Assembly (NCBI GenBank): GCA_003818285.1
Contig: RPRB01000021.1
Location: forward strand, 1 to 43,066
DNA from: Myxococcaceae bacterium
GTDB taxonomy: Bacteria > Myxococcota > Myxococcia > Myxococcales > Myxococcaceae
DNA length: 43,066 bases
Direction of reading: 5' to 3'
Shown: positions 1 to 43,066 of the stretch, piece by piece
Layout: each line of letters starts with the position of its first letter
Position numbering within the stretch: the first letter of the stretch is position 1
Notes under the pieces: generated by a model
Database searches by the model: none
Told to the model about the DNA's origin: nothing
The model's input: only the letters and a program-made list of their open reading frames with translations
Made by a program: the position numbers and the translations under genes

Positions 1-1
1 C

Positions 2-778
2 TACGGCGAGGCCGGTGCGCGCGTTCCGCCGCGACAGTGGGTCCGGGCCGGCGCGCTGGGCTACGCGCTGGGGCTGGTGCTGCCGATGGGGCGGGGCGCC
101 GGGGAGGCCGCGCGCGCCGTCCTGCTCGCCCGGAGCACCGGCGGGGCGCGGGCGGCGGTGGCCGCGGTGCAGATGCAGGGCGTCGTGCTCCTCTCGACCA
201 CGGTCATCACCGTGCCGGTGCTGGTCGCGACGACGGCGCTGCTCGGCCCGGGCGCGGCGGCGGGCCTCCTCCTGGCCAATGGGCTGGTGGCCGGAGGCAT
301 CGGCCTGAGCATCCTGCTGGTCCGTGAGCGGGCCAGGCTGGGGCGGCTCTTCGGAGGTCTGGTGAAGCGGCTGGAGAGCTTCGGGCTGGCCTTCGACGCC
401 GTGCCGGGCGCCTCCCGGGGGGACCTCGCGCGCTCGCTGGGCTGGGAGTCCCTGGGGCGGGTGGCCCAGGTGGTCCAGTGCGGAGTGGCGCTGGCCGCCA
501 TCGGCGAGCACACCGAGCTCGGGCGGGTGCTGGTCACCCGCGGTGCGCTCATCCTCGGGAGCGCCGTGGGCGACTTCATTCCCGGACAGCTCGGAGCGAC
601 CGAGGCGATGATGGTGGTGGGGGCCGGCGCGCTCGGGCTGACCGCGGCCTCGGCGGCGACCCTGGCCCTGCTCATCCATGCGGCGCAGATCCTCCTCGGG
701 CTCCTCTGCGCCGGTCTCACCGTCGCGCTGCCGGGCCAGCAGGAACGTCCGCGGCTTCCGGTGGAGGACGCGCCGTGA
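2..778 (+). CDS. Flippase-like integral membrane protein (UPF0104 / LPG synthase TM family), 5' truncated
   Basis: The reading frame is open from base 2, so the N-terminus lies outside the window. The 258 visible residues are mostly hydrophobic helices separated by short basic loops. The C-terminal part carries the conserved patch DFIPGQLGATEA between membrane segments, as seen in the lysylphosphatidylglycerol synthase transmembrane/UPF0104 family. Members are transmembrane halves of aminoacyl-PG synthases or stand-alone proteins thought to move lipid-linked molecules; no soluble transferase domain follows here. The stop is 10 bases before the aldo/keto reductase, which is followed after 14 bases by a GMC oxidoreductase, so the three probably form one transcript. 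The substrate is unknown; a role with envelope lipids or glycolipids is inferred from family and from the glycosyltransferases nearby. Confidence 0.75.
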   Translation, partial: YGEAGARVPPRQWVRAGALGYALGLVLPMGRGAGEAARAVLLARSTGGARAAVAAVQMQGVVLLSTTVITVPVLVATTALLGPGAAAGLLLANGLVAGGIGLSILLVRERARLGRLFGGLVKRLESFGLAFDAVPGASRGDLARSLGWESLGRVAQVVQCGVALAAIGEHTELGRVLVTRGALILGSAVGDFIPGQLGATEAMMVVGAGALGLTAASAATLALLIHAAQILLGLLCAGLTVALPGQQERPRLPVEDAP

Positions 779-788
779 GCTCCGCGGC

Positions 789-1703
789 ATGCCGGTGATT
801 CCCCCGGTCGTCGCCGGCGCGGCGCGCCTGGGTTTCGTGCTCCCCGACTGGCTCGCCGGGCGGTCGCGGCGCGAGGAAGAGCTCCGCACGCTCGACGCGC
901 TGGTGGAGGCGGGCTGCACCGCCTTCGACCTCGCCGCCTCCTACCAGCTCGGCGGGACCGAGCGGCTGTTCGGACGGTGGATGGCCTCCCGGGGCCTCCG
1001 GGACCGGCTCTTCCTCATCGGCAAGGGCGGACATCCCTACCCGGGAGTGCGCCCGAACCGGCTGACGGCAGACGCGCTCTCTGCCGACCTCCACGCGAGC
1101 CTCCGGCGGCTGCGGATCGAGCGGCTCGACCTGTACCTCCTCCACCGCGACTTCCCGGCCGCCCCGCTCGAGCCGATGGTCCGGACGCTCGGCGCCGCGC
1201 TCCGGGAGGGGAAGATCCGCGCCTGGGGCGTGTCGAACTGGAGCGTGGAGCGGATCGAGGCCATCCAGGCCGCGGCCCGCCAGGAAGGCCTCCCGGCCAT
1301 GGCCGCCAGCAGCCCCCACTTCTCGCTGGTCGACTGGGCCCGGCCGCCCTGGACGGGCTCGGTGAGCATCGCCGGCCCGGCCGGGCGGGGGGCACGGAGC
1401 TTCCATGCGCGGACGGGGCTTCCGGTGCTGGCCTGGTCTCCGCTCGGAGCGGGCTTCCTCACCTCGGAAGAGAGCCGCGGCTGCTACGGCAGCCCGGCCA
1501 ACGCCGCCCGGCGCGAGCGGGCGCGGGCCCTCGCGCGGGACCGGGGCTGGTCGGTGGCCCAGGTGGCGCTGGCCTACCTCTTCTCCCAGCCCTTCCCCGT
1601 GTCGGCGGTGGTGGCGGCGAGCACCGCGGCGAAGATGCGGGAGAACCTCGCAGCGGCCGGCCTCCGGCTGACGGCGCGCGAGGTCGAGGCGCTCGAGGCC
1701 TGA
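789..1703 (+). CDS. Aldo/keto reductase
   Basis: A 304-residue protein of the AKR superfamily, a TIM-barrel NAD(P)H-dependent carbonyl/sugar oxidoreductase. All four catalytic residues are visible: D47 and Y52 in FDLAASY, K79 in LIGKGG and H119 in LYLLHRD. The C-terminal segment with VVAASTAAKMRENLAA matches the coenzyme-binding end of the barrel. An upstream in-frame start would read 37 residues of low-quality sequence overlapping the previous gene, so ATG at 789 is preferred. It lies between the flippase-like gene and a GMC oxidoreductase, suggesting a paired redox step on a sugar, polyol or alcohol. The substrate cannot be read from sequence. Confidence 0.85.
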   Translation: MPVIPPVVAGAARLGFVLPDWLAGRSRREEELRTLDALVEAGCTAFDLAASYQLGGTERLFGRWMASRGLRDRLFLIGKGGHPYPGVRPNRLTADALSADLHASLRRLRIERLDLYLLHRDFPAAPLEPMVRTLGAALREGKIRAWGVSNWSVERIEAIQAAARQEGLPAMAASSPHFSLVDWARPPWTGSVSIAGPAGRGARSFHARTGLPVLAWSPLGAGFLTSEESRGCYGSPANAARRERARALARDRGWSVAQVALAYLFSQPFPVSAVVAASTAAKMRENLAAAGLRLTAREVEALEA

Positions 1704-1717
1704 AGTAGAAGGGAGCC

Positions 1718-3379
1718 ATGGAGGTCCTCCACCGAGCCGAGGAGTGGGACGCCATCGTCGTCGGGTCGGGCGCGACGGGCGGAACCGCGGCCTGGAAGCT
1801 CACCCGCGCCGGCCTCCGGGTTCTGGTGCTCGAGGCGGGAACTCCGGTCACCCGGCGCCGTGACCACGGCTCGTTCGCGAGCAACGCGGCGAGGCAGCTC
1901 TGGCGCCACCTCGTCTCCCACCGGCAGGACGTGCAGAAGAGCCACCCCACCTGGTGGGCCACCAACCCCGATTTCTTCGTGGACGACGTGGACAACCCGT
2001 ACTCCACGCCGCCGGACCGGCCGTTCCGGTGGATCCGCTCGCGCCGGGTGGGGGGCCGCTCCTTGGTCTGGGACGCGGTCACTCCGCGATTCTCGGACTT
2101 CGACTTCAAGGCGGCGAGCCGGGACGGCTTCGGCCCGGACTGGCCGCTCACCCACGCCGAGCTGGCGCCGCACTATGCCGAGCTGGAGCGCCTCCTCCGC
2201 GTGCACGGGTCGCGGGAGGGGCTGCCCCAGCTCCCGGACGGCGATTTCCTCGAGCCGAGGCCGATGACGCCGGCGGAGCGCCTGTTCAAGGAGCGGGTGG
2301 AGCGGGTGTTCCCCGAGCGGCGGGTGATCATCTCCCGCGGGCTCTTCGCCCGCCGGCCTCCGGAGAAGGGCGAGGCGCTGTCTCGCATCTCCAGCCCCGC
2401 CACCACGCTCCGGGCCGCGCAGGAGACCGGTCGTCTCACGCTTCGAAGCGGGGCGGTGGTGGCCCAGGTGCTGGTCGGCGCGGACGGGAGGCGGGCGACG
2501 GGGGTGGCGGTGGTGGACGCGGTGACCGGGCGGACCGAGGAGGTGCGGGCGAGGCTGGTCTTCCTCTGTGCGTCGACGCTGGAGAGCGTCCGCATCCTGA
2601 TGAACTCGCGCAGCGCGGCGCACCCCGAAGGCATCGGCGCCTCCTCCGGCGTGCTCGGGCGCTACGTGATGGACCACAGCGCGGGCAACGTCTACTTCTA
2701 CCTCCCGGACGTGCCGGACACCGGTGGGCCGTTCGAGCTGCTGGGCAGCGACAGCATCATGATTCCGCGCTACCAGAACCTCGGGGAGCGCCGGGAGCCG
2801 TACCTGCGCGGCTTCGGGCTCTGGGGTGGGATCCAGCGGCTTCCGGTGCCGAACTTCCTCCGCAAGCACAAGGACGTGGCCTTCGGGTTCCTCTGCGCCC
2901 GCTCGGAGACGCTGCCCCACCGCGACAACCGCATCGAGATCGACCCCTCGCTGAAGGACCGCTGGGGCATCCCCGCCGCGCACATCGTCTGCGAGTGGAA
3001 GGAGGAGGACCTCCGGCTGGCGCGGGCGGCACGCGCAGCGGCGCGGGAGATCGTCGAGGCGGGCGGTGGCGTCTGCGCCGAGGTGACCGAGCTGTTTCAC
3101 ACCCCCTTCGTCACCGGGCACATCCGGAAGATGCAGAAGGAGTGGACGCTCTCCACGCCCGGCATGTTCGTCCACGAGGTCGGCGGCGCAAGGATGGGAA
3201 CCGACCCCAGGGACTCGGTGGTGGACCCTTCCTGCCGTACCTGGGACGTGCCGAACCTCCTCGTCAGCGACGGGGCCTGCTGGCCCACCTCCGGCTGGCA
3301 GAACCCGACGCTCACCGAGATGGCGGTCACCGCGCGTGCCTGCGCTCACGCCGTCGAGCAGCTCCGCCAGGGGCCCTAG
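1718..3379 (+). CDS. GMC-family FAD-dependent oxidoreductase
   Basis: A 553-residue glucose-methanol-choline oxidoreductase. The N-terminal FAD-binding Rossmann motif GSGATGG lies at residues 16-22 and is followed by an acidic strand end (VLVLEAG). The GG-R-S-LVWD segment near residue 115 is the second FAD contact. The C-terminal GMC domain has HEVGGARMGTDP, then VSDGACWPTSGWQNPTLT with the Asn that partners the catalytic His in many members. A strong Shine-Dalgarno (AAGGGAG) precedes the ATG. No signal peptide is seen. It probably oxidises a primary or secondary alcohol, perhaps the product or substrate of the adjacent aldo/keto reductase. Its TAG stop is shared with the convergent gene on a CTAG tetramer at 3376-3379. 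Confidence 0.88.
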   Translation: MEVLHRAEEWDAIVVGSGATGGTAAWKLTRAGLRVLVLEAGTPVTRRRDHGSFASNAARQLWRHLVSHRQDVQKSHPTWWATNPDFFVDDVDNPYSTPPDRPFRWIRSRRVGGRSLVWDAVTPRFSDFDFKAASRDGFGPDWPLTHAELAPHYAELERLLRVHGSREGLPQLPDGDFLEPRPMTPAERLFKERVERVFPERRVIISRGLFARRPPEKGEALSRISSPATTLRAAQETGRLTLRSGAVVAQVLVGADGRRATGVAVVDAVTGRTEEVRARLVFLCASTLESVRILMNSRSAAHPEGIGASSGVLGRYVMDHSAGNVYFYLPDVPDTGGPFELLGSDSIMIPRYQNLGERREPYLRGFGLWGGIQRLPVPNFLRKHKDVAFGFLCARSETLPHRDNRIEIDPSLKDRWGIPAAHIVCEWKEEDLRLARAARAAAREIVEAGGGVCAEVTELFHTPFVTGHIRKMQKEWTLSTPGMFVHEVGGARMGTDPRDSVVDPSCRTWDVPNLLVSDGACWPTSGWQNPTLTEMAVTARACAHAVEQLRQGP

Positions 3380-4932
3380 AGCCGGGCGGCACCCGAGAGC
3401 GGCGGTGACCCCGAAGGAGCCCGCTCATCGCTCACCGTGGACGAGCGCACGCGCGGGCCCGGCACGAGGATCCAGACCGCCCAGGCCATCACCAGCGCAT
3501 TCCTCAGGAGGAAGAGCACCCCCATGAGGGGATGCGGCCCTTGACCCAGCAGCCCGAAGAAGAAGTGCTGGTTGAGCTGGGTCAGCAGCATGGCCCCGCC
3601 GAGGAGAAGGACCGCCGTGCGCCGCCGGCTGCCGGTGTCGAGCACCGACACCAGCGCCCCGACCGGCAGGAACCACGCGAGGTACTGCGCGCTGAACACC
3701 TTTCCGAGCGCCATGCTTGCCGCGAGCGTGGCGCAGGCCGCGCGCACCAGGACCTCGCCTGAGATCCGCTCGCCGTCCGGGCCGCGCAGCGCCTCGCGGG
3801 TCTGAACCACGCTCCAGGCGAGGATGGCCGCGGCCGCCAGGAGCGGCAGGACGCCGGCGAGGGGGAGGAGGAAGCGGTCCGCCGGCCCCACCACGTTGTC
3901 GGAGCCGTACGTTGCGACCCGCCACGCCGACGCCGGATCGAAGAAGCGCCCGATGGTGAGCAGCGCCGCCCCGGTGCTCTCCACCTCGAGTGGGCGCTGC
4001 CCGTGGTACTGCACGAGGTCCAGCAGGTGCTCGCCCGTCAGGAGAAAGGGAACTCCCACTGCCACCGCGACGAGACCCGAGACCAGGGCCGTGACCGACA
4101 GCTCCCGCCAGCGCCGCAGAGCGCCCCAGTAAACCAGGGCCACGGGGAGGACCAGCACCGGAACGACCTTGGTCACCAGCCCCACCCCGAGCGCGAGCCC
4201 GGAGAGCACCGGCCTGCGCCGGAGGCAGCCGTCGAGGAACAGGCAGAGCGAGAGCGAGACAACGGCATCGAACCGCCGCACCGCGACCGTTCCGAGCGCC
4301 AGCGCGAGGAGCGTCGCCACCGCGACCGGCGAGGGTTCGGTCTGGGGACGCAGCACACGGCCGATGCGGATGGCGGCCAGCAGCGCCGCGGTCAGCAGCA
4401 GCGCCATCAAGAGCGAGAACACCAGGCGGTAGCCGTCGAGCTCGAGGCCGAGCAGCGCGGGCGGAAGCGCGAGGAGGAAGAATCCCGGGGGGTACTCGAC
4501 GGAGAAGTCCCGGTAGGGGAGGAGCGGCCGGTCCGGGTGCCGGGGAGGGGTCTGCGCCGGGTCGTCGGGATCCGATCCCGTCGCGCTGTCCGGCTGAGGG
4601 CCGGTCCAGCCCTCGAACGGGCGCACGTAGAACGACTGGTAGGGACGCCCCAGCGTGGCGTTGGAGTACGCCAGGTACCGGCTGATGTCGCTGTCGTCGG
4701 TGCCCGCGCCCCGCAGCGCCGCGAGCGCGAAGGCCAGGGTGCGGGGGTAGTCACCCTGGGCCAGTAGCCCATCGCTCCACCGGGCTCCGGCGTGCGAGGC
4801 ACAGCTGTTCCAGAGACCGAAGGTGAGCACGACCCAGGCGACCCACGGCCAGCGGGCGCCGGTGGTGGTCGGCGCCGGGGACGGCTCGTCAGGGGCGGGT
4901 GGGTGTAGGCGCTCCGGAGAGGGCAGGCTCAT
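3376..4932 (-). CDS. GT87-type (DUF2029) integral membrane glycosyltransferase
   Basis: A 518-residue polytopic protein: a Pro-rich cytoplasmic N-terminus, a first membrane helix near residue 28, then about ten more hydrophobic segments. The pattern VEYPPGFFLLALP after a long extracytoplasmic loop is typical of GT-C fold polyprenyl-phosphate-sugar-dependent transferases of the GT87/DUF2029 group. Such enzymes add mannose or similar sugars to lipids or glycans outside the membrane. ATG at 4932 is chosen; a GTG one codon upstream is equally possible. It diverges from the GT39-type gene at 5067, so both may be controlled from the roughly 130-base gap. Donor and acceptor are unknown. Confidence 0.75.
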   Translation of the reverse strand: MSLPSPERLHPPAPDEPSPAPTTTGARWPWVAWVVLTFGLWNSCASHAGARWSDGLLAQGDYPRTLAFALAALRGAGTDDSDISRYLAYSNATLGRPYQSFYVRPFEGWTGPQPDSATGSDPDDPAQTPPRHPDRPLLPYRDFSVEYPPGFFLLALPPALLGLELDGYRLVFSLLMALLLTAALLAAIRIGRVLRPQTEPSPVAVATLLALALGTVAVRRFDAVVSLSLCLFLDGCLRRRPVLSGLALGVGLVTKVVPVLVLPVALVYWGALRRWRELSVTALVSGLVAVAVGVPFLLTGEHLLDLVQYHGQRPLEVESTGAALLTIGRFFDPASAWRVATYGSDNVVGPADRFLLPLAGVLPLLAAAAILAWSVVQTREALRGPDGERISGEVLVRAACATLAASMALGKVFSAQYLAWFLPVGALVSVLDTGSRRRTAVLLLGGAMLLTQLNQHFFFGLLGQGPHPLMGVLFLLRNALVMAWAVWILVPGPRVRSSTVSDERAPSGSPPLSGAARL

Positions 4933-5066
4933 CACTCGGTCGTGGGACGCATCGTCGCTCGCGGCCTTCGGGGGCGTGCGCGAGCACTGGAGTACCCGGA
5001 GGCGGAACGGCAGCGCAAGGCGCTCGGTCGGGGCGGCGTTGACGCTGGCCGCCAGGCGAGGTCAGA
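4933..5066. promoter_or_regulatory. Divergent intergenic region between two membrane glycosyltransferases
   Basis: This 134-base gap must hold the promoters of both the GT87-type and GT39-type genes unless one is read from further away. A TTGACG element at about 5039-5044 could be a -35 box for the plus strand, but no convincing -10 follows. An AGGCGAGG ribosome-binding site at 5054-5061 supports GTG 5067 as the downstream start. Confidence 0.3.
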
Positions 5067-6719
5067 GTGGAACGATGCCCGAGGCCCCCGGGAGAATCGA
5101 AGGATGAGCCGCGGGCCCGCGCGGGCCGGGCGCAGCGCACCACGGCCCTTCTCCGCACCCTCGTGAACCAACCCTCCGGCACGGAGTCCTCTCCCTCCGA
5201 GCTCGCGGTCCCCCCATCCGCGACGCGACCCGAGACCCCCGATGCGGAGCCGGCCCGGAAGGCCGCTCCCCGGTACGGGCGGCGCGCGGCGCTGGTCATC
5301 GTCGTCGCCGGCGTCTTCTACGCGCTCCTGGCCCGCGTCGCCCTGCAGGGTTACCCGTACTCCGGGGACGAGTACTCGACGGTGCTCCAGGCCGAGGGGT
5401 TCGCGCGCGGAGCGCTCAAGGCGCGGGCCCCACCGTTCGCGGACTGGGCCCGGGTCGATCACGTGATCATCGACGAGTTCGTCCGCAGCAAGTATCCGCC
5501 GGGCACGGCCGCGCTCCTGGCCCCGGGCGTTCGCGCCGGGGTCCCGTGGCTGGTGACCCCGCTCGAGGCGATGCTGACACTGGTCGCGTTCTGGTTCGCT
5601 TCCCGGGTGGTGTTCGACGAGCGGCGCGCCTTCCTCGCCGTGGCGTTCCTGGCGACGATGCCGCTCTTCGCCTACCAGGCGGCCACCTTCCTCTCCCACG
5701 TCCCGACCCTGCTCTTCGGCGCGCTGGCGATGCTGGCGGTGGCCCGGTGGGGGCGGTCCCGGCGAGACGGATGGCTCGTGCTCTTCGGATTCTCGGTCGG
5801 GTGCGTGTTCCTCATCCGGCCGGTGGACGCGGCTCTCCTCGGCCTTTCGCTGATCGCCTTTCCCAGCCTGCGGGCGCTGGTGATCGCGGGCGCGAGCGCG
5901 ATGCCCTTCGTGGGGCTCCAGCTCTGGTACAACGCGCTCCAGTACGGGTCCCCCTTCACCGACGGGTACGCGGCGGGCAAGCCGGGCTTCGTCGCCATCT
6001 ACGGCGAGAGTGGCGCGACGGCCAACATCAGCCTGCGGCACCTCTTCTCGCCGCTCCAGATTTTTCACCACCTGGCCGAGCTGGAGACGTTCTTCTTCCA
6101 GTGGACCGTCCCCGGGGCGGCGCTCCTGGCCTGCCTCGGATGGGTGGCGCTCCGACGGGAGCAGGCGGCGGGCGATGGCCGGACGGCGTCCCTCCAGCGC
6201 TTCTTCGGGGTGATGATGGTGCTGTTCCTGGCGGGCCTGCTCCTGACCTTCAACGAGCCCGACGACAGCCCTCGCCCGCGCTACCTCTCGATGGTGCTCC
6301 TCCCGGTCGCCTTCCTCGCCGCGGCCGGCTGGGATGGCGCCGCGTCGTTCGTGCAGCGGCAGCTCGGACGGCGCACCAGCTGGGTGATCGGGGTGGCGAT
6401 GTGGATCGCCCCGCTGTTCCTGATGGCCTCGTACCTCGAGCACCGCATCCCCGAGGTGAAGGTGCACACCGGGCTGTCCGAGGAGCTGGCGCGAGAAGGG
6501 GTGCGCTCCGGAGTGGTGATCCTCCGGGCGGAATGGCCCACCCGCTACGCGCGTAACGGGATGTTCTTCGACCGTTCGCCGCTCCTCTTGTCCCTGCCGG
6601 CGAAGGTCCCTGCCGCCGAGGTGGCGGCGCGCTTCCCCGGGCAGCCGGTGTACGAGGCGTTCGAGCCGCACGGCGCGAATCCCTGGAAGCATCCCTGGGT
6701 CATCCGGCGCGTGCAGTGA
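5067..6719 (+). CDS. GT39-type (PMT/ArnT-like) integral membrane glycosyltransferase
   Basis: A protein of 550 residues with a Pro/Ser-rich N-terminal tail of about 70 residues, then a membrane helix (LVIVVAGVFYALLA), then the GT-C hallmark acidic pair in YPYSGDEYS on the first extracytoplasmic loop. A second conserved loop motif, SKYPPGTAALLAPG, follows, as in dolichyl/undecaprenyl-phosphate mannosyl- and aminoarabinosyltransferases. About ten further hydrophobic segments precede a short periplasmic C-terminal domain. GTG 5067 has a good Shine-Dalgarno; GTG 5163 is an alternative that removes 32 residues. It is followed by a small ORF, an epimerase and a DPM1-like GT2 that could make the lipid-linked sugar this enzyme uses. 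That donor link is inference. Confidence 0.75.
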   Translation: MERCPRPPGESKDEPRARAGRAQRTTALLRTLVNQPSGTESSPSELAVPPSATRPETPDAEPARKAAPRYGRRAALVIVVAGVFYALLARVALQGYPYSGDEYSTVLQAEGFARGALKARAPPFADWARVDHVIIDEFVRSKYPPGTAALLAPGVRAGVPWLVTPLEAMLTLVAFWFASRVVFDERRAFLAVAFLATMPLFAYQAATFLSHVPTLLFGALAMLAVARWGRSRRDGWLVLFGFSVGCVFLIRPVDAALLGLSLIAFPSLRALVIAGASAMPFVGLQLWYNALQYGSPFTDGYAAGKPGFVAIYGESGATANISLRHLFSPLQIFHHLAELETFFFQWTVPGAALLACLGWVALRREQAAGDGRTASLQRFFGVMMVLFLAGLLLTFNEPDDSPRPRYLSMVLLPVAFLAAAGWDGAASFVQRQLGRRTSWVIGVAMWIAPLFLMASYLEHRIPEVKVHTGLSEELAREGVRSGVVILRAEWPTRYARNGMFFDRSPLLLSLPAKVPAAEVAARFPGQPVYEAFEPHGANPWKHPWVIRRVQ

Positions 6720-6807
6720 GTCCCGGGCAGGCGCCGGGGCGGGTACCGGAGGGCCGGCGGCCGGAGAAACACCGGCGATCGGCGGCCGGATGCATTAGGA
6801 GGGGACC

Positions 6808-6909
6808 GTGGCCCCGTTCGTCGACAGCTCCGATCCGCGTGAAACCGAAGCGCTCCTCCCCCGGGACTGGTTCTGGGGCGTGACCAACCACGCGGGCGCC
6901 CCTCGCTGA
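6808..6909 (+). CDS. Small ORF (33 aa), translationally coupled to the epimerase
   Basis: A GTG-start ORF with a near-perfect Shine-Dalgarno AGGAGGGG at 6797-6804. Its TGA overlaps the ATG of the next gene by one base (TGATG at 6907-6911). The peptide is acidic at first, then aromatic (DWFWGVTNHAG), with no membrane segment. I do not recognise it. It could be a genuine small protein, a leader that couples translation into the epimerase, or the remnant of a longer gene. The well-placed ribosome-binding site and the overlap are the only evidence; there is no homology support. Confidence 0.4.
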   Translation: MAPFVDSSDPRETEALLPRDWFWGVTNHAGAPR

Positions 6910-7904
6910 TGTCCGCGGCGTCCATCGCGAGCTTCTCCGGGCGTAGCGTGCTGGTGACCGGGGGTGCCGGCTTCGTCGGCAGCCACGTCGCCGACCGGCT
7001 CCTGTCGCAGGGAGCCGAGGTCTCCATCCTCGACAACTTCTCCACCGGCTGGCATCAGTTCGTGCCCGCCGGCGCCCGCCTCGTCGAGGGGGACCTGCTG
7101 GATCCGGGGGCGGTGCGGCGCGCGCTGGAGGGCTGCGAGTTCGTGTTCCACCTCGCGGCCAACGCCGACGTGAAGGACAACCTCCTCCAGCCGCGGAAGT
7201 GCATCGAGCAGAACGTGGTGGGCACTCAGAACCTGCTCGAGGGCATGCGCGCGGCTGGAGTTCGAGGGGTGGCTTTTGCTTCCACCGGCGCGGTGTACGG
7301 CGAGGCAACGGTGGTACCCACCCCCGAGCACGCGCCCTTCCCCGTGCAGACGTCGATCTACGGCACCTCCAAGCTGGCCGCCGAGGGGCTCCTCACCTCC
7401 TATGCGCTGGGCTACGGCTTCCGGGTGTGGATCTTCCGCTTCGTGTCGCTCCTCGGCCCTCGGTACACGCACGGCCACGTCATTGACTTCTGGCGCCGGC
7501 TGAGGCGCGACCCGACGCGGCTCGATGTGCTCGGCAACGGCCGGCAGAAGAAGAGCTACCTCCACGTCGGCGACTGCGTGTCCGGCATGCTGGTGGCGAT
7601 CGGAGGGTCGGGCGAGCCGATCAACGTCTTCAACCTCGGGCACCACGAGTGGGTCGAGGTCGACGAGAGCATCGCGGTCATCACCGCCACCCTGGGAGTG
7701 AAGCCCCGCATCGTGTACGCCGGCGGTGAGCGCGGCTGGGTGGGGGACTCGCCGCGTGTGCTCCTCGACGCGGCACGCCTGCGTGCGCTCGGCTGGGCTC
7801 CGACGCGGAGCATCCCGGAGAGCATCGTCGAGACGCTCGCCTTCCTGGAGGCCAGCCCCTTCGTCAATGACCGGCAGATCCCTCCGGAGGGCCTGCCCCG
7901 ATGA
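6909..7904 (+). CDS. NAD-dependent nucleotide-sugar epimerase/dehydratase (extended SDR)
   Basis: A 331-residue extended SDR. The NAD-binding motif TGGAGFVGSHV lies near residues 18-28, with acidic strand end ILDNFSTG, which indicates NAD rather than NADP. The catalytic set is visible: Ser/Thr in FASTGAVYGE and the YxxxK pair in IYGTSKLAAE. The later RYTHGHVIDFW and KKSYLHVGD segments match the sugar-nucleotide binding region of UDP-glucose 4-epimerase and dTDP/GDP-sugar 4,6-dehydratase relatives. It is the second coding step of a plus-strand set and overlaps the next gene by ATGA (7901-7904). It probably supplies the activated sugar for the neighbouring glycosyltransferases; the exact sugar cannot be assigned. 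Confidence 0.85.
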   Translation: MSAASIASFSGRSVLVTGGAGFVGSHVADRLLSQGAEVSILDNFSTGWHQFVPAGARLVEGDLLDPGAVRRALEGCEFVFHLAANADVKDNLLQPRKCIEQNVVGTQNLLEGMRAAGVRGVAFASTGAVYGEATVVPTPEHAPFPVQTSIYGTSKLAAEGLLTSYALGYGFRVWIFRFVSLLGPRYTHGHVIDFWRRLRRDPTRLDVLGNGRQKKSYLHVGDCVSGMLVAIGGSGEPINVFNLGHHEWVEVDESIAVITATLGVKPRIVYAGGERGWVGDSPRVLLDAARLRALGWAPTRSIPESIVETLAFLEASPFVNDRQIPPEGLPR

Positions 7905-9535
7905 CCGGAACGAACGGCTCCGTGCGCTCGTTCCAGTTCAGGCCCACCCCGGCGGTACGGGCCGCGCGGGCCCATAACCGGTTCGTGGACTGTCCGGCCT
8001 GCCAGGCCGACCGGCCGAGCTACCTCTTCCATCGCGCCGGAGTCCGGTTCGTGCGCTGCACGGCCTGCGGCGCGGTGTACGTGAACCCCACCCGCGACCG
8101 CCCGTTCAACGACCTGGACATCGAGCGCATCCAGACCTTCTCCCATCCCCGCGACCGGGCGCTGATGTCCGAGGACTTCGAGCGCCTGCTCCGGCGGGTG
8201 GAGGAAGATCATCGGCGCATCCTCGGAGCGCCCCTGCGGCGCACGCTTCTCCTCGGGCGATACCTGCCGGAGTTCGCCCGGGTGCCGTCGGCGGAGCGGC
8301 TCGGCCTGGAGGTCGCCGCGTTCGACGACGCGCGCTTCACCCGCGTGGCCCTCGATTCCGACCTGGAGTGGACCGCCCCGTCCCTGGCGCGCGGGCCACA
8401 GGTGGTCATCCTCGCCGAGCTGCTGGAGAGCCTCGCCGATCCGCACGCTGTGCTCTCGCACCTCGTCGCGGCGTTGCCCCCCGAGACCCTGTTCGTGGTC
8501 ACCTACACCAACGCCGACTCGATCCCGGCGCGCCTCATGCGGAGGCACTGGTCGCAGCTGTTCGACCACAAGTCGGCCTTCTTCAGCACCGGCAACCTCA
8601 CCGCGCTGGCGGCCCGCTCGGGGCTGCTCCTCAAGACCCAGTATCCGCTGCCCGTGAAGCGCACTGCCCGCTACGTCGGCGACATCCTCTCCCGCGCCGT
8701 GGAGCGGCCGGCACTGTCCGCGGTGCTGAACGCGACGCCGCTCGGGGACGTGGAGGTGCCGGTGCGCGCCGGTAATCGCGTGGTGGTGTTCGGCCGCCGC
8801 ACGGGCGAGGCGGCGGCCCGCGAGAAGCTGTCGATCGTGATGCCGGTCTACAACGAGGCCCGTTACGCGGCCGAGGTCATCGACGCGGTGCTCGCCAAGC
8901 CGCTGAAGATCGACCGCGAGCTGATCATCGTGGAGAGCAACTCCACCGACGGGACGCGGGCCATCGTCCGGAGCTACCAGGGCCGCCCTGGGGTTCGGGT
9001 GGTGCTCGAGGACCGGCCGCGCGGCAAGGGGCACGCGGTGCGGACGGGCCTGGCCCACGTCACCGGAACCATCGTGCTCATCCAGGACGCCGACTTCGAG
9101 TACGACATCGACGACTACGACGCGCTCCTCGAGCCGTTGCTCCAGCACCAGGCCACCTTCGTGCTCGGCTCGCGCAGCCTCGGCCTGGACGACTGGAAGG
9201 TCCGCAGGTACGACGCGACGCCGGTGCGGGGGATGATGCTGAACTACGCCCAGCTGGTGTTCGCCCGGACCTACAGCGCGCTCTACCAGCAACGCGTGAC
9301 GGACGTGAACACCATGTTCAAGGTGTTCCGCGCCGAGTGCCTCGATGGACTGGATCTCAAGTCCAACGGCTTCGAGCTGGACATCGAGCTCGCCTGCAAG
9401 CTGGCGAGGAACGGCCACTCTCCGATGGAGGTGCCGGTCAACTACGTGGCGCGCGGCTTCGCCGAGGGCAAGAAGATCCGGTTCTGGCGCGACGCCGTGC
9501 CGTCGTACGCGTCGCTGTTCTGGCACCGCTTCTGA
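7901..9535 (+). CDS. Fusion: zinc-ribbon/degenerate SAM-methyltransferase-like domain + DPM1-like GT2 glycosyltransferase
   Basis: A 544-residue two-domain protein. Residues 31-56 hold a zinc ribbon (C31, C34, C53, C56) followed by a region shaped like Methyltransf_23/13: VVILAELLESLADP near 168-181 corresponds to the post-motif II helix, and the HWSQLFDHKSAFFS segment matches the conserved end of that family. The glycine-rich SAM motif I is not present where expected (LLLGRYLPEFARVP), so methyl transfer is doubtful. Residues 309-544 are a GT2 domain: SIVMPVYNE, then DADFEYD at 396-402 as the metal/nucleotide site, like polyprenyl-phosphate mannose/glucose synthases. No C-terminal membrane helices are present. 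It likely makes a lipid-linked sugar for the GT-C enzymes upstream; the N-terminal part may be structural or bind the acceptor. Confidence 0.78.
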   Translation: MTGTNGSVRSFQFRPTPAVRAARAHNRFVDCPACQADRPSYLFHRAGVRFVRCTACGAVYVNPTRDRPFNDLDIERIQTFSHPRDRALMSEDFERLLRRVEEDHRRILGAPLRRTLLLGRYLPEFARVPSAERLGLEVAAFDDARFTRVALDSDLEWTAPSLARGPQVVILAELLESLADPHAVLSHLVAALPPETLFVVTYTNADSIPARLMRRHWSQLFDHKSAFFSTGNLTALAARSGLLLKTQYPLPVKRTARYVGDILSRAVERPALSAVLNATPLGDVEVPVRAGNRVVVFGRRTGEAAAREKLSIVMPVYNEARYAAEVIDAVLAKPLKIDRELIIVESNSTDGTRAIVRSYQGRPGVRVVLEDRPRGKGHAVRTGLAHVTGTIVLIQDADFEYDIDDYDALLEPLLQHQATFVLGSRSLGLDDWKVRRYDATPVRGMMLNYAQLVFARTYSALYQQRVTDVNTMFKVFRAECLDGLDLKSNGFELDIELACKLARNGHSPMEVPVNYVARGFAEGKKIRFWRDAVPSYASLFWHRF

Positions 9536-9674
9536 GCGTCAGCCGAGGTCCTTCAAGGCGATCTCGGTCCCGCGGCGGCGCCCATCCGCGCCGCAGCGCG
9601 CACAACTGCTTGTCTTCTGCCCCGCCTCACCCGGGCCGGTGCCTCGATGCGGCGGACGTGGCCGGGGCCGTCGG

Positions 9675-10271
9675 TCACGGTCCGAGCACGGTGTCGAAGA
9701 CCACCGCCGCCCGCGGCCCGCCCCGATCCTCCAGCGTTACGGGACGGATGAGCCGCCGGTCCTCGAGGATCGGGTCCTTCCTCCAGTTCTGGTCCGGGTC
9801 CCCAGCGAACGCCGGATCGGTCGCGAAGTAGAGCTGGGTGACGAGCACCTTCCGGCCCGGTGCGCTGACCCGGTAATGGATGTGCTGGGCGACGCGCTCG
9901 GGGTAGTGACCGGGCATGACGGTGAGGAAGCGGTAGCTCCCGTCGGAGCCAGCAACGACGCTCGCCCGGTACCGGTAGCCCACGAGATCGTAGATTCCTC
10001 GCCCGTCAGCATGCCAGACCTCGAGGACGGCGCCGGACAGCGGCTTCCCGGCTGGGTCGAGCACCTTCCCGCTCACCACGAGCGGCAGCCCTGACTCACC
10101 TTGCGCGACGAGTGTGGTCGCGGGCGGTGCGCCCCGCTTGTAGTACGGGCCCAGCCCGCTCTCGGGCGTGAGGGGCAGGGAAGTCGGAGACGCGCCGAGC
10201 GCCGGGCCGGCGACGACCGCCGCGCCCAGGGTGAGACCGGCTTCGACCAGCTCGCGGCGGGTGAGAGACAC
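9675..10271 (-). CDS. Secreted intradiol-type (protocatechuate 3,4-dioxygenase-like) dioxygenase
   Basis: A 198-residue protein of the intradiol ring-cleavage dioxygenase fold. The N-terminus SLTRRELVEAGLTLG plus an alanine-rich stretch ending near ALGA resembles a Tat-type signal, with RR at residues 5-6, so export after folding is likely. The iron ligands can be placed: Y94 in GRGIYD, Y123 in MPGHYP, and H130 and H132 in QHIHYR. The VLEVWHADGRG segment is typical of the family. GTG at 10271 is the start. It is shorter than catabolic PcaG/H subunits and has no aromatic-degradation neighbours, so it may act on extracytoplasmic phenolics. Substrate unknown. Confidence 0.8.
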   Translation of the reverse strand: MSLTRRELVEAGLTLGAAVVAGPALGASPTSLPLTPESGLGPYYKRGAPPATTLVAQGESGLPLVVSGKVLDPAGKPLSGAVLEVWHADGRGIYDLVGYRYRASVVAGSDGSYRFLTVMPGHYPERVAQHIHYRVSAPGRKVLVTQLYFATDPAFAGDPDQNWRKDPILEDRRLIRPVTLEDRGGPRAAVVFDTVLGP

Positions 10272-10438
10272 GGGTCGGCGAGCCTAGTGGCCGCGCGAGT
10301 GCGAGGAACAGTCTCGACGTCTCCTGAGCTCGGTCCCCGAGCGGGTGCCCTCGCGATCCCCGGTGCCGAGCTCGGCTGGAGAGCGTGCGAGTGATTGCTA
10401 TTGCCTCTGAGCGTTGACTCCCGCCTGGTGCCCGGCGG

Positions 10439-11083
10439 TCAGCCGCGGGTCAGCACGATATGGGTCGCCTTCTCGCTGGGCACGTGCTCGGTGACCCGGA
10501 ACCCGAGGCGCGGGAGGTCCAGGCCGGCCAGGAGGTTCTCGCCGTTCCCGAGCAACACCGGCGAGTAGGCGAGGTGCATGAGATCCACCAGGCCGGCCTC
10601 GAGGTACTGCCGGATGGTGGCGACCCCTCCGCCCAGCCGGACGTCGCGCGGTCCGGCCGCCTCGCGGGCGCGGGCGAGCGCCTCCTCGATCCCGCCGGTG
10701 ACGAAGTGGAAGGTCGTCCCGCCCTTCATCGTCAGCTCACGGCGCGGATGGTGGGTGAGCACGAACACCGGCACGTGGTACGGCGGCTCGTCGCCCCACC
10801 ATCCCTTCCAGGACTCGTCGGGCCAGGGTCCGCGGACGGGACCGAACATGTTTCGCCCGAGGATCCACGCTCCGAGGTTCTCGAAGCCTCGGGCGGCGAA
10901 GCCGTCGTCCACGCCCGTGGTCCCACCCTGTCGCCCGAACGTCTGCTGGAAGGTCCGGGTGGGGACGAACCAGGCATGCAGGGCCTCACCGCCCACCCCG
11001 AGCGGATTCTGCAGATCCTGAGCGGGGCCGGCTCCGAAGCCGTCGAGCGAGAGAGCGAATGCGTGGACGCGGAGGCGAGACAT
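10439..11083 (-). CDS. Dihydrofolate reductase-fold (RibD C-terminal-like) reductase
   Basis: A 214-residue protein of the DHFR/RibD_C family. The start SRLRVHAFALSLDGFGAGP is the characteristic first strand, and ENLGAWILGRNMFGP and VRLGGGVATIRQYLEAGLVD are the two NADPH-contact regions. The C-terminal LAYSPVLLGNGENLL matches relatives annotated as deaminase-reductase or DHFR-family proteins. These are NADPH-dependent reductases of mostly unknown substrate and are not the essential folate enzyme. A clear Shine-Dalgarno (GAGGAG) precedes the ATG. It is read in the same direction as the unknown pair upstream (88-base gap) and the dioxygenase downstream, but the gaps are too large to claim an operon. 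Confidence 0.82.
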   Translation of the reverse strand: MSRLRVHAFALSLDGFGAGPAQDLQNPLGVGGEALHAWFVPTRTFQQTFGRQGGTTGVDDGFAARGFENLGAWILGRNMFGPVRGPWPDESWKGWWGDEPPYHVPVFVLTHHPRRELTMKGGTTFHFVTGGIEEALARAREAAGPRDVRLGGGVATIRQYLEAGLVDLMHLAYSPVLLGNGENLLAGLDLPRLGFRVTEHVPSEKATHIVLTRG

Positions 11084-11170
11084 GGGACTCCTCGGGAAGG
11101 CCGGCGAGGACGCCTGCCGTATCGAAAGCTTGGACGGCCGGACGCAGCTGAACTCATCGGAGGCGGCGGG

Positions 11171-12028
11171 TCAGGCTGGCTCGAGCGTCATTCCCACCTT
11201 TTGACAGACGGCGTCGAACGACGCCTTCCGCTGGAAGAAGCTGGTGTGGAGGTCCAGCCCAGGCAGCACGGCGCTCATCTCCGCCACCGCGCCGGGGCCG
11301 CCCACGAGCTTCAGCAGGAGACGCGCACAGTCCGTGGCGCACTCGGTCTGGTTCCAGCTGGCCCAGAGGAGCGACTGCTTCACCGCCGGCGTGGGATGCG
11401 CCTCCGCGAGCCGCAGAGCCCGGGCGAGCCCGTCGGCTCGACGATTCAGGACCCTCAGCTCCCGGGTGAGCACCGGCTCGAGATCGGCCAGCGCGCCGCG
11501 AGCGTGGAGCGCCTCGGCCGCCGCGAGCCTGACGTCGACCGAGAGGTGGTGGCGCGAGGCCTCGTCCACCGCCGCGCGGGCCTTCGGGTGGTCGATCTGG
11601 GCGAGCCCGTCGACGGTGGGGCCGCTCATCCCGTCGCGGAGCATGAGGTCGATGAGCTGCACGACCTCGTCGTCCGCGAGCTCACCCACCGCATCGAGCG
11701 GGCCGCGCGGCGAGCTGCCCCGGCGCTTCCGGCCCTTCGCGGTGCGCCTCGGCTCGAGCAGGGTGATGGTCCCGGTCGGGAGATCGATCTCCGGCCTGCA
11801 CCCGGCCGCCTTCTGTCGGACGACCTCGCGCGCCACGTGCTCGAAGATCTCCTCCTGGCGCCCCGCGGCCCAGGGACAGAGGCGATCCCAGTGAGCCGCG
11901 CCCGGCCCGTTGATGATCGCCAGGGCCAGGGAGATCGCGAACTCCCAGTCGAACGAGGCGGTGTGCAGCCCCTCCCGGTAGATGATGGTTCCGGCCCGGC
12001 CTCCGTCGCTGATCTCCACCCGGGGCAT
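11171..12028 (-). CDS. Conserved protein of unknown function, helical-repeat C-terminus
   Basis: A 285-residue soluble protein I cannot name. The N-terminal third has a mixed alpha/beta look (YREGLHTASFDWEFA, then CPWAAGRQEEIFEHVAREVV), a pattern seen in a family of uncharacterised bacterial proteins. A Lys/Arg-rich linker near residue 120 follows, and the rest is a run of Ala/Leu/Glu helices resembling HEAT-type repeats. ATG 12028 is chosen because it follows a GGGTGAGAG ribosome-binding site and because codon third positions become much less GC-rich upstream in this frame. The stop of the 47-aa ORF 12034-12177 lies 5 bases before this ATG, so the two are probably translated together. Confidence 0.6.
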   Translation of the reverse strand: MPRVEISDGGRAGTIIYREGLHTASFDWEFAISLALAIINGPGAAHWDRLCPWAAGRQEEIFEHVAREVVRQKAAGCRPEIDLPTGTITLLEPRRTAKGRKRRGSSPRGPLDAVGELADDEVVQLIDLMLRDGMSGPTVDGLAQIDHPKARAAVDEASRHHLSVDVRLAAAEALHARGALADLEPVLTRELRVLNRRADGLARALRLAEAHPTPAVKQSLLWASWNQTECATDCARLLLKLVGGPGAVAEMSAVLPGLDLHTSFFQRKASFDAVCQKVGMTLEPA

Positions 12029-12033
12029 GGCTC

Positions 12034-12177
12034 TCACCCGAGCCGCAGCCGCGGCGCGCGCTCGTTCGAGCCTCGCAGCGACCCGAGCCGCGTCCGCTCC
12101 AGCGCGTCCCGGTAGAGGAGCTCGCCATGCGCGGGCACGCGCAGGGATCCGACCGCGAGCTCGACCGGGGAGGTCAC
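12034..12177 (-). CDS. Small ORF (47 aa) coupled to the downstream unknown gene
   Basis: A GTG-start ORF that ends in TGA 5 bases before the ATG of the 285-aa gene (TGAGAGCCATG), a spacing expected for reinitiation. Nearly all third codon positions are G or C, unlike the overlapping frame, which is the main support. The peptide is soluble and basic towards its C-terminus (SLRGSNERAPRLRLG), with no membrane segment. No clear Shine-Dalgarno precedes the GTG, so the start could be wrong or leaderless. I do not recognise it; it may be a partner protein of its neighbour. Confidence 0.45.
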   Translation of the reverse strand: MTSPVELAVGSLRVPAHGELLYRDALERTRLGSLRGSNERAPRLRLG

Positions 12178-12251
12178 GGCCGCGCAGGATTGGCCGCGGG
12201 GACGTGCGATGCAAGACGCATGAGATGGCATGCTCCGTCCCGGAGGTGCCC

Positions 12252-12554
12252 ATGCCCATCAGCTGCGTACACCTCGCGCCCCTCGAGGCGGAGCTGGAGC
12301 GGAGGGGAGTGAAGATCGGCGAGCCGACGCCCAGCCCCTACGGACCCGAGTGGGGTCTCTGGTCGGAGGTGAACTGCACTTTCGATGCGGGCGCGCTCCG
12401 GAAACGGCTCGGACTCCCCGACTTCATCCGCTTCGAGGAATACGACGGCCGCATCGCTGGAAGCGACGCGACCTTCTACTGCCCGCGTTGCCGCCGGGCG
12501 CTCATGGGCCGGCACCCGGCGTACGCCGGACCAACCACGCCGCGCCTGAGCTGA
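12252..12554 (+). CDS. Small conserved hypothetical protein with a CPRC motif (100 aa)
   Basis: A 100-residue protein. The start at ATG 12252 is set by GGAGGTG at 12242-12248. It has cysteines near both ends: one in ISCVHLAP at the N-terminus, one in VNCTFD mid-protein and a CPRC pair in ATFYCPRCRRALMGRH. A shape with RLGLPDFIRFEEYDGR in the middle recurs in uncharacterised bacterial proteins. The cysteines could bind a metal. It diverges from the unknown pair across a gap of about 75 bases. No function can be assigned. Confidence 0.6.
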   Translation: MPISCVHLAPLEAELERRGVKIGEPTPSPYGPEWGLWSEVNCTFDAGALRKRLGLPDFIRFEEYDGRIAGSDATFYCPRCRRALMGRHPAYAGPTTPRLS

Positions 12555-12602
12555 CCGACTCCCGGGGCCGATGTCGACGCCGGCCCACCCGGCGAGCATC
12601 GC

Positions 12603-12621
12603 CCGGGCAAGGGGGGCCCGG
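12603..12621. terminator. Hairpin between convergent genes, possible bidirectional terminator
   Basis: A perfect 6-bp G/C stem (CCGGGC 12603-12608, GCCCGG 12616-12621) with a 7-base loop, located between convergent genes at 12554 and 12658. No U tract follows on either strand, so it is a weak candidate. Confidence 0.25.
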
Positions 12622-12657
12622 TGAACCTCGCGCGCGCCGGGTTCGCCCCCTCCGCGG

Positions 12658-13491
12658 TCAGTGGCGGCCGAACCCGCCCGGGTGCGCACCGCGCATGCCT
12701 CCGGAACGAGCGCCGGAGAACCCGCCGGGACGCGCCGCGGAGAATCCGCGCGGTGGGGAGACGGGCCGGGAGCGCACGACGCCCGACGGGCCGGGGCGCG
12801 CGAAGCTACCCGGGCGGGGCGGGCTCACGACGACGCCGGGCCGGGAAGTGAACACGTGGGGAGCGGGCCGGACCACCGGATGCGGCGCGGGGCCGTACCA
12901 GCCGGGATGACCCCAGTCGCGACCCGCCCAGACCGGGCCACCGCGGAAGCCATACCAGCGCCCGTAGCCACGTCCGTACCAGGGGTAGCGCGCCGAGCCG
13001 TACACGCCGAAGTAAGGCCGAGGGCCGATGCCCCAGACCCACGGCGCGACCACCCAGCGCCAGCCGTAGGCGGCAACGTAGAGGTACATGTCCGGGTACG
13101 CGTCGGCGGCCAGGTACGTGTACGAGGCTGCATACGGCATCCAGACCCAGCCGTACTGAGCGGTGTAGACCCATTGCCCGCTCGCCGGCGCCGGAGCGGC
13201 GGCCACGGACGGGGGCGGGAGCTCCTCGTCCGGAGGCGAGACGTCCTGATTCGTGGCCGGCGGAGCCGTGGACCCGCCCGGGGGCAGCGCGCCGTATGTA
13301 TCACCGGACTCCGGGGGGAGCGGAGCCTGCGGCGCGCTGCTGGACGGCGGGGGCGGAGTCGCTGGCGGAGGAGGTGGAACGGCCTGGGGCTGCGGGGCGG
13401 GTGGCTGGTCCACCGGTGGCGTGGTTGACACGACCTGGGCACCGGCCACGAGCGGGCCCAGCAACAGCGCTGCGGCAAGAAGTCTCTTCAT
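12658..13491 (-). CDS. Secreted Pro/Gly/aromatic-rich low-complexity protein
   Basis: A 277-residue exported protein. MKRLLAAALLLGPLVAGAQ is a clear Sec signal with cleavage near AGA-Q. Residues 20-105 are Pro/Gln/Ser-rich spacer. A central block of about 90 residues is unusually rich in Tyr and Trp (QWVYTAQYGWVWMPYA, then MYLYVAAYGWRWVVAPWVW). The last 100 residues are Arg/Pro/Gly/Ser repeats ending GGFGRH. ATG 13491 has a GAGG ribosome-binding site; longer forms upstream lack the signal. Related proteins with a WVY-QYGWVWMPY core are common but uncharacterised, probably envelope or surface structural proteins. The function is unknown. Confidence 0.65.
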   Translation of the reverse strand: MKRLLAAALLLGPLVAGAQVVSTTPPVDQPPAPQPQAVPPPPPATPPPPSSSAPQAPLPPESGDTYGALPPGGSTAPPATNQDVSPPDEELPPPSVAAAPAPASGQWVYTAQYGWVWMPYAASYTYLAADAYPDMYLYVAAYGWRWVVAPWVWGIGPRPYFGVYGSARYPWYGRGYGRWYGFRGGPVWAGRDWGHPGWYGPAPHPVVRPAPHVFTSRPGVVVSPPRPGSFARPGPSGVVRSRPVSPPRGFSAARPGGFSGARSGGMRGAHPGGFGRH

Positions 13492-13648
13492 CGTTGCATC
13501 CTCAACCACTTGGACGCGGCCGCCGGGGCCGCGATTCAAGCGCCCGGACGGTGGGTGAGCATCGGACCGGACCAAAGCTCGGGATTTCAGGCGGTTCGCT
13601 GCTTGCGCGCGGCGGCAGGCCACCTGGCGGGTTAGCTTGTCGCCGCCC

Positions 13649-15013
13649 ATGCTCTCCGCCCTGCTGAGCCTGACCGTCCTCGCTGCGCCAGCGGCTGCCT
13701 CTCCCGCCGCCAGCAAGCCTCCCCCGTCCGGCATCGTCTTCCTCGAGGACGACTACCGGAGCGCCCTGGCGAAGGCGAAGGCGGAGAAGAAGCCGCTGTT
13801 CCTCGACAGCTGGGCCACCTGGTGTCACTCCTGCCTGTCGATGCGCTCGTTCGTCTTCCCGGACGCGGGCCTGCGCCCGGTGAAGGACGCGGTGGTCTGG
13901 CTCGCGGTCGAGACCGAGGCGGAGAAGAACCGGGAGGTGGTGGAGAAGTTCCCCGCCGACGGGTTGCCGACGTTCCTGATGATCGATCCGGACACCGAGC
14001 AGGTCATCGGGCGGTGGCTGGGGACCTCCTCGGTGAACGAGATGCGGCACTTCGTCCAGGAGACCGCCGCGTCCTGGCAGGCGGCACGCAAGGGCGGAAA
14101 GGTCTCCGAGGCCGCCCGTGCCGAGCAGGAAGGGCATGCTGCACAGCAGAAGAAGGATCACGCCGCCGCTGCAGCCGCCTACCGCCGCGCGGTGAGCCTC
14201 TCCACCCCGACCGACCCCCTGCGTCCCGAGCGAATCAACCTCCTCCTCTCGGCGCTCGCCGCGACGCGCACCCCCGAGGCGCTGAAGGAATGCGTCGCGC
14301 TGGCCGGAGCCGAGCTGCCCCGGATCAAGGCCACACCCACCGGCGCGGAGCTGGCCGACTCGGCCGCCACCTGCGCGGCGAAGGCGGGCGACAACCCCGA
14401 GGCCAAGGCGTTGCTCGCGGCCGGGCTGAAGCGGCTGAACGAGCTCGCCGCGGACCCGAAGGCGGCGCTGTCCGCGGACGACCGGAGCTCGATCTACGCC
14501 TCCGTGGCGGACCACCTCGACGAGCTGAAGCGGCACGACGAGGCGGTGGCCGCGATGCGGAAGCGCGCGGCGGTCCTCGAATCGGCCGCGGCCAAGGCGC
14601 CTGACGTGGCGACCGCGGCGACGTTCGACGCGCACCGGACCGAGACCTACCTGTACCTGGGCGAGCCGGCCAAGGCGGAGAAGCTGCTCGCCGCGCGGGA
14701 GAAGGAGATGCCCGGCGACTACAACCCCCCCGCGCGCCTCGCCCGGGTCCTCCTGGAGCAGAAGCGGGCCCCCGAGGCCGAGGCGGCGGTGAACCGCGCG
14801 CTGGCGCTGATGACGCAGGGTCCCCGCAAGGTGGGCATCCTCGGGCTGAAGGCGCGCATCCTCGAGGCGCAGGGGAAGGATCGGGCTCCCGTGCTCCAGG
14901 AGCAGCTCTCGCTGCTGCGAAGCTTGCCGGCCAGCCAGCGCAACCCAGAGACCGAGCAGAAGGTCGAGGCCGAGCTGAAGGCGCTCGGCAGCGGCCCCCA
15001 CGCAGCGCGCTAG
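13649..15013 (+). CDS. Exported thioredoxin-fold protein with C-terminal TPR region
   Basis: A 454-residue protein. An Ala/Leu-rich signal peptide covers about residues 1-18. A thioredoxin domain follows, with active site W-C59-H-S-C62 in WATWCHSC and the cis-proline P107 in DGLPTFLMID, similar to DsbD-gamma/thioredoxin_7 proteins. From about residue 140 the sequence is Ala/Glu/Lys-rich helix pairs resembling tetratricopeptide repeats (AAAAYRRAVSLS, KALLAAGLKRLNEL, EAEAAVNRALALM). It likely reduces or isomerises disulfides outside the cytoplasm, with the TPRs binding a client. ATG 13649 is preferred to the TTG at 13637. It diverges from the Pro-rich secreted protein. Confidence 0.78.
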   Translation: MLSALLSLTVLAAPAAASPAASKPPPSGIVFLEDDYRSALAKAKAEKKPLFLDSWATWCHSCLSMRSFVFPDAGLRPVKDAVVWLAVETEAEKNREVVEKFPADGLPTFLMIDPDTEQVIGRWLGTSSVNEMRHFVQETAASWQAARKGGKVSEAARAEQEGHAAQQKKDHAAAAAAYRRAVSLSTPTDPLRPERINLLLSALAATRTPEALKECVALAGAELPRIKATPTGAELADSAATCAAKAGDNPEAKALLAAGLKRLNELAADPKAALSADDRSSIYASVADHLDELKRHDEAVAAMRKRAAVLESAAAKAPDVATAATFDAHRTETYLYLGEPAKAEKLLAAREKEMPGDYNPPARLARVLLEQKRAPEAEAAVNRALALMTQGPRKVGILGLKARILEAQGKDRAPVLQEQLSLLRSLPASQRNPETEQKVEAELKALGSGPHAAR

Positions 15014-15195
15014 CTAGCCTGCTGCGGCGATTGCGACCTCAGCCAGCGCCGCAGCCGACCCGCGGCTCCGGCACGCCGGTATCTCCAGGTCAGACGCCTG
15101 GAAGCGAGGCCGCAGGGTCCCCGCTGCCGGCTGTGCCCCGCGATCTCGCGGCCACTTCCGGCCCCCGCGCCTCGAACGTTGGTAGAATCGAGTCG

Positions 15196-16266
15196 ATGGT
15201 GGTCGCGATCCTGGGGTTCGGGCGTTTCGGGAGAGCCCTGGGCTCGCTTCTCGGGGACGCAGGAGTTCCGTACCGTGCGCTCGATCCGCGGGCCGGCGTG
15301 CCCGTGGCCGCGCGGGCCAACACGCTGCCCGAGCTCGTCTCCGGCGCCAGCTTCGTGGTGCTCGCCGTCCCGGTCCCGCGAACCCGCGAGGCGCTCGAGT
15401 CGCTGAAACCGCACCTCGGGCCCGAGCAGATCGTCCTCGACGTGGGAAGCGTGAAGGTGCACCCGTACGCGGACCTCGAAGCCGTGCTGGCGGACGCCAT
15501 CCCCTGGGTCGCGACCCATCCTCTGTTCGGCCCTGTGAGCCTGGCCCTCGCCGAGCGGCCTCTTCGCGTCGTGGTCTGCCCATCCCCACACCATCCGGAG
15601 GCGGCGACTCAGGTGGCGGAGCTCTGGCGGCGCATTGGCTGCGAGGTCATCGAGCAGACGCCCGCGCGTCACGACCGACTGATGGCCCACACCCACGCCC
15701 TCACCTTCTTCGTCGCCAAGGGCATGCTCGACGCCGGCGCGGGCATGGAGGTGCCGTTTGCCCCGCCCTCGTTCCAGGCGATCTCCCGCACCATCGAGAC
15801 GGTGCGCTCCGACGCGGGTCACCTCTTCACCGCGATCCAGCGCGAGAACCCATTCGCGCCGGAGGCACGACACCAGCTGCTCCAGGCGCTCACGGAGATC
15901 GATCGGGCGCTCGATGAGGCCCCGGCCGAGGTGGGGCCTGAATCGGCCCGCTTCGCGATCCCCGATCTCGGGACGCGCTCGCCGCAGCTCCAGGAGGCGC
16001 GCGAGCTCATCGACGACCTGGACCGCGAGCTGATGGCCCTCTTCGCCCGGCGGGCCGCGCTGGCGCAGCGGGCCGGCAGAGCCAAGGCGCACCTCGGGCA
16101 GCCCATCGTGGATCCGGAACGGGAGGCCCGCCTTCTCGCCGAGCGGCGCACCTGGGCCGAGGCGCTGCACCTCGACCCCGAGGACATCGAGGAGCTGTTC
16201 CGGGCCGTCCTCCGCTTTTCCCGCCGCTCTCAGCGTGAGCCGGTCGAAGGGATGCCGTCCTCCTAG
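15196..16266 (+). CDS. tyrA: Prephenate dehydrogenase-chorismate mutase fusion (dehydrogenase first)
   Basis: A 356-residue bifunctional tyrosine-pathway enzyme. Residues 1-260 are a prephenate/arogenate dehydrogenase: NAD-binding GFGRFG at 7-12, LDVGSVK near 81-87, the active-site H108 in ATHPLFGP and a second His in MAHTHALTFFVAKGM. Residues 266-346 are an AroQ-type chorismate mutase (ELIDDLDRELMALFARR), with K297 in GRAK, R309 and E310 in DPERE, and Q346 as the expected catalytic set. In enterobacterial TyrA the mutase domain comes first; here the order is reversed. Residue 30 is Asp at the end of the second strand, suggesting NAD. It converges on ilvE, sharing the CTAG at 16263-16266 as both stops. 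Confidence 0.85.
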   Translation: MVVAILGFGRFGRALGSLLGDAGVPYRALDPRAGVPVAARANTLPELVSGASFVVLAVPVPRTREALESLKPHLGPEQIVLDVGSVKVHPYADLEAVLADAIPWVATHPLFGPVSLALAERPLRVVVCPSPHHPEAATQVAELWRRIGCEVIEQTPARHDRLMAHTHALTFFVAKGMLDAGAGMEVPFAPPSFQAISRTIETVRSDAGHLFTAIQRENPFAPEARHQLLQALTEIDRALDEAPAEVGPESARFAIPDLGTRSPQLQEARELIDDLDRELMALFARRAALAQRAGRAKAHLGQPIVDPEREARLLAERRTWAEALHLDPEDIEELFRAVLRFSRRSQREPVEGMPSS

Positions 16267-17225
16267 CCCGTGGCGGCGACCTTGCCAGGCGGGGCGGGGG
16301 GCACCGGGGTGAGCCAGCGGTCCCGGCCCGGCAGCTGCCCACGCACCGCGGCGAGATAGGCCCCCTGGAGCTTCCGGGTCAGGGGCCCCATGCGCCCGGT
16401 CCCGATGGTGCGGAAGTCGATCTCCCGGAGCGCCACCACCTCCGCCGCCGTTCCGCAGACGAACACCTCGTCGGCCCCGTAGAGCGCGTCGCGGGAGATG
16501 GGCTGCTTCACCACCTCGTGACCCATCTCGCGGGCCAGCTGGATGATCGAGTCGCGGGTAAGGCCCTCCAGCACTGTCGCGTCGGGAGGCGTGAGGAGCA
16601 CCCCCTCCTTGACCAGGAAGATGTTCTCCCCGGTGCACTCCGCCACCAGCCCCTGGGCATCGAGCATGATCGCCTCCTCGAAGCCCAGGCGCAGCGACTC
16701 GGTCTTCGCCAGCACCGAGTTGGGGTAGTTCCCGGTGATCTTCGCCTTGGTCATCATCACGTTCGGATGGTGACGGGTGAAGGACGAGACGTTTGCCCGT
16801 ACGCCGTTCTCCATCGCCTCGGCGCCGAGGTACGCCTTCCACTCCCACACCGCGATCCCGAAGTACGGCTTGCCCGCATCGACGGTGAGGTTCCAGCCGC
16901 CCTCGGCGAGCCAGATCAGGGGGCGCACGTAACACTCTTCGTGGCCGCTGGCGCGGATGGTCTCCTGGCACGCCTCGACCAGCTCGTGCACGCCGTAGGG
17001 CAGCTCGCGCCAGCCCAGGATCCGCGCCGAGCTCAGCAGTCGGGCCATGTGTTCCGGAAGCCGGAACACCGCCGGGCCCCGGGGGGTGCGATAGCAGCGG
17101 ATTCCCTCGAACACTCCCATCCCGTAGTGCAGCGCCGGCGTGAGGAAGTCGATTTTCGCCTCCGCCGCCGGCACCAGCTTGCCGTTCAGCCACATCGGCG
17201 GTCTCTGCGCCTTCTTGGTGTCCAC
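16263..17225 (-). CDS. ilvE: Branched-chain amino acid aminotransferase
   Basis: A 320-residue class IV PLP aminotransferase that carries out the last step of valine, leucine and isoleucine synthesis, with glutamate as amino donor. FEGIRCYRTPRG is the family start motif, K162 in KAKITGNYPNS is the PLP lysine, and EECTG-type ECTGENIFLVK and GTAAEVVALREID complete the active site. GTG 17225 is chosen because a GGGGAG ribosome-binding site lies just upstream and it sits 14 bases after the ilvC stop; ATG 17195 would remove 10 residues. It is the last gene of the nine-gene ilv-leu operon. Confidence 0.9.
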   Translation of the reverse strand: MDTKKAQRPPMWLNGKLVPAAEAKIDFLTPALHYGMGVFEGIRCYRTPRGPAVFRLPEHMARLLSSARILGWRELPYGVHELVEACQETIRASGHEECYVRPLIWLAEGGWNLTVDAGKPYFGIAVWEWKAYLGAEAMENGVRANVSSFTRHHPNVMMTKAKITGNYPNSVLAKTESLRLGFEEAIMLDAQGLVAECTGENIFLVKEGVLLTPPDATVLEGLTRDSIIQLAREMGHEVVKQPISRDALYGADEVFVCGTAAEVVALREIDFRTIGTGRMGPLTRKLQGAYLAAVRGQLPGRDRWLTPVPPAPPGKVAATG

Positions 17226-17239
17226 GTGGTCTCCCCGGG

Positions 17240-18265
<1,026 letters not shown>

Positions 18266-19969
18266 TCACTGCTCCCTTGGGGTTGAGGTGATGGGGGGGA
18301 GGGTGATCGCGCCCTCCGCCGCCGAGGTGACGAGCGCCGCGTACTTGGCGAAGACGCCCGAGGCGTAGCGTGGGGTCGGTGGTCTCCAGGCGCGCAGCCG
18401 GGCGTCGATCTCTTCCGCGGGCAGCTCGAGCCGGAGCGAGCGCTCGTTGACGTCGATGACCACCATGGCGCCCTCGCGGACCGCGGCGATGGGTCCGCCC
18501 GCGGCGGCCTCGGGGGCCACGTGCCCCACCATCACCCCGCGGGTGGCGCCGCTGAACCGCCCGGCAGTGATCAGCGCCACCTGCTCGCCGAGGCCCTGTC
18601 CGACCAGCGCCGCGGTGACGCCCAGCATCTCCCGCATGCCCGGGCCGCCGCGGGGGCCTTCGTAGCGGATGACCACCACGTCGCCCGAGCGGATCTGTCC
18701 GGCCCGCACCGCGGCGAAGGCGTCCTCCTCGCGCTCGAACACCCGCGCCGGGCCGCGGTGGTACGGCCGCTCGTGGCCGGCCATCTTCACCACGCAGCCG
18801 TCGGGCGCGAGGTTCCCGTGGAGGATGACCAGGCCTCCGGTGGGGCTCACCGGCTCGGAGAGCGGGCGTACCACCTGCTGCCCCGGCGTCTCCTGCGCTC
18901 CGGCTGCATGATCGGACCAGCGGCGCCCGTCCGCGGTGAGGGCTTCCCCGTCGAGCTTTCCGGCCTGTAGGAGTCGCTGCACGAGGAGCGGCACGCCGCC
19001 GGCCCGATCAATGTCCACTGCCACGTAACGTCCTCCGGGCTTGAGATCCGCCAGCAGCGGCGTGCGCCGGCTGACCCGGTCGAAGTCGTCGATCGACAGC
19101 GGGATGCGCGCCTCGCGGGCGAGCGCCAGAAGATGCAGCACCGCGTTGGTCGAGCCGCCGGTGGCGGCCACCGCGGCGATCGCGTTCTCGAACGAGGCCC
19201 GGGTCAGCCGCTGGAGCGGACGGCTGCCCTCCCGGAGCAGCTGGACGGCGAGCGCGCCCGCGGCGCGGGTGGCCGCGTCCTTCCGCGGGTCCTCGGCGGG
19301 GATGGTGGCGTAGCCCACCGGAGACAGCCCCAGCACCTCCAGCGCCAGGGCCATGGTGTTTGCGGTGTACTGACCGCCGCAGGCGCCGCTGCCGGGACAG
19401 GCCGAGGCCTCCAGCTCCTCGAGCTGCGCGGCCGACATCCGGCCCGCGGCGTGGGCGCCCACGCCCTCGAACACGTCCTGGATGGTGACATCGCGGCCCT
19501 CGAAGCGGCCGGGGCGGATGGAGCCTCCGTAGAGCACCAGCGACGGCACGTCGAGCCGGAGCAGCGCCATGGCCGCCGCGGGGATGGTCTTGTCGCAGCC
19601 GACCAGCGCCACCATTCCGTCGAAGAGGTGACCCCGGCCGACCAGCTCGATCGAGTCGGCGATGACCTCGCGGCTGACCAGCGAGGCCTTCATCCCCTCC
19701 GTACCCATGGTGACGCCGTCGCTGATGGCGATGGTGTCGAACTCCATCGGGGTGGCGCCCGCGGCGCGGATGCCCTGCTTCGCCTGCTCCGCCAGCCGGC
19801 GCAGGTGGAAGTTGCAGGGCATGGTCTCGGTCCAGGTGCTGGCCACGCCGATCAGCGGGCGCGCCAGGTCCTCCCGGCTGAAGCCGATGCCCCGGAGCAT
19901 CGACCGGGCCGGAGCGCGGTCGAGCCCCTCGGTGAGGGCGCGGCTCTTGTGGCGTGGATCGAAGGTCAT
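18266..19969 (-). CDS. ilvD: Dihydroxy-acid dehydratase
   Basis: A 567-residue IlvD/Edd-family dehydratase that makes 2-keto acids from dihydroxy acids in valine and isoleucine synthesis. Cluster and metal ligands are visible: C52 in TMPCNFHL, C125 and K127 in GCDKTIP, and the CPGSGACGG motif at 191-199. GGSTNAVLHLLALA and GRFSGATRG are further family signatures. The length is typical. Its ATG overlaps the leuB stop by ATGA (19966-19969). Both branches of the pathway share this enzyme, in keeping with its place inside the combined ilv-leu operon. Confidence 0.95.
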   Translation of the reverse strand: MTFDPRHKSRALTEGLDRAPARSMLRGIGFSREDLARPLIGVASTWTETMPCNFHLRRLAEQAKQGIRAAGATPMEFDTIAISDGVTMGTEGMKASLVSREVIADSIELVGRGHLFDGMVALVGCDKTIPAAAMALLRLDVPSLVLYGGSIRPGRFEGRDVTIQDVFEGVGAHAAGRMSAAQLEELEASACPGSGACGGQYTANTMALALEVLGLSPVGYATIPAEDPRKDAATRAAGALAVQLLREGSRPLQRLTRASFENAIAAVAATGGSTNAVLHLLALAREARIPLSIDDFDRVSRRTPLLADLKPGGRYVAVDIDRAGGVPLLVQRLLQAGKLDGEALTADGRRWSDHAAGAQETPGQQVVRPLSEPVSPTGGLVILHGNLAPDGCVVKMAGHERPYHRGPARVFEREEDAFAAVRAGQIRSGDVVVIRYEGPRGGPGMREMLGVTAALVGQGLGEQVALITAGRFSGATRGVMVGHVAPEAAAGGPIAAVREGAMVVIDVNERSLRLELPAEEIDARLRAWRPPTPRYASGVFAKYAALVTSAAEGAITLPPITSTPREQ

Positions 19970-21075
19970 CCCCGCTCCTCCAGCAGCGACCCCGGCCTCG
20001 ATCTCGAGGAGGCCGCCCGCCGGAGCGCGCGAAGCACCGCGCTGCCGGCTTCTCGCGTGGTGGCTGGTTGCCATCCCGGTCCGGCCACGTCCTCGGTCAG
20101 GACGCCCTCCTCGACCGCGGCGCTCACCGCTGCCTCGACCGCCGAGGCCGCTTCGGGCAGGGCGAGCGAGTGACGGAGCAGCATCGCCGCGCTGAGGATC
20201 GCCCCGTAAGGATTGGCCAGGCCGCGCCCGGCGAGGGCCGGCGCCGAGCCGTGGATCGGCTCGTAGAGGCCGCGCGGCCCCTCCCCCAGCGAGGCCGAGG
20301 GGAGCATCCCGATGGAGCCGCCGAGCACCGCCGCCTCGTCGGTGAGCACGTCGCCGAACAGGTTCTCGGTGACGATGACGTCGAAGGACTTCGGCGCGCG
20401 GACGAGGAGCATCGCGCAGCTGTCCACCAGCTGGTGCTCGAGATAGACGTCGGGGAACTCGGTCTGCACCACCCGGGTGGCGACCTCGCGCCACAGGCGC
20501 GAGGTCTCCAGGACATTCGCCTTGTCCACCGAGGTGAGCTTCCGCCGGCGCGCCCGCGCGTAGCCGGCCGCCACGCGCACCACCCGCTCGATCTCCGCGA
20601 CCGTGTACGAGCAGACGTCCTCGGCGCGGTCGACCTCGCGCCGCTTGGCGCCGAAGTAGATGCCGCCGGTCAGCTCCCGCACCACCAGGAGGTCCAGCCC
20701 GCGGAGGAGCTCGGGCCGGAGCGGCGAGCTGGAGATGATCTGCGGATGGATGGTGACCGGACGGAGGTTGGCGAAGAGCCCGAGCTGTTGCCGGAGCGCC
20801 AGGAGGCCCTGCTCCGGGCGCACCTTCGCTTCCGGCGGCCACTGGGGCCCGCCCACCGCACCGAGCAGCACCGCGTCCGCGGAACGACAGAGGGCGAGCG
20901 TCTCGTCGGGGAGCGGCGATCCGGTCTGGTCGATCGCGCAGCCGCCGATGAGGGCCTGGCCCAGCTCGACCCTCGCCCCGTGCAGCGTGGCGGCCTCCAC
21001 CATCGCGCGCGCGGCGAGCTCGGTCACCTCGGGGCCGATCCCGTCGCCGCCGAGCACCGCGACCAGGCGACTCAT
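19966..21075 (-). CDS. leuB: 3-Isopropylmalate dehydrogenase
   Basis: A 369-residue isocitrate/isopropylmalate dehydrogenase-family enzyme, which oxidatively decarboxylates 3-isopropylmalate in leucine synthesis. GGDGIGPEV opens the protein. ELTGGIYFG and the substrate-binding arginines near FANLRPV follow, then [19 protein letters not shown] with the metal-binding Asp residues, and [18 protein letters not shown] for NAD binding. ATG 21075 overlaps the leuD stop by four bases. The gene order leuC-leuD-leuB is common. Confidence 0.94.
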
Positions 21076-21659
21076 GGCTCCTCCTCGCGACGGCGAGCCC
21101 GCTCGTGGGCAGTGATCGCGGCGGACCGCGCCAGCAGGAAGCCGAGCTCGTCGATGCCGTCGAGCAAGCAGCGGCGGGCGAACGGGTCGATCGAGAACCG
21201 AGCCCGCATGCCGGGCGCCCGAACCTCCTGCGCCTGGAGATCCACGGTCACCTCCGTGAAGGGGTTCGCCAGCAGCGCGCGGTGCGCCTGCTCGTCCACC
21301 ACCGCCGGGACCAGCCCGTTCTTCACGGCGTTGTTCCGGAAAATGTCGGCGATGGACGCGCTGATCACCGCGCGGAAGCCGTGGTCCACCAGCGCCCACG
21401 GGGCGTGCTCCCGCGAGCTGCCGCAGCCGAAGTTGGCGCCGGCGACGAGAATGCACGCCCCCTCGGCTCGCGGGTCGTTGAGCGGGAACTCCGCCACCGG
21501 GGCCCCGGTCGCGTCGTAGCGCCAGCCGGAGAAGAGCCACTTCCCGAGGCCCTCCCGCGTGGTCCCCTTGAGGAACCGGGCGGGGATGATCTGGTCGGTG
21601 TCGACGTCTCTCCGGGGCAGCACCACCGCCCGGGAGGTGAAGGTGCGGAACGGCTCCAT
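21072..21659 (-). CDS. leuD: 3-Isopropylmalate dehydratase small subunit
   Basis: A 195-residue small subunit of isopropylmalate isomerase. [15 protein letters not shown] near the N-terminus and [14 protein letters not shown] are the swivel-domain signatures that bind substrate over the [4Fe-4S] cluster of Leu[18 protein letters not shown] is also conserved. Its ATG overlaps the leuC TGA by one base (TGATG at 21661-21657), so the two subunits are probably made in equal amounts by coupled translation. Confidence 0.95.
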
Positions 21660-23116
21660 CACCGTCCCTCCTCGGCGCGGGCGTCCACGAGCCCGCGCGG
21701 ATCGGCCAGCGCGCCGGCGACCGCGGCGGCCGCGGCAGTGAGCGGGCTGGCCAGGAAGGTCCGGGCGCCCGGCCCCTGCCGACCCTCGAAGTTGCGGTTG
21801 GAGGTGCTGACCGCCGACTGGCCGGGCGGCACCTGGTCCCCGTTCATCCCGATGCACATCGAGCAGCCCGGCTCCCGCCACTCGGCGCCCGCCTCGAGGA
21901 ACACGCGGTGAAGGCCTTCCGCCTCCGCAGCACGCTTGACCTCGCGCGAGCCGGGCACCACCAGCGTCCGGACCCGCGGTGCCACCCGGCGCCCGCGGAG
22001 AACCGAGGCCGCCGCCCGGAGATCCGAGAGCCGGCCGTTGGTGCAGGAGCCGATGAACACCACGTCGATGGGGTGTCCCTGCAGCGGCTGCCCCGGGCGC
22101 AGTCCCATGTACCGGAGGGCCGACTCGAGGCCCCGGCGCGCGGCGGGCTCCTGCTCGCGCTCCGGGTCCGGCACTCGCCCGGTGATCGGCGCGGACATCC
22201 CCGGGTTGGTCCCGAAGGTGACGGTGGGCTCGAGCGCGGAGGCGTCTATCTCGACGGTCGCGTCGAACGGAGCAGCCTCGTCGCTCCGGAGAATGCGCCA
22301 GCGGGCGAGCGCGGACTCCCAGGCCCGCCCCCTCGGCGCGCGCGGGCGGCCGTGCAGGTACTCGAAGGTCGTGTCGTCGGGCGCCACCAATCCTGCCCGC
22401 GCGCCGGCCTCGATGGACATGTTGCAGAGGGTCATCCGCGCCTCCATGGAGAGCGCCCGGATCGCCTCGCCCGAGTACTCCAGGACGTGCCCCGTGCCGC
22501 CGGACACGCCCAGGCGAGAGATGATCGCGAGAACGAGGTCCTTGGCGGTGACGCAGGCCCCGAGCCGGCCGGCCACCCGGACCTCCATCGTTCTCGGTCG
22601 CCGCTGCAGGAGACACTGCGTGGCGAGCACGTGAGCGACCTCGCTGGTCCCGATGCCGAAGGCGAGTGCGCCGAACGCCCCGTGGGTGCTGGTGTGGCTA
22701 TCGCCGCAGACGATGGTCCGGCCCGGCTGCGTCAGACCGAGCTCCGGGCCGATGACGTGGACGATGCCCTGGTGCTCGGTGCCGAGCGGGTGCAGCTCCA
22801 CCCGAAAGTCGCGGCAGTCCTGCTCCAGCGTGTCCAGCTGGACGCGGCACTCGGGGTCGGTGATCACCATCTCGCCCGCCTCTCCCGCCGGAGTGGTGGG
22901 CGTGGAGTGATCCATCGTGGCGAGCGTCAGGTCCGGACGTCGCACCCGGAGACCGCGCTCGCGGAGCAGGGCGAAAGCCTGCGGAGAGGTGACCTCGTGG
23001 ACCAGGTGCAGGTCCACGAACAGCACCGCGGGCGTCTCCGCGGTCTCCGGCTGGACCAGGTGCCTCTCCCAGATCCGGTCGAACAGGGTTCGGAGTGGGG
23101 CTTCAGACCGCTCCAC
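21659..23116 (-). CDS. leuC: 3-Isopropylmalate dehydratase large subunit
   Basis: A 485-residue aconitase-family large subunit, slightly longer than typical Leu[11 protein letters not shown] is the usual N-terminal motif, and [21 protein letters not shown] follows near residue 140. The cluster cysteines are in [12 protein letters not shown] and [11 protein letters not shown], and [10 protein letters not shown] closes the family pattern. The GTG start at 23116 lies 14 bases inside the 3' end of leuA. It forms an isomerase with LeuD in leucine synthesis. Confidence 0.93.
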
Positions 23117-24680
23117 AGGTCATCTCCGGCACCGCGGGGCTCCGGCGCGGCAGCCGTCCGGCGGCGATGTGGTTGACCACCTCGAGGTAGGCCTCCGCGC
23201 TGGCGACCACGATGTCGGTGTTCACCCCCCGCCCGCGGAAGCGTCGTCCGTCCGACTCGACGTCCACCGTGGCCTCGCCCTGAGCGTCCTCACCGGCGCT
23301 GACGCTGGCGATCTGCAGACTCCGGAGCTTGGCGTTGACTCCGGTGATCCGTTCGATGCACTTGAAGACCGCGTCCACCGGGCCGTCACCGGTGGCGGCC
23401 TCCTCCTGCGCCCGGCCTCCCCGACGCTGCAGCCGCACCGCGGCGCTCGGCGGGGTGCCGGTGCCGGACGCGGCGGTGAGGCTGACCAGGGTCCAGCTCG
23501 CCGCCGCGCTCCGGTGGAAGAGGCTCACCAGCAGCGCCTCCAGATCTCCGTCGTAGATCTCCTTCTTCTTGTCGGCGAGCTTCTTGAGCTCCTCGAACAC
23601 CTGGTCGATCTGCGCCGGCTCGAGCTCGTAGCCGAGGTCGCGGAGCCGGCTCGCCAGGGCGTGGCGGCCGCTGTGCTTTCCGAGCACCAGGCTGGTGCTC
23701 TTGAACCCCACGTCCTCGGGCCGCATCACCTCGTAGGTGAGCGGGAACTCGATCATCCCGTGCTGGTGAATGCCGGACTCGTGAGCGAAGGCGTTCTGGC
23801 CCACCACCGCCTTGTTGCGGGCGACGTGGAAGCCGGTGGCCGCGGCCACCACCCGGCTGGCGTTGCACAGCTGCTGGGTGCGGATTCCGGTCTCCAGCTT
23901 CAGGAAGTCGGCCCGCGTCCGGAGCGCCATCACCACCTCCTCGAGCGAGCAGTTCCCCGCGCGCTCCCCGACGCCGTTCACCGTGCACTCAACCTGCCGC
24001 GCCCCGGCCTGGAGCGCCGCCAGACTGTTGGCCACCGCCAGTCCGAGGTCGTCGTGGCAGTGCACGCTGAGGACGATGTCGTCGATGCCGCGCACCGTGC
24101 GCCGGAGGAAGGCGATCAGCTCGGCGAACTGCGCGGGGACGGCGTAGCCGACCGTGTCCGGGATGTTGATGGTGGTGGCACCGGCCTCGATGACCCGCTC
24201 GACCACCTCGGCCAGGAACTCGGGCTCGGTCCGGGCGGCGTCCTCGGCCGAGAACTCCACGTCCTCGCACCGAGAGCGCGCGTAGGCCACGCTGCCCGTC
24301 GCCAGCCGCAGCACGTCCTCCCGCGACATCTTGAGCTTGTGCTGCCGGTGGATGGGGCTGGTGGCCAGGAAGACATGCACGCGCTGCTTCCTCGCCCCGG
24401 TGAGCGCGTCCACCGCGCGGTCGATGTCCCCACGGCTGGCGCGGGCCAGCGCGGCGATGGTCGGCCCCTCGACGGCGCGGGCCACCGCCTGCACCGCCTC
24501 GAAGTCGCCCGGCGAGGCGACCGGGAACCCGGCCTCGATCACGTCCACTCCCAGGTGGCCCAGCACCCGCGCCACTTGCAGCTTCTGCTGCAGGGTCATG
24601 CTCGCCCCGGGCGCCTGCTCGCCGTCGCGCAAGGTGGTGTCGAAGACGATGACTCTCTCGTTTCCGCTGCCGTTCTGCAT
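23103..24680 (-). CDS. leuA: 2-Isopropylmalate synthase
   Basis: A 525-residue enzyme condensing acetyl-CoA with 2-ketoisovalerate, the committed step to leucine. The TIM barrel starts with [15 protein letters not shown] at residues 13-27; [13 protein letters not shown] supplies the metal ligands, and [16 protein letters not shown] and [12 protein letters not shown] follow. The last 130 residues are the LeuA dimer/regulatory domain, which in the family binds leucine for feedback inhibition. A linker near residue 425 is less conserved. GAGGAGAG lies before the ATG. The 57-base gap to ilvH is the largest in the operon and has a short 5-bp G/C hairpin (24710-24725) without a U tract. Confidence 0.94.
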
Positions 24681-24737
24681 TGCTGGTCTCTCCTCGGGAA
24701 AGGGTGTCCGGGCGTCCGAGCGCCCGTGCTTCTCGAT

Positions 24738-25301
24738 TCAGGCGGCCAGATCCCCCTCGGACGGTCCGCCGGATCCCTGCGCCGCCGTGCCGCGGGCCAT
24801 CGCCACGGCACCGGTGCGCACCATCTCCAGGATGCCGAACGGGCGAAGCAGCTCGATGAGTCCGTCCAGCTTCTCGGAGGTGCCGGTGATCTCCGCGGTC
24901 AGCGACTCGGGCGCGACGTCCACCACCCGGGCACGGAAGGTCTCGCAGAGCTGGAGGATCTCCCCGCGCCGCTCGGCGCCGGCTCGCACCTTGATGAACG
25001 CCATCTCCCGCGACACGGACGGCGCGTGAGTGACGTCGTGGACCTCGAGGACGTTGACCAGCTTGTAGAAGTTGGCCTCCAGCCGTCGGGCGGTGTCCTC
25101 GTCGGACTGCACCACCAGCGTGATGCGCGAGACGCCCTCCCGTTCGGTGCGGCCCACGGTGAGCGAGTCGATGTTGAAGCCACGCCGACGGAACAGTGAC
25201 ACCACCCGGTTGAGGGTGCCGGGACGGTCCTGGACGTAGACGATGAAGGTCCGGGCGATGCGCCGGCCGATCGAGGGGGCGAAGGCCGAGTCATGGCTCA
25301 T
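24738..25301 (-). CDS. ilvH: Acetolactate synthase small (regulatory) subunit
   Basis: A 187-residue regulatory subunit. The N-terminal ACT domain begins TFIVYVQDRPGTLNRVVSLF and continues RRGFNIDSLTVGRTE, the valine-binding fold, and a second C-terminal domain includes EITGTSEKLDGLIELLRPFGILEMVRTG. It activates IlvB and confers valine feedback inhibition in the family. Its ATG overlaps the end of ilvB by 11 bases. The symbol ilvN is used for the same family. Confidence 0.93.
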   Translation of the reverse strand: MSHDSAFAPSIGRRIARTFIVYVQDRPGTLNRVVSLFRRRGFNIDSLTVGRTEREGVSRITLVVQSDEDTARRLEANFYKLVNVLEVHDVTHAPSVSREMAFIKVRAGAERRGEILQLCETFRARVVDVAPESLTAEITGTSEKLDGLIELLRPFGILEMVRTGAVAMARGTAAQGSGGPSEGDLAA

Positions 25302-27060
25302 GGATGCTCTCCTCGATCCGGGAGGGACGGCGAATCATCGCGTGCAGATCGGCGTTGGCCGGGACCATGGGGTAGACCGCCTCCTCGCCTTCCACGCAGA
25401 ACTCGATCACCGCGGTGCCGGGCGCCTTGCGAGCCGCGTCCACCGCGGAGGCGACCTGCTCGCGGGTGGTCACCCGCATCGCAGTCAGCCCGTGCGCCTC
25501 GGCGAGCTTGACGAAGTCCGGGCTCTTCAGCGGTGTGGCCACGTAGCGGCCGCCGTAGAAGAACTCCTGCCACTGGCGGACCATGCCGAGGTAGCCGTTG
25601 TTGATCAGGGCGACGTTGAGCTTGATGCCCTCCTGCGCGCAGGTGATGAGCTCGCAGGCGGTCATCTGGAACCCGCCGTCGCCCACCACCACCCAGATCT
25701 CCTCGTCGGGGCGGGCGAAGCGGGCGCCGATGGCCGCGGGAAGGGCGAAGCCCATCGTACCCAGGCCGCCGGAGGTGAGGAGCGAGCGCGGCCGCTCGTG
25801 CCGGTAGTACTGGGCCTCCCACATCTGGTGCTGGCCCACGTCGGTGACCACCAGGGCCTCGCCGCGCGTCAGCCGCCACAGGTCGTGCAGCACGTGCGGG
25901 GCGCGCAGTCTTCCCTGGTGCGGAATTCCCTGGACGTCGCGGGAGGCCGAGTCCTCCCGGAGCGCCCGGATCCGTGCCCGCCAGTCCTGGTGCTCGCGCT
26001 GCGCCACCGCGGGCAGGAGCCGCTCGAGGGACCGCCCGAGATCTCCCAGCATCGCCACGTCGGCCTTGACGTTCTTGTTGACCTCGGCCGGGTCGACCTC
26101 CAGATGGATCTTCCTGGCCGCGGTCGCGTAGTTCTTGAGGTTGCCGGTGACGCGGTCGTCGAAGCGCATCCCGACCGCCACCAGCAGATCCGACTCCTGC
26201 ACCGCGTGGTTGACCCATGCCTCGCCGTGCATCCCCATCATCCCCAGGCTGAGCTCGTGAGAGGCGGGGAATGCGCCGAGGCCGAGGAGAGTGCTGGCCA
26301 CCGGGATACCGGTCTTCTCCGCGAAGCGCAGGAGCAGCTCGCTGGCCCCGGCCTTGATCACCCCGTGGCCGCAGAAGATCAGCGGACGCTTGGCCTGGTT
26401 GATGAGGCTCGCCGCCCGCTCGATCTGCTCATGCGTCAAGCGCCGGGCGGGCCGCACGCCCGGGAGCCGCACCGGCTCGTCGCTCCATCGGAAAGGCACC
26501 GTTGCTTGCTGCGCGTCCTTGGTGATGTCCACCAGCACCGGTCCCGGGCGGCCGGAGCGGGCGACCTCGAAGGCCTCCCGGATGCTGTGCGCCAGGTCCT
26601 CGGCACGGGTGACCAGGTAGTTGTGCTTGGTGATCGGCAGGGTGATGCCGGTGATGTCGATCTCCTGGAACGCGTCGCTCCCCAGGAGGGTGGAGGACAC
26701 CTGCCCGGTGATGCAGACCAGCGGAACCGAGTCGAGCATCGCGGTGGCGATGCCGGTGACCAGGTTCGTGGCTCCGGGACCGGAGGTCGCGACGCAGACC
26801 CCCACCTTCCCCGACGCGCGTGCGTACCCGTCCGCCATGTGGGCCGCGCCCTGCTCGTGACGGACGAGCACGTGGTGGATCGGGCTCGCCGGCAGCGCGT
26901 CGTACACCGGCATGATCGCCCCGCCGGGGTATCCGAAGACGACCTCGACCCCCTCGCGCTCCAGCACCTCCCAGAGGATCTGGGCGCCGGACATCCGCAC
27001 CGGGGTGCTCTGGGGCGAGGTGCCTCGCCGCGCTTCCTGCTTCTCCGCGATCTGCTCCAT
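25291..27060 (-). CDS. ilvB: Acetolactate synthase large (catalytic) subunit
   Basis: A 589-residue thiamine diphosphate enzyme making acetolactate and acetohydroxybutyrate. FGYPGGAIMPVYDAL and RHEQGAAHMADGYAR hold the catalytic Glu of the pyrimidine domain, a central FAD-binding domain follows, and GDGGFQMTACELITC followed by NNGYLGMVRQWQ is the diphosphate/Mg motif. ATG 27060 is preceded by GCGAGG at a good distance. A terminator hairpin ends about 30 bases upstream of the ATG and a short Leu/Val/Ile-rich ORF precedes that, so expression of this gene and the eight behind it is probably set by transcription attenuation. Confidence 0.95.
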   Translation of the reverse strand: MEQIAEKQEARRGTSPQSTPVRMSGAQILWEVLEREGVEVVFGYPGGAIMPVYDALPASPIHHVLVRHEQGAAHMADGYARASGKVGVCVATSGPGATNLVTGIATAMLDSVPLVCITGQVSSTLLGSDAFQEIDITGITLPITKHNYLVTRAEDLAHSIREAFEVARSGRPGPVLVDITKDAQQATVPFRWSDEPVRLPGVRPARRLTHEQIERAASLINQAKRPLIFCGHGVIKAGASELLLRFAEKTGIPVASTLLGLGAFPASHELSLGMMGMHGEAWVNHAVQESDLLVAVGMRFDDRVTGNLKNYATAARKIHLEVDPAEVNKNVKADVAMLGDLGRSLERLLPAVAQREHQDWRARIRALREDSASRDVQGIPHQGRLRAPHVLHDLWRLTRGEALVVTDVGQHQMWEAQYYRHERPRSLLTSGGLGTMGFALPAAIGARFARPDEEIWVVVGDGGFQMTACELITCAQEGIKLNVALINNGYLGMVRQWQEFFYGGRYVATPLKSPDFVKLAEAHGLTAMRVTTREQVASAVDAARKAPGTAVIEFCVEGEEAVYPMVPANADLHAMIRRPSRIEESIHEP

Positions 27061-27091
27061 CGACAGCCTCGCAATCGTTGCTCCTGAAACG

Positions 27092-27172
27092 AAAAAGCCC
27101 CCGCACCGGGTTCGGGTGCGGGGGCCAGGTCCTTCCGAGAACGTCGTTCGGTCAGGTCGGCGGCCCGCACCC
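27092..27172 (-). promoter_or_regulatory. Attenuator: terminator hairpin and competing antiterminator upstream of ilvB
   Basis: Read on the minus strand, 27125-27115 and 27107-27097 form a perfect 11-bp G/C-rich stem with a 7-base loop, followed at once by TTTTT (27096-27092): a complete intrinsic terminator 32 bases before the ilvB ATG. The 5' arm of this stem contains CCCGCACCC (27122-27114), which is exactly complementary to GGGTGCGGG at 27172-27164. The two pairings exclude each other. GGGTGCGGG is codons 49-51 of the leader ORF, directly behind its Leu/Val/Ile codons, so a ribosome stalled on those codons would leave it free to form the antiterminator. The architecture is seen; its operation is inferred from the known ilvB and ilvGMEDA leaders. 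Confidence 0.75.
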
Positions 27173-27316
27173 CGCGGCAATCAGGGGCAGCAGGACCAGG
27201 CCCAGCAGCAGGCCGACGACGACGAGGGAGGAGACGAGGAACGACCGCGAGGACGAGGACAGCCGCGGCGCGAGGGTGGTCGCGCTGACGTCGGCTGCGG
27301 TGCCCATCGGGGTCAT
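27152..27316 (-). CDS. ilvB leader peptide rich in Leu/Val/Ile codons
   Basis: A 54-codon ORF directly upstream of ilvB. Residues 27-46 contain nine Leu, five Val and one Ile, 15 of 20 codons for the products of the operon. The stop codon lies 26 bases before the terminator stem. The start could be ATG 27316 or ATG 27307; neither has a clear Shine-Dalgarno, and the transcript may begin almost at the ATG. The hydrophobic run could also be read as a membrane helix, so a real small membrane protein is the alternative. The fit with the hairpins downstream makes the leader reading much more likely. Confidence 0.65.
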   Translation of the reverse strand: MTPMGTAADVSATTLAPRLSSSSRSFLVSSLVVVGLLLGLVLLPLIAAGCGPPT

Positions 27317-27325
27317 GGGGCGCGG

Positions 27326-27355
27326 AGCATCCGCGGCAATGGCGTGACGTGTCAA
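27326..27355 (-). promoter_or_regulatory. Candidate promoter of the ilv-leu operon
   Basis: Minus strand TTGACA (27355-27350), a perfect sigma-70 -35 box, is followed after 18 bases by GATGCT (27331-27326), a weak -10 with three of six consensus bases. Transcription would start around 27319, nearly at the leader ATG. Only the -35 is convincing. Confidence 0.35.
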
Positions 27356-27500
27356 ATCTTTGCTGCAGCGCGCCAGAAGTCTCGGAAATTCCTCATGAGG
27401 CGTCTCGCGGTTCCGGCCGGGAGATGGTGAACCGGCTCGTCCACGCCGGGATCTGGGATCGGATCCCGAGCTGACGAGCGGCGCTCGATCGGGTGCGTTC

Positions 27501-27527
27501 CTCCGGGGGAGATCACGTCCCCCGGAG
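27501..27527. repeat. Perfect 10-bp inverted repeat in the ilv upstream region
   Basis: CTCCGGGGGA (27501-27510) and TCCCCCGGAG (27518-27527) form a perfect stem around GATCACG. No U tract follows on either strand. It could be a terminator without a tail, an RNA element or a protein-binding site; it lies about 150 bases upstream of the candidate ilv promoter. Confidence 0.5.
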
Positions 27528-27784
27528 CAGAAGGCGATCCACAGCTGGATCCTCATCGGCGTGAAGGTCACCGGCCTGCTGGAGAGATCTCCGGGCCCCC
27601 GCTCAGACGCGGAGCGGAAGCTCCACGGGGAAGCGCGAGCGGGGCAGGGCGGCGCGTTTCGCGCGGGAATGGTCGGTGACCGCCCATTCCATCACCGCAA
27701 GGACGTCCCCGCTCCGGAACAGCCCGAAGGATGGTTCGCCCGTGAGCGACCGGCCGGCTCCGGATGTTACGGTGCAGCGCCGGA

Positions 27785-28264
27785 GTGAGCCCGCCGCCTC
27801 TTCGCTTCATCCTCGACGACCTGTCCGGCGCGCCGACCCGCGCCCTCATCGCCCGGCACCTCGCGGGCATGCACGCCAATTCTCCGCCGGAGAGCGTGCA
27901 CGCCTTCGACCTGGGCCGGCTCCGCGAGCCCGGGGTCACCTTCTGGTCGGTGTGGGTGGGAGGGGAGATTGCCGGCTGTGGCGGACTCCGGATCCTGGAT
28001 GCGGAGCGGGGCGAGCTCAAGTCCATGCGGGTAGCGGACGCCTTCCTCGGGCTTGGCATCGGACGGGCCATCCTCGATCACCTCGTCGCCGAGGCGCGCG
28101 CCCGCGGGCTCACGAGCCTCTGGCTCGAGACCGGCTCGGGGCCGGCATTCGTGCCCGCGCTCCGGCTCTACGAGAGCGCGGGATTCCGGCGCTGCGGACC
28201 GTTCGGGGACTACACGGAGGATCCCTTCAGCGTGTTCATGACCCGGCAGCTGCCGTCGCCCTGA
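27785..28264 (+). CDS. GNAT-family N-acetyltransferase
   Basis: A 159-residue GNAT enzyme, transferring an acyl group from acyl-CoA. The motif A segment MRVADAFLGLGIGRAILDHLV carries the Gln/Gly-type pyrophosphate loop as GLGIG, preceded by VGGEIAGCGGLRIL and followed by LYESAGFRRCGPF. Residues near MHANSPPESVHAFDL are typical of a subfamily related to YjgM/putative acetyltransferases. GTG 27785 aligns with the usual start of that subfamily; ATG 27764 would add seven residues. It converges on the PAP2-type gene. Substrate unknown. Confidence 0.82.
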   Translation: MSPPPLRFILDDLSGAPTRALIARHLAGMHANSPPESVHAFDLGRLREPGVTFWSVWVGGEIAGCGGLRILDAERGELKSMRVADAFLGLGIGRAILDHLVAEARARGLTSLWLETGSGPAFVPALRLYESAGFRRCGPFGDYTEDPFSVFMTRQLPSP

Positions 28265-28291
28265 ACGCCGCGGTCACCGAGGCAACGGTGT

Positions 28292-28972
28292 TCACTCCGG
28301 CCAGTGGGTGCCCCGCCATCCTCGGCGGTGCAGCCGGAACACGAGCTCGCGGCTGGCGAAGGCGAAGAACGGGGCCACCAGCACGTCCACCGTGTAGTGC
28401 ACGTGCTGCCAGAGCACGCAGATGGCGACCAGGGCGGTGCAGACGAGGAAGAAGCGGCGGCTGAAGCGCCCCGGCGCCAGCATCGTCAGGAGGGCCAGGG
28501 TCGCAGTGTGGCCGGAGAAGAAGAGGTCCCGGGTGAGCACCTCGCCGCCGGTTCCCACCACCTGCACCAGCGGGTCCTGCAGCGGCAGCATCCTCGGAGG
28601 CGCTTCCAATGGTGTGACCGCCATCACGGCCATCCGGAACAGCACCATCACCGCGTAGGCCTGGGCCCCGAGCACGAGCCGGCGTGGATGCCGCAGCAGC
28701 ACCGCCAGGGCCGTGAGGAGGCCCACGTAGACCAGGCCGAAGGTGAGCCAGGTCATGTCGCGCGGTGGGATGAGCGCCAGCACCGGGTCGGGAAGCAACA
28801 CGCCGGGTCGGCGCTCGACCCAGGTCAGGAACCGGGCCATCACCGCGAGGACCGCGACCAGGGCCACAGGCGTGATCACGGCCTCGGCGCGAAAGCGCTG
28901 CTCGCTCCACGCCTCTCTCCACGCCGCGGCGACGGAGCTCGGGCGACGCAGCACGTCCAGGGTGTCCGTCAT
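28292..28972 (-). CDS. PAP2/sphingomyelin-synthase-like membrane phosphatase
   Basis: A 226-residue protein with about six membrane helices. The catalytic triad of the lipid phosphate phosphatase/phosphotransferase (PAP2_C) group is present: H155 in LFFSGHTAT, and H192 and D196 in HVHYTVDVL, with the four-residue spacing seen in sphingomyelin synthases. It probably acts on a lipid phosphate or transfers a head group at the outer face of the membrane. ATG 28972 is taken because upstream sequence in this frame is low-complexity. It converges on the GNAT gene; neighbours give no pathway. Confidence 0.72.
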   Translation of the reverse strand: MTDTLDVLRRPSSVAAAWREAWSEQRFRAEAVITPVALVAVLAVMARFLTWVERRPGVLLPDPVLALIPPRDMTWLTFGLVYVGLLTALAVLLRHPRRLVLGAQAYAVMVLFRMAVMAVTPLEAPPRMLPLQDPLVQVVGTGGEVLTRDLFFSGHTATLALLTMLAPGRFSRRFFLVCTALVAICVLWQHVHYTVDVLVAPFFAFASRELVFRLHRRGWRGTHWPE

Positions 28973-29237
28973 GTGCCGATCGATGACGACCCTCTTAGCT
29001 CCAGCGGGCGCCCGGGGTCGCCGGGAATCTGAAGGCTGTGTGCTCGCCCGCCGCCGACCCGGGCGGCTATACGGTGGCCCGGGGCGCGGCCGCGGCCGCG
29101 GCCGCCCGGACTCTCCGCAGGGCCCGGAAGCCGAGGACGACGAACACGGCGAGGACGGCGAGCTGCGCGACGCCGAAGGGAGGCTTGGCAGGGAGCTGCC
29201 GGGATTCTTCGTCCGCGGTGCGTTAGGCCTGTCGCCC

Positions 29238-30017
29238 ATGAGCAAGACCGCGCTGGTGACGGGAGCCTCGTCGGGCCTGGGTCAGGAGTTCGCCCGGCTC
29301 TTCGCCGCCGATGGAACCGACCTCGTCCTGGTGGCGCGCCGCCGCGAGCGCCTGGACGCGCTGGCCCGGGAGCTCCGCGATGCGCGAAAGGTCTCGGTGC
29401 ACGTCATCGCGGCTGACCTCGCGGTGGCGGACGAGGTCGAGCGCGTCGTCCGGGAAGTGCAGGCCCTTCCCCTGGAGATCGAGTTCCTGGTCAACAACGC
29501 GGGCCTGGGCAACGTCGGCCCGTTCGCGGCGAGCCCGCTGGGGCGCCAGATGGTGATGGTGGACGTCAACGTCCGGGCGCTGGTGCGGCTCACCCACGCC
29601 TTCCTCCCGGGGATGCTCACCCGTGGGCGGGGGCGGGTGCTCAACATCGGCTCGACGGCCGGGCTCCAGCCGGGGCCGTTCGACGCGGTCTATTACGCGA
29701 CCAAGGCCTTCGTGAACTCGTTCACCGAGGCACTCTCTTACGAGCTGAAGGGAACGGGGGTGACTGCGACGGTGAGCCTCCCCGGAGCCACCGCGACCGA
29801 GTTCCCCTCGGTGGGGGGGGGCGGCGACACGCGGCTGTTCCGGTCCGGGGTGATGTCTCCGACGGAGGTGGCCAGGGACGCCTACCGGGCGATGCAGCGG
29901 GGAACGCCGTTCGTGGTGCACGGCTGGAAGAACCGGGCGCTGGCCCTCTCCGTTCGTCTGGGTCCGCGCTCGGTGGTCCGGGCGATCGCCGGGGCGATGA
30001 ACAAGCCGGCCGGGTGA
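29238..30017 (+). CDS. Short-chain dehydrogenase/reductase with internal G9 tract
   Basis: A 259-residue classical-type SDR (DltE/YqjQ-like). TGASSGLG at residues 8-15 binds the nucleotide and VARRRERL after the second strand favours NADP. NNAGLG, the catalytic Ser in NIGSTAGL and the YYATK pair (YxxxK) are all intact. The C-terminal HGWKNRALALSVRLGP resembles members acting on hydrophobic substrates. A homopolymer of nine G at 29813-29821 encodes VGGGG and is a possible slippage site. It converges on the QueA-like gene 15 bases away. Confidence 0.85.
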   Translation: MSKTALVTGASSGLGQEFARLFAADGTDLVLVARRRERLDALARELRDARKVSVHVIAADLAVADEVERVVREVQALPLEIEFLVNNAGLGNVGPFAASPLGRQMVMVDVNVRALVRLTHAFLPGMLTRGRGRVLNIGSTAGLQPGPFDAVYYATKAFVNSFTEALSYELKGTGVTATVSLPGATATEFPSVGGGGDTRLFRSGVMSPTEVARDAYRAMQRGTPFVVHGWKNRALALSVRLGPRSVVRAIAGAMNKPAG

Positions 30018-30032
30018 GCCGACCGTCCGCTC

Positions 30033-31064
30033 TCAGCCGAGGACCAGGGTGGAATCGCCGAACTCGTGGCCCCGGTACCCGCCGGCGGCGGCGTGCAGGG
30101 TGTAGAGCAGCTCCAGCGCCCCGGGAAGGAACGCGCTGAGCAGCTCGAAGTGGCTCGAGTCCCGCGCGTGGATTCCGGAGAGCAATCCGCTCACCAGGCG
30201 CGGCTCGAAGCCACGGCCGATGCGGAGATCGGTGAGGCCGGGCCCCGGACGGAGCTCGCCTCCGGCGGAGAGCGCGGCCCCCTCGAGGGCCCGGACCACG
30301 GTGGTCCCCACCGCGACGACCCGGCCGCGCTGCCGGCGGGTCTCGGCCACCGCGCGGACCGTCGCCGCGGGGAGCTCGTACCGCTCGGGAAGCGGGAGTG
30401 CCCCGTCCAGCACGGCATCGCCGGTGGAGGACAGTCCGGCAGCGTGCGTCAGCCGGGCGAGAGCGACCCCGCGCGAGCGGAGCCGGCCGAGCAGCTCGAG
30501 GGTGAGGGGCCGGCCGGCGGAGGGCATCTCCGAGGCCCACGGTCGGGCCGCGTACGGCGTCTGGACCCGATCGAGCGAGAGGGGGGATGGCTCGTACGCG
30601 TACTGGACCGGGCGACCGTGGAGGTAGAGCGCGGACCAGAACCGCTCGGCCGAGGCCGCGAAGCGGATCCACAGCAGGCGCGTCGAGACATCGGAGCGGG
30701 CGGTGACGCGCGCCTGGAGCCCGGGTCCGAGGCGCAGCGAGTCGCCCGGAGCGAGGGCGGGTGGCGGGGGCCGTGACTCGGTGGGCGTTCGCCAGTCCCC
30801 CGCTCCGAAGACGACGGCGCGCCAGGTTCCGTCCGGCTCCTCTCCGGCGAGACGCACCTCGATCGGCTCGCCGCGCGCGGTTCCGGGGAGCGAGGCGGGG
30901 AGGGTGGCCGCGTCGTTGACTACCAGGAGGTCTCCCGGGCGGAGCAGCTCGGGCAGGGAGTCGATTCGCGTGTCGACAAGCGTTCCCCGCCGAAGGTCGA
31001 CGTGAAGGAGGCGTCCGGCCTGCTTCGAGACCGTGGCCGGGGCGTCCTGGAGCGCGTGCTTCAC
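30033..31064 (-). CDS. Divergent QueA-like protein (SAM:tRNA ribosyltransferase-isomerase family)
   Basis: A 343-residue protein clearly in the QueA family: LRPGDLLVVNDAATLPASL, RVQTPYAARPW, RVVAVGTTVVRALEGAA and a C-terminal DSSHFELLSAFLPG follow the family order and length. QueA transfers the ribosyl part of SAM to preQ1 in tRNA. Here several active-site patches differ from QueA of known function: PTAGLHF is PSAGRPL, TLHVGAGTF is THAAGLSST, and NFHLPESTL is GIHARDSSH. It may therefore be a paralogue with another acceptor. It overlaps the upstream SDR by ATGA. No other queuosine gene is in the window. Confidence 0.75.
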   Translation of the reverse strand: MKHALQDAPATVSKQAGRLLHVDLRRGTLVDTRIDSLPELLRPGDLLVVNDAATLPASLPGTARGEPIEVRLAGEEPDGTWRAVVFGAGDWRTPTESRPPPPALAPGDSLRLGPGLQARVTARSDVSTRLLWIRFAASAERFWSALYLHGRPVQYAYEPSPLSLDRVQTPYAARPWASEMPSAGRPLTLELLGRLRSRGVALARLTHAAGLSSTGDAVLDGALPLPERYELPAATVRAVAETRRQRGRVVAVGTTVVRALEGAALSAGGELRPGPGLTDLRIGRGFEPRLVSGLLSGIHARDSSHFELLSAFLPGALELLYTLHAAAGGYRGHEFGDSTLVLG

Positions 31065-31738
31065 GGTGCCTCCCGCAGCAGCTGCAGCACGCGCGCGGCG
31101 GCCTGCTCGGGCGAGGGGAGGGTGGAGGGATCGGCTTCGGGCACCGCCTCCCGGTGCATCCGGGTGTCCATCTCCCCGGGGTCGACGGTGAGGAAGCGGA
31201 CACCCGTGCTCGCGAGCTCCGCGTTCCAGATCCGGCCCAGATGCTCCAGCGCCGCCTTGGACACCCCGTAGGCGCCCCAGCCGGGGTACGGCGTGGTCGC
31301 CGCGTCCGAGCTGACCAGCACCACCGTTCCCCGGCCGCGCATGGCCATGCTCCCCACCAGGGCCCGGGTGAGGCGGAAGGGACCGAGGAGATTCGTCGCC
31401 AGGGCCTGCTCGAAGTCCTCGTCGGAGGTGTCGGCGAGCGGAGCGAGGGGGATCGGGCCGAGCGTCCCCGCGTTGTGGATCACGACCTCGGCAGGACCGA
31501 CCAGGGCGCCGGCGGTCCCGGCGACGCGCGCGGCCGATTCCGGCGCGCCGACGTCGGCCACGACCGCGTGCGCCTCTCCGCCCTGCGTCCTGACCCGCTC
31601 CACCACCGCGTCGAGCGCCTCGCGGTCGCGCGAGACCAGCACCAGGCGCGCTCCCGCCCGGCCCAGCCCCTCGGCCAGGGCGGCGCCCAGACCCCGGCTC
31701 GCTCCGGTGACGATGACTGCCGTTCCTCGAAGTTCCAT
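31061..31738 (-). CDS. Short-chain dehydrogenase/reductase coupled to the QueA-like gene
   Basis: A 225-residue classical SDR. TGASRGLG near residue 11, VSRDREAL (favouring NADP), HNAGTLGP, LVSSDAATTP with the catalytic Ser, and YGVSK are all present. The C-terminus is short, so the substrate-binding loop is small. Its stop overlaps the ATG of the QueA-like gene (31061-31064), giving a two-gene operon that diverges from an XRE-cupin regulator. A joint role in modifying a nucleoside or SAM-derived metabolite is possible but is inference. Confidence 0.85.
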   Translation of the reverse strand: MELRGTAVIVTGASRGLGAALAEGLGRAGARLVLVSRDREALDAVVERVRTQGGEAHAVVADVGAPESAARVAGTAGALVGPAEVVIHNAGTLGPIPLAPLADTSDEDFEQALATNLLGPFRLTRALVGSMAMRGRGTVVLVSSDAATTPYPGWGAYGVSKAALEHLGRIWNAELASTGVRFLTVDPGEMDTRMHREAVPEADPSTLPSPEQAAARVLQLLREAP

Positions 31739-31797
31739 CGGATGTGTCTCTCCTGGGTCGGCCAGTTAGCGCGGGCCCTCCAGGGAATTGACCGGCG

Positions 31798-31813
31798 TGC
31801 CAGCCCTTTGGCA
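31798..31813. promoter_or_regulatory. Inverted repeat TGCCA-N6-TGGCA upstream of the XRE-cupin gene
   Basis: A perfect 5-bp inverted repeat with a 6-base spacer lies 12 bases before the ATG at 31826, within the 87-base divergent gap. It is placed where the XRE-cupin protein could bind to control itself and the SDR/QueA-like operon. Short repeats arise by chance in GC-rich DNA, so this is tentative. Confidence 0.3.
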
Positions 31814-31825
31814 GAAGGTCACGGA

Positions 31826-32392
31826 ATGAGCGCTGCCCCTCAGGACGCGGCGGGCCGGCTGGGCGAGAACGTGCGCCAGCTGCGGCTGCTCCGCTCGATG
31901 ACCCAGGAGCAGATCTCCCGGCTGGCGGGGCTGCCCCGGGCGACCTGGGCCAATCTCGAGTCCGGGGCGGCGAACCCCACGCTCGCGGTCCTCCAGCGGG
32001 TGGCGATGGTGTTCCAGGTCTCGATCGAGGAGCTGCTCGCCTCGCCCCGGGCCGGAGCTCGCCACTATCCGCGGGGTGCGCTGCCCACCCGCGTGCGGGG
32101 TCCGGTGGAGCTGCGCTCGCTGCTGCCGGATCCGATCCCGGGGATGATCATCGAGCGGATGGAGCTTCCGCCCGGGGCCTCGATGACCGGCGTTCCGCAT
32201 ACCCCGGGAACCCGGGAGTACCTCACCTGCGAGCGGGGAACGCTCCGGCTCTCCGCCAGCGGCCAGCGCTGGGAGCTCGCGCCGGGGGACGTGGTCGTCT
32301 TTCGCGGCGACCAGCGCCACGCCTACTCGAATCCGGGTCAGGTGCCGGCGGTGGGGTACAGCGTGGTCGTGCTCGCTCCGGCCGCGGGCTGA
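31826..32392 (+). CDS. XRE-family regulator with C-terminal cupin domain
   Basis: A 188-residue transcription factor. Residues 10-70 are an HTH_3 domain (LGENVRQLRLLRSMTQEQIS, then LPRATWANLESGAANPTLAVL). Residues 110-180 are a cupin (MELPPGASMTGVPHTPGTREY, then LAPGDVVVFRGDQRHAYSN), which in the family binds a small ligand or metal. This group often regulates an adjacent metabolic or transport gene. Here it diverges from the SDR/QueA-like operon and precedes threonine synthase. The last codons and stop lie inside the first unit of a 50-bp tandem duplication. Confidence 0.85.
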   Translation: MSAAPQDAAGRLGENVRQLRLLRSMTQEQISRLAGLPRATWANLESGAANPTLAVLQRVAMVFQVSIEELLASPRAGARHYPRGALPTRVRGPVELRSLLPDPIPGMIIERMELPPGASMTGVPHTPGTREYLTCERGTLRLSASGQRWELAPGDVVVFRGDQRHAYSNPGQVPAVGYSVVVLAPAAG

Positions 32393-32476
32393 GCTCCCGC
32401 GTGGTTCGTCGGGCGACGCCGGTCGCTCCGGCCGCGGGCTGAGCTCCCGCGTGGTTCGTCGGGCGACGCCGGTCGC
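32373..32476 (+). repeat. Exact 50-bp tandem duplication across the stop of the XRE-cupin gene
   Basis: Unit 1 is 32373-32422 and unit 2 is 32423-32472, identical over all 50 bases, followed by four more matching bases. Unit 1 contains the last codons (APAAG) and TGA of the XRE-cupin gene; unit 2 is non-coding. Perfect identity suggests a recent slippage or recombination event, or an assembly artefact. The original gap to threonine synthase was shorter by 50 bases. Confidence 0.95.
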
Positions 32477-32521
32477 GCTGACCGCGGGTCTTCCCTGCAT
32501 GGCTCGACTACGGTGCCGTCG

Positions 32522-33739
32522 ATGATCACCGCTACCCTCGAAGCCGGGAGCGCGCTCACCCACCTCCAGTGCACCGCCTGCGGGCGCGAGCACGACGCCG
32601 AGCGTCTCCAGAATCTCTGCCCGGATTGCGGGAAGGTGCTGTTCGCCCGCTACGACCTCGAGCGCGCCGCGCGGACGCTGACCCGGGAAGCGGTCGCCAC
32701 CCGTCCCCGCGGGATGTGGCGGTGGCGGGAGCTGCTCCCGGTTCGGGAGGCGAGGAACGTCGTCTCGCTGGGCGAGGGAGACACGCCGCTGATGGCCGTG
32801 CCGCGGCTCGGCGCCCGGGCGAGGCTGAAGCGGCTCCTCCTGAAGGACGAGGGCACGAATCCGACCGGCTCCTTCAAGGCGCGCGGCATCTCCGCGGCGG
32901 TGTCGCGGGCGCTGGAGCTCGGCGCCCGGGACGTGGCTCTCCCCACCGCGGGGAACGCCGGAGGGGCGCTGGCCGCCTACGCCGCACGGGCAGGGCTCGG
33001 GGCACACGTCTACATGCCGGTCGACGCGCCGGAGCTGAACCGGAAGGAAGCGGCGGTGTACGGCGCCGAGGTGGTCCTGGTCCGCGGGCTGATCAACGAC
33101 TGCGGGGCGTGGGTGCGGCGGCGCGCGGGCGAGGAGGGCTGGTACGACCTCTCGACGTTCAAGGAGCCCTACCGCGCCGAGGGCAAGAAGACGATGGGCC
33201 TGGAGCTGGTGGAGCAGCTGGGCTGGGAGGTGCCGGACGTGATCGTCTACCCGACCGGGGGAGGCACCGGGCTGGTCGGAATCTGGAAGGCGCTGGAGGA
33301 GCTCGAGCAGCTGGGATGGATCGACTCGCGCCGGCCACGGATGATCGCGGTGCAGACCGAGGGATGCGCGCCCATCGTCCGGGCCTTCCAGCAGGGACTC
33401 GACCACGCTCCGGCGGTGCAGGGCGCGCGGACCAGCATCAGCGGCCTCCGGGTGCCGGCGGCGGTCGCCGACTTCCTCATGCTGGCGCTGATTCGCCGCT
33501 CGGGCGGGACGGCGGTCACCGTGACCGACGAGGAGGCCCTGGCCGGGATGCGGGAGATCGCCTCCACCGAAGGCGTGTTCCCCGCCCCGGAGGGCGGGGC
33601 GGTCTGGGCGGGGATCAAGGCGCTGGTGGCGAGCGGGGCCATCGGCCGGGACGACCGGGTGGTCCTCATGAACACCGGCACCGGCCTCAAGTACGGCGAG
33701 CTGGTCTCGGTCGAGCTCCCGGTGGTCGAGCGGCTCTGA
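32522..33739 (+). CDS. thrC: Threonine synthase (zinc-ribbon type)
   Basis: A 405-residue fold-type II PLP enzyme forming threonine from O-phosphohomoserine. An N-terminal zinc ribbon has C17, C20, C33 and C36. LGEGDTPLM is the family entry motif, K119 in NPTGSFKARG is the PLP lysine, PTAGNAGGALAAYAA is the substrate loop and TGGGTGLVGIWKA holds the phosphate of PLP. This matches the type of ThrC found with a zinc ribbon in many bacteria and archaea. ATG 32522 is chosen over GTG 32513. Threonine is the precursor of isoleucine, so it complements the ilv genes, although no operon links them. Confidence 0.88.
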   Translation: MITATLEAGSALTHLQCTACGREHDAERLQNLCPDCGKVLFARYDLERAARTLTREAVATRPRGMWRWRELLPVREARNVVSLGEGDTPLMAVPRLGARARLKRLLLKDEGTNPTGSFKARGISAAVSRALELGARDVALPTAGNAGGALAAYAARAGLGAHVYMPVDAPELNRKEAAVYGAEVVLVRGLINDCGAWVRRRAGEEGWYDLSTFKEPYRAEGKKTMGLELVEQLGWEVPDVIVYPTGGGTGLVGIWKALEELEQLGWIDSRRPRMIAVQTEGCAPIVRAFQQGLDHAPAVQGARTSISGLRVPAAVADFLMLALIRRSGGTAVTVTDEEALAGMREIASTEGVFPAPEGGAVWAGIKALVASGAIGRDDRVVLMNTGTGLKYGELVSVELPVVERL

Positions 33740-33770
33740 GCCGACCGACCCCGGTGTTCCACGTTGATCC

Positions 33771-34187
33771 TCAGGCCGCGCGGGTCCGGACGGACGGGGG
33801 CGGGACGAGCGCGCCCGGAAGCACCTCGCCCATCCGTCGCGTCGCGGGTCGGAGCGCCCAGGACAGGGCGGCGAAGGTAAGCAACACGAGAGGAACGGCG
33901 ACCTTGCCGGCCGGATCCCCGACGAATGCATGCGACGCCGCCGCGCCGGAGAGGTCGAACACGACGCCCGCGTAGGCCCACTCCTTGAGGCGCGGGAGGC
34001 CAGGGCTCACGATCACCGCGCCGCCGAGCAGCTTCCACGCTCCGAGGATGGAGGCCAGATAGGCGGGGTAGCCGAGCGCCGACACGGTCTCGATCACGGG
34101 CGCTGCATGGGCGAGGTCCAGGAACCCGCCCAGGAGGAGCATCAGGGTCAGGACCGCCGTGGCGATCCAGTAGGTGGTGGTTTTCAT
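33771..34187 (-). CDS. DoxX-like membrane protein
   Basis: A 138-residue protein with four predicted membrane helices. The order of a first helix (ATAVLTLMLLLGGFLDLAHA), ALGYPAYLASILGAWKLLGG and LKEWAYAGVVFDLSGAAASH is the DoxX_2 pattern. Members are small membrane proteins sometimes linked to oxidative or thiol stress; biochemical roles are poorly known. It diverges from a LysR regulator, a frequent arrangement for this family, and is likely its target. Confidence 0.82.
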   Translation of the reverse strand: MKTTTYWIATAVLTLMLLLGGFLDLAHAAPVIETVSALGYPAYLASILGAWKLLGGAVIVSPGLPRLKEWAYAGVVFDLSGAAASHAFVGDPAGKVAVPLVLLTFAALSWALRPATRRMGEVLPGALVPPPSVRTRAA

Positions 34188-34220
34188 GGGCCCACCATGC
34201 GTCCCGGACCGGAGGCTCGC

Positions 34221-34246
34221 CAGGTGTTACAGATGCGCTTCACCTG
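34221..34246. promoter_or_regulatory. CAGGTG-N14-CACCTG inverted repeat in the doxX-lysR gap
   Basis: Two 6-base arms (34221-34226 and 34241-34246) form a perfect inverted repeat in the 75-base divergent gap. It is a reasonable candidate for the LysR operator that controls both genes, but it is assigned from position and symmetry only. Confidence 0.35.
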
Positions 34247-34262
34247 CTAGGTTTTGATCCAG

Positions 34263-35216
34263 ATGACGGAAGTGCCCGAAACCGCGGAGCTGCTGGCCTT
34301 CAGCACCACGATCGAGACTGCCTCGCTCTCGGCAGCAGCGAGGACCCTGGGCGTTCCCCGGGCCACCATCGGGCGCCGCCTCGCGCGGCTGGAGGAGAAG
34401 GTCGGGACACGGTTGCTCCGGCGGACCACGCGCGCGCTCGCGCTCACCGACGCCGGAGAGGCGTTCTACCGGCATGCGCGCATCGCGCTCGATGCGGTCG
34501 CCCAGGCCGAGGCGAGCGTGCGGCGCGGGGACGGCCCGATTCGAGGCACGCTCCGCGTCTCGGTGCCGCCCATCGAGGCCCCGGGCTTCCATGCCATGAT
34601 CTCCGAGTTCGCCCGGGCTCACCCCGAGGTGCGGATCCACGTCAATGCGTCGACGCGGCACGTGGATCTCCTCCGCGAGGGGTACGATCTGGCCCTCCGG
34701 GCGGGGACCATCCGCGAGCCGGGTCTCGTGGTCCGCACGTTGCTGCGCGATGCCCTGATCGCGGTGGCCTCTCCCCGATACCTCGAGATCCATGGGACCC
34801 CGCGTTCGGTGCGCGCGCTGCGACAGCACCGGTGCCTGACCGGCTTCGAGCGCGGCGAGGTCCCACGGACGAACTGGCCTCGGCGCAACGGGGGGAAGGT
34901 GCGGATCGAGAGCCACTTCGTCTCCAACGATATGAAGCTCCTCGCGGACGCGGCGGTGCAGGGTCTCGGGATCGCCCTGCTGCCGATGACGCTGACCGCT
35001 CCTCTGCTTGAGCGCGGCGACCTGGTGCACGTGCTCCGGGAGAGCATCGGACTGGAGGCCCGCGTCGCGCTGGTGTACCCGGAGAAGGAGCTCCTCCCGC
35101 CCCAGGTCCGGGCGTTCATCGACGCGGTGGTGGCCTGGGCGCCCGGACGCCTGGCGCGAGCCGGGAGCGGGTCGGGGGACCCGGAAGTCAGCGCGGGGCG
35201 AGCTCGCTCGGCGTGA
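34263..35216 (+). CDS. LysR-family transcriptional regulator
   Basis: A 317-residue LysR protein. The N-terminal winged helix-turn-helix reads SLSAAARTLGVPRATIGRRL and RLEEKVGTRLLRRTTR, and the effector-binding domain starts near RGTLRVSVPP and includes EGYDLALRAG. It resembles the CrgA/DsdC-like group that often sits beside a DoxX or oxidoreductase gene. ATG 34263 is preferred to the TTG at 34254. A Ser/Gly/Arg-rich tail ends the protein. It probably controls the divergent DoxX gene; the ligand is unknown. Confidence 0.85.
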   Translation: MTEVPETAELLAFSTTIETASLSAAARTLGVPRATIGRRLARLEEKVGTRLLRRTTRALALTDAGEAFYRHARIALDAVAQAEASVRRGDGPIRGTLRVSVPPIEAPGFHAMISEFARAHPEVRIHVNASTRHVDLLREGYDLALRAGTIREPGLVVRTLLRDALIAVASPRYLEIHGTPRSVRALRQHRCLTGFERGEVPRTNWPRRNGGKVRIESHFVSNDMKLLADAAVQGLGIALLPMTLTAPLLERGDLVHVLRESIGLEARVALVYPEKELLPPQVRAFIDAVVAWAPGRLARAGSGSGDPEVSAGRARSA

Positions 35217-35336
35217 CGGGCGGCCCGGGTGTCGGCCAAGGAACCGGACGGGTCGCGTCGCGCCGCCGGACCGCTCCACGGGCGTTGCGCCGGGCCTCGG
35301 ACCCGGGCAGATCAGCGCAACCACGGAGGAACCGAC

Positions 35337-35768
35337 ATGCAGAGCCGAGCGACCGCGGAGTGGCAGGGCGATCTGATGAGCGGGCAGGGGAAGACCAGCG
35401 TGGCGAGCGGGATCTTCCAGGGTGCGGGGCTGAGCTGGAAGGCGCGGACCGAGGGGGTTGCGCGCACGACCACGCCCGAGGAGCTGCTCGCCGCGTCCCA
35501 CGCGAGCTGCTTCTCCATGGCGCTCTCGCACGGGCTCGCGCAGGCCGGACATCCGGCGAAGCGGCTCGAGACCAGTTGCGTCGTCGAGTTCGGGCCCAAG
35601 GCCGGGGGTGGCTTCGAGGTCAAATCGTCGGCGCTCGAGGTCAAGGGCTGGGTCCCGGGGCTCGACGCCGCCGAGTTCGAGAAGGCCGCCGAGGGCGCCA
35701 AGGGCGGCTGTCCGATCTCCGCGGCGCTGAAGATCCCGATCTCGCTGAAGGCCAGCCTGCAGCAGTAG
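35337..35768 (+). CDS. OsmC/Ohr-family peroxide-detoxifying protein
   Basis: A 143-residue OsmC-type peroxidase. The two redox cysteines are in place: C58 in ASHASCFSMAL and C125 in KGGCPISAAL; E49 in TTPEELLAAS supports the active-site arginine network. Length and order match OsmC more than Ohr. It reduces organic hydroperoxides using dithiols. ATG 35337 has GGAGGA at 35325-35330. It follows the LysR gene by 120 bases and converges on the DUF2911 gene. Confidence 0.9.
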   Translation: MQSRATAEWQGDLMSGQGKTSVASGIFQGAGLSWKARTEGVARTTTPEELLAASHASCFSMALSHGLAQAGHPAKRLETSCVVEFGPKAGGGFEVKSSALEVKGWVPGLDAAEFEKAAEGAKGGCPISAALKIPISLKASLQQ

Positions 35769-35780
35769 GGGCAGGTTCCG

Positions 35781-36827
35781 CTACTGACGGAGCCCGGCCA
35801 GGACCGTGGTGATGCGCTTCTTCTGCACCGGGTCTCTGGCCAGGGTGAGCGCCCGCTCGTAGCTGGCGGTGGCCCCCTTCTTGTCGCCGGTGGTGGCCAG
35901 CGCCTCCCCGAGACTGTCGTGGACGTTCCAGGACTCCGGGTAGTCCTTGGCGTTCTTTCGGAACATCTCGAGCGCCTCGGGGTACTTCTTCTCGCCCAGG
36001 AGCTGGTACCCGAGAGCGTTGACGTCCGTCTCGGTGGCGAGCTTCATCGCTTCCGAGCGCAGCTTGGACGCGGCAGCCGGATCCTTCTTCTCCAGCAGCT
36101 TGGCCTTGGCGGTCAGGTTCGGAAACGAGCGCTGAGTGTTGATCGACTGGTCCACCCACGCCATCGCCTGGTCGGCACCGCAGTCGTTCCTGGTGCACCA
36201 GGCCGCGGCCTGGTTCCACGGTTGCCAGGAGAACCCGGCGAGTCCCCGGAGCTGGCCCTTGAGGCTGGCCAAGGTGATGGCCTTGGTGTCGACGGTGATG
36301 GGGAACGAGACCTGGAGGCGCTCCCAGTGAAGCACCACGTTGGCCGAGGTCTCGGTGGGGTTCTCGAACCGGTACTGGAGGCTCTCCTCGTGCTCGGCCT
36401 GGGTGGGCGTGACGGTGAACCGGGCCGCGTCCTCCTTGGGGTCGTAGGTGAAGCTGCCCCAGGCGATGGAGACGGTGCTGAGGGCGACGGTCCAGGTGGT
36501 CGGCGTGGGAATCATGTGGAGCCCGTACGTGCCGGCGGGGACCTGCTTCCCGCCCACGGTGACCGGGGTGGAGAAGGTGATGGTGGTGTTCTCGTTCGCG
36601 CCCGCGCGCCACGGCTCGTTGTAGGGGACGAGCGCGCCCCAGATCTTCCGCTTCCCCACCGCGGGCCGGTGATAGTCGATGGTGATGTCGGTGAGGCCCA
36701 CTCGCTGGCTCACCGAGGCGTGAGGGCTCGGGTCCGGAAGGGTCAGGCGTGGGGCCTGGGCGAGCGCGGGGGCCGTACCCAGGAAGAGGACGAGGAGCAA
36801 TCGATGGAAGGTGGGGGCGGGGTTCAT
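35781..36827 (-). CDS. Exported DUF2911 protein with C-terminal TPR region
   Basis: A 348-residue protein with a Sec signal (FHRLLLVLFLGTAPALAQA). Residues 25-185 are DUF2911: SQRVGLTDITIDYHRPAVGKR, WRAGANENTTITFS, VPAGTYGLHMIP and a WERLQVSFPI end. The rest is helix pairs including two clear TPR-like units (YPEALEMFRKNAKDYPES and KKGATASYERALTLARD). DUF2911 proteins are common in Bacteroidetes and myxobacteria and have no known activity. The likely location is periplasm or outside. It converges on the OsmC gene, 12 bases apart. Confidence 0.82.
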   Translation of the reverse strand: MNPAPTFHRLLLVLFLGTAPALAQAPRLTLPDPSPHASVSQRVGLTDITIDYHRPAVGKRKIWGALVPYNEPWRAGANENTTITFSTPVTVGGKQVPAGTYGLHMIPTPTTWTVALSTVSIAWGSFTYDPKEDAARFTVTPTQAEHEESLQYRFENPTETSANVVLHWERLQVSFPITVDTKAITLASLKGQLRGLAGFSWQPWNQAAAWCTRNDCGADQAMAWVDQSINTQRSFPNLTAKAKLLEKKDPAAASKLRSEAMKLATETDVNALGYQLLGEKKYPEALEMFRKNAKDYPESWNVHDSLGEALATTGDKKGATASYERALTLARDPVQKKRITTVLAGLRQ

Positions 36828-37033
36828 GGGAGGTCTCCGGAGGCCATCGCGCTAGAGCAACGAGAGACAGCCCACCATCCGGCTGCAGCCGGGTGTCCGG
36901 ACGCTGCAGTGCATCGCGGTGGGCGCGGCGGCAGGGACGCGTCCGGAGGGCGGGACCCAGATCCGCGCTTCGCCCGCTGCAACTCGGTCACGACTCGCAC
37001 GCCGCTTCAGGGCCTCCGGCGACGCGGAGCGGC

Positions 37034-37885
37034 ATGAGCGCCATCCTTCTCGCGCTCGGCTCCGCGCTGGCATACGGCGTCGCCGACTTCCTCGCCGGCT
37101 GGCTCTCGCGCCGGAGCCACTACGGGCGGGTCTCGGTGATCGCCCAGCTCGCCGCCGGCACCGGCGCTCTCCTGGCATCGCTCGTGGTCGGTGGCCGACC
37201 GTCGGGTGCATCCCTCGCCTGGGGAGCGCTGTCCGGACTCGGGGGAGGGCTCGGCACGCTCGCGCTCTACCGGGGGCTCGCGCGGGGCCGGATGAACATC
37301 GTCGCCCCTATCTCCGGGGTGCTGGCCGCGGCGCTCCCTGCCCTGTTCGGGCTGGCCCTCGGTGAGCGGCCCGGGCCGGGAGCGATGGTCGGCCTCTTGA
37401 TCGCGTTCCCCGCGGTGTGGCTGACGGCCCGGACCGAGGAGCGGGCCGGCGAGGGGTCCGCGCCGCCGGCCTCGCTGAGCGTGGTGGATGGAGTCCTGGC
37501 CGGGCTCGGATTCGCGGTGCTCTTCATCGGTCTCCAGCGTGCGGGGCGTGGAGAGGGGCTATGGCCCACCGCGGCGTCGCAGGTGGTCGCGGCGCTCCCG
37601 ATGCTCGCGCTCCACGCCCGGGCCCTCCGCCGTCCAGCGGAGCCCCAGGATGGCTGGCTCCGGTTCGGTCCGGTCCTGGTCGGCGGGCTGGTGGCGCTCG
37701 CCGCGATCTTCTTCTTCCTCGGCACCCAGCGGGGCCTCCTCACCGTGGTCGCGGTGCTGACCTCGCTCTATCCGGCGGTGACCATTGCGCTCGCCCGCTG
37801 GCTGCTCGGCGAGCGCATCGGTCGCTGGCAGGGCGTCGGCCTCGCCCTGGCCGGAGCGTCGGTGGCGCTCATCTCGGCCGGCTGA
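37034..37885 (+). CDS. EamA/DMT-family transporter
   Basis: A 283-residue protein with about ten membrane helices in two EamA repeats. The first repeat ends with LALYRGLARGRMNIVAPISG and the second with GTQRGLLTVVAVLTSLYPAVT and ALARWLLGERIGRWQGVGL, the classic drug/metabolite transporter pattern. It probably exports an amino acid, sugar or other small metabolite. ATG 37034 begins directly at the first helix. It converges on the CHRD lipoprotein gene. Confidence 0.88.
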   Translation: MSAILLALGSALAYGVADFLAGWLSRRSHYGRVSVIAQLAAGTGALLASLVVGGRPSGASLAWGALSGLGGGLGTLALYRGLARGRMNIVAPISGVLAAALPALFGLALGERPGPGAMVGLLIAFPAVWLTARTEERAGEGSAPPASLSVVDGVLAGLGFAVLFIGLQRAGRGEGLWPTAASQVVAALPMLALHARALRRPAEPQDGWLRFGPVLVGGLVALAAIFFFLGTQRGLLTVVAVLTSLYPAVTIALARWLLGERIGRWQGVGLALAGASVALISAG

Positions 37886-37900
37886 GCCGCCGGACGGAGC

Positions 37901-38383
37901 TCACTGAACCTCGCCGCGGATCTCCCCCGGCTTGCAGGCGTCCGTGTGGAGGTTCACGTACCCGGCCCCGCCCGCCTTGAGCGCGGTCACGAAGCTCGGG
38001 AAGTCGGGCGGAGTCCCGGTGCCCGGGGCGTAGTCGGCCGCGGTCAGCGTCTTGGAGAACGGCGAGTCGAGCGGAGGCTCGAAGGGGAGCACCACCGGGC
38101 CCGGCGCCGCGGCGCCGCCAGAGTGGATGTGCCCCGCCGTCACCGGACCGGACAGGCCGGAGTAGGTCACGTTGACCATCACCGAGGAGTTGTCGACAGG
38201 GATGGTCACGGTGGCGTTTCCAGTCGCGTTGACGCCCGCGTCCGTACACGGTGGCGTCTCGTTCGCCGTCGTGAGGGCGAAGTTGAAGACCTTGGGCTGG
38301 GGCTGGGTCTCGTCGTCGCTGCAGGCCACGGCCAGCGCGACCGGAAGCAGGAACACAGGTATCAGGGCACTCTTCGTCGCCAT
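37901..38383 (-). CDS. CHRD-domain lipoprotein
   Basis: A 160-residue protein with a lipoprotein signal: LPVALAVACSDD places a lipobox (AVAC) at residues 18-21, so the mature protein begins with lipidated Cys21. The remainder is a CHRD domain (FNFALTTANETPP, GHIHSGGAAAPGPVV, GYVNLHTDACKPGEIRGEV), a beta-sandwich with His and Asp residues seen in extracellular proteins. Acidic DD after the Cys could affect sorting between membranes. GGGAGG precedes the ATG. The function is unknown. Confidence 0.85.
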   Translation of the reverse strand: MATKSALIPVFLLPVALAVACSDDETQPQPKVFNFALTTANETPPCTDAGVNATGNATVTIPVDNSSVMVNVTYSGLSGPVTAGHIHSGGAAAPGPVVLPFEPPLDSPFSKTLTAADYAPGTGTPPDFPSFVTALKAGGAGYVNLHTDACKPGEIRGEVQ

Positions 38384-38540
38384 TGCGCCTCCCGGATGAA
38401 TCGAGGGCTTCCCTCGACCTTCGATCCGGGCGACACGGGACCTGCGGAGCGTTGCGACACCTGGTCGGTCGGTCATCCGCCGAGCGTTGCCGATCCGACG
38501 AGCGATGCCCGCCGCGGGACAGGCGTAGACTCCAGGGGCC

Positions 38541-39089
38541 ATGCGTTCAGCCCCGGTGGTGTTGATCTCGGGCTTGCTGCTCACGGTTGCTGCAGTGAGC
38601 AAACCGCCGGAGGCGCCCGTGCAGATCTCCTCGTCGAGCTTCAGCCAGCAGGGATCGATTCCCGCGAAGTACACCTGTGAAGGACCGGACACCTCGCCGC
38701 CGCTGGCCTGGAGCGGCGTGCCACCGTCGGCGAAGAGCCTCGCCCTCATCGTCGACGACCCGGATGCGCCGGACCCGAAGGCACCGAAGATGACCTGGGT
38801 GCACTGGGTGCTCTACGACTTGCCGCTGCAGGCCTCGGGGCTCGCCGAAGGCGCGTCCCGTGCGCTCCCCCCGCCAACGAAGGAAGGGGTGAACGACTGG
38901 AAGAGGACCGGCTACGGCGGTCCGTGCCCGCCCATTGGCCGCCACCGGTACTTCTTCAAGCTGTACGCGCTCGACACCATGCTGCCGGATCTGGCGAAGC
39001 CGTCGAAGGCGGATCTGCTGAAGGCCATGGAGGGGCACGTGGTAGGGCAGGCCGAGCTGGTGGGGACGTACCAGAAGGGACAGAGGTGA
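38541..39089 (+). CDS. Exported YbhB/YbcL (PEBP/Raf kinase inhibitor-like) protein
   Basis: A 182-residue phosphatidylethanolamine-binding-protein fold. A signal-like hydrophobic N-terminus (VVLISGLLLTVAAVS) is followed by IPAKYTCEGPDTSPPLAWSG, IVDDPDAPDP, WVHWVLYDLP and GYGGPCPPIGRHRYFFKLYALD, the conserved anion-binding pocket. Bacterial members are of unknown role. One base after its stop a GTG begins the frameshifted cupin gene, so the two were probably co-translated originally. Confidence 0.88.
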   Translation: MRSAPVVLISGLLLTVAAVSKPPEAPVQISSSSFSQQGSIPAKYTCEGPDTSPPLAWSGVPPSAKSLALIVDDPDAPDPKAPKMTWVHWVLYDLPLQASGLAEGASRALPPPTKEGVNDWKRTGYGGPCPPIGRHRYFFKLYALDTMLPDLAKPSKADLLKAMEGHVVGQAELVGTYQKGQR

Positions 39090-39090
39090 G

Positions 39091-39370
39091 GTGACGTCCG
39101 GCGCGCCGTTCGGGCATCCTCCATCTGCTCGAGCCGCTCGGGTCGGAGATCCACACCCACGTCTGGCCCAGCGCGCTCCACGTCCTGAGCTGGAGCGACT
39201 TCGCCCGGATCGACCCGGAGGGGAAGGTGATCGCGGACTCGCGCACTCTGAACCTGCGCCCCGGTCCGGGCGAGGCGATCTGGGGCCCGGCGCTGCCACC
39301 GCACAGGGTGCGGAACGTGGGGGACCGCGACCTGCGGCTCATCGCGGTGGAGCTGAAGTCGCTGCGCTGA
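39091..39370 (+). pseudogene. Cupin-domain protein interrupted by a one-base frameshift
   Basis: From 39113 to the TGA at 39370 one frame reads as a cupin: ILHLLEPLGSEIHTHVWPSA, VLSWSDFARIDPEGK, ALPPHRVRNVGDRDLRLIAV. That frame has no start; an in-frame TGA sits at 39092-39094. A good start is GTG 39091, one base after the PEBP stop and behind AGAGGTGAG, but it is in another frame. Removing one base around 39111-39115 (GGGC) joins GTG 39091 to the cupin, giving a protein of about 92 residues. Either the gene is broken or the base is a sequencing error. The 3' end overlaps the convergent LysR gene by 32 bases. Confidence 0.6.
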
Positions 39371-40355
39371 CCTGGCGTTTCGGGCCGGAGGGCCGCCGGG
39401 TCGCGGCCTCGCGCGGGGCGCTGCCCTGGCGGATCGCCGAGCAGAGCCACGCCAGCCCCGCGTCGGTGAGTCCGCCCGCTGGAAGGATCATCCGCAGCTG
39501 AAATCGCGGGAGCGACAGGGGCGGCTCGATCACCACGAGGCCAGCGCGAGGCCCGTGGACCCTGGCGAAGCTCCGCGGGACGGCGGCGAGCAGGTCGGTC
39601 TCGGCCACGATCGACAGAGCCATGAAGAAGCTCGGTACCGTCAACGCCACCCGCCGTATCCGGCCGAGACCTGCCAGAGCGCGATCCACGAAGCCGCGCG
39701 CGTCGCCGGTCTGCGAGACCACGAGGTGGCTCGCGGCGCAGTAGGAGTCGAGTACCGGGGCCCGGGCGAAGCGATGCCCGCGGCGCGAGACGATGACGAA
39801 GTCCTCCTCCCGGAGCGTCTCCGAGGCGAAGCGGGCCGGGACGGCGTCGAACGGGCCGATCGCGAGATCGAGCGTGCGGCTGTCCAGCTCGGCGCACGCG
39901 GGCTCCCACGACGGGACGCCGGCGCGCCCGTCTCCGGGCGGCAGGAGCTGACGGAGGCGGAGGTTCACCCCGGGCGCCTCCACGCGCAGCCGGGTGAGGA
40001 GCGGCAGGAGAAACGCGGTCGAGGCTCCGTCCGGGGCGCCAAGGGTGAACTCGCGGGTGGAGGTGCGTGGGTCGAAGGGCGTGGAGGTCGCGAGGATGCT
40101 CCGGGCGCCGGCCAGGACGTCCGCCACGGGAGCGGCGAGCTCCATCGCACGCGCGGTCGGCACCACGCCCTTCGGCGTCCGCAGGAACACCGGATCCTTC
40201 AGGAGTCGGCGAAGGCGCCCCAGCCCATGACTGACGGCAGAGGCCGAGAGGTGAAGACGTGTCGCGGCCCGTCCCACGTGCCGTTCCCGCAGCACCGTCT
40301 CGAACAGCACCAGCAGATTCAGGTCGGCACGGGAAAGGTCAATTTCGTGCAGCAT
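39339..40355 (-). CDS. LysR-family transcriptional regulator
   Basis: A 338-residue LysR protein. DLSRADLNLLVLFETVLRER and HVGRAATRLHLSASAVSHGLGRLRRLL form the winged helix-turn-helix (NodD/NahR-like group with a DLNLL start), and the effector domain begins near TREFTLGAPD. The last 35 residues are an Arg/Ala/Pro-rich tail that reads over the end of the frameshifted cupin gene, so the true stop may have been extended. It diverges from a SnoaL-like gene across 141 bases. Ligand unknown. Confidence 0.85.
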   Translation of the reverse strand: MLHEIDLSRADLNLLVLFETVLRERHVGRAATRLHLSASAVSHGLGRLRRLLKDPVFLRTPKGVVPTARAMELAAPVADVLAGARSILATSTPFDPRTSTREFTLGAPDGASTAFLLPLLTRLRVEAPGVNLRLRQLLPPGDGRAGVPSWEPACAELDSRTLDLAIGPFDAVPARFASETLREEDFVIVSRRGHRFARAPVLDSYCAASHLVVSQTGDARGFVDRALAGLGRIRRVALTVPSFFMALSIVAETDLLAAVPRSFARVHGPRAGLVVIEPPLSLPRFQLRMILPAGGLTDAGLAWLCSAIRQGSAPREAATRRPSGPKRQVSAATSAPPR

Positions 40356-40359
40356 GATC

Positions 40360-40374
40360 GTGAAATCATATCAC
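40360..40374. promoter_or_regulatory. GTGA-N7-TCAC palindrome upstream of the second LysR gene
   Basis: An AT-rich island in this GC-rich window holds a 15-bp imperfect palindrome with perfect 4-base arms, five bases before the LysR start and in the divergent gap to the SnoaL-like gene. A T-N11-A type operator would look like this. Assigned from position and symmetry only. Confidence 0.35.
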
Positions 40375-40496
40375 TGGATTCAGTACGAGCGGTGCGCCAT
40401 CCCTGTTCTCGGTCATGGGCCGCCAGACCGCGAAAGAGCTGGCCGCCCGGCCCTGCGAGCGCAGGGCGCGAGGCCGGAGGAGGCAGACGGGCCGTG

Positions 40497-40991
40497 ATGA
40501 CACGCAGAAACATGTTGCTGGGGACGCTGACGGTGGGCGCGACGACGGGAAACGTCGGCAAGTCCGAGGTCGCGGAGCTGATCGAGCGCGCCAAGGTCTC
40601 CGAGGTGGTCTTCATCCAGGGCGACATGCGCAGGTATCTCTCGCTGATCACCCACTCGGACGACTACACGCTCATGGCGCCGTTCGGGGGCGAGCCCCGG
40701 CGGGGATTCGACGCCTCGAGTGCGAGGCTGGAGAAGCTGTCCCACTTCTTCCGCGGAGGGGACGGAACAGTGGAGGTCGTCGAGACCTACGCCTCGGAGG
40801 GGATGGCCGTCCTGGCGATGATCGCCCGGCTCCGGGGGAAAGTGGGCGGTCTCCCGGAGCAGGACTGGCCGCTGCGAATCACCCAGGTCTACCGGCGTGA
40901 CGCGCCGGGGTGGCGCGTGGTGCATCGTCACGCCGATCTCCTGCTGGGCGGGATCAGCCTGGAGCAGGCCGCCGCCCTCGCTCGCGGCTGA
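40497..40991 (+). CDS. SnoaL-like/DUF4440 (NTF2-fold) protein
   Basis: A 164-residue protein of the NTF2-like superfamily. A short N-terminal extension (MTRRNMLLGTLTVGATTG), which could be a weak export signal with RR at residues 3-4, precedes EVVFIQGDMRRYLSLITHSD, DYTLMAPFGGEPRRGFD and ITQVYRRDAPGWRVVHRHADLL, the SnoaL/DUF4440 pattern. Members range from enzymes to ligand-binding proteins. ATG 40497 is taken; GTG 40494 is adjacent. It is divergent from a LysR gene that may control it. Confidence 0.75.
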   Translation: MTRRNMLLGTLTVGATTGNVGKSEVAELIERAKVSEVVFIQGDMRRYLSLITHSDDYTLMAPFGGEPRRGFDASSARLEKLSHFFRGGDGTVEVVETYASEGMAVLAMIARLRGKVGGLPEQDWPLRITQVYRRDAPGWRVVHRHADLLLGGISLEQAAALARG

Positions 40992-41017
40992 CCGGTGCGG
41001 GCTGCTAGCGTACGCGC

Positions 41018-42085
41018 GTGTCGCTCGCCTTCGCCTGGCCCGCGGTCATCGCCGGCGGCGTCTTCGCGCTCCACGCGCTCCTCCCGGCGCGCCAGGTCGA
41101 GGGCTACGTCCGCGACGCGGGCGGCGTTCCCCTGCGCTACCGGCTGAATGGCCCGCTGGTCTTCGCCGTGAGCGTCGCGGCGTGGGCCGGCATCTGCGGT
41201 GCCGGCTGGCTCGCCTGGGACGCGTTCTACGTGCACCGCTGGGAGATGGCGGTGGGCGCGTGCGCACTGGGCGTACTCTTCACGCTCGCCGTCGTGCTCC
41301 CGGCCTCGAGGGTGCCCGGGTGGAGCCTGGGCAAGGAGCTCTACCTCGGTCGCGTCGCGCAGCCGCAGTGGCTCGGCGGCCGGATGGACGCCAAGATGTA
41401 CCTCTACCTGCTCGGGGCGGTGATGCTCGAGCTCAACCTCCTCTCCTTCGGCGCGCATCACTTTCTGGTGTACCCGACCGATGCCTCGCCCGGAGTGGTC
41501 CTGCACCTGGCGCTCTTCACCTTCTTCCTCGTCGAGTACCTCCTCTTCGAGCGGGTGCACCTCTACACCTACGATTTCGTCGCCGAGCGGGTCGGCTTCA
41601 AGCTGGGCTGGGGCTGCTTCTGCTTCTATCCGTTCTTCTACGCGGTCGGTCTGTGGACGACCGCCGAGCTTCCCGACCCGCACTGGCCCGCCTGGGCGTA
41701 CGCGTTGATCGCGATCCTCTTCTTCGGCGGGTGGACGCTGGCCCGGGGAGCGAATCTCCAGAAGTACTGGTTCAAGCGCGACCCGTCGCGGAAGGCGTTC
41801 GGGGTCATCGCTCCGGAGGCGCTCGACGGACGAGTGCTGGTGAGCGGCTTCTGGGGCCTCTCCCGCCACATCAACTACCTGGGCGAGCTGCTGATGGCGA
41901 CGGCACTGACGCTGAGCCTCGGTCATCCGGAGGTCCTCGGACCGTGGCTGTACCCGCTCTACTACGTGGGATTGCTGGTGCCGCGGCAGCTCGACGATGA
42001 CCGGCGGTGCGCGGAGAAGTACGGCCAGTTGTGGAACGCCTATCGGGAGCGCGTGCGGTGGCGCATCGTTCCCTTCCTCTATTGA
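41018..42085 (+). CDS. ERG4/ERG24-family (sterol C14-reductase-like) membrane protein
   Basis: A 355-residue polytopic membrane protein. The start VSLAFAWPAV (GTG) leads into several helices with YRLNG near residue 42, as in eukaryotic delta(14)/delta(7) sterol reductases. The C-terminus carries the diagnostic set: NLQKYWFKRDP, GFWGLSRHINYLGE, then YPLYYVGLLVPRQLDDDRRC and AEKYGQLWNAYRERV-RWRIVPFLY, matching the NADPH- and sterol-binding end of ERG24, LBR and DHCR7. It probably reduces a double bond in a sterol or other polycyclic or isoprenoid lipid. No other sterol gene is in the window. It converges on the FMN reductase with a 7-base overlap. Confidence 0.82.
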   Translation: MSLAFAWPAVIAGGVFALHALLPARQVEGYVRDAGGVPLRYRLNGPLVFAVSVAAWAGICGAGWLAWDAFYVHRWEMAVGACALGVLFTLAVVLPASRVPGWSLGKELYLGRVAQPQWLGGRMDAKMYLYLLGAVMLELNLLSFGAHHFLVYPTDASPGVVLHLALFTFFLVEYLLFERVHLYTYDFVAERVGFKLGWGCFCFYPFFYAVGLWTTAELPDPHWPAWAYALIAILFFGGWTLARGANLQKYWFKRDPSRKAFGVIAPEALDGRVLVSGFWGLSRHINYLGELLMATALTLSLGHPEVLGPWLYPLYYVGLLVPRQLDDDRRCAEKYGQLWNAYRERVRWRIVPFLY

Positions 42086-42618
42086 GTCCCACGCCGGCGA
42101 GTCGCCGCGGTGAGCGCGTCCAGGCTGCGCCGCAGGATCCGGGCTGCAGCCAGTTCCAGCTCGCTCCCCTCCTGGAGCTTGCGAGACAGGAACGGCGCCG
42201 TGAGCGACTCGGCCAGAACCTCGAGACTCATCGTGCGAAGTGTCTCCGCGAGGGCCGCCTGGGCGAAGTTCCCTCCCGCCGCCGAGGCGTTCAGCAGCAG
42301 CACCGGCTTGCCGGGTAGCTCGGGACACGAGACCAGCCAGTCCAGCGCATTCTTCAACGAGCCCGGGACGCCGTGCGCGTATTCGGGGCTGCTGATGACC
42401 CAGCCATCCGCGGCGACCGCCCGGTACCGCAGATCCGCGACGGACGGAGGCACCGGGCGGCCGTCCTCGTCGTCGTCGGGGTTGAAGTGAGGCAGGCCGG
42501 CGAGACCCTCGTAGGTCTCCCATTCCGTCCCGGGTGGTGCGAGGGCCTCGGCCGCACGCAGGAGGGCGCGATTGGACGAGCGGGCCCGCAGGCTTCCGGA
42601 AATGGCGAGGACTCTCAC
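42079..42618 (-). CDS. NADPH-dependent FMN reductase
   Basis: A 179-residue flavodoxin-fold reductase. AISGSLRARSSNRALLRAA is the phosphate-binding loop of the NADPH:FMN reductase/chromate reductase group, and SPEYAHGVPGSLKNALDWLV is the flavin-contact motif. GTG 42618 is the start. These enzymes reduce FMN, quinones or metals. It converges on the sterol reductase-like gene and diverges from the SDR at 42715. Confidence 0.88.
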   Translation of the reverse strand: MRVLAISGSLRARSSNRALLRAAEALAPPGTEWETYEGLAGLPHFNPDDDEDGRPVPPSVADLRYRAVAADGWVISSPEYAHGVPGSLKNALDWLVSCPELPGKPVLLLNASAAGGNFAQAALAETLRTMSLEVLAESLTAPFLSRKLQEGSELELAAARILRRSLDALTAATRRRGTQ

Positions 42619-42714
42619 ACCGCATCGCTAACGGGCATGGGAACGGCCCCGCCCGGAAAGCGGCGGCCCTCGTCGCAGACGATCGGCGCTCACCGGACTG
42701 GTAACTTCCAGCGC

Positions 42715-43066
42715 ATGCCGACCCGAGGACTCCCGGTAAGCGATGACGCCTTCCTGCGGCGATACGGGAGCTGGGCGCTCGTGGCCGGTGCCTCCGAGGG
42801 TCTCGGCGCCGCGTGGGCCGAGGCGCTGGCCTCGCGGGGGCTGAATCTGCTGCTCTTCGCCCGCCGCCCGGAGGTGCTCGAGTCGACGGCGGCCGCCCTC
42901 CGCGCCCGGCACGGCGTCGAGGTGCGGACGCACGCCTTCGACCTCGCCGGCGAGGGATTCGGCCCGGAGCTCGAGCGTGTCGTGGACGAGCTGGAGGTGG
43001 GCTTCGGGGTCTTCAATGCCGCGCATGCCCCGCGAGGCCAGTTCCTCGACCTGGCGCTCGCGGACC
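42715..43066 (+). CDS. Short-chain dehydrogenase/reductase, 3' truncated by the window edge
   Basis: The first 117 codons of an SDR. GSWALVAGASEGLGAAWAEAL carries the nucleotide-binding Gly motif, LLFARRPEVL favours NADP, and FNAAHAPRGQF stands where most SDRs have NNAG, a variant usual in this subgroup. The catalytic Ser-Tyr-Lys region lies beyond the window. ATG 42715 fits the family start. The substrate is unknown. Confidence 0.8.
   Translation, partial: MPTRGLPVSDDAFLRRYGSWALVAGASEGLGAAWAEALASRGLNLLLFARRPEVLESTAAALRARHGVEVRTHAFDLAGEGFGPELERVVDELEVGFGVFNAAHAPRGQFLDLALAD

Follow-up and report, generated by a model that had tools for sequence, protein, structure and literature searches.

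A single gene in the window (the whole stretch of DNA that was analysed, 43,066 nucleotides long) joins a zinc ribbon and a degenerate class I methyltransferase scaffold to a glycosyltransferase of family GT2. Its sequence makes it very likely that the methyltransferase domain is now a pseudoenzyme. The favoured reading, which is given a probability of about 0.55, is that a former sugar methyltransferase, now attached to a polyprenyl-phosphate-sugar synthase, has probably been retained as a module for substrate binding or docking. A first-pass annotation of this DNA had proposed that the scaffold became a binding or scaffolding module for the sugar-lipid product. The turn to a non-catalytic module is supported by the loss of cofactor and catalytic positions, both here and in five relatives of two groups, and by purifying selection in relatives. 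The role suggested for the module can also be made more specific, because the fold matches that of NDP-sugar C-methyltransferases, which act on the nucleotide sugar, and because an epimerase gene is linked. The features discussed are collected in Table 1.

Table 1. Positions in the window of the fused gene, its parts and its neighbours.
Feature	Position	Strand	Basis
Fused gene, Zn ribbon + degenerate class I methyltransferase scaffold + GT2, 544 aa	7901..9535	+	open ORF; Pfam; six further fused relatives
Zinc ribbon, residues 28-64 (C31, C34, C53, C56)	7982..8092	+	four Cys invariant in 21 aligned sequences
Methyltransferase-like scaffold, residues 83-302	8147..8806	+	predicted fold, pLDDT 76.5, pTM 0.78; nearest MtmC, TcaB9, KijD1
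Degenerate SAM motif I, residues 114-127	8240..8281	+	acidic residue and second Gly lost, 3-residue gap
Motif II acidic residue E137, retained	8309..8311	+	alignment with unfused relatives
S177, at the position of TcaB9 H181	8429..8431	+	H in 52/53 unfused relatives
K224, at the position of TcaB9 H225	8570..8572	+	H in 51/53 unfused relatives
GT2 domain, predicted polyprenyl-phosphate sugar transferase type, residues 308-544	8822..9532	+	Pfam; ArnC/GtrB/DPMS Z 19-21.5; 48% identity to Lawsonia GT2
DAD motif (DXD type), residues 396-398	9086..9094	+	QDAD identical in 7/7 fused proteins
NAD-dependent epimerase/dehydratase gene	6909..7904	+	Pfam Epimerase E 9.5e-52; stop overlaps fusion start (ATGA)
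PMT_2/GT39-like GT-C glycosyltransferase, upstream, same strand	5067..6719	+	Pfam PMT_2 E 7.2e-8
GT87 glycosyltransferase, divergent from PMT-like gene	3376..4935	-	Pfam GT87 E 3.8e-11

The Fused Gene

The frame runs uninterrupted from ATG to stop through 544 codons, and GC3 is even across the junction (0.93 in the N-terminal half and 0.96 in the GT2 half). With Pfam, Glycos_transf_2 is matched at residues 311-449 (E 7.7e-28). Methyltransf_23 (PF13489) is matched at 36.2 bits, above the 27-bit Pfam cut-off; the match covers only positions 75-159 of the 164 in the profile, leaving unmatched the half that contains the SAM motif. An artificial fusion, made by a frameshift or by chimeric assembly, is ruled out because six more independent fused genes of equal build exist. 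No sigma-70-like promoter was found in 4700-9900 of the window.

The N-terminal Domain

The N-terminal half had been described as keeping the zinc ribbon and the late helices of Methyltransf_23-like enzymes. The zinc ribbon is kept: when the window domain is aligned with 18 Myxococcota Zn-ribbon methyltransferases, the alignment extends from the ribbon to the last strand and C31, C34, C53 and C56 are invariant. The late helices are also kept, although the domain is not limited to them; the scaffold is complete and it is the ligand site that has been lost. A model of the domain built on 21 sequences is nearest to MtmC (4rv9), TcaB9 (4e2x, 3ndi) and KijD1 (5t64), with Z 14.6-17.6, rmsd 2.8-3.2 and 198-216 residues aligned within window residues 24-302. 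The next match is yeast NTM1 (Z 11.9). Foldseek agrees (best E 1.4e-9), and a profile built from this domain with its relatives matches TcaB9, zinc cysteines included, at E 2.8e-22. The four-Cys zinc part, with cysteines that align with those of TcaB9, and the class I core are both present as in NDP-sugar C-methyltransferases. TcaB9 is treated in PMC9539859.

The glycine-rich SAM motif, noted as missing in the first-pass annotation, is indeed gone. For motif I the consensus of the relatives is LLDVGxGxGxFL and the window protein has LLLGR---YLPEFA: L117 stands for the acidic residue, G119 is kept, and an R for the second glycine is followed by a three-residue gap. Among 53 unfused relatives, motif I keeps its acidic residue and its first glycine in 53 each and its second glycine in 52, and motif II keeps its acidic residue in 53; the residue matching H181 of TcaB9 is kept in 52 (a count that is mildly biased, because the search pattern for part of a set of 20 relatives allowed H or S there, the others having been found otherwise) and that matching H225 in 51. 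The corresponding six residues of the window protein are L, G, R, E, S and K. The 53 relatives are those 20, 31 of 34 listed frames (the window's own aside) and two from locus L171; left out were a fragment (L044) and two frames, L061 and L032, that are the same genes as L075 and L078.

The active-site residues of TcaB9 were taken from the mutants named in PDB entry titles. This set, H181, Y222, E224 and H225, corresponds to S177, F221, H223 and K224 in the window protein; of the four positions, the unfused relatives conserve only those matching H181 and H225. The acidic residue and GxGxG-type loop by which motif I of an active class I SAM-dependent methyltransferase is recognized are absent from the window protein, and no conserved SAM site could be discerned in the sequence. 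A methyltransferase that is still active, with an unusual SAM site made from the remaining G119 and E137, would account for the retention of these two residues (which also weighs against a binding or docking module) and for the complete fold of the model, and the fused copy of the Planctomycetota group, L172, does keep motif I. Such an enzyme would have to work with the motif I acidic residue, the second glycine and three loop residues gone and with both catalytic-position histidines replaced, and in the model residues 139-162 have pLDDT <50. Continued activity is held to be improbable.

The GT2 Domain

The GT2 half was described earlier as intact and of DPM1 type. It has a GT-A type GT2 fold with a DXD motif, and both the Pfam match and the motif shared by all fused proteins bear out that it is intact. 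The DPM1 label is a fair one, as the nearest folds to this half of the full-length model include ArnC, GtrB and dolichyl-phosphate-mannose synthase. Other GT2 enzymes, for example WrtF, reach about equal Z, so that the acceptor is not fixed by fold alone; the domain is predicted to be of the polyprenyl-phosphate sugar transferase type. The full-length model (pLDDT 66.9, pTM 0.54) is too weak to be used for domain packing.

Fused Relatives

A survey for the fusion, suggested with the first-pass annotation, has turned up the six further fused genes, all outside the window's phylum: one in the Rokubacteria group, four in the Chloroflexota group and one in the Planctomycetota group (group names follow the NCBI titles of the loci on which the searches were centred). 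In a whole-genome search of the Rokubacteria-group phylum the fused gene was detected in 1 of 95 genomes; it is 39% identical over the alignment and is cut by a contig end just past the zinc-ribbon position. A two-row alignment search of 246 Planctomycetota-group genomes detected one fused gene; the same search of 261 genomes from the Chloroflexota group detected four, in two genomes. Three of these four are diverged copies in one genome, G1338 (loci L169, L170 and L171). In the window's own phylum the only one of 189 genomes with a fused gene is that of the window. All of these counts are lower bounds because thresholds differed and samples were partial. No fused copy was seen in the phyla of G201 (0/282 genomes), G202 (0/8) and G203 (0/299). 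These searches covered partial samples at strict thresholds (1e-30 to 1e-55), two of them scored only a few candidates per genome, and the empty result for G203 in particular shows no absence.

Single-protein scans reach close relatives only, and they missed the fused family. With them, no close relative of the N-domain was found among 212 candidate stretches from a collection of 84,980 genomes or among 15 candidate stretches from viral contigs, and there was none in plasmids. Viral contigs also gave none in the alignment search (194 stretches) and the GT2 search (7 stretches). Residues 1-303 were compared with 145 genomes from the order and with 195 from the phylum; the relatives are only about 25-37% identical, and those examined are Zn-ribbon class I methyltransferases. 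Two fusion candidates, in G422 (L152) and G298 (L120), were plain GT2 on inspection.

The four cysteines of the zinc ribbon are kept in all six fused proteins that reach the region, the window protein included; the seventh is the one cut by the contig end. In five of the relatives (the Rokubacteria-group protein and the four from the Chloroflexota group) motif I is lost along with about 19 residues after it, the acidic residue of motif II among them. The histidine matches of these five are replaced by K/K/K/R/Q and, in all five, by N. A GHPF-like stretch is shared at the former glycine loop, with DHPF in L168 and GHSL in L171. The sixth relative, L172, keeps EIGCMQG, the acidic residue of motif II and the H225 match, with R at the H181 match, and its methyltransferase is seen by Pfam as full (73.9 bits). 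Between the window protein and the other fused proteins, identity is 18-22% for the N-domain and 47-51% for GT2. At L171 about 100 bases separate the fused gene with its dead methyltransferase (8191-9948, plus strand) from an intact methyltransferase that stands alone (10053-10778, minus strand) and groups with the N-domains of the fused family.

METTL14 pairs with METTL3, and the pseudo-methyltransferase might likewise be the partner subunit of a separate, active Zn-ribbon methyltransferase. The close neighbours at L171 would fit such a pair. The arrangement has been seen at that one locus only, however, and in the window's own genome the N-domain had no match but itself at E 0.001; a partner of this kind is given little chance of being the explanation.

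Selection and History

Six of the 10 possible pairs among the five degenerate relatives gave dN/dS values of 0.22-0.38 in the N-domain and of 0.08-0.19 in GT2; these are rough because dS is near saturation. From these sequence comparisons it is well supported that the N-domain of the five is under purifying selection. The same may not hold for the window N-domain, because of its low identity to the others and its long branch: it is weakly placed, beside L075, with 2.2 changes per column.

The ratios also bear on the idea that the methyltransferase is a relic, dead weight that persists as a folded N-terminal cap needed by GT2 and binds nothing itself. In all six tested pairs the N-domain has a higher dN/dS than GT2 does, the N-domain of the window protein is far less similar to those of other fused proteins than its GT2 is, and the GT2 of Lawsonia manages without the domain. 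This last case counts against a binding or docking module as well, for it shows that GT2 can exist without the N-domain. A relic is nevertheless considered unlikely: dN/dS in the N-domain is well below 1, the zinc cysteines and the new GHPF-like motif are conserved, and three copies persist in one genome, G1338.

The GT2 tree (41 of 83 collected GT2 rows) places the seven fused GT2s and the stand-alone Lawsonia GT2 in one clade (100/99), with the window outermost. On this tree a clade of the seven without Lawsonia is not rejected (p-AU 0.196), and neither is one of the window with the five degenerate copies (p-AU 0.24). In the N-domain tree (50 rows) the five degenerate domains form a clade (100/100) that joins L172 and the stand-alone intact methyltransferase from G1338 at 100/98; a single fused clade is not rejected (p-AU 0.128). 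One origin of the fusion is thus compatible with both trees, and a single loss of the SAM site with the GT2 tree. The sole ground for suggesting repeated loss is that the motif I deletion of the window protein differs from that of the five relatives, and such a difference in sequence hints that the SAM site may have been lost separately in the two.

The Neighbourhood and a Sugar Cassette

An epimerase 54-55% identical to that of the window overlaps the fused frame in L169 and is one gene off in L168, where a flippase-like gene lies between the two. An epimerase also adjoins the fused gene in the window, and in Lawsonia (L095) it comes after the stand-alone GT2. No epimerase homologue was found in the stretches (4.7 to 12 kb) of the fused loci L128, L170, L171 and L172, a result that weighs against the retained-module reading.

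Past the epimerase, L168 and L169 have a cassette of genes for an NDP-sugar dehydrogenase, an SDR, a Gfo/Idh oxidoreductase, a GHMP kinase, a nucleotidyltransferase, a SIS isomerase, a HAD phosphatase and a transaldolase; the last part of it is present in L128. The kinase and isomerase of L168 are nearest to heptose enzymes and the phosphatase is close, but a heptose-type sugar is a lead only, because all three score below the NCBI equivalog cut-offs. Much of the cassette occurs with the epimerase in three Myxococcota genomes, where no GT2 of the fused type was detected beside it. The window holds only the epimerase and weak SDR matches out of the cassette.

The cassette (L168:822-8674, L169:56-8152, L128:1634-4702, L106, L107 and L108) is common to the Chloroflexota, Rokubacteria and Myxococcota groups. 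It resembles nucleotide-heptose synthesis with extra oxidation steps, often with NDP-sugar dehydrogenase, Gfo/Idh and SDR. Elsewhere in the window, adjoining aldo/keto reductase and GMC oxidoreductase genes (678-3379) run toward the GT87 gene, and the minus strand at 17240-23116 carries a cluster like those for branched-chain amino acid synthesis, with ketol-acid reductoisomerase, dihydroxy-acid dehydratase and an aconitase-family protein.

A Possible Role for the Domain

In the retained-module reading, the N-terminal half would be derived from a zinc-ribbon sugar methyltransferase, with SAM binding and methyl transfer gone, and would have been kept since it still serves the GT2 half. The GT2 half (ArnC/GtrB/DPM1 type) would move a sugar from its nucleotide to polyprenyl phosphate; if the inferred order of the pathway is right, the lipid-linked sugar would next be taken up as substrate by GT-C enzymes, for example the PMT-like and GT87 proteins encoded nearby. 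The N-terminal half would most likely either hold the sugar moiety, in the nucleotide-sugar donor or in the lipid-linked product, or dock the epimerase that makes the sugar.

A broader and more speculative proposal can be offered tentatively. Sugar methyltransferases fused to this GT2 clade may have become, perhaps repeatedly, non-catalytic sugar-reading domains, and in the Rokubacteria and Chloroflexota proteins the SAM loop may have been rebuilt as a GHPF-like site, so that an unusual sugar, perhaps of heptose type, is selected or channelled to the lipid carrier. If the dead domain does read the sugar, the enzyme that commits this sugar to its lipid carrier would have a specificity filter of its own. 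The fused family provides a natural comparison between a form that keeps the SAM motif (L172) and forms without it.

Comparison with Known Systems

The NDP-sugar C-methyltransferases MtmC, TcaB9 and KijD1 are like the window N-domain in their N-terminal part and class I core; the window protein differs in having lost SAM motif I and both histidine positions. Their chains are about 400 residues long and the match ends at their residue 266-267, where GT2 comes in the window protein. The C-terminal domain of TcaB9/MtmC-type enzymes beyond residue ~267, which we take to be Pfam Methyltransf_14, has no Pfam match at E 1 in the fused protein.

ArnC, GtrB and dolichyl-phosphate-mannose synthase share the GT2 fold and DAD motif with the window protein. 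Unlike these enzymes, it lacks a strongly hydrophobic 19-residue stretch (highest Kyte-Doolittle mean 1.48) and carries the additional N-terminal pseudoenzyme. The Lawsonia intracellularis plasmid GT2 (WP_015353851.1) is 48% identical to the window GT2 and adjoins an epimerase 48% identical to that of the window, but it stands alone, with no methyltransferase domain.

No paper on a fusion of this kind or on its inactive form was found in a search limited to CC-licensed PMC articles. Fusions with an intact motif are already annotated, and the inactive form is a variant of them. For example, the NCBI "bifunctional class I SAM-dependent methyltransferase/glycosyltransferase family 2 protein" of Azospirillum argentinense (WP_247881822.1) has the domain order of the window protein; in contrast, it has no zinc ribbon, its motif I is intact (VLEIGCGTGD) and its GT2 is only 27% identical. 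In L079:2629-4275 a GT2 and a Zn-ribbon methyltransferase also share one frame, but in reverse order (GT2 first) and with SAM motif I intact. The NCBI name calls for both halves to be catalytic; the window protein has the domain order of that class but, by its sequence, has lost the methyltransferase site. A "bifunctional" annotation of methyltransferase-GT2 fusions can therefore be wrong, the methyltransferase being dead yet preserved.
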